This document shows, piece by piece, positions 1 through 43,465 of a stretch of 43,465 nucleotides of DNA. This DNA comes from Nitrospinaceae bacterium (GTDB lineage Bacteria > Nitrospinota > Nitrospinia > Nitrospinales > VA-1): contig CP070799.1 of assembly GCA_020343535.1 (NCBI GenBank), positions 1,824,209 through 1,867,673 on the forward strand. The letters run 5' to 3'. The position numbers and the translations under genes are program-made. Within the stretch, counting starts at the first letter, position 1; every line of letters begins with the position of its first letter. The notes below the pieces were generated by a model. That model searched no databases. It worked only from the letters and a program-made list of their open reading frames with translations, and was not told the origin of the DNA.

Positions 1-1
1 A

Positions 2-823
2 GGGATAGAGCATATATTAAAAACGTTCCAGGTTTCTGAACGTCGAGTTTGCCGGGTGATAGGTCAGGCCCGTTCAACTCAGAGATATCAGAGGAGGGTT
101 TCTGAGGATGAACCCCTTTTGGTTAAAAGGGTCGTGGAGTTGGCGTCCCAGTATGGTCGGTATGGGTACCGGAGGATCACCGCGTTGTTAATACGGGAAG
201 GCTGGCGGGTGAACCACAAGCGAGTGGAGCGATTATGGAGGCAGGAAGGTCTGAAGGTGCCGCAGAAGCAGCCGAAACGAAAGCGGCTATGATTGAATGA
301 TAGATCTTGCATTCGATTGCGACCTCAGTTTAAGGACCACGTATGGAGCTATGACTTTGTGGCTACACGGACGGAGGATGGACGTCCTTTACGGATATTA
401 ACGCTGATCGATGAGTTTACAAGGGAATGTTTGGCTCTTAAGATAGCTCGTCGGTTGCGATCACAGGATGTATTAGGGCAACTCGGCCATCTGTTTATTT
501 ATAGAGAACTGCCAGGCTACATCCGGTCTGACAACGGTCCGGAGTTTACCGCAAAAGCGGTTAGAAGCTGGTTAGAGCGATTAGGCGTTCAAACTCTGTT
601 TATAGAACCAGGAAGTCCTTGGGAGAATGGGTACAATGAATCGTTCAATGGCAAGCTGAGAGACGAGTTATTAAACGGAGAGATCTTTACCACGCTCCTG
701 GAGGCGCAGGTGTTAATCGAACAATGGAGGAAAGAATACAATCAGTTTCGACCACATAGTTCACTGGGTTATCGACCTCCAACGCCTGAAACGACAATAC
801 CAAAAATGGAAACTCTAACTTAA
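2..823 (+). pseudogene. IS3-family OrfB transposase, 5'-truncated, with an internal TGA
   Basis: One open frame runs from the window edge to 823 except for a TGA at 290-292. The N-terminal part (HTH_21-like region, Y-G-R-Y-G-Y-R-R-I) is followed by the rve/DDE core. The catalytic residues are visible as D in SYDFV, D in SDNGPEF and E in NGYNESFNG; the C-terminal R-P-H-S-S-L-G-Y is also present. In relatives the wording around the stop is K-R-L-W-L-N-D, so TGA replaces a tryptophan TGG by one base change in the same frame. Without readthrough the product is cut before the catalytic core. A separate start at 293 (TTG) would give a 176-residue catalytic fragment without the DNA-binding part. Inactive copy most likely. 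Confidence 0.85.
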
Positions 824-852
824 AAAGTGGTACAACTAACTGGGGCAGGTCA
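823..852. repeat. Probable right terminal inverted repeat of the IS3-family element
   Basis: This stretch follows the transposase stop directly and ends in GGGGCAGGTCA, the usual form of an IS407-like right end (an inverted TGACCTGCCCC start). The left copy is outside the window, so the match between the two ends is not tested. Confidence 0.6.
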
Positions 853-947
853 GCTTGGGTTATTGGTTGGGGGGCGGTAACTCGATAGTTATTGGCCGAT
901 TACCTGGTTGGAATTTCAAATAAAACCTTAGCTAGCAAAACAGAGGA

Positions 948-2065
948 TTACTTTGTTTGGCTAATAGGCAATCTAAAATAAAAAGTACTACCCTCACCCA
1001 GTTTGCTTTTGACTCCCACCTCTCCGCCGTGTAAGTTAATGATCTTTTTAACTATCGCCAAGCCCAATCCTGTAGATTTTTCTCCCCCAGTTGGCTTGGC
1101 GCTAAGTTTTTGAAATTCGCCAAATAATAACTTCTGATCTTCTTGAGAAAGCCCTTGGCCTTCATCTTTAACTGAAAATTGAATGTGCTCGGGCATTTTT
1201 TCCGTAAGAATATAAACATGGGAATTTGATGGGGAAAACTTTATTGCATTTTCGATGAAATTATCCATCGCCTGCACGATCGCATTCTCATCAAATAAAA
1301 TCTGGGGTATTTCTTTTAATCGTAGGTGCAGCTGTATATTTTTTTATTTGCCAAAAGCTGGTTTAGTTCACATTGAGTTTTTACCAAACAATTAAAGTCC
1401 TGAGCCTTCATTTCCAATTCAATTTTGCCACTTTCTATTTTTGAAATATCCAGAAGGTTGTCCACAAGGCTCCTCATGTAATTACTGGAACTGTATATCT
1501 TCTCAAGCAATTCCTTTTGTTTGGCATTTATGCCACCTACTCCCTCGTCCTTTAATATCTCACAGAATGACCTAATTAAATATAAGGGGTTCCTTAAGTC
1601 GTGAGAAGCGATTCCGAGAAATCGATTTTTCGTATCATTTAGTTCCAGTAATTCCTGATTTTTGGCCTTAATCTCCTTTTCAGCTTGTTTTATTTCCGTT
1701 AAATCTCTTTCAATCGCGGCAAAATGTGTGACTTCACCACGTTTATTTTTTAAGGGGATAATATTTATGTCCAGCCAATAGGCTTTACCAGATTTTGAAT
1801 AATTTACTATGGTGGTCCTCACGGGCTCCCTTTTTTCGAGCGCGGCTCTTATTTTAGCTTTTTTATCAGAATCCGATTCAGGTTCCTGCAAGATTCGGAG
1901 GGATTTTCCCAGGACTTCCTCTCGCGTATATCCCGTTAATCGAGTGAACGCCTTGTTAACATAAACTATTTTTGGTCCTGGTTCGTCCAACGGGAACGCT
2001 TCGGTAATAATTACAATATCGTTAGCAAACCGGACCACATCTTCAAGGGAGAAATCCATATCCAT
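948..2065 (-). pseudogene. PAS-domain sensor histidine kinase with a 1-base frameshift
   Basis: This is a soluble histidine kinase without membrane segments. It has a PAS/PAC domain (about residues 8-125), a HisKA helix with phospho-acceptor H155 in SHDLRNP, and a HATPase_c domain with N box (FIENAIKFSP), G1 (DEGQG) and G2 (GLGLAIVKK). Translation from 2065 stops at 1316. The ATPase half continues in another frame from about 1315 to 948. The break lies at a run of 7 A (coding strand; T7 at 1339-1345); 8 A would restore N-K-K-N-I-Q and a 372-residue protein. The core is a close paralogue of the GAF kinase at 20526-21792. The region is AT-rich and sits beside an IS, suggesting acquisition. It could be a true pseudogene, a phase-variable gene or a sequence error. 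The PAS domain contains a G-K-S-L-R-I-L-Q segment resembling LOV domains but lacks the flavin-binding cysteine. Confidence 0.88.
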
Positions 2066-2751
2066 GGCTAATGAAAAACCCGTTTAAATTGATAGTCTTC
2101 ATGGGTATTAAAATATTTTGTGCGGATATTTTTCTGAATTTTATCATTCATCGTTGTTCTGATGGAAAATTTTGGTATTTAATCATTTTCTGCCACTTTA
2201 GTGCTCGGGCCGTTCATAATATTTCTGCACTCTACTTTATGGGCTGGCCCGAGGATAACCTGATTAATTATGAAGATTCTTGGATTGGATGGAGCTACCA
2301 CAAAGATAATCTAATTATAGAAAACGATCACCTGAATTAATAACAGGCATCCGAGGGTTTGCCTCCTTTGGTCCACTTTCGGCTGATGCCAAATAATTTG
2401 GACAAACATGCTTAAGGACCATTTGGCGTCAGATATTATTTAAGACGCTTCGCCCCAAGAAAAACCGGCTATCCTGCAGATCTAATTCTGCATGGTCTTG
2501 TTCAAATACCATGGGTGTCCGGCCTCTAGCGAAGTAAGAAAGTGTGATGATAAACGCATTATACGTATTTCCAAAGAATTAAATCCATTTTTATGGCCAC
2601 TGTCCATGAATCTGATTCTCCTTTTAGAAAAGGCAGGCACCCAGATTACCGCAGGAGAAAAGCGGGTTCGTTCGCGGGCAATAATGTTAAATTGATTCGA
2701 TGTGGCGTCAGGATCGTTATTAAGGTCTGAGGCATCGCCCTCGGGAATTTT
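2066..2751. other. AT-rich stretch without a credible gene
   Basis: About 690 bases between the kinase start and waaF. Open frames of 89 and 67 codons exist (2071-2340 and 2492-2695), but they show no recognisable family, no ribosome site and an odd composition rich in I, F, W and H. An imperfect 11-base inverted repeat (TGATGCCAAAT at 2384-2394 against ATTTGGCGTCA at 2421-2431, one mismatch) is the only structure seen. It may hold the kinase promoter on the minus strand, but no clear -35/-10 pair stands out. Confidence 0.6.
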
Positions 2752-3840
2752 TTGAGTGTGGTATCGTCTGGCAAGGGAGGGTGCGTGGGAGCATCGAAGG
2801 GCAAGGGGGCCTGCTCGCGGCGGGTGCTGGTGGTCGGTCCGTCATGGGTGGGCGACATGGTGATGGCACAGACGTTGTTCAAGGTGCTGCGGCAGCGTGA
2901 GCCTAGGGTCGAGATTGACGTGCTTGCTCCCGCCTGGAGCCGGCCGCTCATCGAACGCATGCCCGAGGTGCGCCGTGCCATCGACATGCCCGTCGGCCAC
3001 GGCGTGCTTGGGCTTGCGGCGCGCTTTGTCTTGGCCCGGCGGCTCGTTGGCGAGAGGTACGGACAGGCCATTCTGCTGCCCAACTCGTTTAAGTCCGCTC
3101 TGGTTCCGGTGTTTGCCGGCATTCCCCTTCGCACCGGCTGGCGCGGAGAGATGCGCTATGGCCTGCTGAACGACCTGCGCCTGCTGGATAAAAAACGCTA
3201 CCCGCTGATGGTCGAGCGTTTTGCCGCACTGGCCTACCCGCCAGGGGAAAACTGGAGCGAACCGTTGCCCCGACCCAAGCTTCGGGTGGATGGTGCGGGG
3301 CTGCCCGTGCTCCTTGCCCGCTTGGAACTCGGCGATGGTCGGCCCGTGCTCGTGATTTGCCCCGGCGCGGAATTCGGCCCGGCCAAGCGCTGGCCGGAAG
3401 AATATTTTGCTCGCGTCGCGGAGGATCGCATCGCCGGGGGCTGGCAGGTCTGGCTGCTGGGTTCCGAGCGCGACCGGCCGGTGACCGGGGCATTGCACGG
3501 CGGGCTATCGTCCGAGGCGCGGGTATATTGCCACGACTTGGCGGGGCGGACCCGGCTGGAGGAAGCCATTGACCTTATGTCGACTGCGGCGGCGGTGGTC
3601 TCCAACGATTCGGGGCTGATGCACATCGCGGCGGCGCTCGGCCGGCCGCTGGTAGTGGTCTACGGGTCCTCGTCGCCTGCGTTCACGCCTCCGCTCGCCG
3701 AGCGGGTGCGCACGCTGTCCATCCCGGTAGATTGCGGCCCGTGTTTCAAGAGGGATTGTCCGCTTAGCCACACCCGATGCCTGAGCGAGTTGCCTCCGGA
3801 GCGGGTGCTTTCGGCGCTCGATGAGGTGACGCGCGGCTGA
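2752..3840 (+). CDS. waaF: LPS heptosyltransferase II (WaaF/RfaF family)
   Basis: Glycosyltransferase family 9 enzyme that transfers L-glycero-D-manno-heptose from ADP-heptose to the inner core of lipopolysaccharide, at the cytoplasmic face of the inner membrane. The N-terminal motif G-P-S-W-V-G-D-M-V-M-A-Q and the C-terminal sugar-nucleotide site N-D-S-G-L-M-H-I-A-A-A-L-G-R-P are both clear; the late C-G-P-C ... C-P-L segment is also usual for WaaF. The frame opens with TTG at 2752, but the family motif begins about 25 codons later, so the true start may be GTG 2785 (after a GGGAGGG run) or another GTG nearby. It stands alone, followed by tRNA-Leu. Confidence 0.9.
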   Translation: MSVVSSGKGGCVGASKGKGACSRRVLVVGPSWVGDMVMAQTLFKVLRQREPRVEIDVLAPAWSRPLIERMPEVRRAIDMPVGHGVLGLAARFVLARRLVGERYGQAILLPNSFKSALVPVFAGIPLRTGWRGEMRYGLLNDLRLLDKKRYPLMVERFAALAYPPGENWSEPLPRPKLRVDGAGLPVLLARLELGDGRPVLVICPGAEFGPAKRWPEEYFARVAEDRIAGGWQVWLLGSERDRPVTGALHGGLSSEARVYCHDLAGRTRLEEAIDLMSTAAAVVSNDSGLMHIAAALGRPLVVVYGSSSPAFTPPLAERVRTLSIPVDCGPCFKRDCPLSHTRCLSELPPERVLSALDEVTRG

Positions 3841-3875
3841 GTGGAGCGCTGCTTCCCGTGGCGCGGGATTTCTGG

Positions 3876-3881
3876 TAGAAT
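3876..3881 (+). promoter_or_regulatory. Possible -10 element for tRNA-Leu
   Basis: TAGAAT lies about 50 bases before the tRNA, with TTCCCG 17 bases further upstream as a weak -35 candidate. Position is right for a tRNA promoter, but the -35 match is poor. Confidence 0.3.
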
Positions 3882-3929
3882 ATTTCCCCTCCCCTCCCCG
3901 CCACTCGTGGGGAAGTGAAAAGACAACGC

Positions 3930-4016
3930 GCCGAAGTGGTGGAATTGGTAGACGCGCCGGACTCAAAATCCGGTGGGGGCGACCCCGTGTCGGTTCGACT
4001 CCGACCTTCGGCACCA
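3930..4016 (+). tRNA. tRNA-Leu, anticodon CAA, with encoded CCA
   Basis: Class II tRNA of 87 bases. The acceptor stem GCCGAAG (3930-3936) pairs with CTTCGGC (4006-4012), followed by A and CCA. The D loop has TGGTAGACG, and the anticodon stem CCGGA/TCCGG encloses the loop CTCAAAA with anticodon CAA (reads UUG). There is a long variable arm (GGGGGCGACCCC), and the T loop is GGTTCGACTCC. An intrinsic terminator follows at once. Confidence 0.97.
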
Positions 4017-4026
4017 TATATAAAAC

Positions 4027-4058
4027 AATGGCTTACGCTTTCGCGTAAGCCATTTTTT
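4027..4058 (+). terminator. Intrinsic terminator of tRNA-Leu
   Basis: A perfect 12-bp stem AATGGCTTACGC (4027-4038) / GCGTAAGCCATT (4043-4054) with a 4-base loop TTTC is followed by a T run. It begins 10 bases after the tRNA CCA. Confidence 0.9.
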
Positions 4059-4270
4059 ATTTCGGACAATAATTAATTTGGGACAATTGTAGGCAGATGA
4101 TCTGCTCCGGACTGTATCGTTTCCTAGCCATAATCCTACCCCCTTTCTAATCCGTTTCCCGAGTTTATCATCTGGACTAGTTTTTGGGGGTCGGGTCATA
4201 CAGCGAGCGGGGCCTTTGGACCCTGCTTTTCTTTTTTCATCGATTCGGTAAAGTGCCGGACGCCCGCTAT

Positions 4271-5074
<804 letters not shown>

Positions 5075-5147
5075 CGCAGGATTATAGCAGAAACACCGCT
5101 TTTGTCGCAGGCCGCATGGAATGGAAAACGCCTTCGGCTAAAAAATT

Positions 5148-6116
5148 ATGGCCTTCATACGAAAGAATAAAATCTGGCGGTTGCCGGATCATGAAATCAC
5201 CCCGGAGGCGGTGTTTCAGAACCGGCGTGAATTTCTTCGCTTGATGGGGTTCTCCACCACGGCACTCGCCGCGTCGTTCATTGTGCCGCGAGCCTGGGCC
5301 AAGAGCGGCGGGGAAGAAAGCGCGCGGGCCGAAAAAACCCGCGTGCTGCCGCGCCTGGAAACGAACCCGGCATACCCCATCCGGCGGCCTCTCACCAGCG
5401 AACGGGTCGCGGCAACTTACAATAATTTTTACGAATTCTCACCGGAAAAGGAAGGTGTGTGGCAGGCCATGGGTGGTTTCAAAACCCGTCCTTGGCAGGT
5501 CCGCATTGGCGGGCTGGTGAATAAACCCGGTGTGTACGATATCGACGATCTCATTCGCCAGATGCCGATGGAGGAGCGCGTTTACCGCCTGCGCTGCGTC
5601 GAGGCCTGGGCGATGGTGGTGCCGTGGTACGGTTTTCCCTTGCGCGAGCTGATGAAAACAGTGGCGCCCAAGAGCGGTGCGACATACCTGAAGTTCACCA
5701 GTTTTTATCAACCCGGCATCGCTCCCGGGCAGAAACGCTACCCCAGGATGCCCTGGCCCTACACCGAGGGGCTTTCGCTGGACGAGGCGGCGAACGAGCT
5801 CAGCTTACTTGCCATCGGCATCTATGGTCACACGTTGCCGGGCCAGCACGGCGGACCGGTGCGCTTGGTGGTGCCGTGGAAATACGGTTACAAGAGCATC
5901 AAATCGGTGGTGGCCATTGAGTTCACCGACACCCGGCCGGCGACCTTCTGGAACACGGCACTTCCCGATGAATACGGCTACGAGGCCAACGTCGATCCTG
6001 ACGTGCCGCACCCGCGCTGGTCGCAGCGGCGGGAGAAGATGCTGGGCACGGGAGAAATCTACGCCACTCAGAAGTTCAACGGTTATGGTGACCTGACGGC
6101 GTACCTATACGCTTGA
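5148..6116 (+). CDS. msrP: Periplasmic methionine sulfoxide reductase, molybdopterin subunit MsrP (YedY)
   Basis: Molybdoenzyme of the sulfite oxidase fold that reduces methionine sulfoxide in periplasmic proteins. A Tat signal with R26-R27-E-F-L-R leads into a hydrophobic segment ending at about residue 51. The Mo-ligating cysteine is C150 in Y-R-L-R-C-V-E-A-W, and the molybdopterin pocket is marked by W-Y-G-F-P-L, G-Q-H-G-G-P-V-R-L and P-W-K-Y-G-Y-K-S. At 322 residues it has the family length. The membrane heme partner MsrQ, usually next door, is absent; the next gene is convergent and unrelated, so electrons must come from elsewhere, perhaps another quinol route or the local c-type cytochromes (inference). 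Confidence 0.93.
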   Translation: MAFIRKNKIWRLPDHEITPEAVFQNRREFLRLMGFSTTALAASFIVPRAWAKSGGEESARAEKTRVLPRLETNPAYPIRRPLTSERVAATYNNFYEFSPEKEGVWQAMGGFKTRPWQVRIGGLVNKPGVYDIDDLIRQMPMEERVYRLRCVEAWAMVVPWYGFPLRELMKTVAPKSGATYLKFTSFYQPGIAPGQKRYPRMPWPYTEGLSLDEAANELSLLAIGIYGHTLPGQHGGPVRLVVPWKYGYKSIKSVVAIEFTDTRPATFWNTALPDEYGYEANVDPDVPHPRWSQRREKMLGTGEIYATQKFNGYGDLTAYLYA

Positions 6117-6131
6117 GGCGGTCCGTGGATA

Positions 6132-6938
6132 TCAGAGGCGCTCCGGCGGCATGGAGCGGGCCACTCGTAATCCGAGGATGTGGTGGCGCTTGTCCGGCGG
6201 GCCGCGGTAGCGTGTGGCCGAGCGCACGTGGGTGACGAGGTTGGCCGACGAACCCCCGCGCCGTGTGCGGAATTTACCCGCCGCCGGCCCCTTGGGGTTG
6301 TCTTTCGGGCTCACCCGGTAGTAATCGATATCGAACCAGTCGCTCACCCATTCCCAGACGTTTCCCAGCATGTCGTACAGCCCGAACCGGTTCGGTTTCT
6401 TGGTGCCCACCGGATGGGTTTTGAAACGGGAGGTGCCGTAGTACCAGGCGTAGTCGTCGTCCATCTCGTCGCCCCAATAATACTCGGTGGTGGTGCCGGC
6501 GCGGGCGGCGTATTCCCATTCGGCTTCGGTGGGCAGCCGGTACAGGGTGGTGCCTTCCACCTCGTTGAGCTTGCGGATGAAGAACTCGGCGTCGAGGAAG
6601 GAGACACGGTCCACCGGGCGGTTCGGGCCGATGAACTTGGAGGGATTTTCATCCATGATCGCCATCCACTGCTTTTGCGTGACCTCGGTCCGGCCAATGA
6701 GAAACGGGTGCACGCATACCTCGTGCACCGGGCGTTCGAAGTCGAACCCTTTTTGCGAATCCGAGCCCATGAGGTAACAGCCGCCGTCGAGCCGGACGAA
6801 ACCGATGTCCGTGGCGGGAGAAATAAAATCGTCGGGTCCCAGACCTGAGGCCTGAGCGCCGCCCGAAGCGCAGGGAAGAAATACGAGCGCCAACAGGCAC
6901 CGGCGCATTGTTCGATTAAAGACGGTTTGATTATTCAT
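6132..6938 (-). CDS. Exported SUMF1/FGE-fold protein without the FGE cysteines
   Basis: Formylglycine-generating-enzyme-like (SUMF1) fold protein. After a hydrophobic export signal (about residues 11-31) come D-G-G-C-Y-L-M-G-S, R-T-E-V-T-Q-K-Q-W, L-P-T-E-A-E-W-E-Y-A-A-R, N-V-W-E-W-V-S-D-W and the terminal R-R-G-G-S-S ... G-L-R-V-A-R. True FGE has copper-binding cysteines just after R-G-G-S; here that segment (S-S-A-N-L-V-T-H-V-R-S-A) has none. Sulfatase maturation is therefore unlikely, and no sulfatase is nearby. The frame is open to 6998; ATG 6938 is preferred because it places the hydrophobic signal near the start. It is convergent with msrP with a 15-base gap. Function unknown. Confidence 0.82.
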   Translation of the reverse strand: MNNQTVFNRTMRRCLLALVFLPCASGGAQASGLGPDDFISPATDIGFVRLDGGCYLMGSDSQKGFDFERPVHEVCVHPFLIGRTEVTQKQWMAIMDENPSKFIGPNRPVDRVSFLDAEFFIRKLNEVEGTTLYRLPTEAEWEYAARAGTTTEYYWGDEMDDDYAWYYGTSRFKTHPVGTKKPNRFGLYDMLGNVWEWVSDWFDIDYYRVSPKDNPKGPAAGKFRTRRGGSSANLVTHVRSATRYRGPPDKRHHILGLRVARSMPPERL

Positions 6939-6997
6939 GAACCGGATGGGTTGAAAAACAGCCGCGGGCAGGCCGGCGCCGCCTATGTTATAGAACA

Positions 6998-7183
6998 ATG
7001 GAACAGATCGAACATCAATTCATCTGCCCCTGTTGCACGGAACCCATTACAATGCTGGTGGATCTTTCGGTAACCGAGCAGACCTACACCGAGGACTGCG
7101 AGGTGTGCTGCCGGCCGCTCACCATCCGCACCTGGGCGAAAGACGGCGCTCTGCTCGATTTTTCCGCCGAGCCGGGCCAGTGA
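6998..7183 (+). CDS. CPXCG-motif cysteine-rich protein
   Basis: A 61-residue protein of the Cys_rich_CPXG family. It has two cysteine clusters, I-C-P-C-C-T-E near the N-terminus and E-D-C-E-V-C-C-R-P-L in the middle, spaced as expected for a small zinc ribbon, and an acidic stretch between. The role of the family is unknown. It is short but fits the family closely, so it is a real gene. The start codon lies close to the divergent SUMF1-like gene, so the two must share a short promoter region. Confidence 0.85.
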   Translation: MEQIEHQFICPCCTEPITMLVDLSVTEQTYTEDCEVCCRPLTIRTWAKDGALLDFSAEPGQ

Positions 7184-7361
7184 TGCACTTCTGAAATATG
7201 TTTCGGCCTCCGCGCATCGTCCGCACTGCTTTGGAGAGGATTCTGGATTCCGCGAATGATGGTTAAAAGCCACCGGAAAAAAATTATGAGGATTTCCTCG
7301 CCCGGCTTTATAACGGGTCCGGGAAAATTTTAACAAATAACCCAGCAAACGGAAAATTCCG

Positions 7362-8177
7362 ATGAAAAAATCCGACGGTGAGGCCTCCGGGTGGCCGCTG
7401 CCGCGGGAGGACTACTGGTCCACCCCCTTTGCCGAATGCCTGCTCAAACAGCTCGACCTCGGCCCCGGCCTGATGGTGCTCGACGTGGCCGCCGGCGGCG
7501 GCATCCCGGCGTTTTATATCGCGGAAAAGGTGGGGCCAACGGGGCAGGTGCTCGCCATCGACCTGCACCCGGCGCAGGCCGCCCGTTGCCGCGCGATGCA
7601 GGGCAGTCACATGCCCTGGCTCCGTTTCGAGCAGGCCGACCTGCGCGCGCTGCCGGAGGACCTTCCGGCGTTCGATCGCATCACTGGCAATATCGCGTTC
7701 ATGTTTTTCAGGCCCGATCGCTTTGGGGCTCTCAAGCAGCTCGTTGGCTTTCTCAAGCCCGGCGGGCAAATCGTCCTCACCTTCCCCTCGCTCGGTACTT
7801 TCGATTCGATCTGGCGGCGGGTGGATGAGGAAATGGCGGCGCGCGGATGTGTTGTGGAGCGGCAGCGGCTCGCCGAGTACATCGCCGAGCGGCCCTCCGC
7901 GGCCGATGCGCGCCGCTTTCTCTCGGATATCGGGCTGTCGCGGATCGAGGTGAAGGAGTGGCCGCTTGAGATTGCTTCCGGTCCCGGGCGGGAATTTCTA
8001 AATCATCCGCTGCTTCGCGGCGGCTTTCTTGATGACGCCTACGAATGCTTCGATGACCCCCGCCTGGCAGAGGAGGTCATGCAGGCCGTCGCAGGCGACC
8101 TGCTTCGCATGAAACCCCTGGTCGCGTTGCGGTGCGCCATGTCCGGCTGGAAGGCGGCGCCAGGCGGGGCCGCTTGA
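7362..8177 (+). CDS. Class I SAM-dependent methyltransferase
   Basis: 271-residue methyltransferase. The SAM-binding motif I is V-L-D-V-A-A-G-G-G-I (about residues 39-48), followed by the acidic end of strand 2 (A-I-D-L-H), the motif around D-R-I-T-G-N-I-A-F, and L-K-P-G-G-Q-I-V-L-T, the usual post-motif III wording of UbiE/Methyltransf_11 proteins. The substrate cannot be told. The gene stands between an unrelated short cysteine protein and a small acidic protein; there is no operon partner. Confidence 0.8.
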   Translation: MKKSDGEASGWPLPREDYWSTPFAECLLKQLDLGPGLMVLDVAAGGGIPAFYIAEKVGPTGQVLAIDLHPAQAARCRAMQGSHMPWLRFEQADLRALPEDLPAFDRITGNIAFMFFRPDRFGALKQLVGFLKPGGQIVLTFPSLGTFDSIWRRVDEEMAARGCVVERQRLAEYIAERPSAADARRFLSDIGLSRIEVKEWPLEIASGPGREFLNHPLLRGGFLDDAYECFDDPRLAEEVMQAVAGDLLRMKPLVALRCAMSGWKAAPGGAA

Positions 8178-8252
8178 GATGCCGTTCCACGCGCCTGCCC
8201 CATCCGGGGTTCGCGTTCCGCCGCGGGGAAGGAAGGATACGGCGATTTTGAA

Positions 8253-8281
8253 TTGTATCCAATTTGGATTTTCGCTACCAT
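8253..8281 (+). promoter_or_regulatory. Possible promoter with a palindrome in its spacer
   Basis: TTGTAT (8253-8258), a 17-base spacer and TACCAT (8276-8281) precede the small acidic protein gene by about 30 bases. The palindrome ATCCAA-T-TTGGAT (8257-8269) overlaps the -35 and spacer and would suit a repressor. No binding protein is known. Confidence 0.4.
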
Positions 8282-8309
8282 ACTGCATGAATCGAGGAGG
8301 AGGATCGCC

Positions 8310-8606
8310 ATGAACGAAAATATCGAGCCGCAGGCCGCGCCGGCCCCCAACTGCGAGGCGGATGAGAAATCCACCGCCCAGGTGGAAGAGCTTGAAATCG
8401 ACCTCAACCACCTTTTCCCCGGAGAAGAAACCGACCTCAACGTCCTGTTTCCAGACGAGGACATCAAGCGCCTTCTCAAGAATATCAGCAAAAACAAGAA
8501 AGATCTGCACGCCATCAAGGAGCGGATCAGCGACGAAAACGTCCCCGCCAGCGATGCCGAGGAGAATGAAGCCAGCACCGGCGAAGCCAGCGAAAACACC
8601 GATTAA
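8310..8606 (+). CDS. Small acidic protein, unrecognised
   Basis: 98 residues, very acidic, no signal or membrane segment. The start at ATG 8310 is fixed by a strong GGAGGAGG ribosome site. The middle carries a near repeat, D-L-N-H-L-F-P-G-E-E then D-L-N-V-L-F-P-D-E-D, followed by a lysine-rich helix (about residues 50-70) and a low-complexity acidic tail. No family recognised. The doubled D-L-N-x-L-F-P could be a pair of short docking motifs. Its last codons overlap the convergent TPR gene by 4 bases. Confidence 0.72.
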   Translation: MNENIEPQAAPAPNCEADEKSTAQVEELEIDLNHLFPGEETDLNVLFPDEDIKRLLKNISKNKKDLHAIKERISDENVPASDAEENEASTGEASENTD

Positions 8607-9355
8607 GTCGGACCGGGTTTTTCGCTGAGGGCGCCCGCGCCGAAATTGCGTCCACTGCCGTGGGCGGTGGGCGGGCGTTTCTTTTGCAGGACGGCGATCA
8701 CGTTTGTCATGTGCTCCACCCCCATCCGGTGGTTCAAGGCGGCGAAGGTCTCTTTTGCCTGCGAGAACTGATCGATAGCATTGGCGACCGCGCCGGTTTT
8801 CCAGTAATACTGCCCAAGCGCTTCCAGCACCACCGCTTTGTCGGGATGGGGTGCTTCCTCGCTTACCAGAAGAGCGGCCTCCCGATACCACTTGCCGGCC
8901 GGTTCCATGTCCTCAAGGCCGAGAAACAGGTCGCCCAGGTTTTTCTGCGCCCGCGCTTGGCCCATGATGTTGTGGATTTTCTGGTGGATCTCAGCGGCCA
9001 TCAGGTAGGACGCTTCCGCTTCCCCGGGTTCGTTGGCGAATTTGTACAGGTCGCCCATCGATTCATAAACCCGCGCCATCTTCTCGAACTTATTTTCCGA
9101 CTCATAAATGGCGATTGCTTTGCGGTAGTTTTCCGCGCCTTTTTCAAACTCGCGATAGAAGTAATTTTCAGAGGCCTGCTGCAGGAGCCGCCCGGCCTCG
9201 TCGGCGGCGTCGATGGGCGGCAGGACCGCGTCGGCTTTTTCCGGCGGCGGGCGGGACGGGTTGAGCCAGATGGAAACCCCCGCCAGCGCCACAAGAGCGA
9301 GGATGACGACGTGCCTGGGTTTGAATGAAGGGGACCCTTTGGCCATGGGGCGCAT
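8603..9355 (-). CDS. Membrane-anchored TPR-repeat protein
   Basis: One N-terminal membrane segment (about residues 15-31) is followed by a Pro-rich linker and four to five TPR-like units between residues 50 and 220, for example Y-R-K-A-I-A-I-Y-E-S and A-L-G-Q-Y-Y-W-K-T-G. The bulk of the protein should lie in the periplasm as a protein-interaction scaffold. It follows the GHMP kinase on the same strand (about 75 bases apart) and may share its transcript. No specific partner can be named. ATG 9346 is an alternative start. Confidence 0.75.
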   Translation of the reverse strand: MRPMAKGSPSFKPRHVVILALVALAGVSIWLNPSRPPPEKADAVLPPIDAADEAGRLLQQASENYFYREFEKGAENYRKAIAIYESENKFEKMARVYESMGDLYKFANEPGEAEASYLMAAEIHQKIHNIMGQARAQKNLGDLFLGLEDMEPAGKWYREAALLVSEEAPHPDKAVVLEALGQYYWKTGAVANAIDQFSQAKETFAALNHRMGVEHMTNVIAVLQKKRPPTAHGSGRNFGAGALSEKPGPT

Positions 9356-9429
9356 CGGTTTGGAATCGATGTCTCGATTATACGGCAGGGCGCGGGAAAT
9401 GCGAGAGAAAGGTGTCCGCGCGGGACGGT

Positions 9430-10431
9430 TCAGGAGGGGAGGGGTTCCACCTTGAGTCCGCGCTTGACGAAGCGAATGGGCAACACCCTGCCGCCCAGGG
9501 CGGTTAACGTTTGCCGGACGGCGTCTTTTTTATGCTCCCGCACCCAAAAGGCGATGCAGCCGCCGCCGCCGGCGCCACAGACTTTTCCAGCCAGGGCGCC
9601 TTGGTTTTTTGCCGCGGTCACCATTGCGTCCATGGCGGGGGTGCTGATGCCTGGGGCAAGAGCTTTTCTCGCCCTCCATTCTTCGTTGAGCAGGCCGCCC
9701 AGTTTGCCGAGCGCACCTGAGCCTAGGGCGGAGTGCATCTTTTCAGCAACGCGCCGGATTTTATCCAGGTTGGCGAGAGTCTTTTTATCCCCGTCGATAG
9801 CCTTTTTCATCACTTCCCAGTTGTTGATTCCCGAGTTTCTCGGTTTTCCCGTATAGCACAGCACGAACCGGCGGGAAAGCTGGTCGAGGTCAAAAGGCAA
9901 TCCCCGGCTCTCGACCCCGGCTTGCCCTGGTCGCACGGCGCGCACGCCGCCGTACAAGGCGGGAAAATAATCCTGCCAACCGGCGGGAACGCCGATGACC
10001 TGAGTCTCGATATTTTTAGCGATCTCGAGCAGCGCCGGGCGCGAGTATCGGTTCCCCGTCCAGCGGTTGAGCGCCCCGTGCAGGGCGATGTTGAGAGCCG
10101 AAGAACCGCCGATTCCCGAACCCTGGGGCGCCTGGCAATCGGTGGTCAGCGTCAACCCCCCTTCGGGCTTGTAGAACTTGAGGGTGCGCAGGATGAGCTC
10201 AAGCGGATGCTTCTCGGGCAGGTGGCGAAGCGAGGAGAAGCGGCAGCGGGTTTTCAGGTCTTTAGATTCGATGGCGATCCGCCCGTCGTTTCTTGGTGCG
10301 ATGAGGACGGTGGCATAGAGATCGATAGCGGCATTCAGGGTGGGCGGCTCGCCGAGAAGCAGATAGAGCGGCCAGATGTCGAGAGTGCCTCCCGCAAGAT
10401 CGATGCGGGTGGGGGCGGAGCTTTTAATCAT
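9430..10431 (-). CDS. GHMP-family sugar kinase (HddA-like)
   Basis: 333-residue GHMP kinase. It has the N-terminal A-P-T-R-I-D-L-A-G-G-T-L-D, the ATP loop P-Q-G-S-G-I-G-G-S-S-A-L (about residues 100-112) and the C-terminal C-G-A-G-G-G-G-C-I-A. The wording is closest to the D-glycero-D-manno-heptose 7-phosphate kinase (HddA)/galactokinase-like subset, which feeds ADP- or GDP-heptose synthesis. A heptosyltransferase lies at 2752-3840, which fits but does not prove this. It sits between mlaC and the TPR gene on the minus strand. Substrate uncertain. Confidence 0.82.
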   Translation of the reverse strand: MIKSSAPTRIDLAGGTLDIWPLYLLLGEPPTLNAAIDLYATVLIAPRNDGRIAIESKDLKTRCRFSSLRHLPEKHPLELILRTLKFYKPEGGLTLTTDCQAPQGSGIGGSSALNIALHGALNRWTGNRYSRPALLEIAKNIETQVIGVPAGWQDYFPALYGGVRAVRPGQAGVESRGLPFDLDQLSRRFVLCYTGKPRNSGINNWEVMKKAIDGDKKTLANLDKIRRVAEKMHSALGSGALGKLGGLLNEEWRARKALAPGISTPAMDAMVTAAKNQGALAGKVCGAGGGGCIAFWVREHKKDAVRQTLTALGGRVLPIRFVKRGLKVEPLPS

Positions 10432-10527
10432 AGGAATGAGGGAAGGTGAACGGTCTGCAAGGGGTGAACGGCCCCTCCCGGGGAGGTGAAGGAAAACAAA
10501 CGGCCGCGCTTGTCGATAGCGGGCCGC

Positions 10528-11175
10528 CTACAGGTTCTCGGAAGTGCTCTGCCCGTTGTTAAGTTCCAGCTCGCTGATCTTTTTTGAGAGTTTTTGCACC
10601 AGGACCTGGTAGGAGTCCTTGCGGATGATCTGTGTGAATTGCGAGCGGTAATTGCGCACCATGCTCACCCCCTCGATGACGAAATCGTAAACCATCCACT
10701 CGCCGTTTTCCTTGATGAGCTTGTAGTCCACGTTGACGACGCCGTCCTTGCGGATGATTTCTGTGTTTACCAGGGCGTATTTGCCCTTCACTTGTTCGCC
10801 GGTGTAGGTGATGTTCTCGTCGCTGAAATTTTCGATTTTTCCGGCGTACGAGTTTTCCAGCAGTTTTTTATACAGGTCGATGAACTCTTCCCGTTCCTTT
10901 TCGCTGATATCCTCCCAGGCTTTGGCGAGGGAGCGCATCACCATTTGCCGGTAGTTGAAGCGGTCGCCAATGATCTTTCTTAGGCGGGCGCGGCGAAGGT
11001 CCTTCTTGTCTTTCAGTTTCTCATCCTTGACCACCTCCAGCACCTGATCGATGGTTGATCGGATCTGTTCGGTGACTTCCGACGCGGCCGCGGCGTGCGG
11101 CAGTGCCACCAAGGCGACACCGGCGAAGAGAATGAGGATGACGGTCAAGCTAAGGGAACGGGAGAGCATTTTCAT
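10528..11175 (-). CDS. mlaC: MlaC-family periplasmic phospholipid-binding protein (first copy)
   Basis: Periplasmic carrier of the Mla/Ttg2 system, which moves phospholipids between outer and inner membranes. It has a signal peptide (residues 1-30, ending P-H-A-A-A-A-S), then the Tol_Tol_Ttg2 domain: D-R-F-N-Y-R-Q-M, A-W-E-D-I-S-E-K-E-R-E-E-F, and the late D-Y-K-L-I ... W-M-V-Y-D-F-V-I-E-G-V-S-M-V-R-N-Y-R motif. 215 residues is normal. No MlaD, E or F gene is adjacent. A ribosome site (AAAGGA) precedes the ATG. A second, divergent copy is at 42587-43192. Confidence 0.9.
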   Translation of the reverse strand: MKMLSRSLSLTVILILFAGVALVALPHAAAASEVTEQIRSTIDQVLEVVKDEKLKDKKDLRRARLRKIIGDRFNYRQMVMRSLAKAWEDISEKEREEFIDLYKKLLENSYAGKIENFSDENITYTGEQVKGKYALVNTEIIRKDGVVNVDYKLIKENGEWMVYDFVIEGVSMVRNYRSQFTQIIRKDSYQVLVQKLSKKISELELNNGQSTSENL

Positions 11176-11383
11176 CGATGATCCTTTCCAAATGAATGCG
11201 GTTTAACATTATCAAATAAGCCCCCACCGATCAAGAGTGGCGTCGAGCCCCGCCTGCCGTTTTCAGCCGGGGTTCGCTTTCCCGGCGCTCAGGGTCCTTT
11301 GCTGTCATGTCGAACGGGCGGGGGTTGGGCTTACACGGGCCCCGCGCCGGGGGGCACGTAAGCCCTATAAATACAACAAATTA

Positions 11384-11412
11384 TTGACAAACTCCCACAT
11401 GTTTCCTATAGT
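11384..11412 (+). promoter_or_regulatory. Strong sigma-70-type promoter of the lipoprotein pair
   Basis: TTGACA (11384-11389), a spacer of exactly 17 bases and TATAGT (11407-11412). The expected start of transcription is about 30 bases before the ATG at 11452. This is the best consensus promoter seen in the window. Confidence 0.75.
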
Positions 11413-11451
11413 TAGGGCTTCGCAGGGCTAATAATAAAACCTGATTTTTCA

Positions 11452-12459
11452 ATGGATTATATGAAGTTTTCGGGCGGGGCACATTCGCTTCGATGCACGG
11501 TGGCGGCACTCGCCGTTTGTGTGGTGCTCGGCGGTTGCGGCACGGCCAACGTCCACGTCCAAAACAACTTGAAGCCGGGGAGTCCCTTTCCCAGGTCCGT
11601 GGCGATTCTGCCTTTCTCCACCGCGAAGGACGTTCTGGAAAAGGAAAAGAAGCCGCATGAAATATTGCGCGAGGTGTTTTTCGATTATTTCAGTTATCTG
11701 GGTTACACAGACCTGCCTTTGGAAGAGGTGGACCGGAGGCTCACCGAAGCCGGGATGCCCGTGGAGCGCGACGATCCGAAAAATTACACCCTGTCCCCCG
11801 AGGAACTGGCGAAAATCCTGAAGGTCGACGCAGTGGTTCGCGGTCACATCCTGCGGGCCAATAATTTCACCGGAGGCCTGCATTCCGAAACCCTTATTAA
11901 TGCACGGCTCGAAATGGTCGACCTTAAGACCGGGGCCGTCGTATGGAACGTCGAACACGAGGAGATGGACTATTCTGGCATCGCCACGCCGTCGTTCATC
12001 GACATTGTTAAAAAGCAGGTGGAGAACGCAAAAGTGCAGCACGCGTATCATAAAACCGCGGAGGCGTTTGTCGTGCAAGTGGTGCAACAGATTCCCGATC
12101 CGGCGGGGTTGCGCGAGCAGGAAGTCCGCTTGCCCGAGATCACCGAACTGAGGACCAACCTGCGCCCCGGCCGGGTGCTGAAGTCCGGCGAAAAAGTGCG
12201 GGTGGCGTTTGCCGGGCCGCGGGGCCACAGCGCAACGTTCGACATCGGCAACTGGAAAACCGGTATTCCCATGCTGGAAATCGCTCCGGGGCGTTATTCG
12301 GGGAGCTACGAAATCGCTGAGGGCGACCGGATCGCCGACGCGCTCATTATCGCCAGCTTGAAAGATCCGTCGGGTTTTTCGGGCAAAAAATATTTCAGGG
12401 CGGCGCTGGTCAACATCGACGCCTCGGCCCAGGCCGCCGCTTTACCGGTGACTCCGTGA
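11452..12459 (+). CDS. GNA1162-like lipoprotein
   Basis: 335 residues. The signal has a lipobox L-G-G-C29, so the protein is lipid-anchored. Residues 40-210 resemble the GNA1162/DUF799 lipoprotein family (S-V-A-I-L-P-F, then L-K-V-D-A-V-V-R-G, then L-E-M-V-D-L-K-T-G-A-V-V-W), which is thought to help outer-membrane export or assembly machines. The C-terminal ~110 residues look like a separate beta-rich domain. The next gene starts inside its stop codon (GTGA overlap, 4 bases), so the two are translated together. ATG 11461 is an alternative start. Confidence 0.82.
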   Translation: MDYMKFSGGAHSLRCTVAALAVCVVLGGCGTANVHVQNNLKPGSPFPRSVAILPFSTAKDVLEKEKKPHEILREVFFDYFSYLGYTDLPLEEVDRRLTEAGMPVERDDPKNYTLSPEELAKILKVDAVVRGHILRANNFTGGLHSETLINARLEMVDLKTGAVVWNVEHEEMDYSGIATPSFIDIVKKQVENAKVQHAYHKTAEAFVVQVVQQIPDPAGLREQEVRLPEITELRTNLRPGRVLKSGEKVRVAFAGPRGHSATFDIGNWKTGIPMLEIAPGRYSGSYEIAEGDRIADALIIASLKDPSGFSGKKYFRAALVNIDASAQAAALPVTP

Positions 12460-13637
12460 CGGACACGTACAGCAAAAGAACCCTGCCCAGGGCCGGTATC
12501 TTATTCGTGCTGATGCTCGCCGGTGCGCTGGCCGCCTGCACCAGCGGCCTGGAAACCCGGGTCTCGGGCAATCTCGGTCGGCTCGTGCCCGAGAACACCG
12601 TGGCCATCCTGCCTGTAGAAACCGTGGGCAAGGGGGACGGTGCCTCCGGCCGTCTGCTGCGGAAAAACCTGTACGCCAATCTCATACAGTCGCCGTACCG
12701 GATTCTGGAGCCCTATGTGGTCGATAGCCTGCTCAAGAAGCGGGGGATGACCAACCCGGCCACTTATTCCGCCATCAATCCCATGGAGTTCGGCGAGGTG
12801 CTGGGGGTCGACGCGGTGCTCATTAGCCGGCTCAACCATGTCGAGCGGTCTTACCTCCTTCTGCATTCCTCCATCGAGCTCAGCGTTTCCCTGCAGATGG
12901 TGGACACGCGCACCGGGGAGATTCTCTGGCGGGCGGATCAGACCGAGTCGGATTATCAGGGCATCGGAAAAATCCCCACCGGCATCCTCTCGGCGCTGTT
13001 TTCACCGATCTACTTCGTGACCAATAAATTCAACTTGGGGCGGATGACCTCCAAAGTGGCGGAGGAAATCACTGAAACCGTGAGAAGGCCCGAAATGGCA
13101 AAGCGTGAAAAAAAGTTCAGGCGGCCGCTCATCGCCTCCGCGTCTGTGAAGGACTTGGAGCGGATCAGGAATCGGGCAGGCGGGCAGGTGCGGGACCCGG
13201 AAGTTGCGCTTCTTGAAAACCCGCTTCGCATGTTGACACCGATGAGCCAAAGTGTGGGGCCCGTTCCCCTGGAACCATCCAGGGCGATCGGTGCGGCCCG
13301 CGATCCCGAACCCGCGGCGGTTCCCGGGCCTCCCGAGCCCAAGGCGCCGGAGCCGGCCGAGCACCCCGCCATGCCCGAAAAAGCTTCCGGCGAAGCGGTG
13401 CACTACACCATTCAGGTGGGCGCTTACCGCGACCAGGATTCCGCCGTGAAAATCATCCGTGCTCTGGCGCGCAAGGGGTATCGCGCGGTCATCGTTCCTT
13501 TCACCGCGAAGGACGCCACCCTGTACCGGGTGCATGTCGAGCAGTTTGAGCAAAAGGAGCAAGCGGTGGAACTCGCCGAAAGGCTTCGGCGCCGCGAACA
13601 TATGCAGAATTTTATAACGATCGCACATTCGGGTTGA
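12456..13637 (+). CDS. GNA1162-like lipoprotein with C-terminal SPOR domain
   Basis: 393 residues, GTG start overlapping the stop of the previous gene. The lipobox is L-A-A-C28. Residues 40-215 repeat the GNA1162-like core of its neighbour (T-V-A-I-L-P-V, L-G-V-D-A-V-L-I-S, M-V-D-T-R-T-G-E-I-L-W). A Pro/Glu-rich linker (about 260-312) leads to a SPOR domain (H-Y-T-I-Q-V-G-A-Y ... Y-R-V-H-V-E-Q-F) at about 313-390. SPOR domains bind denuded glycan strands of peptidoglycan, often at the division site. The pair may therefore link an outer-membrane lipoprotein complex to the cell wall (inference). Confidence 0.84.
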   Translation: MTDTYSKRTLPRAGILFVLMLAGALAACTSGLETRVSGNLGRLVPENTVAILPVETVGKGDGASGRLLRKNLYANLIQSPYRILEPYVVDSLLKKRGMTNPATYSAINPMEFGEVLGVDAVLISRLNHVERSYLLLHSSIELSVSLQMVDTRTGEILWRADQTESDYQGIGKIPTGILSALFSPIYFVTNKFNLGRMTSKVAEEITETVRRPEMAKREKKFRRPLIASASVKDLERIRNRAGGQVRDPEVALLENPLRMLTPMSQSVGPVPLEPSRAIGAARDPEPAAVPGPPEPKAPEPAEHPAMPEKASGEAVHYTIQVGAYRDQDSAVKIIRALARKGYRAVIVPFTAKDATLYRVHVEQFEQKEQAVELAERLRRREHMQNFITIAHSG

Positions 13638-13675
13638 GCGTTGCACGGCCTGCAACCACCGCTCCCCCCGAAAAA

Positions 13676-14815
13676 TCATCCCGCCTGTTTTAAATACCGG
13701 TCCAGCACGTCGAAAAAATGGCCGACGTCGTCGAGGTTGTTATAGAAGTGCGGCGAAACACGAACGCGCCCGCCCCTGACCGTCAGGGTCACGCCGTTTT
13801 CATGCATGAAGCGCCCGAGGTCGTCCGCATTGCCTCGGGGAAGGAAGGAGACAATGCCCGAGCGCTCACCGGGCCGGGTGGAGCTTTTTATCGCCAGGTT
13901 TCTTTTTTCCAGCCCGGCGATAATCGCATCACCTAGGGCGAGGATGCGCGCCTCGATCCTGTCCATGCCGATTTCCAGAAACAGGGTAAGTGCCGCGCCG
14001 AAAGCGTGGATGCTGAGGGTGTTGAAAGATCCTTCCTCGAACCGTTTCGCACCGGGCCGCAGGGTGAAGTCGTAGGTCAGAAAATCGGCGGCGTGGACGA
14101 CGCTGTCCCAGCCCACGAGCACCGGGTGGACCTTGTCCAGCACGCGCGAGGAAACGTAGAGTCCGCCCAGACCCTCGACGCTCAGGAGCCATTTATGGCC
14201 GTCGGCGGCGAGAAAGTCGATGTGGTCGCGCTCGACGTCCATGGGCAGCGCGCCCAGGCTCTGGATGGCGTCCACCGCGAACAGGATGCCGCGCTCGCGG
14301 CAGAATGCGCCGATGCGTCCAAGGTCGTTCCTGAAGCCGCTGTGAAACTCCACCGAGCTTATGGAGATGAGGCGGGTGCGCGAATCGACCCGCGCGGCGA
14401 TATCCTCGAACAGCACGCGCCCGTCGCGCGCCGCGACGAACCGCGTCTCGACGCCCTTTCCCGCCAGATTGAGCCAGGGGTAGACGTTGGCGGGGAATTC
14501 GATGTCGGGGATGACCACGTTGTCGCCCGCTTTCCAGTCGAGGCCGCCGGCGATGAAGGAAAGACCCTCCGACGTGTTCTTGACGAAGGCCACCTCCTCG
14601 CTCCTTGCGCCGATGAGGCGGGCGAAGCGTTCACGCACCTGTTCGTTATGCGCCATCCATCCCTCGTAGCCGGCGGTGCCATTTTCGCAGGCGTCATCGG
14701 CGAAGGCGCGGATGGCGCCGCGCACCCTCCCGGGCAGTGGCGCGACGCGGGCGTGGTCGAGAAACGTTCCGCTTCGGGTGACGGGAAACTCGTCCCGAAT
14801 CGTATTCCAGTCCAT
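13676..14815 (-). CDS. Class V aminotransferase / cysteine desulfurase-like PLP enzyme
   Basis: 379 residues, fold type I PLP enzyme. The Schiff-base lysine is K208 in D-G-H-K-W-L-L, with the cofactor aspartate in F-A-V-D-A-I-Q-S-L-G and E-E-G-S-F-N-T-L-S in the C-terminal half. The wording is that of the NifS/CsdA-related class V group, but the mobile-loop cysteine of true desulfurases is not evident: the region E-R-S-G-I-V-S-F-L-P lacks one. The substrate is open. It lies 18 bases after dinB on the same strand and probably rides on the lexA-dinB transcript. Confidence 0.8.
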   Translation of the reverse strand: MDWNTIRDEFPVTRSGTFLDHARVAPLPGRVRGAIRAFADDACENGTAGYEGWMAHNEQVRERFARLIGARSEEVAFVKNTSEGLSFIAGGLDWKAGDNVVIPDIEFPANVYPWLNLAGKGVETRFVAARDGRVLFEDIAARVDSRTRLISISSVEFHSGFRNDLGRIGAFCRERGILFAVDAIQSLGALPMDVERDHIDFLAADGHKWLLSVEGLGGLYVSSRVLDKVHPVLVGWDSVVHAADFLTYDFTLRPGAKRFEEGSFNTLSIHAFGAALTLFLEIGMDRIEARILALGDAIIAGLEKRNLAIKSSTRPGERSGIVSFLPRGNADDLGRFMHENGVTLTVRGGRVRVSPHFYNNLDDVGHFFDVLDRYLKQAG

Positions 14816-14833
14816 GTTGTTGTCCTTTTCAGG

Positions 14834-16033
14834 TTAATCGCGCGGGACGCTCGCCGCGCGGAGGATGGAGCGAAAGCCATACTTGTGGCGAATGCGGTCG
14901 ATGCCCTGGTACAGACGGTCCCATTTTTCCGGCGACGGGTCGGCGAACAGGCTGGCTTGCAGGCTGGGTGAGCGGGTCAGCGAAGAAAGCGCGATGCCGA
15001 TCAGCCGAACGCGGGTCCTTCCCTTGAGCAGGCGGTCGAGGAGGCCGAGGGCGGTGGAGATGACGTCGGCATCCCGCGCGGTCGCCTCGTCGAGGGTGTG
15101 GGACCGGGTGACGGTCCGGAAATCGGAATAACGCAGCTTGAGGGTGACCGAGCGCGCGTAAAGCCCCTGTGCGCGAAGTTTGGCCGTGGCTTTTTCGCTC
15201 AGGTAACTCAGCGTTGCCTTGAGAAACGCGGGATCGATGGAGTCGGTCTCGAAAGTGATTTCGCGGCTGATAGACCGGGCGTCGTCCGCCTGGCCCACCA
15301 CCGGGCTCTGGCAGATTCCGCGCGCCCGAAGGTGGATTTTATCGCCCCATTGGCCATACACCTCCTGCAGCAGCTCCAGAGGCAACTGGGCGAGATGACC
15401 GACGGTGCGGACGCCCAGGCGCCGGAAGCGCTCGCCGCTCTTCGGGCCGATGCCGGGAAGCCGGTCCACCGGCAGCGGAGCAAGGAACCGGCCCTCCATT
15501 CCCGGAGCGATCCACAAGAGGCCGCTCGGTTTCGCCATGGCCGAGGCCACTTTGGCGAGCAGCTTGTTGGAGGCGATGCCCGTCGAGGCGTTGATGCCGA
15601 CCTTCGAGCGGATCTCGTTCAGGATCCTTTCAGCGGTGGGCAGGACGGGGCCGTGAAGCCGGGCGCAGCCGGTTAGGTCGAGATAGGCTTCGTCGAGCGA
15701 CAGGGGCTCAACCTCGGGGGAATATTTTCCCAGCAGCCGGAAGATACGCCGGGAGAATTCGCTGTACACGCCGTGCGAGCCGCGCAGGAAAATGGCGTCC
15801 GGGCAAAGCCGGCGCGCCCGGCCAAGCGGCATCGCCGAATGGACGCCAAAACGACGGGCGGCGTACGAAGCGGCGGCCACCACGCCGCGGCCCGCGGGAT
15901 CGCCGCCCACGATCACCGGCTTGCCTTTGAGGGACGGGTTGAGCGCTTCTTCCACCGAGACGAAGAATGCGTCCATGTCGACGTGGAGGATCTCGCGTGG
16001 GGCGGCCAGGTTTTCCTGTGTCTTAAAGTGCAT
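14834..16033 (-). CDS. dinB: DNA polymerase IV (Y-family)
   Basis: Error-prone translesion polymerase. The catalytic acidic residues are in H-V-D19-M-D-A-F-F and S-L-D-E-A-Y-L-D; the Y-family landmarks A-A-S-Y-A-A-R-R-F-G-V and L-P-G-I-G-P-K-S are clear, followed by the little-finger domain. Q-A-S-L-F near the C-terminus fits the beta-clamp binding motif. 399 residues. It follows lexA by 54 bases on the same strand, the expected SOS arrangement. Confidence 0.95.
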   Translation of the reverse strand: MHFKTQENLAAPREILHVDMDAFFVSVEEALNPSLKGKPVIVGGDPAGRGVVAAASYAARRFGVHSAMPLGRARRLCPDAIFLRGSHGVYSEFSRRIFRLLGKYSPEVEPLSLDEAYLDLTGCARLHGPVLPTAERILNEIRSKVGINASTGIASNKLLAKVASAMAKPSGLLWIAPGMEGRFLAPLPVDRLPGIGPKSGERFRRLGVRTVGHLAQLPLELLQEVYGQWGDKIHLRARGICQSPVVGQADDARSISREITFETDSIDPAFLKATLSYLSEKATAKLRAQGLYARSVTLKLRYSDFRTVTRSHTLDEATARDADVISTALGLLDRLLKGRTRVRLIGIALSSLTRSPSLQASLFADPSPEKWDRLYQGIDRIRHKYGFRSILRAASVPRD

Positions 16034-16087
16034 GCGGCCTCCCGGGCCACCCCGCCGCTCCGCCTGGGGCGGCCATGGATTTTGAGG

Positions 16088-16690
16088 TCATTTGAATTTT
16101 CGCATCACGCCGATCACCACGCCCTGGATGCTGAAGTCGCCGTCCTTGACGATGAGCGGCGCCATGTCGGGGTTCGCCGGCTGCAGGCGCACGTGGCCGT
16201 TCTCCCGGTAAAAGCGTTTCAGGGTGGCCCTGTCCCGGTCGAGCAGGGCTACCACGGTTTCGCCGTTCTCGGCGGCGTCTCTTTTCTCGACGATCACGTA
16301 GTCGCCATCTTGGATGTGGTCCTCGATCATCGAGTTGCCCTTGACGCGGAGCACGAAAACGTCCCTGCCGCCGCCGTCGGGCAGGATGGAGATCGCTTCG
16401 TGGCTTTCCACCGCCTCGATAGGCTTGCCGGCGACGATATAGCCCATGAAGGCATACTCTTTTGAGAGCGCGGACTGAGGTTCCTCGCTCAGTTCGATGG
16501 CCCGGCTCAGGTTGTGCTGCTTGCGGATGAGACCCTTGGCCGCCAGGTGCGTGAGGTGCTTGTGCACGGTGGCGGGCGAACGGAGGTGAAAGCGCCGGCC
16601 GATCTCCATGATGCTGGGGGCGTAGCCTTTGCTTTGGATGTGGTTTTTCAGAAACTGGTAGATTTCCTGCTGGCGTTTCGTCAGGTACAT
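16088..16690 (-). CDS. lexA: SOS repressor LexA
   Basis: 200 residues. The N-terminal winged helix (residues 1-65, with S-P-A-T-V-H-K-H-L as recognition helix) binds SOS operators. The C-terminal S24 peptidase domain has the self-cleavage pair A87-G88, the nucleophile S120 in G-N-S-M-I and the general base K158. ATG 16690 is chosen because the LexA N-terminus begins there and AAAGGA lies at the right distance; the frame runs open further upstream without meaning. It is followed by dinB. No standard SOS box (E. coli, Bacillus or Geobacter form) was found upstream, and the recognition helix differs from those groups, so the operator is probably of another type. Confidence 0.95.
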   Translation of the reverse strand: MYLTKRQQEIYQFLKNHIQSKGYAPSIMEIGRRFHLRSPATVHKHLTHLAAKGLIRKQHNLSRAIELSEEPQSALSKEYAFMGYIVAGKPIEAVESHEAISILPDGGGRDVFVLRVKGNSMIEDHIQDGDYVIVEKRDAAENGETVVALLDRDRATLKRFYRENGHVRLQPANPDMAPLIVKDGDFSIQGVVIGVMRKFK

Positions 16691-16727
16691 GGGCGGGTCC
16701 TTTCCTTTGACCTCCTTCGGTTCGGTA

Positions 16728-16756
16728 AGCATAAGCGAAAATAAAACGAAAATCAA
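16728..16756 (-). promoter_or_regulatory. Probable lexA promoter
   Basis: On the minus strand TTGATT (16756-16751), a 17-base spacer and TATGCT (16733-16728) lie 38 bases before the lexA ATG. The spacer holds A/T-rich direct repeats around TTCG, a possible place for the unassigned LexA operator. Confidence 0.5.
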
Positions 16757-16840
16757 GCGGCACCGAACTCCCGGCCGGAAGGCCGGGGAAGACCCTGGAA
16801 AATTAAGGGGAATGAAAGGCGTCTGGAGAGAAAGGAACCG

Positions 16841-16991
16841 GGCCGCCGCGGCTTTTAAGGAACTCGGCGATGGCCATGTTGCCATGAGCGATGGCGACGA
16901 GGGAGGGGGCGCGGTTTACCACTGGCCGCCGCGGCTTTTAAGGAACTCGGCGATGGCCATGTTGCCATGAGCGATGGCGACGAGGGAGGGG
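16841..16991. repeat. Exact 68-base direct repeat at the ankyrin gene 3' end
   Basis: Bases 16841-16908 and 16924-16991 are identical by eye and separated by 15 bases that contain the ankyrin gene stop codon. The right copy codes for the last ~22 residues of the ankyrin protein; the left copy lies just outside, between that gene and lexA. The 83-base period and lack of differences point to a recent tandem duplication. Confidence 0.95.
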
Positions 16992-17821
16992 CTGCTGCCA
17001 TCGACGCCCTTGGCATTGACGTTGGCGCCATGGTCGAGCAACAGGGCCACGATCTCCGGGTGGTCCCTTTTGCAGGCCTCGTGCAGGGCGGTTTCCCCGT
17101 CGTTGTCGGCGGCATTGGGCAGGGCACCCTTGGCGAGCAGCAGGCGGGCGGTGTTCAGGTCGCCGGTTTCGGCGGCCCAGTGCAGGGCCGTGCGCCCCAG
17201 CCGGTCGCGGGCCTGGATTTCGGCGTCCTTTTCGATCAGCAGCCGGGTCAGGGGAAGGTTGCCGACGGCGATGGCGGCGTGCAGGGGGGTGCTGCCCCAC
17301 TGGGAGCGGGTGTTCACCCTGGCGCCGCGCTCGATGAGAAAGACCGCCGCCTGCTCGCTGCCCTGATCCGCCGCCAGGTGCAGTGGCGTGTAGCCATCGT
17401 GGTCGCGCTGGCCAAGCCCGGCGCCGCCCTCGATCAGGAGCCTGGCGAGAGCGGGTTGGTTCTCCAGCGCCGCCACGTGCAGTGGCGCGAGGCCCTCATG
17501 GTCGGTCAGGTTGACTTGGGCGCCGTGCTCGATGAGAAATTGCGACGCGCCGGTCTGGTGCCTGAATACCGCCGCATACAGCGGTGTGATTCCGCGTGGG
17601 TCGCGGGCATCGATATCCGCCCCGTCTTTAAGGAGCTGTTCAAGAAGAGCGACATTGCCTTCGCCCGCGGCCTGGTGCAGGGGCCAGGTTGTTCGCGGGG
17701 GGCCTTCCAGGACACCAGTCTCGGCGACGGCGGGGGGCGGGCGAATCAAACCGCACACGAGAAGGACGCTGGCGAGCAACGTCAGTCCCGTGCGGCCGAA
17801 TTTGGGAGGAAGATAAATCAT
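16916..17821 (-). CDS. Exported ankyrin-repeat protein
   Basis: 301 residues from ATG 17821, chosen because the hydrophobic signal (about residues 12-36, ending A-V-A-E) then starts near the terminus. About eight ankyrin repeats follow from residue 45 to the end, each with the T-P-L-H-x-A-A ... L-L-x-x-G-A pattern, so the protein is a periplasmic binding scaffold. In other bacteria such proteins protect against peroxide (AnkB with catalase) or inhibit partners, but no partner gene is adjacent. The C-terminal end is duplicated outside the gene. Confidence 0.87.
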   Translation of the reverse strand: MIYLPPKFGRTGLTLLASVLLVCGLIRPPPAVAETGVLEGPPRTTWPLHQAAGEGNVALLEQLLKDGADIDARDPRGITPLYAAVFRHQTGASQFLIEHGAQVNLTDHEGLAPLHVAALENQPALARLLIEGGAGLGQRDHDGYTPLHLAADQGSEQAAVFLIERGARVNTRSQWGSTPLHAAIAVGNLPLTRLLIEKDAEIQARDRLGRTALHWAAETGDLNTARLLLAKGALPNAADNDGETALHEACKRDHPEIVALLLDHGANVNAKGVDGSSPSLVAIAHGNMAIAEFLKSRGGQW

Positions 17822-18012
17822 TCCCCTCAGTTTAACCAAACCGCCCGCCTTAAAAAAACAGAAAAATTCCCGGCCTCGTCTCGAGGGTTTTTCCAGAGGC
17901 CCGCAAAACTGTCATGATCCCGTCACGCGCGAGTCGCCCGATTGAACGCAATTTACTTCAAAGAGCCCACGGAATAAAAATATGTTCTTAGGGGCTAATA
18001 TGTTTTAGTATG

Positions 18013-18024
18013 TGGAAACTTCCA
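18013..18024. promoter_or_regulatory. Short inverted repeat before the first cytochrome gene
   Basis: TGGAA-AC-TTCCA lies 33 bases before the ATG of the cytochrome at 18058, in an AT-rich leader. It could be an operator. There is no T run, so it is not a terminator. Confidence 0.35.
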
Positions 18025-18057
18025 TAACAAACCACAAAGACGCCCAAGGAGGAGAAG

Positions 18058-18585
18058 ATGAACCATTCCATCCAGAAGTGGTCCTATGGCTTAATGATCC
18101 TGCTGTTCGCATGTCTCGCTGTGGCCGGTTGCGCGGGCAAGGAGGGAAATTCAACAATGGCCGCCATGGAGCAGCCGATGGAACAAGAGGCGGTGGCCAT
18201 GAAAACCATCGACCCGCCTGGGCATTGCCCGCAAACCCGCGGCACCGTACCGGCGCCGGAACCCTTTGCCAGCATGATGAACCCGCTGCCCGCGAGCAAT
18301 GAAAATATTTCCGGAGGCAAACTGCTGTTTCATGAAGATGCGCGGCCCATGCCCTGCGAAACCTGCCATGGGTTCAAGGGCAATGGTTTCGGAGTCATTT
18401 TCCAGCAGATGAAACCCTATCCCCGCGATTTTACTTGCTACCAGGTGATGAGCGATCTCTCGGACGGGCAGTTGTTCTGGATCATCCGCAACGGGTCTCA
18501 TGGAACCCGCATGAAGGGTTTCGCGAAGCTCACCGAGGATCAGGCCTGGCAGCTGGTGCACTATATCCGGAGCTTGTCGAAGTGA
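18058..18585 (+). CDS. Monoheme c-type cytochrome lipoprotein with C-P-Q-x-R / F-T-C module
   Basis: 175 residues with strong AAGGAGGAG ribosome site. The signal ends in a lipobox V-A-G-C25, so the cytochrome is membrane-anchored by lipid. One heme site C100-E-T-C-H104 is present, with G-T-R-M as likely axial methionine. Two more cysteines, C57 in C-P-Q-T-R and C127 in F-T-C, recur in three other cytochrome domains of this cluster. The C-terminal wording D-G-Q-L-F-W-I-I-R-N-G-S ... Q-L-V-H-Y-I-R-S-L is likewise shared. It likely passes electrons in the periplasm; partner unknown. Confidence 0.88.
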   Translation: MNHSIQKWSYGLMILLFACLAVAGCAGKEGNSTMAAMEQPMEQEAVAMKTIDPPGHCPQTRGTVPAPEPFASMMNPLPASNENISGGKLLFHEDARPMPCETCHGFKGNGFGVIFQQMKPYPRDFTCYQVMSDLSDGQLFWIIRNGSHGTRMKGFAKLTEDQAWQLVHYIRSLSK

Positions 18586-18713
18586 GCCTTTGATCCGGCG
18601 GTCCCTGGCCTCGGGTGCGCGGGGAGGTCGTCGTCCGCAGTTTGCTTGCCGATGGTTCTTTGGAAAATTCAAGGCTGGCCACTTAACCCGGGCCGTTTCT
18701 TTGAGGTTGAAAC

Positions 18714-19736
18714 TTGTTCCAGGTCCTAAAGGAAGCCCTCATCATCACTGCGTTTGTTTTCGTGATGATGCTTCTTATCGAATACCTGAACGTGTTGACC
18801 CAGGGGCAGTGGCAGGCCCGCCTGAAAGGTGCTGGGTGGGGCCAGTACGTGCTGGCTTCCTCCTTGGGGGCTCTGCCGGGTTGTCTTGGTCCTTTTGCGG
18901 TGGTTTCCCTTTATGCCCACCGCATGGTTTCGTTTGGCGGCGTGGTTGCCGCCATGATCGCCACCAGCGGAGACGAGACCTTCCTCATGCTGGCGGTCAT
19001 ACCCAAGCAAGGGCTCCTCATCATGCTGGTCCTTTTCATTGTTGGCATCGGGGTGGGGTGGCTGGTGGACCGGATGATGGGAAGGAAGCGGTTATTTGAA
19101 AACGTCCTTTGCGAGGGTTACGTCTACCACCCGGTCGAGCAATGCGAGGGCCTGCCGGGCTGGGTGGACATCAAGGCGCAGTGGAGCCCCTGCAGTGTGG
19201 CCCGTGGCGGCCTGTGCGTTTCGTTGTTATTTCTTATTCTCACATTGGTCACGGGAACGCTGGGTCCGGAAAAGTGGAACTGGATACGGGTGACGTTATT
19301 GGCGCTTTGTTTGCTGGCCCTGTTTATCGTCGTCACCGTGCCGGATCACTTTCTCGAAGAGCATTTTTGGCGTCATGTCGTTCTCCGGCATGTGCCTCGA
19401 GTATTTTTCTGGACGTTCGGGATAATGATCGCTCTATTTTTTCTGATGGAGAGATATCCCTTGGGAGACGTTCTTGAAGAAAATCAGTGGGGGGTTTTGG
19501 CTCTTGCTTCTCTTGTTGGGTTGATCCCAGAGTCGGGCCCTCATTATGTGTTCGTGACCCTGTACGCCCAGGGGTTGATTCCACTTGCTATTTTGCTGGC
19601 GAATTCCATCGTCCAGGATGGCCATGGGATGCTTCCTCTCCTGGCGTATTCCCGCAAGGCCTTTTTCGGCATTAAGATCATCAACTTAATAGCCGGGCTT
19701 CTTTTGGGGGCCGCCACCCTGGCGCTGGGGTTCTGA
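18714..19736 (+). CDS. Multi-span permease of the ArsP_2 / putative heavy-metal exporter family
   Basis: 340 residues with about 8-10 membrane segments. It recalls the putative 10-TM heavy-metal (arsenic) exporter family: the conserved loops A-L-P-G-C-L-G-P-F, A-T-S-G-D-E-T-F-L-M-L and, in the second half, G-L-I-P-E-S-G-P-H-Y-V-F repeat each other, pointing to an inverted-repeat fold. A hydrophilic middle loop (about 125-160) holds four of the cysteines, which could bind a metal. TTG start with GAGGTT 5 bases before. Substrate unproven. It sits between a cytochrome lipoprotein and a two-component pair. Confidence 0.7.
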   Translation: MFQVLKEALIITAFVFVMMLLIEYLNVLTQGQWQARLKGAGWGQYVLASSLGALPGCLGPFAVVSLYAHRMVSFGGVVAAMIATSGDETFLMLAVIPKQGLLIMLVLFIVGIGVGWLVDRMMGRKRLFENVLCEGYVYHPVEQCEGLPGWVDIKAQWSPCSVARGGLCVSLLFLILTLVTGTLGPEKWNWIRVTLLALCLLALFIVVTVPDHFLEEHFWRHVVLRHVPRVFFWTFGIMIALFFLMERYPLGDVLEENQWGVLALASLVGLIPESGPHYVFVTLYAQGLIPLAILLANSIVQDGHGMLPLLAYSRKAFFGIKIINLIAGLLLGAATLALGF

Positions 19737-19803
19737 AGGAAATCGTGACGGGAGGCCGTCTAAAGGCGGCTCACGCGGGTGCACTGCCCGGGCCGAAGCG
19801 GGT

Positions 19804-19823
19804 TTGTAGTCGTTTTACTACAA
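19804..19823. promoter_or_regulatory. Inverted repeat TTGTAGT-N6-ACTACAA
   Basis: A perfect 7-bp inverted repeat with loop CGTTTT in the 267-base gap between the permease and the response regulator. It may be a binding site for a regulator or a weak hairpin; there is no T run after it. Confidence 0.4.
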
Positions 19824-20003
19824 CCGAATCATGGAATATTGACCCCAAAACGGCCGGTTTCGAGGATGTCCTTACCTTCTTCGGATCGCTATATTGTTTC
19901 CAGTATCAGCATCGAACGCGGTGCCCGGAAAGCGAAGGACGAGCAAAAATCCTGAGGATCGCGTAGAGCCACTTTTAGTCACTATGAAGGAAGGGAGACC
20001 ATC

Positions 20004-20399
20004 ATGCCTAAGGGAAAAATCATGATCGTGGATGATGAAAAAGAAGTACGGGAAGTGATTCGGATTCACCTGGATGTCAACGGCTATAACCTCCTGGAAG
20101 CGGAGAATGGCGAGGAGGCGATTAAAATCCTGCGCAGTGAGGACAACATGGTCAACGTCGGCCTCATTTTGTGCGACATTCGCATGCCCAAGGTCAATGG
20201 CATTGAGTGCATCGATTTCCTGCGCCAGGAAGCCCCTGGAATTCCCGTGGTGGTGGTCACCGGATATCCGGATACCGAAATGGCGACCAATTTGATGAAA
20301 AAAGGCATCAAGGATTATCTGGTCAAGCCAGTGGAAAAGAAAAAGCTCCTGGATACCGTGGAGAAACTCATCGCTGCCGGTAAGGATATCAGTCTGTAA
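20004..20399 (+). CDS. Stand-alone response-regulator receiver (CheY-like)
   Basis: 131 residues, one receiver domain only. The acidic pocket is D-D-E near the N-terminus, the phospho-acceptor is D58 in C-D-I-R-M-P, and the conserved threonine (V-V-T-G) and lysine (V-K-P-V) follow. There is no output domain, so it must act by binding a partner or in a phosphorelay. The ribosome site GAAGGGAG is strong. The gene is followed at 126 bases by a histidine kinase, its likely partner. Confidence 0.92.
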   Translation: MPKGKIMIVDDEKEVREVIRIHLDVNGYNLLEAENGEEAIKILRSEDNMVNVGLILCDIRMPKVNGIECIDFLRQEAPGIPVVVVTGYPDTEMATNLMKKGIKDYLVKPVEKKKLLDTVEKLIAAGKDISL

Positions 20400-20525
20400 T
20401 AATTGGCATCGATTGGCCTGGGCGGGCCTGGCAAGAGGCCGCTAGGCCCAGGCGCCGGAAGGGCATTGCCAGCGAATGAAGAACGGGCCGGCCGCGGGCA
20501 TCCCGGGGTCAGGCGGGGGAACGGT

Positions 20526-21792
20526 ATGGATCAGGGGTCAGGGGTTGACCACGAAAAAGAAATTCGCCAGCGCACCGAGGAATACCGGGTCCTTCATGAA
20601 GTGGCCAAGGTGATCAACTCCGGGGATGGCCTCGACGCAATGCTCCAGAAGGCCTTGAAGGTCATCGTCGGGTTTGGCGAACTCAAGGTCGAGTACAAGG
20701 CGGGGATCTTTCTGGCGGATGTGGAAAATCGCGAACTCAACCTGTTTTCCTGGATCGGCGAATTTTCCGGGGAGTTCCTGGAAAAGGAGAAAACCATTCC
20801 TTACGGCAACTGCCTCTGCGGCCGTGTGGCGGAATCTGGGGAGATGATCATCAGCGAAAGCTGCTTCACGGATTCACGGCATGAAAACACCTTCAAGGAC
20901 ATGACCGCCCATGGGCATTACATCGTCCCGCTTAAAAGCGGAAATGCCTTGATCGGGGTCTTGTTTCTTTATACCGACGAGAACCCTCCCTGGTACAGCC
21001 GCAGCCAGGACATCCTGCTTTCGATCGGCGGGCTGCTCGCGGGGGCCATCGTCGAAAAAAAGAGAGAGGAGGAAATTCGAAGGTCCAACCAGGAACTCAA
21101 GGAACTTAACGAGCTCAAGAACAAGTTCCTCGGCATCGCCTCGCATGACCTGAGAAACCCGCTGTATCTCATCCTTTCGTACAGCGAGATTTTGAAGGAG
21201 GGATCCGTTGGGCCGGTGAACGAAAAGCAGGCCGGGCTGCTGGAGAAAATTCACAACTCCAGCAAATATATGGAGGCGCTGCTGGAAAACCTGCTCGATA
21301 TCTCCAAGATCGAAAGTGGAAAGATCGAGCTGGATAAGAAAGTTCAGGATTTCAATGCGGTCGCCGGGACACAGGTGGATCTGAACCAGCTTCTGGCGGA
21401 AAAGAAAAATATCCATATCGAGTTCAAGGCGGGAAAGATTCCCCCTGTTTCTTTTGATGGCAATTCAATCATCCAGGTGATCGGAAATTTTTTGGGGAAC
21501 GCCATCAAATTCTCTCCCGCGAACACGACGGTCCGGATATCCACTGGCCTCGATGGCGGCAATATCAGGTTTTCCGTCCAGGACGAAGGGCCGGGCATTC
21601 CTGAAAAGGAGCAGAAATTATTGTTTGAGGAATTTCAGACGTTGAGCGCTAAACCCACCGGGGGGGGAAAAATCCACCGGCCTGGGATTGGCCATCGCAA
21701 AGAAAATTATTCACCTGCATGGAGGGAAGGTGGGAGTGGAGAGCAAGCCCGGACAGGGCTCGACGTTCTATTTCCTGCTGCCTGTGCAATAA
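20526..21792 (+). CDS. GAF-domain histidine kinase, frameshifted at a G8 run
   Basis: Soluble kinase with a GAF domain (about residues 20-175, with [12 protein letters not shown]), HisKA with H207 in SHDLRNP, and HATPase_c. ATG 20526 follows a GGGGGA ribosome site; a TTG at 20403 in the same frame is less likely. At 21660-21667 a run of 8 G shifts the frame; 7 G would give [12 protein letters not shown], the G2 box, and end at 21792 with 421 residues. As read, the frame goes on to 21803 with an unrelated tail and no G2 box. The core is a paralogue of the PAS kinase at 948-2065. It probably senses a small ligand or redox state through GAF and signals to the upstream receiver. Confidence 0.88.
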
Positions 21793-21819
21793 CCCAACCC
21801 TAAATCCGGGAGGTGCGTC

Positions 21820-22233
21820 ATGCGAGCTAATATGGGAGCGGGTCTTGTGGGATTACTGCTGTGGTTTGGAGTTCTCTCGTTCTCCACCGCGTTTGCGTTT
21901 CAGGCGGTGACGATTGAAAAACCCGCCAATGGTTCCAGGGTATCCAGTCCGGTTACCGTGTGTATGGTCACCTGGGGCGTGGAAGTGGAACCGGCGAAGC
22001 AAGGAGTGAACGAGGGAAAGGGGCATCATCATATTCTGGTGGATGTCGACCTTCCGGATTTAAGCAAGCCTGTTCCCAAGGATGCGAACCACATTCACAT
22101 GGGGGATGGCTCGAAGTGCAAAACCCTCGAACTGTCGCCGGGCAAGCACACCATCCGGACCCTGTTCGCGAGGGGAAACCACATGCCCTATGATCCGCCA
22201 CTCACGGATATGGTGGTCGTCGAAGTCAAGTGA
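21820..22233 (+). CDS. Exported DUF4399-type protein
   Basis: 137 residues with an N-terminal signal (about residues 1-27). The remainder matches the DUF4399 pattern: I-E-K-P-A-N-G-S-R-V-S-S-P, G-H-H-H-I-L-V-D-V-D, H-I-H-M-G-D-G and a late H-T-I-R-T-L-F-A-R-G-N-H. The many histidines suggest metal binding in the periplasm, though this is not proven for the family. Two cysteines are present. It lies 27 bases after the kinase and ahead of the cytochromes. Confidence 0.8.
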   Translation: MRANMGAGLVGLLLWFGVLSFSTAFAFQAVTIEKPANGSRVSSPVTVCMVTWGVEVEPAKQGVNEGKGHHHILVDVDLPDLSKPVPKDANHIHMGDGSKCKTLELSPGKHTIRTLFARGNHMPYDPPLTDMVVVEVK

Positions 22234-22377
22234 GCGTTTGTTGAACATTTCATTTTAGGCGGCCGGTGAACGACCGCCTGCGTATTTCCTTCTGTGATTC
22301 ACGAGTGCTTCATTACGACGGCCCCGTCGAATTTACAGAATTGGGACCTCATCGATATCTATTCAAGGTGCCTTGCG

Positions 22378-23058
22378 ATGAAAGTTTTTCAGAAAAATAA
22401 CCGAAAGCGATACAGCTGGCGAGTGCCCGCCCTGGCGTTACTTGTTTTTGCGCTAGGGCCTGGGGGAGATGCCCTGGCGGAAGAGCCGGGTTATGGCATA
22501 AGGGAAACAGAAGTCATATCCGGAAGCGGTTTGACGCCGGTTCAGCATCGAGGCCCTCCCGAAGGCCGAGGCCCAAGGCATGGCCGGGGCGGTGGGCATT
22601 GCCCGGAAATGGATAAACGTGGGGGCTGCCGGGGCGGCATGGGGCACCAGGGTGGCATGGGGATGCATCATGGTGGCGGCCAGGCCGGATCGGCCCTATG
22701 CCCGCAGCCCAGGCAAACGGTGCAGGCGCCGGATGAATTTTATAATCTCGTTAACCCGCTGGGAAATACCGCCGACAATATAGAAAAGGGCCGGCTGCTG
22801 TTCTCGCTGGACGTGCAACCCACTTGCGTGATGTGCCACGGTGCTCAGGGAGACGGAACGGGCGGGTTCGGCGCCGATATGAGCCCGAAGCCCAGGAATT
22901 TCACTTGCGCCGAAACCATGAGTCCCATTCCGGACGGGCAGCTTTTCTGGGTCATTCGGAATGGTTCTCCAGACACTGGCATGCCGCCGTTTCAGGATTT
23001 GAGGGACGAGCAGATCTGGCAATTGATTCTCTACATTCGCAGCCTCGGCGGCCAGTGA
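22378..23058 (+). CDS. Monoheme c-type cytochrome with His/Gly/Met-rich linker
   Basis: 226 residues from ATG 22378, the first start placing a signal peptide (about residues 10-33) at the terminus; it is preceded by AAGGTG. A low-complexity linker (about 58-103) rich in G, H, M, R with two C-containing spots could bind metal. Then comes the shared module: C108-P-Q-P-R, heme site C150-V-M-C-H154, C177 in N-F-T-C, and D-G-Q-L-F-W-V-I-R-N-G-S ... M-P-P-F with axial Met. Periplasmic electron carrier; partner unknown. Confidence 0.88.
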   Translation: MKVFQKNNRKRYSWRVPALALLVFALGPGGDALAEEPGYGIRETEVISGSGLTPVQHRGPPEGRGPRHGRGGGHCPEMDKRGGCRGGMGHQGGMGMHHGGGQAGSALCPQPRQTVQAPDEFYNLVNPLGNTADNIEKGRLLFSLDVQPTCVMCHGAQGDGTGGFGADMSPKPRNFTCAETMSPIPDGQLFWVIRNGSPDTGMPPFQDLRDEQIWQLILYIRSLGGQ

Positions 23059-23110
23059 TGCCGGTACGGGGCAACCGGTTGAAATAATGATATTACAAGG
23101 AGGGGACGAG

Positions 23111-24526
23111 ATGGATTTTACGATGGACCGACCGCATCGCCTGCTCGCGTCGCTGTTGCTAGGCATTTTCCTGTTGCCCGCGCCGCTGTTTGCCGCCGAG
23201 GCGGGCCTTGGCGAACGCCTGGTCAAGGAACAATGCGTGACCTGCCATAAATTCGAAGGCGAGCCGGAGTCCAAATTCAACCTGAAGGGTCCCGACCTCA
23301 TGTGGGGCGGAAATAAATACCAGCGGCCCTGGTTGATTCGCTGGCTCACGGGAAAGGAAGAAAACCTCTATCCCAACGGTTACCGCTGGGACAAGGGCAC
23401 GGGCCCCCAACCGCACGTGGTGTTGTCACAAGAAGGCGCCGAGTCGGTGGCGGACTACTTTGAAAAAAACCTTCTCGATCCCCGGATCAAAAAGAGCTTC
23501 GTCGATCTGTCCACCTTGACCGAGATGGAGGCCGCCTTCGGCGCCGAGATTTACAAAAAGTTTTCCTGCCTGGGATGTCATCAGATCAAGGAAGACGGTC
23601 AAAAAATCGGCGGCCCCATCAGCGTCACCCTTTATGACGCGGGAAATCGTTACAACCTGGACTGGTGGTCGCGGTTCGCTGAAAACCCGCAGGATTTCAC
23701 CCCGCACAGCGGCGAATACCTGGCCGACCTCAGCATGCTGGGGGCCCGCTACATCATTGGCTACCTGATGATCCTGGGCGTCGAGGACTTCAAGTATTTT
23801 GAACCCTGGAAAACAGATCACTTCAAAAAGGCCGACTCTAAACGAGGCGCCACCGTTTACAAGGAATACTGCACGCAGTGCCACGGCGCGAAGGGGGAAG
23901 GTGACGGGCCCGGCGCGGCGGGGCTTGAGCCGAAACCCGCGGTGCACGCCAAGATGGCGCTCAGCCAATTTCCCGAGGACTATCTTTACAACGTCATTTA
24001 CTACGGCGGAAAAAGCGTCGGCAAGTCGCCCAACATGCCCGACTGGGGCCTGACCATTCCGCCTCAGGGCATCGCGGACCTGATCGCTTATTTAAGGGAA
24101 ACCTTCAAGGGGGACGCGGGGGCCGAAGCGGCTCCAACAGCCACCGCCAAAGCGCAAACCGGGGATTGCCCGCAACCGAGGAAAACCAAAAAGGTTTCTT
24201 CGATCCTGTTCAACAAAAAGAATCCACTGAAGCCCACGCCCCCGAATCTGGAAGCGGGCAAGAAGCTGTTCCATAAAACAGCGAAACCCATGGCTTGTGA
24301 ATTGTGCCACGGTAAAAAGGGCGATGGCCGTGGGCCGGGCGGTGCCGGAGTGACCCCCAAGCCGAGAAACTTTACCTGCCAGGAAACCATGAATGGTGTT
24401 CCGGATGGGCAACTGTACGGCATCATCAAAAAGGGTTCTCCGGGCACGGCGATGCCGGCGTTCATGAATCTCAAGGATAAAGAGATCTGGCAGCTGGTTC
24501 TTTACCTTCGCGAGTTTGCCAAATAA
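23111..24526 (+). CDS. Tetraheme c-type cytochrome, C-terminal domain of the local family
   Basis: 471 residues with signal peptide (1-29). Four heme sites: C42-V-T-C-H, C153-L-G-C-H, C254-T-Q-C-H and C396-E-L-C-H. Domains 1-3 are class I-like, with domain 3 having the G-D-G-P-G-A-A-G-L-E-P-K-P wording of common periplasmic cytochromes. After a linker (about 335-350) the last domain is the local module with C353-P-Q-P-R and C423 in N-F-T-C, fused to the others. ATG 23111 follows AAGGAGGGGACGAG. Four hemes in one chain suggest a wire between an unknown donor and acceptor. Confidence 0.9.
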   Translation: MDFTMDRPHRLLASLLLGIFLLPAPLFAAEAGLGERLVKEQCVTCHKFEGEPESKFNLKGPDLMWGGNKYQRPWLIRWLTGKEENLYPNGYRWDKGTGPQPHVVLSQEGAESVADYFEKNLLDPRIKKSFVDLSTLTEMEAAFGAEIYKKFSCLGCHQIKEDGQKIGGPISVTLYDAGNRYNLDWWSRFAENPQDFTPHSGEYLADLSMLGARYIIGYLMILGVEDFKYFEPWKTDHFKKADSKRGATVYKEYCTQCHGAKGEGDGPGAAGLEPKPAVHAKMALSQFPEDYLYNVIYYGGKSVGKSPNMPDWGLTIPPQGIADLIAYLRETFKGDAGAEAAPTATAKAQTGDCPQPRKTKKVSSILFNKKNPLKPTPPNLEAGKKLFHKTAKPMACELCHGKKGDGRGPGGAGVTPKPRNFTCQETMNGVPDGQLYGIIKKGSPGTAMPAFMNLKDKEIWQLVLYLREFAK

Positions 24527-24591
24527 CACGGACGGGGTCCGGGTTCTCCCTCAAGGGGAAGCCCCGGGCCCATTGGATAACGGAGGTAGCC

Positions 24592-25051
24592 ATGAGACTG
24601 AAGACGTTTGGTAAAGGCTTTGGGATTGCGGCCATCGCGGTTTTAATATGTTGTGGCGGGGGAACTCTCACGGCTGCGGCCTCGAAGCAGTGTCCGCAGC
24701 CTCGGTTCACCGAAAAAGCGCCGGATGATATCTACAATGTGCAAAAATCCCTTAGAAGCGACTGAAGAGAACCTCAAAAAGGGCAAGATGCTGTATCTGG
24801 TCAAGGCGAAGCCCCTGCCTTGCAAGCATTGCCATGGCCTTAGCGGCGACGGTATGGGACCCATGGCCCGGGGGTTCGACCCGCCTCCCAGGGACTTCAC
24901 CTGCGCAAAAACTATCAAGGGAGTTCCCGATGGGCAGTTATTTTGGATTATCCAGAACGGTTCTCCTGGAACGGGCATGCTGGCCTTTAACGGCCTGAAC
25001 GACGAGCAAATCTGGCAGGTGATACTCTACATTCGGCAACTGGCGAAGTGA
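24592..25051 (+). CDS. Monoheme c-type cytochrome of the local family, frameshifted
   Basis: ATG 24592 follows CGGAGG and opens a signal peptide (about residues 5-29) and C34-P-Q-P-R. At about 24739-24743 a run of 5 A shifts the frame and leads to a stop within ten codons. Four A would continue as N-P-L-E-A-T-E-E-N, the wording of its paralogues, and give 152 residues. The rest has the heme site C-K-H-C-H (tgc at 24821), F-T-C (corrected C104) and D-G-Q-L-F-W-I-I-Q-N-G-S-P-G-T-G-M. The next gene starts 14 bases after the stop. Confidence 0.86.
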
Positions 25052-25065
25052 CGAGGCGAGAGCAC

Positions 25066-26472
25066 ATGACAGGAAAAAAGATCGTGATCGTGGGTGGGGT
25101 CGCAGGTGGGGCAATCGCCGCGGCCTGCGCGCGCCGGCTGTCTGAGGATGCAGAGATCATCATTCTCGAACGGGGTGCTTTTGTCTCGTTTGCCAGCTGC
25201 GGTCTCCCCTACAGTCTCGGCGGTGAGGTCGAAAATCAGGACGACCTGCGGGTGCAAACTCCCGCGAGCCTTCGCGAGCGCTACAACCTCGAAGTGGCGG
25301 AGCAACTCCATCATCGCGGGCTGAAGGTCGTGCTGGTCGAGGCCGCGAGGCAGGTGATGACCTCCTTCGATCCGGAGATGGCCGTCTGGCTTGAGCGGGA
25401 AATGAAGGCCAAGGGCCTCGGCCTGCACCTGGGCGAGCCCGTCGTCGGTTTCGAAACGCCGCAAAGGGGCGAAGACGCCCTGGCGTCTACGGTGGTGCTC
25501 CAGTCTGGCGCCCGCCTTCCGGCGGATCTCGTTATCCTCGGGCTAGGTGTGCGCCCGGAAACCGGACTGGCCCGAGCCGCCGGCTTGAAGATCGGCGACT
25601 TGGGCGGCATCCGGGTCGATGACGAACTCAGGACCAGCGATATCCATATTTGGGCGATTGGCGATTGCATCGAAGTGACCGACGCGGTGACGGGCGATCC
25701 CGCCCTTCTCCCCCTCGCCGGGCTCGCCAACCGGCAGGGCAGAATCGCAGCGTACAATATTTTTGGTGCGGGCAAAAAATGCCCCGGCTCCCTGGGAACG
25801 GCCATCGTGCGCATGTTCGAGCTGACCGCCGCCCGCACCGGCGCGAGCGAAAAAACGCTTCGCCAGGCGGGCCGGCCCTGCGAGGCCGTCCATCTGCATC
25901 CTTTCTCTCACGCGGATTACTACCCCGGAGCGGAGCGGCTGGCGCTCAAAGTGATCTTTGACCCGGGGACCGGCAGGCTTTTAGGGGCTCAGGCAGTGGG
26001 CAAAAAGGGGGTGGACAAACGCATCGACATTCTGGCCACGGCGCTTAAAGCGGGCATGACGGTTTCCGACCTGGTGAACCTGGAACTGGCCTACGCGCCG
26101 CCGTTTAGCTCCGCCAAGGACCCGGTGAACCTTGCGGGCATGGTGGCCGAGCACGTTTTGAGCGGGGAGATCGCCCAGGCCCATTGGCACCACATCGCCG
26201 ACCTGGATGATCAAAAAACGGTTCTTCTCGACGTCAGAAGCCTGAAGGAGCGTGAAAGAGGATTCATCCCGGGTTCGATTCATATTCCGCTAGGCGAGCT
26301 TCGCCAGCGGGAGGGCGAACTCTCGAAGGATCGGGAAATCATTTGTCATTGCCAGACCGGACAACGCTCCTATATGGCGTGCCGGTCCCTCAGCCACCTG
26401 GGTTTTCGGGTCAGAAACCTCATGGGTTCTTATCGAACCTGGCAAGTGGTCAAGGAGAATGTCGTGAAATAA
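25066..26472 (+). CDS. CoA-disulfide/polysulfide reductase with rhodanese domain, internal deletion
   Basis: 468 residues from ATG 25066 (GAGGCGAG site). Flavoprotein disulfide reductase of the CoADR/Npsr type, which reduces CoA-disulfide, persulfide or polysulfide with NAD(P)H, fused to a rhodanese domain. The FAD site G-G-V-A-G-G, catalytic C45 in S-F-A-S-C-G-L-P-Y, A-I-G-D-C for FAD, and the dimer domain with Y-Y-P-G-A are present. The C-terminal rhodanese has C429 in C-H-C-Q-T-G-Q-R-S. At residues 77/78 (about 25294), where Y-N-L-E-V meets A-E-Q-L-H-H-R-G, about 90 residues of the family are missing in frame, including the NAD(P)H G-x-G-x-x-G. The flavoenzyme is probably unable to use NAD(P)H; rhodanese activity may remain. 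Confidence 0.87.
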   Translation: MTGKKIVIVGGVAGGAIAAACARRLSEDAEIIILERGAFVSFASCGLPYSLGGEVENQDDLRVQTPASLRERYNLEVAEQLHHRGLKVVLVEAARQVMTSFDPEMAVWLEREMKAKGLGLHLGEPVVGFETPQRGEDALASTVVLQSGARLPADLVILGLGVRPETGLARAAGLKIGDLGGIRVDDELRTSDIHIWAIGDCIEVTDAVTGDPALLPLAGLANRQGRIAAYNIFGAGKKCPGSLGTAIVRMFELTAARTGASEKTLRQAGRPCEAVHLHPFSHADYYPGAERLALKVIFDPGTGRLLGAQAVGKKGVDKRIDILATALKAGMTVSDLVNLELAYAPPFSSAKDPVNLAGMVAEHVLSGEIAQAHWHHIADLDDQKTVLLDVRSLKERERGFIPGSIHIPLGELRQREGELSKDREIICHCQTGQRSYMACRSLSHLGFRVRNLMGSYRTWQVVKENVVK

Positions 26473-26479
26473 GTTAGAA

Positions 26480-26517
26480 CCTCCGGGTCGGTTCATTAAA
26501 CCCCTGAACCCTGGAGG
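26480..26517 (+). terminator. Hairpin after the reductase gene
   Basis: CCTCC (26480-26484) pairs with GGAGG (26513-26517) and GGTTCA (26490-26495) with TGAACC (26505-26510), with a small inner asymmetry. No T run follows, so termination is uncertain, but a new promoter begins just after. Confidence 0.4.
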
Positions 26518-26528
26518 CTCGGTTCGGA

Positions 26529-26556
26529 TTGATAATCAGGGGGAATGTAAAATAAT
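26529..26556 (+). promoter_or_regulatory. Promoter of the DUF1264 gene
   Basis: TTGATA (26529-26534), 16 bases, AATAAT (26551-26556), about 25 bases before the ATG 26582. Both boxes match 5 of 6 consensus bases. Confidence 0.6.
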
Positions 26557-26581
26557 GCCACTCATGATAAGGGAGGTAGTT

Positions 26582-27097
26582 ATGAAATTTTCAATCAAGT
26601 CTGCTCTTATTACAAGCGCGGGCGCCCTGCTCGCATTCTCGCTGGCGGCGGCTCCGGCTCTCGCCGCCGGCCCGGCGGGCGGTTACGACATCCACGTGCA
26701 GGCGCCGCACATGATGCACGATGGAACGGTGGGCGGACCGTTTCATCATTATTGCAAGGGCATCAACGACCAGATTCTGCAATGCCTGTTGTTCGAATCC
26801 ACCGACCCGAAAGCGCCCTTGGTAGCCATCGAATATTTCGTGTCGAAGGATCTATCGCGCAAGCTGCCGCGAATCCAGTGGCACCGGTTTTTCCACGATC
26901 ATAAAATAGAGATCGCCACCGGCCGCGTGCAGGTGCTCGACGTGCCCGCCGATCAGGCCAAAGCAATCGCCGATGCGGCGGCCAAGACCGACGGCGTGAT
27001 CTATCATCTCTGGCAGGAGGGCCAGGAATTCCCCGACGGAACCGTGACGTTCCCGCAGTCTCTGGGCCATTCCTTCCCGCAGCACAATGGTGAATAA
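26582..27097 (+). CDS. Exported DUF1264 (OBAP-like) protein
   Basis: 171 residues from ATG 26582 after GGGAGG. The signal peptide ends A-L-A-A (about 28). The body has the DUF1264 wording: H-H-Y-C-K-G-I-N-D-Q-I-L-Q-C-L-L-F-E-S, then V-A-I-E-Y-F-V-S, then H-R-F-F-H-D-H-K. The family has no known activity; plant members (OBAP1) are oil-body associated. His and two Cys in the first motif may bind metal. It has its own promoter and a terminator, so it is probably monocistronic within the cytochrome cluster. Confidence 0.83.
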   Translation: MKFSIKSALITSAGALLAFSLAAAPALAAGPAGGYDIHVQAPHMMHDGTVGGPFHHYCKGINDQILQCLLFESTDPKAPLVAIEYFVSKDLSRKLPRIQWHRFFHDHKIEIATGRVQVLDVPADQAKAIADAAAKTDGVIYHLWQEGQEFPDGTVTFPQSLGHSFPQHNGE

Positions 27098-27102
27098 TCC
27101 TG

Positions 27103-27131
27103 AAGGAGGGCCTTCCAAGGCCCTCCTTTTT
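27103..27131 (+). terminator. Intrinsic terminator of the DUF1264 gene
   Basis: A 12-bp stem AAGGAGGGCCTT / AAGGCCCTCCTT with a 2-base apex (in practice a TTCCAA loop on a 10-bp stem) is followed by TTTCC. It begins 5 bases after the stop codon. Confidence 0.85.
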
Positions 27132-27148
27132 CCTTCACGAGGGAGACC

Positions 27149-27595
27149 ATGCGAAACGTCTTAAAAGCGGGATGCCTGTTCGGGCTTTCGGCCTTCCTGT
27201 GGCTGAACCCGGCGGCGATCGAGGCGGTGGACCCGGAAGTGCTGATTCCCCGCGTGCCCGAAGATCAGATGGCGGAAGCCAGAAGCTGGAAGAACCCGTA
27301 TCCCGCGACGCCGGAAAATATTGAAAAGGGCGAAGCCATTTTTTTCGGCAAGGGGTTTTGCGTCACCTGCCACGGCAAGGACGGCAAGGGGCTTAACATC
27401 GAAGGCCTGCGTGGCAAGCTGCCGAGAAATTTCACCGATGGCGAGTGGCAGGCGGCGCGCGCTGACGGCGAGCTTCTGTGGATTCTGAAAAACGGTTCCA
27501 AGGGCACCGCCATGGCGCCGTTCATCCCTCTCGTCCTGACCGAAGACGAAGCCTGGCACGTGCTGCTCTACGTGCGCTCGCTGGGGAAAAAATAA
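27149..27595 (+). CDS. Monoheme c-type cytochrome, divergent member
   Basis: 148 residues with signal peptide (about residues 1-26) and a GAGGGAG site. The heme site is C71-V-T-C-H75. The C-terminal half (D-G-E-L-L-W-I-L-K-N-G-S-K-G-T-A-M ... V-L-L-Y-V-R-S-L) aligns with the other cytochromes of the cluster. It lacks both extra cysteines: no C-P-Q-x-R, and N-F-T-D replaces N-F-T-C. Its joint loss of the two suggests that they work together in the others. Soluble periplasmic electron carrier. Confidence 0.87.
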   Translation: MRNVLKAGCLFGLSAFLWLNPAAIEAVDPEVLIPRVPEDQMAEARSWKNPYPATPENIEKGEAIFFGKGFCVTCHGKDGKGLNIEGLRGKLPRNFTDGEWQAARADGELLWILKNGSKGTAMAPFIPLVLTEDEAWHVLLYVRSLGKK

Positions 27596-27626
27596 CCTTC
27601 GGGCGGAAAGAACGATTTCTATTTTT

Positions 27627-27687
27627 CCGCTCCCGGGGAAGGCGGGCTGAGGGATGTGGTCGATCGACCACCCCGTCGCGGGAGCGG
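27627..27687. repeat. Nested inverted repeats between convergent genes
   Basis: A perfect 16-base palindrome GTGGTCGATCGACCAC (27656-27671) lies between CCGCTCCCG (27627-27635) and its inverse CGGGAGCGG (27679-27687). It sits between the stops of the cytochrome and the DUF4124 gene. There is no T run, so it may be a bidirectional factor-dependent end, an RNA fold or a protein site. Confidence 0.7.
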
Positions 27688-27724
27688 GCTGATCGTATCG
27701 CCACCGGCATGGCCGCAGCCAGGG

Positions 27725-28096
27725 TCAGCGGAGGCCCCGGCAATGGGTCTGTACGCAGGTGATGGTGTCGAACATATCCTTGCGCTGGCAGCTCCGCTCG
27801 CAGGCGCGGAACTTTCTTTTCCGCTCCACATTGCGCTGGAACTCCTTCTTGCGCTGCATTCTGCTCGCGGGGTCGTTCTTGTGGTACTGCATGGGATCGG
27901 GCGTGCCGAAGACGCCCTTGATGGGTTTGTTCTTGTCGATGGCGTCCATCGGGATGTTGCCGGGATGATCGGTGTAGTGCACCTTGCCATTTTTATCGAC
28001 CCACTGATACATTGCCGCTTCGACCGAATGGGCGCTCAACGTCAAAAGAGCCGCGATCAGAAGACAGGGCGTTAAGAATTTCAGGAGGTTATTCAT
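27725..28096 (-). CDS. Exported DUF4124 protein
   Basis: 123 residues. The signal peptide (about 1-27, ending S-V-E-A-A) is followed by the DUF4124 motif M-Y-Q-W-V-D-K-N-G-K-V-H-Y-T-D, then a Lys/Arg-rich helix and a C-terminal part with four cysteines. Such proteins are common periplasmic proteins of unknown role. AAGGA lies before the ATG. It is convergent with the last cytochrome. Confidence 0.85.
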   Translation of the reverse strand: MNNLLKFLTPCLLIAALLTLSAHSVEAAMYQWVDKNGKVHYTDHPGNIPMDAIDKNKPIKGVFGTPDPMQYHKNDPASRMQRKKEFQRNVERKRKFRACERSCQRKDMFDTITCVQTHCRGLR

Positions 28097-28528
28097 GATT
28101 TGTCCTTATTAGATAATTCGTTGCCGCCGGGTTCCGGGTATTTTCGCCGGGGGGAATAAGATATTTCTCCTTCCGATATTAGCACGAGTTTTTCACAAGC
28201 TTATGGATTTCGGGTCACGGCTGCGTCAAGGCCTCGGCGAGGCGAAACAGCCAAGAGGGTCCCATCGGGCACGCCGGGCAAGAATATCGCGCTGCTCTCC
28301 TGGCAGAGAGGAGCATTTAACGCCCATGGGGAGTAAAACCCGCCTTCCATGTTTCCCCGTGTGGTTCTCTTCCTTTTATGATTCCTTATCATCCACTTAT
28401 TTTTCTCGCCAACATATTAAATATTATGGTAGAGTGTATTCTTTTTTGCAAATAAACAATAAATTTGTATACTATTATTTTTGACCGCAACCTCCCCCCC
28501 CCAGCGCACGAAAAAACCGGAGCTATTA
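28097..28528. other. Intergenic region with promoter of the sigma-54 activator
   Basis: About 430 bases between two divergent genes, becoming very AT-rich from about 28370. It has no credible gene. It carries the promoter at 28446-28473, a run of nine C (28494-28502) in the leader, and presumably the promoter of the DUF4124 gene on the other strand, not identified. Confidence 0.7.
28446..28473 (+). promoter_or_regulatory. Probable promoter of the sigma-54 activator gene
   Basis: TTGCAA (28446-28451), 16 bases, TATACT (28468-28473), 55 bases before the ATG 28529. The -10 matches 5 of 6 and the -35 4 of 6. Confidence 0.55.
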
Positions 28529-30016
28529 ATGAAACACATTGAAAATCAGGCAAATATCCAGTCCATTCGGAAGATTTCCAGTCTTTTCAGCACCGCCGCC
28601 ATGGAGGTGGACGAGCTGCTCAGCATGGTGATCGAGGCGGCCCGGGATATCTGCGGAGCGAAGAACGCGTCCCTTCTCATGATCCAGAACGATAAGACCA
28701 AAAAGCTGCAGTTCTACCAGGCGACGGGTAAGAACATGGGCCAGCTCAAGGATATAGAAATTCCCCCGGGGGTGGGCATCGCCGGCACCGTGTCGAAAAC
28801 CGGAGAACCGATCATTTCCAACGACGCGCAGAACGATCCGCGCTGGTACAAGAAGTCCGGCGAAACCGTGGATCGCATGATCCAGAACATCGCCTGTTTT
28901 CCCCTGATCGTCGAGGACAAGGTGATCGGCGTCGTGCAGTTTCAGGACCGGCCCGACGGTTTTGGCGAGGAAGAGGTGGACCTGTTGCAGCGGTTTGCCG
29001 ACCTGTTGTCTAAATTCTTCAAGGCCACCCGCAGCCGCGCCGCTCTCGGCGAGGAGGTATTGCGCCTGAAGCAAACCTACATGCAGCAGCGCTACACCAT
29101 CGTCGGCGAGAGCGAGGCGATCCAGAAGTGCATCGTGCTTGCGGAAAAGCTGGCCGACTCGAAGGCCGCTGTTCTCCTCAACGGCGAGAGCGGCACCGGC
29201 AAGGAACTGTTCGCGCACCTGGTCCACAACCGCGGCGTGCGCCAGAACAAACCGTTCATCTCGGTGAGTTGCGGCGCGCTGCCCGCCTCCATTCTGGAGC
29301 GAGAGCTGTTTGGACACGAGAAGGGCGCGTTCACAGGGGCCGATACGATGAAGATCGGCTTGTTCGAGGCGGCCGACAAGGGGACGCTGTTTCTCGATGA
29401 AATTGGCGAGATGCCGATGGACATGCAGGTGAAACTGCTGCGGGTGATCCAGGAAGAATCGTTCACCCGCCTGGGCGGTACGGAAACCATCCGCGTGGAT
29501 GTGCGCCTCATCACCGCGACTAACCGCGACCTAGACCAGATGGTGCGCGACGGGACCTTCCGGCAAGACTTGTATTACCGCATCAACGTCATCAGCATCA
29601 AACTGCCTCCGCTTCGCGAGCGGCGCGAGGATATTCCCGACCTGGTGCGGTTTTTCATCAGAAAGCACGCCACCGAGGGACAGCCACCGAAGAAGATCAG
29701 CAAATCCCTGCTCGCGCACCTGATGAATTATTCCTGGCCGGGCAACATCCGGGAGCTGGAAAACACGGTGGAGCGCGCCATCGTCCTCACCGATGGCGAC
29801 GAGCTGACGCCCGACGCTTTTCCGCTGGAATCCACCCAGGCCCCCATCGACGTGGATGTGGGCGCTTCGCTCAAGGAGGCGAACGATTCGTTCCGCCGCA
29901 CCTTCATCACCAACACCCTCAAATCGACCAACGGCAACCGCACCAAGGCGGCGAAGATTCTGAGCGTGCAGCGTTCGTATCTCTCCCGCCTGATCAAGGA
30001 GCTGGAGATCGACTGA
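28529..30016 (+). CDS. Sigma-54-dependent activator with GAF sensor (NifA/NorR type)
   Basis: 495 residues from ATG 28529, preceded by CCGGAG. The GAF domain (about 20-165) senses a small molecule or gas. The AAA+ domain has Walker A G219-E-S-G-T-G-K225, the sigma-54 contact loop G-A-F-T-G-A at 266-271, Walker [10 protein letters not shown] and the R-finger region R-Q-D-L-Y-Y-R. The C-terminus is a Fis-type helix-turn-helix (N-R-T-K-A-A-K-I-L ... Y-L-S-R-L-I-K). It is a natural candidate to switch on the cytochrome cluster next door, but no clear TGGCAC-N5-TTGC site was noticed there by eye. Confidence 0.92.
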
Positions 30017-30150
30017 GCCGGCTTGCACCCAGCGGGAGGATTAATCCTCCCCGATCTCTCGCTAAATTTGGTAAGATGCCCTCCACCCAATGGCGCGCGC
30101 TTTCCGCCCGCGTTTCGTCGCAACCGTTATCACTGAATAAAGAGAAGATC

Positions 30151-31005
30151 ATGGCTCTCATCGACGGTAAAAAAGTCTCCCTCGAAATTCGCGACCATTT
30201 GGCGGAGGAAGTCGCCGAGGTCAAACGTAAAACCGGCGCCGTTCCCGGCCTCGCCGTGGTTCTCGTGGGCGACGACCCGGCCTCGGCGGTTTATGTGCGC
30301 AACAAGAACAAAACCTGCCAGTCCCTCGGCTTCGCTTCGTTCGAGCACGTGCTTCCTGCCGAAACTCCCGAGGCGGATCTCCTCGCTTTGGTGGAATCGC
30401 TCAACGTCGACGAAAAGGTTCACGGTATTCTTGTGCAGCTGCCCCTGCCCGGGCAGATCGATTCGGAAAAGGTGCTAAGAGCCATCCTGCCGGAAAAGGA
30501 CGTCGACGGGTTTCACCCGGTCAACATGGGTCAGCTGGTGGTGGGCCGCTCGCTGCTGGTTCCCTGCACGCCGCTGGGCATCATCACTCTGCTCGACCGT
30601 TACGGAATCGACATCGAGGGAAAGCACGCGGTGGTGCTCGGACGCAGCAATATTGTCGGCAAACCGGTGTCCCTTCTATTGCTGGGGAGGAACGCCACGG
30701 TGACCATCTGCCATTCGCGCACCCGCGAGCTGGCGGCGGTCACCCGCCAGGCGGACATCCTGGTCGCCGCCGTCGGCCGGGCCCGCTTCGTCACCGCCGA
30801 CATGGTCAAGGACGGCGCGGTGGTGATTGACGTCGGCATCAACCGGGTGGACGGCAAGCTGGTGGGTGATGTAGACTTTCAGGGTGTCGAGGGCAAGGCC
30901 TCCTTCATCACCCCGGTGCCTGGAGGCGTCGGGCCCATGACCATCGCCATGCTCATGGAAAATACCATGAAAGCGTTTCGTGCCCGCCACGGGCTTTTCG
31001 CCTGA
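30151..31005 (+). CDS. folD: Bifunctional methylenetetrahydrofolate dehydrogenase/cyclohydrolase
   Basis: 284 residues, cytoplasmic one-carbon enzyme interconverting 5,10-methylene-, methenyl- and 10-formyl-THF. Signature motifs are [14 protein letters not shown] (substrate lysine), Q-L-P-L-P, D-V-D-G-F-H-P, the NADP site G-R-S-N-I-V-G-K-P and the C-terminal [14 protein letters not shown] 30151 follows AGAGAAG and begins M-A-L-I-D-G-K, the normal N-terminus; the open frame before it is not used. First gene of a plus-strand group with xseA, xseB and tlyA. Confidence 0.96.
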
Positions 31006-31047
31006 GCGAAGGCCTTCCCCGACCCTTCGCACCAAAGAGGGTGCCCG

Positions 31048-32421
31048 ATGAACATCAACGCCGAATTATTCCCCACGGACGAGCCCGAAGCAGCCGGCCC
31101 GCGCGTTTATTCCGTCCGGGAACTCACCGGCGACGTGCGCGCCATCCTGGAAGCCGCCTTCGACGCCATCTGGGTAGACGGGGAGATCTCCAATCTGCGC
31201 CAGGCGCAGTCGGGCCATTGCTATTTCGTCCTCAAGGACGACAAAGCGCAGATCCGCTGCGTGATGTTCCGAAACGCCCGCGCCGGGATGAAGTATCGGC
31301 TGAAGGACGGCGACCGGGTGCTGGTGAGCGGCCGCGTGACGGTGTACGAAGCGCGCGGCGAGTATCAGATCATTGTCGATGCCGTCGAACCCAAGGGGCT
31401 GGGGGCTCTGCAGCGCGCCTTCGAGGAGCTTAAGGCCAAGCTCAAGGCCGAGGGCTTGTTCGACGAGGCTAAAAAGAAGGAGATCCCCGCCTTTCCCTGC
31501 AAGGTCGGCGTGGTCACCTCGGCCACGGGAGCGGCGGTGCGCGATATATTGCAGATCATCCGGCGGCGCAACCCGGCGGTGTCGGTGCTGCTTCATCCTG
31601 TCAAGGTGCAGGGCGAGGGCGCGGCGGGGGAGATCGCCGCCGCTATCGCCGAGATGAACCGGCGAAAGGATATCGATGTGCTCATCGTGGGCCGAGGAGG
31701 CGGATCGATCGAGGACTTGTGGGCCTTCAACGAGGAAGTGGTGGCGCGGGCCATTCACGCGTCGAAAATTCCGCTGGTATCGGCGGTAGGGCACGAGATC
31801 GATTTCACCATCGCCGATTTTGCCGCCGACCTGCGTGCGCCGACGCCCTCGGCGGCAGCCGAACTCGTGGTTCCGGTTTTCGCCGAAACGGTGCGCAATA
31901 TTCGCGCGCTCAGCGAAACGCTGGTGGCCTCCATGCAGCGACGTGTCGAGGGATACCGGGGCTTACTGAAGCTGTGCATCGAGCGGCGTTTTTTTCGCGA
32001 GCCCCTCGAAATCCTTGAGCCGGGCAAGCAGCGACTGGATGATCTCAACCTGCGGCTGGCGCGCGGGCTCGATCAATGGGTGGCGAGAAATCGCCAGCGT
32101 TTGGAAAGCCGGGTGCGCCAGCTGCTGTTCGCGTCGCCGTCGAAGAGCCTGCTGAAGCTGGAGGACAAGCGCATGTCGCTTCACCATCAGCTGGTGCATC
32201 AGGCCGGAGGCCGGCTGGCGCTGACTCGCGGGCGTTTCGAAGGGGTGCTGAAAAACCTGCATGCGGTGAGCCCCTTGGCGGTGCTTGAGCGCGGCTACAG
32301 CATCACCACGCGTGAGGGCCGCGCCCTCCGATCGAGCGGCGAAGTGAAACCGGGGGAGACGGTGGAGGTTCGTCTGGGCAAGGGTGGGCTCGAATGCACT
32401 GTGGACAAGACGCGGTCCTGA
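31048..32421 (+). CDS. xseA: Exonuclease VII large subunit
   Basis: 457 residues. The N-terminal OB-fold (about 15-110: W-V-D-G-E-I-S-N, H-C-Y-F-V-L-K-D) is followed by the catalytic domain (V-G-V-V-T-S, G-R-G-G-G-S-I-E-D-L-W-A-F-N-E, S-A-V-G-H-E-I-D-F-T), a long helical region and the C-terminal L-E-R-G-Y-S-I-T. Degrades single-stranded DNA with the small subunit encoded next. AGAGG precedes ATG. Confidence 0.96.
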   Translation: MNINAELFPTDEPEAAGPRVYSVRELTGDVRAILEAAFDAIWVDGEISNLRQAQSGHCYFVLKDDKAQIRCVMFRNARAGMKYRLKDGDRVLVSGRVTVYEARGEYQIIVDAVEPKGLGALQRAFEELKAKLKAEGLFDEAKKKEIPAFPCKVGVVTSATGAAVRDILQIIRRRNPAVSVLLHPVKVQGEGAAGEIAAAIAEMNRRKDIDVLIVGRGGGSIEDLWAFNEEVVARAIHASKIPLVSAVGHEIDFTIADFAADLRAPTPSAAAELVVPVFAETVRNIRALSETLVASMQRRVEGYRGLLKLCIERRFFREPLEILEPGKQRLDDLNLRLARGLDQWVARNRQRLESRVRQLLFASPSKSLLKLEDKRMSLHHQLVHQAGGRLALTRGRFEGVLKNLHAVSPLAVLERGYSITTREGRALRSSGEVKPGETVEVRLGKGGLECTVDKTRS

Positions 32422-32453
32422 GGCACTGTATTTTTAACGAAGCGAGGCAGATC

Positions 32454-32696
32454 ATGTCGGAAATAAAATTTGAAAAAGCGATGAGCCGGCTGGAGGAGAT
32501 CGTCGAGGAGCTGGAAAAAGGCGACCTCGATATCGACAAGTCCCTGCAGATTTTTGAAGAGGGCATCAAGATGTCGCGCATTTGCTCGAAAAAGCTCGCC
32601 GAAGCCGAAGCGAAAATCGAAAAACTCACCAAGGATAAGAAAGGCGAGCTCATCAGCGAGCTCTTCCCTGTGGGTGAGGACGATGCCGAGCAATAA
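32454..32696 (+). CDS. xseB: Exonuclease VII small subunit
   Basis: 80 residues from ATG 32454 (GAGGCAG site). The three-helix XseB pattern F-E-K-A-M-S-R-L-E-E-I-V-E-E-L-E-K-G ... L-D-K-S-L-Q-I-F-E-E-G is clear. Partner of the large subunit just upstream. Its stop overlaps the start of tlyA by 14 bases. Confidence 0.95.
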   Translation: MSEIKFEKAMSRLEEIVEELEKGDLDIDKSLQIFEEGIKMSRICSKKLAEAEAKIEKLTKDKKGELISELFPVGEDDAEQ

Positions 32697-33479
32697 GCTG
32701 CGCCTCGATCGGGCCCTGGTAAAAAAAAACTCGTGGATTCGCGCGAGCAGGCGCGCGCGCTGATTCTCGCCGGCCAGGTGCGCGTCGCCGGCCAACCGGC
32801 CGATAAGCCCGGCCGCCTGGTGGGGCCGGAGCAAACGATCGAGGTGCTCGGTGAGCCGCCCCCCTTCGTCGGAAGGGGCGGCCTCAAACTCGCCCGTGCG
32901 CTCCTGGCCTTCGACATTGATGTGAACGGCAAGACCGCCGTCGACGTTGGCGCCTCCACCGGTGGCTTCACCGACTGCCTGCTGCAAAACGGCGCGAAAA
33001 AAGTGTTCGCGGTGGACGTCGGCTATGGCCAGCTCGACTGGAAACTGCAAAGCGATCCCCGCGTCACATGTCTGGACCGGAAAAACGCCCGCTACCTCAC
33101 TCCGGCGGACCTCGGCGAAACCGTGGACCTCGCGGTGATCGACGTCTCCTTCATCTCTCTCAAGCTCATCCTGCCCGCGGTGATCCCCCTGTTGAAACCC
33201 GGGGGAGGTATCGTCGCTCTGGTGAAACCGCAGTTCGAGGTCGGCAAGCAAGAGGTCGAGCACAAGGGTATCATCAAGGACCTGGAAAAACACTGGAAGG
33301 TTCTGCTGGATCTGAGGGCGTTCATTGCCGGAACGGGATGGGTGCTTTGCCAGGCGGCCTGTTCGCCGATCACCGGGCAGAAGGGCAACCGCGAGTATTT
33401 AATTCACCTAGTGGAAGGTGGGGCCGGCGCGGCGGTGAGCGATGAGACGCTATCCAGCCTGGTGGGCGTTCCAGATTAA
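32683..33479 (+). CDS. tlyA: TlyA-family rRNA methyltransferase, frameshifted at an A9 run
   Basis: TlyA joins an S4 RNA-binding domain to an FtsJ-like methyltransferase and 2'-O-methylates rRNA. ATG 32683 gives M-P-S-N-K-L-R-L-D-R-A-L-V-K, the expected S4 start, but at 32721-32729 a run of nine A sends it out of frame. Ten or seven A would join it to L-V-D-S-R-E-Q-A-R-A-L (264-265 residues). As read, a GTG at 32733 would give 248 residues missing the first S4 helix. The methyltransferase domain is intact: D-V-G-A-S-T-G-G-F-T-D-C, then V-D-V-G-Y-G-Q-L, K-P-Q-F-E. Translational slippage, sequence error or a shortened start are all possible. Confidence 0.88.
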
Positions 33480-33507
33480 GAGGGCCTTAAGCGGGGAAGG
33501 GGGAGCG

Positions 33508-33993
33508 TTAGTGTTGGTTGTTTTCGTTCAGGAGAACCACCGCGTAGGCGGCGGTGCCTTCCTCGCGCCCGGCGAAGCCAAGCTGTTCGGTGGTGGTGGC
33601 CTTGATGTTGATCTGGCCCGCGGTGATACCGAGGGCGGCGGCGATGTTCATTTGCATCGCAGGCAGGTGCGGGGCGAGTTTCGGCTTTTCGGCGACGATG
33701 ATGGTGTCGGCATTGGTGATGGCGTAGCCGCGGCTGGCGGATATCTTTCCCACCTCTTTCAGGATCAGCAGGCTGGAGACGTCCTTCCATTTCGAGTCGG
33801 TGTCGGGGAAGTGGGCGCCGATGTCGCGCGCGCCGCAGGCGCCAAGGATGGCGTCGGCCAGGGAATGCACGAGTACGTCCGCATCAGAGTGCCCGTCCAG
33901 GCCCTTGTCATGGGGAATCTCGACGCCGCCCAGAATGAGCTTGCGTCCGGCTTTTAAGCGGTGAACATCGTAACCGTTGCCGATTCTAAACAT
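33508..33993 (-). CDS. ispF: 2-C-methyl-D-erythritol 2,4-cyclodiphosphate synthase
   Basis: 161 residues, trimeric zinc enzyme of the non-mevalonate isoprenoid route. Motifs [16 protein letters not shown] (zinc and substrate ligands), [15 protein letters not shown]. Last gene of the minus-strand row; 48 bases after dxr, an enzyme of the same pathway. ispD is not in the window. Confidence 0.96.
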
Positions 33994-34041
33994 GGCGTGT
34001 GCCGTAGGGACGGGGGCTCATCGGTTCCCGGGGTCGGCGCT

Positions 34042-35193
34042 TCAATGCGCCACCGCGATTTTTTTTCGGGCTTCTTCCCGAGCCCAGCGATCGGCAGCGA
34101 GGACATCCTCCAGCTCGTTCACCATGCGGCCCGAATGGTTTTGCATGACCGTCTGGATGATATCGGCGATGTCCTTGAAGGCGATTTCCTCTTGCAGGAA
34201 TGCGCGCACGGCCACCTCGTTGGCGGCGTTGAGCACGGCGGGCATGGTTTGCCCCATTTCCATGGCCTCGAAGGCGAGCCGCAGACAGGGGAAACGTTCA
34301 AGGTCCGGCTCTTCAAACGTCAGCTGGCCCACCGAGCCCAGGTTCAGCGAGGGCAGATCGGCCTCCAGCCGGTCGGGATACGACAGGGCGTAGGCAATGG
34401 GCACCCGCATGTCGGGAATGCCGAGCTGCGCCATGATGGAGGTATCGACGAACTCGATCATCGAGTGGATGATGCTTTGCGGGTGGATGAGGACTTCGAC
34501 ATCAATCCCGGGGCCGAACAGCCACTTGGCCTCGATGTATTCGAGACCCTTGTTCATCATGGTGGCGGAGTCGATGGTGATTTTGTGCCCCATCTCCCAG
34601 TTGGGGTGATTGAGAGCCTCCTTCACCGTGACCGTCTCCATCCGCTCCTTGGAGAAGGTGCGGAACGGCCCGCCGGATGCGGTGAGGATGATTTTCTTGA
34701 TGCGCCCGCGCGGCTCTCCGTTCAGCGCCTGGAATATGGCGCTGTGTTCGCTGTCGATGGGAATGAGAGCGGCGCGGTTTGCCGCTTCCCGGAGCACCAG
34801 TTCCCCGGCCACCACCAGCGTTTCCTTGTTGGCCAGAGCCACGTCGATGCCCGCTCGAATCGCCGCCAGCGTGGGCACCAGGCCGGCGCTGCCGACAATG
34901 CCCGATACGACTATATTGGTTCCCGGGCAGGTGGCGGCTTCCACGGTGCCGTCTTCGCCTGAGACCACCCGGACATCCTGATCGGCGAGGAGGGAGCGCA
35001 ACCGGGCCTCTTTGCGGGTGTCGAAGATCGAGACGGTTTCGGGGTGGAATCGCTTGACCTGCTCCGCGAAAAGCTCGACATTGCTACCGGCCGCCATTGA
35101 GCAAACCTGGAATTTATCCGGGTTCCGGGCTACGACATCGAGCGTGCTGACGCCGATGGACCCCGTCGATCCCAGGAGGGCGATCCTTTTCAT
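34042..35193 (-). CDS. dxr: 1-deoxy-D-xylulose 5-phosphate reductoisomerase
   Basis: 383 residues, second committed step of the MEP pathway, using NADPH and a divalent metal. The N-terminal G-S-T-G-S-I-G is the NADPH site; A-N-K-E-T-L-V, D-S-E-H-S-A, T-A-S-G-G-P-F-R and K-I-T-I-D-S-A-T-M-M-N-K-G are the metal- and substrate-binding segments. Normal length. Lies after cdsA, as in many bacteria, but the usual rseP follower is replaced by ispF. Confidence 0.96.
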   Translation of the reverse strand: MKRIALLGSTGSIGVSTLDVVARNPDKFQVCSMAAGSNVELFAEQVKRFHPETVSIFDTRKEARLRSLLADQDVRVVSGEDGTVEAATCPGTNIVVSGIVGSAGLVPTLAAIRAGIDVALANKETLVVAGELVLREAANRAALIPIDSEHSAIFQALNGEPRGRIKKIILTASGGPFRTFSKERMETVTVKEALNHPNWEMGHKITIDSATMMNKGLEYIEAKWLFGPGIDVEVLIHPQSIIHSMIEFVDTSIMAQLGIPDMRVPIAYALSYPDRLEADLPSLNLGSVGQLTFEEPDLERFPCLRLAFEAMEMGQTMPAVLNAANEVAVRAFLQEEIAFKDIADIIQTVMQNHSGRMVNELEDVLAADRWAREEARKKIAVAH

Positions 35194-35277
35194 TCACCGG
35201 TACCTTTCAATTCAAAAACGCCCCTCAAGGAATGCGAGCGCGGTCGCTCGCGGGGAATTATTTCGCCGGTTGGAGGG

Positions 35278-36066
35278 TTACAAAAAGATTCGGTAGTAGA
35301 TATAGAATGCCGGCCCGGCAAAAAGCAGGCTGTCGATGCGGTCCAGAACCCCCCCATGTCCGGGAATCAGCGATCCGGAATCCTTGACGCCGGTGCTTCG
35401 CTTGATGAGTGATTCGACGAGATCCCCGAATTGCCCGATCATACCGCAAATGCCCGCAACAATCAAACAATGCCCAACGGGAAGGGTCTCAAGAAACCCG
35501 TAGTGCGCCACCAGGCCGGCAAGCAGGCTGCCGGAGAGACCGAAAGCGGCGCCCTCCAGGGTCTTGTTGGGGCTTACCGCCGGGGCGAGGGGGCGTCGGC
35601 CAAAGGCGCGGCCGCCGTAATAGGCGGCGGTGTCGCCAAACCACACGATCATGAACAACAGCACGATGAAATGGTTGCCGCCCTCCAGCGCGCGGATCAG
35701 GATGAAATAACCGGAAAGCCCCGCTACATAAAGCACCCCCAGCAGGCTCGCGGCCATGTTCTTGACAGCGGCTTCGACGTTCCTGTCGCCAAGAAACCAG
35801 GCCAGGGGCATGAGCGCGCCGGCTGCCACGCCCCACTCGGGGATAAAGTTTGACGGGAAATAAAAGCAAAAGAGCAGGGCGGCCGCGAGGGGGTAACCAG
35901 CAAGAGGAAACCCCGGCGTGCCAGCGCGGGAGATCATCGAGAAAAATTCCCGGCAGCCGACCATCACCGCCAGAAACACCAGGGCGAAAAACAGCCAGGG
36001 CGATCCGTAAACAACGATTCCCAGGACGATGGGAATGGCAACGATTCCGCTCAGCACGCGTGCCAA
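35278..36066 (-). CDS. cdsA: Phosphatidate cytidylyltransferase
   Basis: 262 residues, about seven to eight membrane segments. Makes CDP-diacylglycerol from phosphatidate and CTP at the inner membrane. The C-terminal signature is complete: R-S-T-G-V-K-D-S-G-S-L-I-P-G-H-G-G and L-D-R-I-D-S. Between uppS and dxr in the conserved cluster. Confidence 0.94.
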   Translation of the reverse strand: MARVLSGIVAIPIVLGIVVYGSPWLFFALVFLAVMVGCREFFSMISRAGTPGFPLAGYPLAAALLFCFYFPSNFIPEWGVAAGALMPLAWFLGDRNVEAAVKNMAASLLGVLYVAGLSGYFILIRALEGGNHFIVLLFMIVWFGDTAAYYGGRAFGRRPLAPAVSPNKTLEGAAFGLSGSLLAGLVAHYGFLETLPVGHCLIVAGICGMIGQFGDLVESLIKRSTGVKDSGSLIPGHGGVLDRIDSLLFAGPAFYIYYRIFL

Positions 36067-36173
36067 TCGACGGTCTCCTCAAGTGATGCGTTTTAAGGAA
36101 CGGGCCCTCGCGAAAAATACGTGCCGCGGTCGGAGGCAACCGCAGAGCGGGGCAGAAAGCCCGGCATTCTTCC

Positions 36174-36926
36174 TCAGGCTTTTACGATCTGCTCCTGGGT
36201 CATTCCGAACCGGCGCTCCCGCTTTTGAAAATCGATAAGGGCTCTCAAAAGGTCGTCCTCCGTGAAGTCGGGCCATAGCACGGGGGTGTAGTGCAGTTCC
36301 GTGTAGGCGATCTGGTACAGGAGGAAATTGCTCAGGCGGTGCTCTCCACTGGTGCGGATCAGCAGGTCGGGATCGGGCAGCGGATGGGTGGACAGAAAAG
36401 TTTCGAAGAGGTGGGCATCGATGTCCTCCGGGCGAATCAGGCCGGACTGAACTTTTCGGGAGATCTTCCGGACCGCGTCAACGATTTCCTGGCGGCCGCC
36501 GTAACTTAGTGCCAGGGTGAGCACGAGGCCGGTGTTGTCCCGTGTCTCGGCCTCCACGTGGCGAACGAGCTTTTCGATCTCCTCCGGCAATTCCCCGATG
36601 CGCCCGATGGTGTTAAGGCGGATGTTCTCCTTCTTCATGCGCTCGAGCTCCTTTCTCAGGTAATGATCGAGGATTTTCATGAGGGCATGAATTTCGGGGG
36701 AAGGACGGTTCCAGTTTTCGTCGGAAAAGGAATACAGGGTGAGGGCTTCTATGTTAAGTTGGCGGCACAGGGTGACGATGCGGTCCACGGTTTTGACGCC
36801 GGCCCGGTGGCCCTCCACTCGGGGACGGAAATTCTTTCGGGCCCAGCGGCCGTTGCCATCCATGATGATGGCGATATGGCGGGGCAGCCGGTTGGGGTTG
36901 ACCTGGGCCTTTAACGCTGCGTCCAT
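36174..36926 (-). CDS. uppS: Undecaprenyl diphosphate synthase (cis-prenyltransferase)
   Basis: 250 residues. Extends farnesyl diphosphate with isopentenyl units to the cell-wall lipid carrier. The catalytic motif I-I-M-D-G-N-G-R-W-A is near residue 20, followed by G-H-R-A-G, Y-S-F-S-D-E-N-W and the C-terminal D-L-L-I-R-T-S-G-E ... L-S-N-F-L-L-Y-Q. The supply genes dxr and ispF are downstream in the same row. Confidence 0.96.
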   Translation of the reverse strand: MDAALKAQVNPNRLPRHIAIIMDGNGRWARKNFRPRVEGHRAGVKTVDRIVTLCRQLNIEALTLYSFSDENWNRPSPEIHALMKILDHYLRKELERMKKENIRLNTIGRIGELPEEIEKLVRHVEAETRDNTGLVLTLALSYGGRQEIVDAVRKISRKVQSGLIRPEDIDAHLFETFLSTHPLPDPDLLIRTSGEHRLSNFLLYQIAYTELHYTPVLWPDFTEDDLLRALIDFQKRERRFGMTQEQIVKA

Positions 36927-37019
36927 CGGAAACGTCTCTCCTCGACAAAAGCGTGAGAGGGGTTTAATTGCAGGTGGGGGCGGACAGCCGCCCGAATGTT
37001 TTTTATTATAAGGGAACCC

Positions 37020-37577
37020 TCATGTTTCCAGGACATCTTTTTCCTTGGTGTGTGAGAGTTCGTCCACCTCTTTGATGTGCTGGTCGGTGATTTTCTGCAT
37101 TTCATCCTGAACTTTGCGGCTCTCGTCCTCCGAGATCTCGTGGTTTTTTTCCGCGGCCTTGACCTTGTCGTTGAAATCTCGGCGGATATTTCTCATCGCC
37201 ACCTTGCATTCCTCGGCCCGTTTCTTGACCAGCTTGACCAGTTGTTCGCGCCGCTCGCGCGTGAGCGGCGGAATGCCCAAGCGAATCAGCTTGCCGTCGT
37301 TGTTGGGCGTGAGTCCCAGGTCGGAGGTCAGGATTAGCTTTTCGATGTCCTTCAGGATGGACTGGTCCCAGGGCTGGATGCTGAGGGTGTGGCTGTCCGG
37401 CGTGCCCAGGGTGGCCACCTGATTGAGCGGCGTGGGGGTGCCGTAATAGTCCAGCTTGAGCCCTTCGAGAATGGCGATGGACGCCCGGCCCGTCCTCAGC
37501 TTGCCGAGTTCCTCGCGCAGGTGATCGAGGGAATAGCCCATTTTTTTGTCGGATTCCTTCAACGCATCGTTAATCAT
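37020..37577 (-). CDS. frr: Ribosome recycling factor
   Basis: 185 residues. With EF-G it splits ribosomes after termination. Pattern L-R-T-G-R-A-S ... [12 protein letters not shown] and [13 protein letters not shown] is complete. Its ATG overlaps the TGA of pyrH by 4 bases, so translation is coupled. Confidence 0.97.
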
Positions 37578-38305
37578 GATCCCGCTCCTACTGTGGTTCC
37601 AATTTTTTCACCCATGAGCACGCGTTTGATGCTGCTTTTTTCGCGCACGTTGAATATCACCATGGGCAGCTTGTTGTCCATACAAAGAGACACCGAGGTC
37701 GAATCCATGACCTTGAGGCCGCGCTTCAACACCTCGATATAGGAGAGCTCCTGAAATTTGGTGGCGCTTTGATCCTTCATGGGGTCGGAGGAGTAAACGC
37801 CGTCGACCTTGGTCGCCTTGAAGATGACCTCGGCGCCGATCTCCATCGCCCGAAGCGAAGCCGCGGTATCGGTGGTGAAATACGGATTGCCCGTTCCCGC
37901 GGCGAAGATGATGACGCGGCCTTTTTCCAAGTGCCGGATGGCGCGCCGCCGGACGTAGGGTTCGGCCACCTGGTGAATCTCGATGGCGGTTTGCACGCGG
38001 GTGGTGATTTCTTCCGCTTCCAGGGCGTGCTGCAGGGCGAGCGCGTTAATCACCGTGGCGAGCATGCCCATGTAGTCGGCGGTCACGCGTTCCATGCCTA
38101 GGGAGCTCGCCGTGGCGCCTCGGAAAATGTTGCCTCCGCCGATGACGATGGCGATCTCCACTCCCAGGTCGTGCGCCTCGCGGATATCCGTGGCCAGGCT
38201 CTGGAGCGCTGTTTGGTCGATGCCAAATCCCCCTTCCCGAGAGGCCAGGCTTTCGCCGCCCAGCTTGAGCAGCACCCTCTTGTAAACCGGTTTGTCCATG
38301 ATCAT
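37574..38305 (-). CDS. pyrH: UMP kinase
   Basis: 243 residues, hexameric bacterial UMP kinase of the amino-acid kinase fold. [31 protein letters not shown] and K-A-T-K-V-D-G-V-Y are present. ATG 38299 is a possible alternative start. Between tsf (9 bases apart) and frr. Confidence 0.97.
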
Positions 38306-38314
38306 TTCATTCCG

Positions 38315-38908
38315 TCACTTCGAGATCTCGAACCGCGCGAACTTACCGACCACGATGTTCTCGCCGAGGATCGCGATTTTCTGCTTGATGAGCTCCTGGA
38401 CGGTGATGTCAGGATTCTTGATGAACGGCTGGTCGAGCAGGCAGTTTTCCTCGTAAAATTTTTCCATCTTTCCGGAAACGATCTTTTCGACGATGTTCTC
38501 GGGCTTGCCCGATTCCCGCGCCTGATGCGCGAAAATCTCGCGCTCGCGTTCCAGGTCTTCCTCGCTCACTTCCTCGCGCGAGAGGACGCGCGTCTTGCTG
38601 GCGGCGATGTGCATGCCGATGTCTTTGAGCAATTCATGAAAATCGGGGGTGTTGGCGACGAAATCCGTTTCGCAGCACAGCTGCACCATAACGCCGATTT
38701 TGTTGCCCGGGTGAATGTAGGTGCCGATGGCGCCGTCGCCGGTTTCCCGGTCGGCCTTTTTACCGGCGCGGGCCAGGCCCTTTTTGCGGAGGAAGGTGAT
38801 CGCCTCCTCGGTGTTGCCGTTGGATTCCTTCAAGGCCTGCTTGCACTCCATGATGCCCGCGCCCGATTTGGTGCGCAGCTCCTTTACCATTGCAGCGGTG
38901 ATTTCCAT
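38315..38908 (-). CDS. tsf: Elongation factor Ts, short form
   Basis: 197 residues, the short EF-Ts type lacking part of the C-terminal module seen in enteric bacteria (about 280 residues). Catalyses GDP exchange on EF-Tu. The N-terminal UBA-like part (V-K-E-L-R-T-K-S-G-A-G-I-M-E-C-K) and the core L-C-C-E-T-D-F-V-A are clear. After rpsB, 135 bases apart. Confidence 0.96.
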   Translation of the reverse strand: MEITAAMVKELRTKSGAGIMECKQALKESNGNTEEAITFLRKKGLARAGKKADRETGDGAIGTYIHPGNKIGVMVQLCCETDFVANTPDFHELLKDIGMHIAASKTRVLSREEVSEEDLEREREIFAHQARESGKPENIVEKIVSGKMEKFYEENCLLDQPFIKNPDITVQELIKQKIAILGENIVVGKFARFEISK

Positions 38909-39043
38909 TCTTCTTGCACTCCTTGTCGCTTGATATTCTTTAGTTTCGGATATTTTTGACGCACGCGCCCGAGCGGCAAACCGTCAACCTGCCGGACTGC
39001 GTGGGCTCTCGCGGCCTTCGCGGGAAGGCCGCGCGGGCGCCTG

Positions 39044-39841
39044 CTAGGCCTTGTCTTGGCCGCTGTCCTCCGGGGCGGAGGCCGCGGATACGGTCTCCGG
39101 CTCTTCGGGGGCGGCCGGAGCGGATTTGGACGCTGCCTGATCTTCCTTGTCCGCGTTTCTCATGTCCTGCCCTTCGAGACACATATCGGCGATCTTTTGA
39201 GTGAACAGCCGGATGGAGCGTATCGCGTCGTCATTGGCGGGGATGGGGAAATCGATGCCTTCGGGGTCGCAATTGCTGTCCACCATGGCGACGACTTTGA
39301 TGCCGAGCTTGCGGGCTTCTGCCAGAGCGATCTTTTCCTTGTGGGTGTCGACGATGAAAATCACATTCGGCAAGTCCTTCATCGACTTGATGCCGCGGAA
39401 AAACTTGTTCAGCTTTTCGATTTCTTTTCTTTTGCGGAGGATCTCTTTCTTGTGCAGGCCTTCGAACTGGTTGTTTTCGTCCATCCGCTCCAGTTCCAAC
39501 AGGCGGTCGATGCTTTTGCGGATGGTGGAAAAATTGGTCATCGTGCCGCCCAGCCAGCGCTGGTTGATGTAAAACATGCCGCAGCGGGTGGCCTCCTCGG
39601 CGACCAGGTCTTGCGCCTGCTTCTTGGTGGCGACGAAGAGGATTTTCTTGCCATCCATGGCGACGTTCTGAACATAGGTCTGGGCCTGCTTCACCGCCTT
39701 CAGGGTTTTCTGCAGGTCGATGATGTGAATGCCGTTTCGTGCGCCGTAAATGTATTTCTTCATCTTGGGGTTCCAACGGGTGGTCTGGTGACCGAAATGG
39801 ACCCCTGCCTCCAACAGCTGTTTCATGGTGATTTCAGACAT
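39044..39841 (-). CDS. rpsB: Ribosomal protein S2
   Basis: 265 residues. The S2 signatures [23 protein letters not shown] and F-I-V-D-T-H-K-E are present. The last ~35 residues are an Ala/Pro/Glu-rich acidic tail that many relatives lack. First gene of the minus-strand row; promoter at about 39973-40001. Confidence 0.97.
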
Positions 39842-39972
39842 CTAAAACTCCTTGATTTGTTTGGTTTTACGTCCGCAGGCATCGACTCGAAGCGGGAACC
39901 TTGCGGCCACCCCCGGCTCGATCCGCCTGCGTGTGGGATAAAATTTACTTGGGTGAATACCTCGGACGGGTC

Positions 39973-40001
39973 AGATTAGCATATTGCAATTAATGAGACA
40001 A
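39973..40001 (-). promoter_or_regulatory. Probable promoter of the rpsB row
   Basis: On the minus strand TTGTCT (40001-39996), 17 bases, TAATCT (39978-39973). It leaves a leader of about 125 bases before rpsB, long enough for the autoregulatory S2 site known in other bacteria, which was not identified here. Confidence 0.5.
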
Positions 40002-40048
40002 GGAATAAACCCTTCTTCTTGAGGGGTTTTTCGCTCCCGGGGCCGCGT

Positions 40049-41149
40049 TCATCGACCGAGGCCGATGCCGACCGCCTCGGCCGCGCGCAACAACTCGCTG
40101 TCGCTGGGAACATGGCGGACCCGGCCCGCCAGCTGCTCGAGGGGAACAAGAGTCAGGTGGGGGATGCGAAGCGCCACCATGTGGCCGAACCGGCCCTGGC
40201 TTGCGGCTTCTACCGCGAACGCGCCGAGGCGCGTTCCCAGGACCCGGTCGAACGAGTTGGGGGTGCCGCCGCGCTGGGTGTGGCCGAGCATGGTGCATCG
40301 CACCTCCCGGTTGATCCTGCCGGCGATTTTGCCTGCCAGGTCGTGGCCGACGCCGCCCAGCCGCCGGACGCCCTGCAGGGTCTCCGCAGCCGTTTGGAGG
40401 ATAACCTCATCGCCGCCCAATTCCCGGGCGCCCTCGGCGATGACGATGACATTGTAGCGATGTCCCAGCTCTTCGCGGCGGCGGATCGTTTCCATTACCC
40501 GGTCGAGCTGGTAGGGAATTTCAGGAATGAGAATGATGTGGGCTCCGCCGGCGATGCCCGCTTCCAGGGCGATCCAGCCCGCGCTGCGCCCCATCACCTC
40601 GAGGATCATCACGCGACGGTGGCTCCTGCCGGTGGTGTGCAGGCGGTCGAGGGCGTCGGTGGCCACCTGCACGGCGGTTTGGAACCCAAAGGTGTAGTCG
40701 GTGCCTTCCAGGTCGTTGTCGATGGTCTTGGGAATGCAGATCACCGGCATGCCGAGCAGGCAAAACTGATGCGCGATCATCAGCGTGCCTTCGCCGCCCA
40801 CCACGATCAATGCGTCGAGACCCAGCTGTTTGAAGGTTTCGAGGGCGCGCGGCGAATAATCGTGAGAGACGATGTTGCCCTCGCCGTCGTATTCCCGGTA
40901 ATTGAAAGGATTGCCGCGGTTGGTGGTGCCGAGGATGGTGCCGCCGAGCGGCAGGATGTCCTTGACCGTTTCGAGCGTGAGTTCCTGGTGGCGGCCGAAA
41001 ATGAGGCCGTCGTAACCATCCTCGAGGCCGATCACCTCCGCCTGGTGCTGGAGGATCGCCGCCCGGGTCACCGCCCGGATGACGGCGTTGATGCCGGAAC
41101 AGTCGCCGCCGCCGGTGAGAATGCCGATGCGCTTCAGTTTCATCATCAT
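40049..41149 (-). CDS. pfkA: 6-phosphofructokinase, mixed ATP/PPi-type signature
   Basis: 366 residues, phosphofructokinase A fold. G-G-D-C-S-G-I-N-A, V-V-G-G-E-G-T-L, I-P-K-T-I-D-N-D-L and E-V-M-G-R-S-A-G-W-I-A mark the active site. The residue after G-G-E is Gly, as in ATP enzymes, while P-K-T-I-D-N-D carries the Lys typical of pyrophosphate enzymes (ATP enzymes have P-G-T-I). This mix is known from the actinomycete group III enzymes, where both donors occur. The donor cannot be told from sequence. 49 bases after rimO. Confidence 0.92.
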   Translation of the reverse strand: MMMKLKRIGILTGGGDCSGINAVIRAVTRAAILQHQAEVIGLEDGYDGLIFGRHQELTLETVKDILPLGGTILGTTNRGNPFNYREYDGEGNIVSHDYSPRALETFKQLGLDALIVVGGEGTLMIAHQFCLLGMPVICIPKTIDNDLEGTDYTFGFQTAVQVATDALDRLHTTGRSHRRVMILEVMGRSAGWIALEAGIAGGAHIILIPEIPYQLDRVMETIRRREELGHRYNVIVIAEGARELGGDEVILQTAAETLQGVRRLGGVGHDLAGKIAGRINREVRCTMLGHTQRGGTPNSFDRVLGTRLGAFAVEAASQGRFGHMVALRIPHLTLVPLEQLAGRVRHVPSDSELLRAAEAVGIGLGR

Positions 41150-41198
41150 CTGGGTTCCCGCCTGAAAATTTCATACGGCGGTGTTCGCCGGGCCGGAG

Positions 41199-42542
41199 TC
41201 AGGCGGTGAGTTCCTCCGCCGCTTCCGCCGTGGCGATCAGGTCGTAACCGGCCGCGCCGGTGATGCGCATGGGGACAATCTCCCCCGCTTCGACGTTGCT
41301 TTGTTCGATGAAGACCTGGCCGTCGATTTCCGGCGCTTGCGAGGGCAGCCGCCCGGTGACCAGGTAGCTTTCTGATTCATCCGGGCCTTCCACCAGCACC
41401 GGATGAACCTCGCCTACCCGGGCCAGGTTTTTTTTCAGGGAAACGGCCTGCTGGATCTGCATGAGCTCGTCCCGCCGGGCTTCGGCGACAGCGCGGTCGA
41501 TCTTGTCGGGGTAGTGGAACGCGGTGGTGCCCTCTTCGTCGGAATAAGGAAACACGCCGACGTGGTCGAACTCGATTTCGCGGATGAATTCCCTGAGATG
41601 CCTGAAGTGGGCCTCGGTTTCACCGGGAAAGCCGGTGATGAAGGTGGTGCGCAGGGTCACGCCGGGGATCTTCGCCTGCAGGGCCGCGATCATGTCGCGC
41701 ACGCCGGCTTCGGTTTCCTGGCGCTTCATCCTCTTTAGCATCTCGTCGTGAATGTGCTGGAGCGGCACGTCGATGTACTTGACCACCTTGTCCAGGCCGG
41801 CGATGACGTCGATCAGCCCGGGGTGGATGAAGGTGGGGTAGCAGTAGAGCAGGCGCAACCAGTCCACCCCGTCGATGCCCGCGAGTTCCTGAAGCAGCCG
41901 TGCGAGGCCGTCCTTCATGCGAAGGTCGATGCCGTACATGGTGGTGTCCTGCGAGATCAGATTGAATTCGCGGACGCCTTTTGCGGCGAGCTTGCGCGCT
42001 TCGGCGAGCAGGGCGTCCATGGGCTTGCTTCGCATGGGGCCGCGCATGGCGGGGATGATGCAGAAGGCGCATTTGTTCGAGCAGCCCTCGGAAATCTTGA
42101 GATAGGCCGAGTAGAACGGCGTGGTGAGAAGACGCGGCGCGGAGGCCTCGAAATATTGCGGCGGCTGGTTCACCTGATTTCGCCGGGAGCCCGCCTCCGA
42201 GGCGAGGATCTCGCGGATCATGGGATACTGGTTGACCCCGAGCAGGTGGTCGATTTCCGGAATTTCCTTAAGCAGTTCCTCGGTGTAGCGCTCGGAGAGG
42301 CAGCCGGTGACGATGAGGCGCTCGCAGCGGCCCTCGGTTTTCAGACGCCCCATCTCCAGGATGGTGTCGATGGATTCGCGCGTGGCCGATTCGATGAAGC
42401 CGCAGGTGTTGACGATGAGCACGTGGGCTTCCTTCCGGTTCGGGGTGATTTCATACCCCCGGCCGACCAGGTCGCCCAAAAGAAATTCGGTGTCCACGGA
42501 GTTTTTCGGACACCCCAGACTGACCATTCCTATTTTTTTCAT
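41199..42542 (-). CDS. rimO: Ribosomal protein S12 methylthiotransferase
   Basis: 447 residues, radical SAM enzyme adding a methylthio group to Asp of ribosomal protein S12. The N-terminal UPF0004 domain has three cluster cysteines (S-L-G-C-P-K-N, N-T-C-G-F, T-G-C-L). The radical SAM triad is E-G-C-S-N-K-C-A-F-C, and a C-terminal TRAM domain follows. The S-L-G-C-P-K-N-S-V-D-T start and I-P-A-M-R-G separate it from MiaB. Downstream of the mlaC copy. Confidence 0.96.
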   Translation of the reverse strand: MKKIGMVSLGCPKNSVDTEFLLGDLVGRGYEITPNRKEAHVLIVNTCGFIESATRESIDTILEMGRLKTEGRCERLIVTGCLSERYTEELLKEIPEIDHLLGVNQYPMIREILASEAGSRRNQVNQPPQYFEASAPRLLTTPFYSAYLKISEGCSNKCAFCIIPAMRGPMRSKPMDALLAEARKLAAKGVREFNLISQDTTMYGIDLRMKDGLARLLQELAGIDGVDWLRLLYCYPTFIHPGLIDVIAGLDKVVKYIDVPLQHIHDEMLKRMKRQETEAGVRDMIAALQAKIPGVTLRTTFITGFPGETEAHFRHLREFIREIEFDHVGVFPYSDEEGTTAFHYPDKIDRAVAEARRDELMQIQQAVSLKKNLARVGEVHPVLVEGPDESESYLVTGRLPSQAPEIDGQVFIEQSNVEAGEIVPMRITGAAGYDLIATAEAAEELTA

Positions 42543-42586
42543 TGCAATGGCGTGCTCGTTGGGTTGATGGGAGGGGCCGGGACCGG

Positions 42587-43192
42587 TCAGGTTTTGGCTT
42601 CCTTGAGTTTGTTTTCCATGCGCCGGAGCAGTTCGCTGAATTCATTCTCCTTCAGCACCTTGTAAAACTGGTTGCGCAGGTTGTTGCGCATGCTGACTTC
42701 GTCGAGGTACACATCGACGACCCGCCAGCCGCCGCCCGCCTTCTCGAGGTGAAATTCGATCCCCACTTCGCCTTCTTCCTTGTGGATCACGGTCATCGGC
42801 ACCACCGCCCGGGTTTCTTCGATGTGTCCCCTGTCAAACTGCAGCTTGAGACCGGAGAAAAATTTGGCTGAATTGGGAAAGGCAACGTGGATAAACAGCT
42901 GCCCGAGCAGGGCGGAAAATTTTTTCTGATTTTCCGGCGAGGTCTTGGTCCAGTATTTGCCCAGCGCCTTCCGGCTCAACTCGTCCATGGCGAGCAGGGC
43001 CAGCGCCTTCTCGGAGTTTTCCCGGTTCTTTCGGGCCTGTTCCTGCGAGAGGCCTTCGCCGGCCTGGATTTGCTTGATGGAGCTGAGCAGCGTCCGCACT
43101 TCTTCTTCCGCCGAAAGGGCCTGCGCCGGGGCAGGCCAGGCCAACCAGAGGCAGCAAAACAGGGTGAAAATCGTGTGGCGAAGAATGGTCAT
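42587..43192 (-). CDS. MlaC-family periplasmic protein (second copy)
   Basis: 201 residues, signal peptide about 1-25 (ending A-Q-A). The Tol_Tol_Ttg2 fold is recognisable by W-T-K-T-S-P-E-N-Q-K-K-F, L-L-G-Q-L-F, and the late W-R-V-V-D-V-Y-L-D-E-V-S-M-R-N-N-L-R-N-Q-F. It differs strongly from the copy at 10528-11175. It precedes rimO by 44 bases. Likely a phospholipid carrier; no other mla gene is near. Confidence 0.87.
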   Translation of the reverse strand: MTILRHTIFTLFCCLWLAWPAPAQALSAEEEVRTLLSSIKQIQAGEGLSQEQARKNRENSEKALALLAMDELSRKALGKYWTKTSPENQKKFSALLGQLFIHVAFPNSAKFFSGLKLQFDRGHIEETRAVVPMTVIHKEEGEVGIEFHLEKAGGGWRVVDVYLDEVSMRNNLRNQFYKVLKENEFSELLRRMENKLKEAKT

Positions 43193-43352
43193 ATTTATGA
43201 TAGATTGAGTGATTGATGCGGCGTTTTAGCGGGCGTTTCCGCCTGCCCCGCACCCTGGAGGCGGGAAAATGGCCCGGCCGGGGCGCAAGGAGCATCGCCG
43301 ATCCACTGATTATAGCGCAACCTCCCTCGGGAAAAAGAATTTTATAGGGACC

Positions 43353-43465
43353 ATGGCGGCCAAGCGTATCACCCTGATCTCGATCCTTCTTCTTGGACTT
43401 GCGGTTTCTCCGGCCCCGGCGGCGACGTCCCTGGAAGGCATCGATCGCCAGTACGAGGCGGCGGT
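43353..43465 (+). CDS. Start of an exported protein (cut by window end)
   Basis: ATG 43353 follows TAGGGA and opens a frame still open at the last base. The first 24 residues are a clear Sec signal (K-R-I-T-L-I-S-I-L-L-L-G-L-A-V, then P-A-A). Only about 14 mature residues remain, too few to name a family. It is divergent from the mlaC copy. Confidence 0.7.
   Translation, partial: MAAKRITLISILLLGLAVSPAPAATSLEGIDRQYEAA

Follow-up and report, generated by a model that had tools for sequence, protein, structure and literature searches.

How a heme domain that also occurs as a free protein came to be joined to a multiheme cytochrome, and what it contributes there, is the question raised by a gene at positions 23111..24526 (+ strand) of the window, the 43,465-nucleotide stretch of a Nitrospinaceae bacterium genome analysed here (contig CP070799.1; assembly of 2.53 Mb in one contig, 86% complete). 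The gene starts with ATG at 23111, with GGAGG just before it, and encodes a fused tetraheme c-type cytochrome of 471 residues with four CXXCH motifs, at residues 42, 153, 254 and 396. As judged by eye from the translation, it begins with a hydrophobic stretch that is likely a Sec signal peptide (23111..23194), and the protein is predicted to be exported to the periplasm. Three heme domains with approximate edges follow, domain 1 at 23195..23515 (CVTCH at 23234-23248), domain 2 at 23516..23800 (CLGCH at 23567-23581) and domain 3, itself module-like, at 23801..24118 (CTQCH at 23870-23884), and then a linker (24119..24163) and a C-terminal mono-heme module (24158..24523, CELCH at 24296-24310). 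The four motifs and scores well above the Pfam cut-offs for Cytochrome_CBB3 (PF13442; 109.2 bits, cut-off 27) and Cytochrom_C (PF00034; 107.7 bits, cut-off 21.3) identify the protein as a class I-type c cytochrome. Its triheme part occurs in a single copy in the genome.

An AlphaFold2 model built with 46 fused rows reached a pLDDT of 86 and a pTM of 0.82, and in the linker (model residues 309-323) pLDDT fell below 50. The mono-heme module forms the fourth domain and is tethered by this flexible linker, at which the reading frame of unfused relatives also stops. A sequence-only reading had equated the last ~120 residues with the module that neighbouring genes encode as free proteins, and this homology is real: the last 122 residues (350-471) match the module HMM with 176 bits, and the same HMM finds four free copies in the window. 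Two cysteines of the module, one N-terminal and one in an NFTC motif, possibly form a disulfide; among 116 modules both are present in 70, neither in 25 and one alone in 21.

The four free copies, all on the + strand and all likewise above both Pfam cut-offs, were located at 18058..18585 (175 aa; module HMM match 18028-18582), 22378..23058 (226 aa; match 22270-23055), 24592..25051 (match 24647-25048) and 27149..27595 (148 aa, a divergent member of a cyt579-like group; match 27104-27592). Free modules close to the fusion, as the sequence-only reading had described, are thus present, but the downstream one is not intact as sequenced: a one-base frameshift lies near a run of five A at about 24740, reflecting either a sequencing error or a young pseudogene, and an intact orthologue exists in the sister genome G001. 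A search of the genome itself returned 19 matches (E 4.7e-83 to 5.7e-5), including domain 3 of the fused protein and multi-heme proteins, and the fused module was 36-58% identical to ten free copies of its own genome.

The side-by-side arrangement had been read as the outcome of gene duplication followed by fusion. The phylogeny of the module with the free copies contradicts this for the window lineage. In a tree of 116 rows (20 fused, 2 broken-fused and 94 free modules; ~120 alignment columns), the 22 fused or broken-fused modules fell into two clades of 17 rows (support 98/92) and 5 rows (100/94), neither of which holds any of the 94 free modules; a single clade of all 22 was not rejected (AU p=0.354). 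The nearest kin of the window's fused module are fused modules of other genomes. Grouping it with both neighbours was rejected (AU p=8e-5), as was grouping it with the downstream neighbour (p=6.7e-6), and forcing it beside the window neighbours costs 188 log-likelihood units. Each neighbour belongs to a separate orthologous group: the upstream one clusters with the upstream copies of G026, G018 and G048, and the downstream one with copies from G001, G048 and G026. A free module that begins at the stop codon of the triheme gene in G031 does illustrate a possible route to fusion, and fused and free forms do lie together in the window; nevertheless, with both tree tests against it and the fused form spanning three phyla, duplication of a local free copy and its fusion to the triheme gene in this lineage is highly improbable and was dropped. 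For the original fusion, which is far older, such a form is quite conceivable. A larger module tree of 223 rows (107 added; 60 fused, 161 free, 2 split), quick and poorly resolved, required 7 changes between fused and free labels against a mean of 55 for shuffled labels; in this same poorly resolved tree the smallest clade with all fused modules encloses 42 free rows, first among them L157, for which no intact triheme frame was recovered, and a long-branched row of G044.

The fused form turned out to be widespread among the relatives. A search of 60 related genomes gave some match in 59, and from 36 matched genomes and the window 42 triheme genes were gathered, 20 of them fused. Two broken fusions are counted among the 22 unfused genes: G026, with a single in-frame TAG in the linker, and G001, a decayed fusion with several linker stops and a deletion. 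Most unfused proteins stop at one constant position, directly after a TFKG-like motif. Linker-broken fusions were located at L100 7683-9236 (stops and deletion) and L060 10552-11997 (single TAG). A scan of named genomes, restricted to the best 80 of 276 loci, recovered Nitrospinota, Nitrospirota, Ca. Nitrotoga and one contig labelled Emcibacteraceae; among the 82 genes scored in these loci, 31 of Nitrospirota, 3 of Nitrotoga and 17 of Nitrospinota were fused, the last against 25 unfused. The remaining Nitrospirota rows comprised three cut by contig ends and two counted as unfused, one frameshifted and one from SZUA-350, a 'Nitrospirae' lineage that the available part of one report assigns to the class Nitrospinia (PMC10839748). 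The Emcibacteraceae contig (L131, 6 kb) carries an unfused triheme gene nested among Nitrospina genes and is probably misbinned.

From these loci it had appeared that all Nitrospirota genes are fused, which proved wrong in a broader sample: of 198 Nitrospirota genomes, 44 had the gene, and among the 47 genes listed 40 were matched through the module and seven were not. All seven are unfused and, together with one row cut by a contig end, form one nested clade (98/92). The gene was also present in 14 of 100 Gallionellaceae genomes (15 genes); every frame has at least 474 residues, and the module was matched in one piece in eight genes and in a second piece in two more. The genes of Nitrotoga BS and M5 fall within a clade of Nitrospinota (100/98), that of N. 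fabula within one of Nitrospira (100/97), indicating two separate transfers. The three loci concerned are L135, L152 and L177, and the donors were Nitrospinota-like and Nitrospira-like.

Genomes with an unfused triheme gene, which the sequence-only reading had suggested looking for, therefore exist; as precursors of the fusion, however, they do not fit. The midpoint-root state of a 102-row tree was reconstructed as fused, which speaks against an unfused ancestor, and the separate triheme form appears derived. The tree required six changes without broken and cut rows, and eight with the broken ones counted as unfused. Most simply, the approximately six changes would be mostly losses, with regains possible. 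These data show that the fusion is old and common to Nitrospinota, Nitrospirota and Ca. Nitrotoga, and that the tail was lost repeatedly. No pattern of a nearby free copy making up for tail loss was seen by eye in the module HMM table. The window's own genome also has, at 1486 kb (L097 6592-7892), a diheme gene similar to heme domains 1-2 and a separate mono-heme gene similar to domain 3, a possible split relative of the triheme core.

Besides being lost, the tail has moved between paralogues. Two fused paralogues on separate contigs of G018 are 56.5% identical in the triheme part vs 87.3% in the module (59.8% and 87.1% at the DNA level), with identity climbing around the linker. The reverse was observed for the second G018 paralogue and G013, which share 85.4% of the triheme part and 55.6% of the module. 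The groups used in the following exchange tests were picked after viewing the trees, and the p values serve as guides: a clade of six clade-2 paralogues was recovered with the triheme data (100/100) and rejected by the module data (p=2.7e-5), a clade of the owners of the window-type module was rejected by the triheme data (p=1.9e-45), and the pairing of G038a and G016a, the modules of which are 74.4% identical, was rejected by the triheme data as well (p=1.5e-54). Both parts compared, the alignments and trees show that the tail has been exchanged between fused paralogues, presumably by gene conversion or recombination.

Losses and exchanges might mostly be errors of metagenome assemblies, and some of the breaks have this look: those of G026 and G001 are plain, locus L179 appears frameshifted, and a frameshift and a deletion occur in the window itself close to the cytochrome gene. 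Yet in many genomes the unfused proteins have a clean end at a shared position, and one group of them is recovered as a supported clade. The exchanged tails, found on different contigs, show 87% identity and not 100%. The same tail type also accompanies a clade-2 triheme part in the single-contig genome G037. Assembly error as the general explanation is hence improbable. Under the reading of genuine loss and exchange, the C-terminal heme module could represent an evolutionary cartridge, in which nitrite oxidizers re-target a conserved triheme core by losing the tail or having it overwritten by that of a paralogue, so that respiratory wiring would evolve by exchange of docking heme domains; we offer this as a tentative idea that may well prove wrong.

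The best NCBIfam match was cytochrome 579 (NF033864, of Leptospirillum), with 69.6 bits for the fused protein and 56-91 bits for the four window copies. Cytochrome 579 is a single-heme, unfused protein, however, and 69.6 bits is far from the curated equivalog cut-off of 280 bits, placing the fused protein outside this family. SorB/SorU share the class-I cytochrome fold (4pwa, Z 10.0) but have one heme, SorA here has its own small cytochrome adjoining, and for NCBIfam SorU the upstream free copy scored 17.9 bits against 100. The closest structural counterpart was chain B of PDB 6h5l, which we tentatively take to be Kustc0458, the diheme of the anammox HAO-like complex Kustc0457/Kustc0458. Domain 3 and the module together matched it with a profile E of 2.4e-19 (1.4e-15 with the module alone), a Foldseek E of 3.5e-10 and a Z of 13.7 over 192 residues, in structure-search rows that cover mainly model residues 335-443 and barely probe the fold of the N-terminal two-heme half. 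A tandem of two class-I-type heme domains homologous to those of chain B is thus seen for domain 3 plus module only. Kustc0458 differs in having two hemes vs four and in its octaheme reductase partner, which was not seen here; in addition, superposition of the two domains gave an rmsd of 12 A, so that the domain arrangement is not common to the model and Kustc0458. The available text of one paper has the two-protein complex extend the route of electrons through the HAO-like octaheme, starting at heme 1 of that protein, and gives the name Kustc0458 to the HAO-like protein (PMC8388095). The flexible linker, the known structure of a homologue within a docked diheme, and the exchange of tails together make it plausible that the module docks on or feeds the triheme wire, as the sequence-only reading had proposed.

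Among relatives, a SorA-type sulfite dehydrogenase was found in 17 loci (two confirmed by Pfam), in all 17 on the strand of the cytochrome, within 700 nt of its frame in 10, within 2,800 nt in 3 more and at 4,100-4,950 nt in 4. Further neighbours were always on the same strand: pyridine nucleotide-disulphide oxidoreductase (PNDR) plus rhodanese (12/12), YeeE-type sulfur transporters (8/8), TauE (8/8) and DsrE (5/5), with representatives confirmed by Pfam. SorA occurred in 15 of 35 fetched Nitrospirota loci, 2 of 40 of Nitrospinota and none of four of Pseudomonadota, and at least one sulfur-type neighbour in 28/35, 11/40 and 0/4 loci, respectively, counts taken over loci of differing length and without a random-locus control. 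In the window SorA is absent beside the tetraheme gene, the genome's own SorA and small cytochrome lying at 983-985 kb, and the conserved PNDR-rhodanese neighbour is present (25066..26472, +). This latter gene lacks ~95 internal residues found in G001, including the nucleotide-binding GxGxxG stretch, and its product is probably non-functional as sequenced. Earlier work had proposed sulfite:cytochrome c oxidoreductases in Nitrospina gracilis and Nitrotoga fabula, with no link to this cytochrome in the available parts of these papers (PMC3578206, PMC6050957), and another paper states, in its available part, that physiological evidence for sulfite oxidation by nitrite-oxidizing Nitrospinia is lacking (PMC10839748).

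Taken together, we lean slightly towards a four-heme electron relay in the periplasm of nitrite oxidizers, an old shared fusion with the tail as exchangeable contact domain and a SorA-type enzyme as the favoured donor. Electrons would enter the row of four heme domains from a periplasmic dehydrogenase, likeliest a sulfite dehydrogenase of the SorA type together with its small cytochrome, and would travel along the hemes to a terminal oxidase or to soluble cytochromes. Which partner is reached would depend on the tail, whose loss or exchange would rewire the relay while leaving the three-heme core untouched. Both the relay role and the sulfite donor are inferences.

The distribution of the gene fits a role linked to nitrite oxidoreductase (NXR) as well. 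Across the 198 Nitrospirota genomes, 37 had gene and NXR, 7 the gene only, 7 NXR only and 147 neither (Fisher p=5.7e-26), where NXR type means a match of Nitrospira score, classes were sorted by hand among the matches listed and relatedness is uncorrected; when 11 further NXR-like genomes with higher scores were included, the gene was lacking from 18 NXR-like genomes (p=1.3e-19). The tetraheme protein may accordingly serve nitrite oxidation, carrying electrons from a periplasmic NXR to the terminal oxidase, with the sulfur-gene neighbours incidental. The NXR-type match in 37 of 44 Nitrospirota carriers, the two separate transfers into Ca. Nitrotoga and NxrA-like frames of ~1160 aa in many relatives of the order argue for this role. 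However, no NXR gene stands out among the neighbour families, which were partly domain-searched, and NxrA-like matches do not exceed 35 bits in the window's own assembly or 59 bits in the carrier G063. We regard the NXR role as rather unlikely and the relay with a SorA-type donor as the preferred reading. A 1226-aa frame upstream of the gene in Nitrotoga fabula, a candidate NxrA, was dropped on reading its sequence. The window host belongs to a nitrite-oxidizing order, yet it shows no NxrA-like match beyond 35 bits, which reflects either a gap in the assembly or a true lack in the host.

The wider question addressed by the four-heme relay is how electrons are routed through the many small c-type cytochromes of nitrite oxidizers. 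In their available portions, nitrite-oxidizer papers place electron transfer 'via cytochrome c' or c-type cytochromes, leaving this protein unnamed (PMC3578206, PMC10839748, PMC8026999), and no description of the fused tetraheme family was found in what was available of the open-licence PMC literature on nitrite-oxidizer cytochromes, sulfite dehydrogenase and domain swapping. A triheme cytochrome is described, in the part available, within a conserved bd-like oxidase/alternative NxrC cluster of nitrite oxidizers (PMC8026999); it is likewise a triheme c-type protein, but, compared by description only, its gene setting differs, and neither bd-like oxidase nor alternative NxrC was recognised among the recurring neighbour families here. 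Shared by three nitrite-oxidizing groups, gained twice by Ca. Nitrotoga and often near SorA, the tetraheme protein is a candidate for an alternative-donor route, and natural pairs differing mainly in the tail allow the role of the tail to be tested directly. Further gene types recur around the cytochrome. At 20004..21803 (+) the window has genes whose translations, read by eye, look like a response regulator and a histidine kinase; genes of both kinds, likewise assigned by eye, are also found near the tetraheme gene in relatives. A DUF1264 gene adjoins the cyt579-like free module (26576-27595), and DUF1264 genes occur near the cytochrome, on the same strand, in 18 loci.

Follow-up and report, generated by a model that had tools for sequence, protein, structure and literature searches.

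Persulfide Reductases with a Rhodanese Domain

The NADH-dependent persulfide reductase (Npsr) of Shewanella loihica (3nta/3ntd/4ocg) consists of FAD, NADH and dimerisation domains followed by a rhodanese domain, with a catalytic cysteine in the sequence SFANCGLPY and another cysteine in the rhodanese domain. Similar enzymes are the CoA-disulfide reductase-rhodanese of Bacillus anthracis (3icr), the CoA-persulfide reductase 8a56 and the Npsr of Archaeoglobus fulgidus, a member of the CoADR-Rhd family whose turnover needs NADH in published assays (PMC7969121). Here, a member of this group with a large in-frame deletion is described from a Nitrospinaceae bacterium. The window, the whole stretch of DNA that was analysed, comprises 43,465 nucleotides (G000:C1:1824209-1867673) of an assembly, G000, that is a single 2.53-Mb contig with a completeness of 86.5%. 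The product of positions 25066-26472 is identified as an NADH-dependent persulfide reductase/CoA-disulfide reductase with a C-terminal rhodanese domain. Its best PDB match is the S. loihica Npsr (E 7.7e-134), and the families of 3icr and 8a56 are the second and third most similar. The gene and its parts are the following:

25066-26472, plus strand: persulfide reductase gene, deleted allele (468 aa), assigned from Pfam, PDB matches and 82% identity to the intact 558-aa orthologue of G001
25066-25286, plus strand: remaining N-terminal FAD segment, with GGVAGG, E35 and the catalytic C45 (SFASCGLPY)
25287-25296, plus strand: deletion junction, the one remaining copy of a 10-bp direct repeat, CCTCGAAGTG; 270 nt (90 codons) are missing
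25297-26160, plus strand: second half of the NADH domain, second FAD segment (AIGDC, PLAGLANRQG) and dimerisation domain
26200-26445, plus strand: rhodanese domain with the CQTGQR loop and C429 (Pfam Rhodanese, residues 379-460)

The ATG at 25066 is preferred, by homology, over a longer GTG start at 25048, and the 468-aa protein carries no signal peptide. Its Pfam matches are Pyr_redox_2, which covers only positions 155-278 of 291 (2-281 in the intact orthologue), Pyr_redox_dim (4-105 of 110) and Rhodanese, while the match to the Pyr_redox profile begins at position 11 of 82, compared with position 1 in the intact orthologue. The FAD motif of the GxGxxG type (GGVAGG, residues 10-15), the single catalytic cysteine in SFxxCGLPY, the dimerisation domain and the rhodanese domain with its active-site cysteine are thus all present, and the frame is open through 468 codons. 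The protein lacks an NAD(P)H Rossmann domain with GxGxxG and a complete FAD domain with the (A/S)TGA motif. The cut-off of NCBIfam TIGR03385 is missed even by the intact orthologue (443 vs 578.8), and this family is not diagnostic here. AlphaFold2 models made from two-row alignments reached a pLDDT of 33 for the deleted and 32 for the intact protein, too low for any structural conclusion.

The Deletion and Its Junction

In a pairwise DNA alignment, the window gene differs from the intact gene of G001, a genome of the same genus, by a single gap of exactly 270 nt, and the in-frame loss of about 90 residues proposed from the sequence alone is thereby confirmed. Against the Shewanella enzyme 3nta, phmmer likewise returns two pieces, in which residues 4-83 of the query match chain residues 2-79 and residues 74-461 match 163-563, leaving the middle of the family alignment empty. 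The missing piece corresponds to residues 75-164 of the intact protein. It takes in the last part of the first FAD segment (beta-meander and LILSTGA), followed by the linker and by VVVGGGFIG, which belongs to the NADH domain; scored alone, it matches positions 69-154 of Pyr_redox_2. The NAD(P)H GxGxxG therefore lies within the 90 missing codons, as had been claimed, and C45, C429 and the open frame are indeed kept. The accompanying statement that the FAD site is preserved is only partly right: GGVAGG, E35 and AIGDC remain, but the beta-meander and the second FAD motif region (LILSTGA) are deleted.

The short homology suspected at the ends of the deletion was also found. In the undeleted G001, two 10-mers, CCTCGATGTG on the left and CCTCGAAGTG on the right, are identical at nine of ten positions and are spaced 90 codons apart, and a single copy is left in the window. 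The ends read AA-CCTCGATGTG-CGG and GG-CCTCGAAGTG-GCG in G001, and the window reads AA-CCTCGAAGTG-GCG. The two copies of this repeat, CCTCGA[T/A]GTG, code for LDV and LEV. A junction inside a 10-bp direct repeat indicates slippage or short-repeat recombination. The deletion is present in the assembly, and we infer that it is a true genomic event.

Distribution among Relatives

Relatives were sought in a phylum sample of 77 genomes, in which G001 is the nearest relative of G000. Strong homologues occur in 18 of the 77 genomes, G000 included, with 19 strong matches overall. Only the G000 protein aligns in one piece through the junction; none of the other 18 homologues in this sample has the junction form, and all align around an intact middle. 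In the relatives with 60-66% identity, this middle has 91 codons and the repeat is poorer, with 4-8 of 10 matches. No second copy of the reductase gene is found in G000, and neither the lost 90 aa nor the lost 270 nt can be traced elsewhere in that assembly, whereas the DNA query does recover G001. The sequence-only reading had held that relatives with the missing bases would speak for an assembly collapse. Such relatives exist, yet they are equally expected whether the deletion is specific to this lineage or the assembly is at fault.

The 24.7-kb contig of G001 is largely collinear with window positions 2654-32045, with divergence as expected. Between G000 and G001, the gaps in 173 non-overlapping best HSPs (54,178 aligned residues) are nearly all of 1-6 residues, and across the roughly 175-190 ORFs compared, no internal deletion exceeds 43 codons except that of the reductase gene, which speaks against chance. 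The rarity of large gaps suggests that clean large deletions are no habit of this assembly. The other large deletion relative to G001, of 43 codons and accompanied by two in-frame TAG stops, lies outside the window in a porin-like gene with a CxxCH motif (G000:C1:2128170-2129258), which adjoins an ORF with a rhodanese domain. Near the contig start (G000:C1:7668-16326), the reading frame of three genes is shifted by one or two bases against G001; the sequence towards the contig end may be of lower quality.

Constraint on the Remaining Codons

The assessment of selection rests on pairwise dN/dS and on counts of derived residues. The dN/dS of the reductase to G001 is 0.169, and neighbouring genes have values of about 0.07-0.34. 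When all outgroups are used as polariser, 23 derived residues are assigned to the window lineage and 21 to G001; with G003 alone, the counts are 28 and 18 (two-sided p=0.18). The derived-residue counts thus give no significant signal of relaxed constraint on the window reductase. The rhodanese codons are conserved, and so are the flavoprotein codons. The rhodanese part has 4 window-derived changes vs 8 in G001 and the flavoprotein part 19 vs 13, a difference that is not significant (Fisher p=0.18). Among the columns invariant in 13 outgroup sequences, four have changed in the window protein (N44S, I55V, P220L and G348S) and one in G001. This is suggestive, with numbers too small for a conclusion; N44S, beside C45, is unique to the window protein among 15 orthologues of the order. 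A branch-specific codon model with 9 taxa found no difference (2dlnL 0.15), and a 5-taxon codon-model profile was badly identified, with the omega of G001 at its bound and the synonymous sites of the outgroups saturated.

Since constraint appears unchanged, the loss is probably recent. Constraint that had long been gone would predict many more changes, so a real inactivating deletion would have to be recent on the window branch. Decay is evident from the lesion itself and not from substitutions.

Lesions in the Surrounding Cluster

The reductase gene is part of a cluster with the order response regulator, histidine kinase, DUF4399, cytochromes c, persulfide reductase, DUF1264 and another cytochrome c. 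Much of this cluster is kept, in the same order, in a genome from another genus of the family (G019). The cytochrome c genes ahead of the reductase have the following parts:

23087-24526, plus strand: four-haem (4 x CxxCH) cytochrome c with a hydrophobic leader, intact in the window and broken in G001
24592-24765, plus strand: start of the frameshifted cytochrome c gene directly upstream of the reductase, coding for the signal peptide and N-terminus in a frame that closes at this point, as seen in a three-frame translation and in a DNA alignment with G001
24749-25051, plus strand: rest of the same upstream cytochrome c gene in another frame, with one CxxCH

The upstream cytochrome c gene (24592-25051) is interrupted by a one-base shift near 24749, and this frameshift explains the listed ORF 24653-25051, which is spurious. 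The shifted base adjoins five consecutive A, and a sequencing error could account for it. On the other side of the reductase, the DUF1264 protein (26555-27097) has a leader peptide, 87% identity to its counterpart in the sister genome and a dN/dS of 0.13, and the cytochrome at 27149 starts with a hydrophobic leader. In G001, the damage is found elsewhere in the cluster. The histidine kinase, DUF4399 and the first cytochrome stretch are missing at about 9350-8100 of G001:C170 (orthologous to window 22860-24250), and the four-haem cytochrome is interrupted by a stop and a deletion ahead of its last domain, while the reductase is intact. That two sister genomes have damage in different parts of one cluster speaks for a pathway that can be dispensed with rather than for an enzyme of new design.

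Possible Explanations

The locus probably represents a recent in-frame loss-of-function deletion of an Npsr/CoADR-rhodanese orthologue in a decaying cluster. The 270 nt would have been lost by slippage or recombination between the two copies of the 10-bp near-repeat. With them would have gone the beta-meander and STGA motif that close the first FAD segment, as well as the inter-domain linker and the beta1/GxGxxG start of the NADH domain. From what is known of the family, a product without this segment would be expected neither to bind NADH nor to form a normal FAD fold, and the 468-aa reductase is most likely inactive, as judged from its sequence. A decayed flavoenzyme kept for its rhodanese had been one of the two options originally offered, and its first half, the decayed flavoenzyme, has the best support. 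The cytochrome c/persulfide-reductase cluster as a whole appears to be under decay in the genus, and the event is most likely an ordinary gene loss and not the origin of a new enzyme.

An artefact of the assembly or of strain variation is rather unlikely. The population could be mostly intact, with a consensus drawn from a deleted minority molecule, or the contig could be mis-joined at the repeat. This would agree with the intact gene in relatives, with remaining codons as constrained as in the intact sister, and with a few one-base frameshifts elsewhere in the assembly, of which three fall in the first 16 kb of the contig. However, ordinary k-mer or overlap assemblies would not collapse at a repeat of only 10 bp, the sequence on either side keeps its collinearity with G001, and no comparable clean deletion occurs in about 54,000 aligned residues, the other large one being in a gene with two stops. 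Retention of the short protein as a rhodanese, that is, a sulfane-sulfur carrier on a dimerising, redox-dead flavoprotein scaffold, is improbable. The open frame, C429 with its CQTGQR loop and the lower share of window-derived changes in the rhodanese part would suit it, but that difference between the parts is not significant, other rhodanese-like domains exist in the genome, and stable folding of a scaffold whose core has lost 90 residues is doubtful. There is even less reason to expect a short form that is stable and selected, acting as a cytoplasmic dimer that no longer uses NADH and carries persulfide or CoA-persulfide via C45 and C429 without an electron supply of its own.

A working NAD(P)H-independent reductase fed by another donor, such as the neighbouring cytochromes, is hardly credible. 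Such an enzyme would make sense of the retained C45, E35, GGVAGG and AIGDC motifs and of the adjoining cytochrome c genes; however, the beta-meander and second FAD motif region are deleted as well, the adjacent cytochrome gene is frameshifted, and no relative in the phylum sample has the form. Maturation of CxxCH cytochromes takes place outside the cytoplasm. The four-haem cytochrome and the cytochrome at 27149 both have hydrophobic leaders and look exported, whereas the reductase has no signal peptide, which makes an electron supply from them improbable. The neighbouring cytochromes, which the sequence-only reading had put forward as donors, were therefore rejected on topology and loss of the FAD motif.

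If the loss-of-function deletion is accepted, an enzyme gene has been caught early in its decay, with a clean breakpoint, while two sister genomes are losing the same cluster in different ways. Automatic annotation could label this gene a CoA-disulfide reductase and read it as a capacity for sulfur respiration, which would be wrong.

Comparison with Known Systems

The window deletion has the same pattern as the short-direct-repeat (RecA-independent) deletions of bacteria, in which the intervening stretch and one repeat copy are lost (PMC5426353), but it is deduced by comparison and not observed as an event. Among the described enzymes, 6pfz (NADH oxidase NoxA-3), which is among the PDB matches, looks like the A. 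fulgidus Npsr (PMC7969121); the window protein belongs to the same CoADR-Rhd family but is without the NADH-binding beta-alpha-beta start. The same 90 residues separate it from 3icr and 8a56. With the S. loihica Npsr it shares the order of the FAD, NADH, dimerisation and rhodanese parts and both cysteines, the catalytic one in SFASCGLPY instead of SFANCGLPY, and it differs in the loss of the stretch between about 76 and 166 of the 3nta chain, which includes GGGFIG and LLLSPGA.
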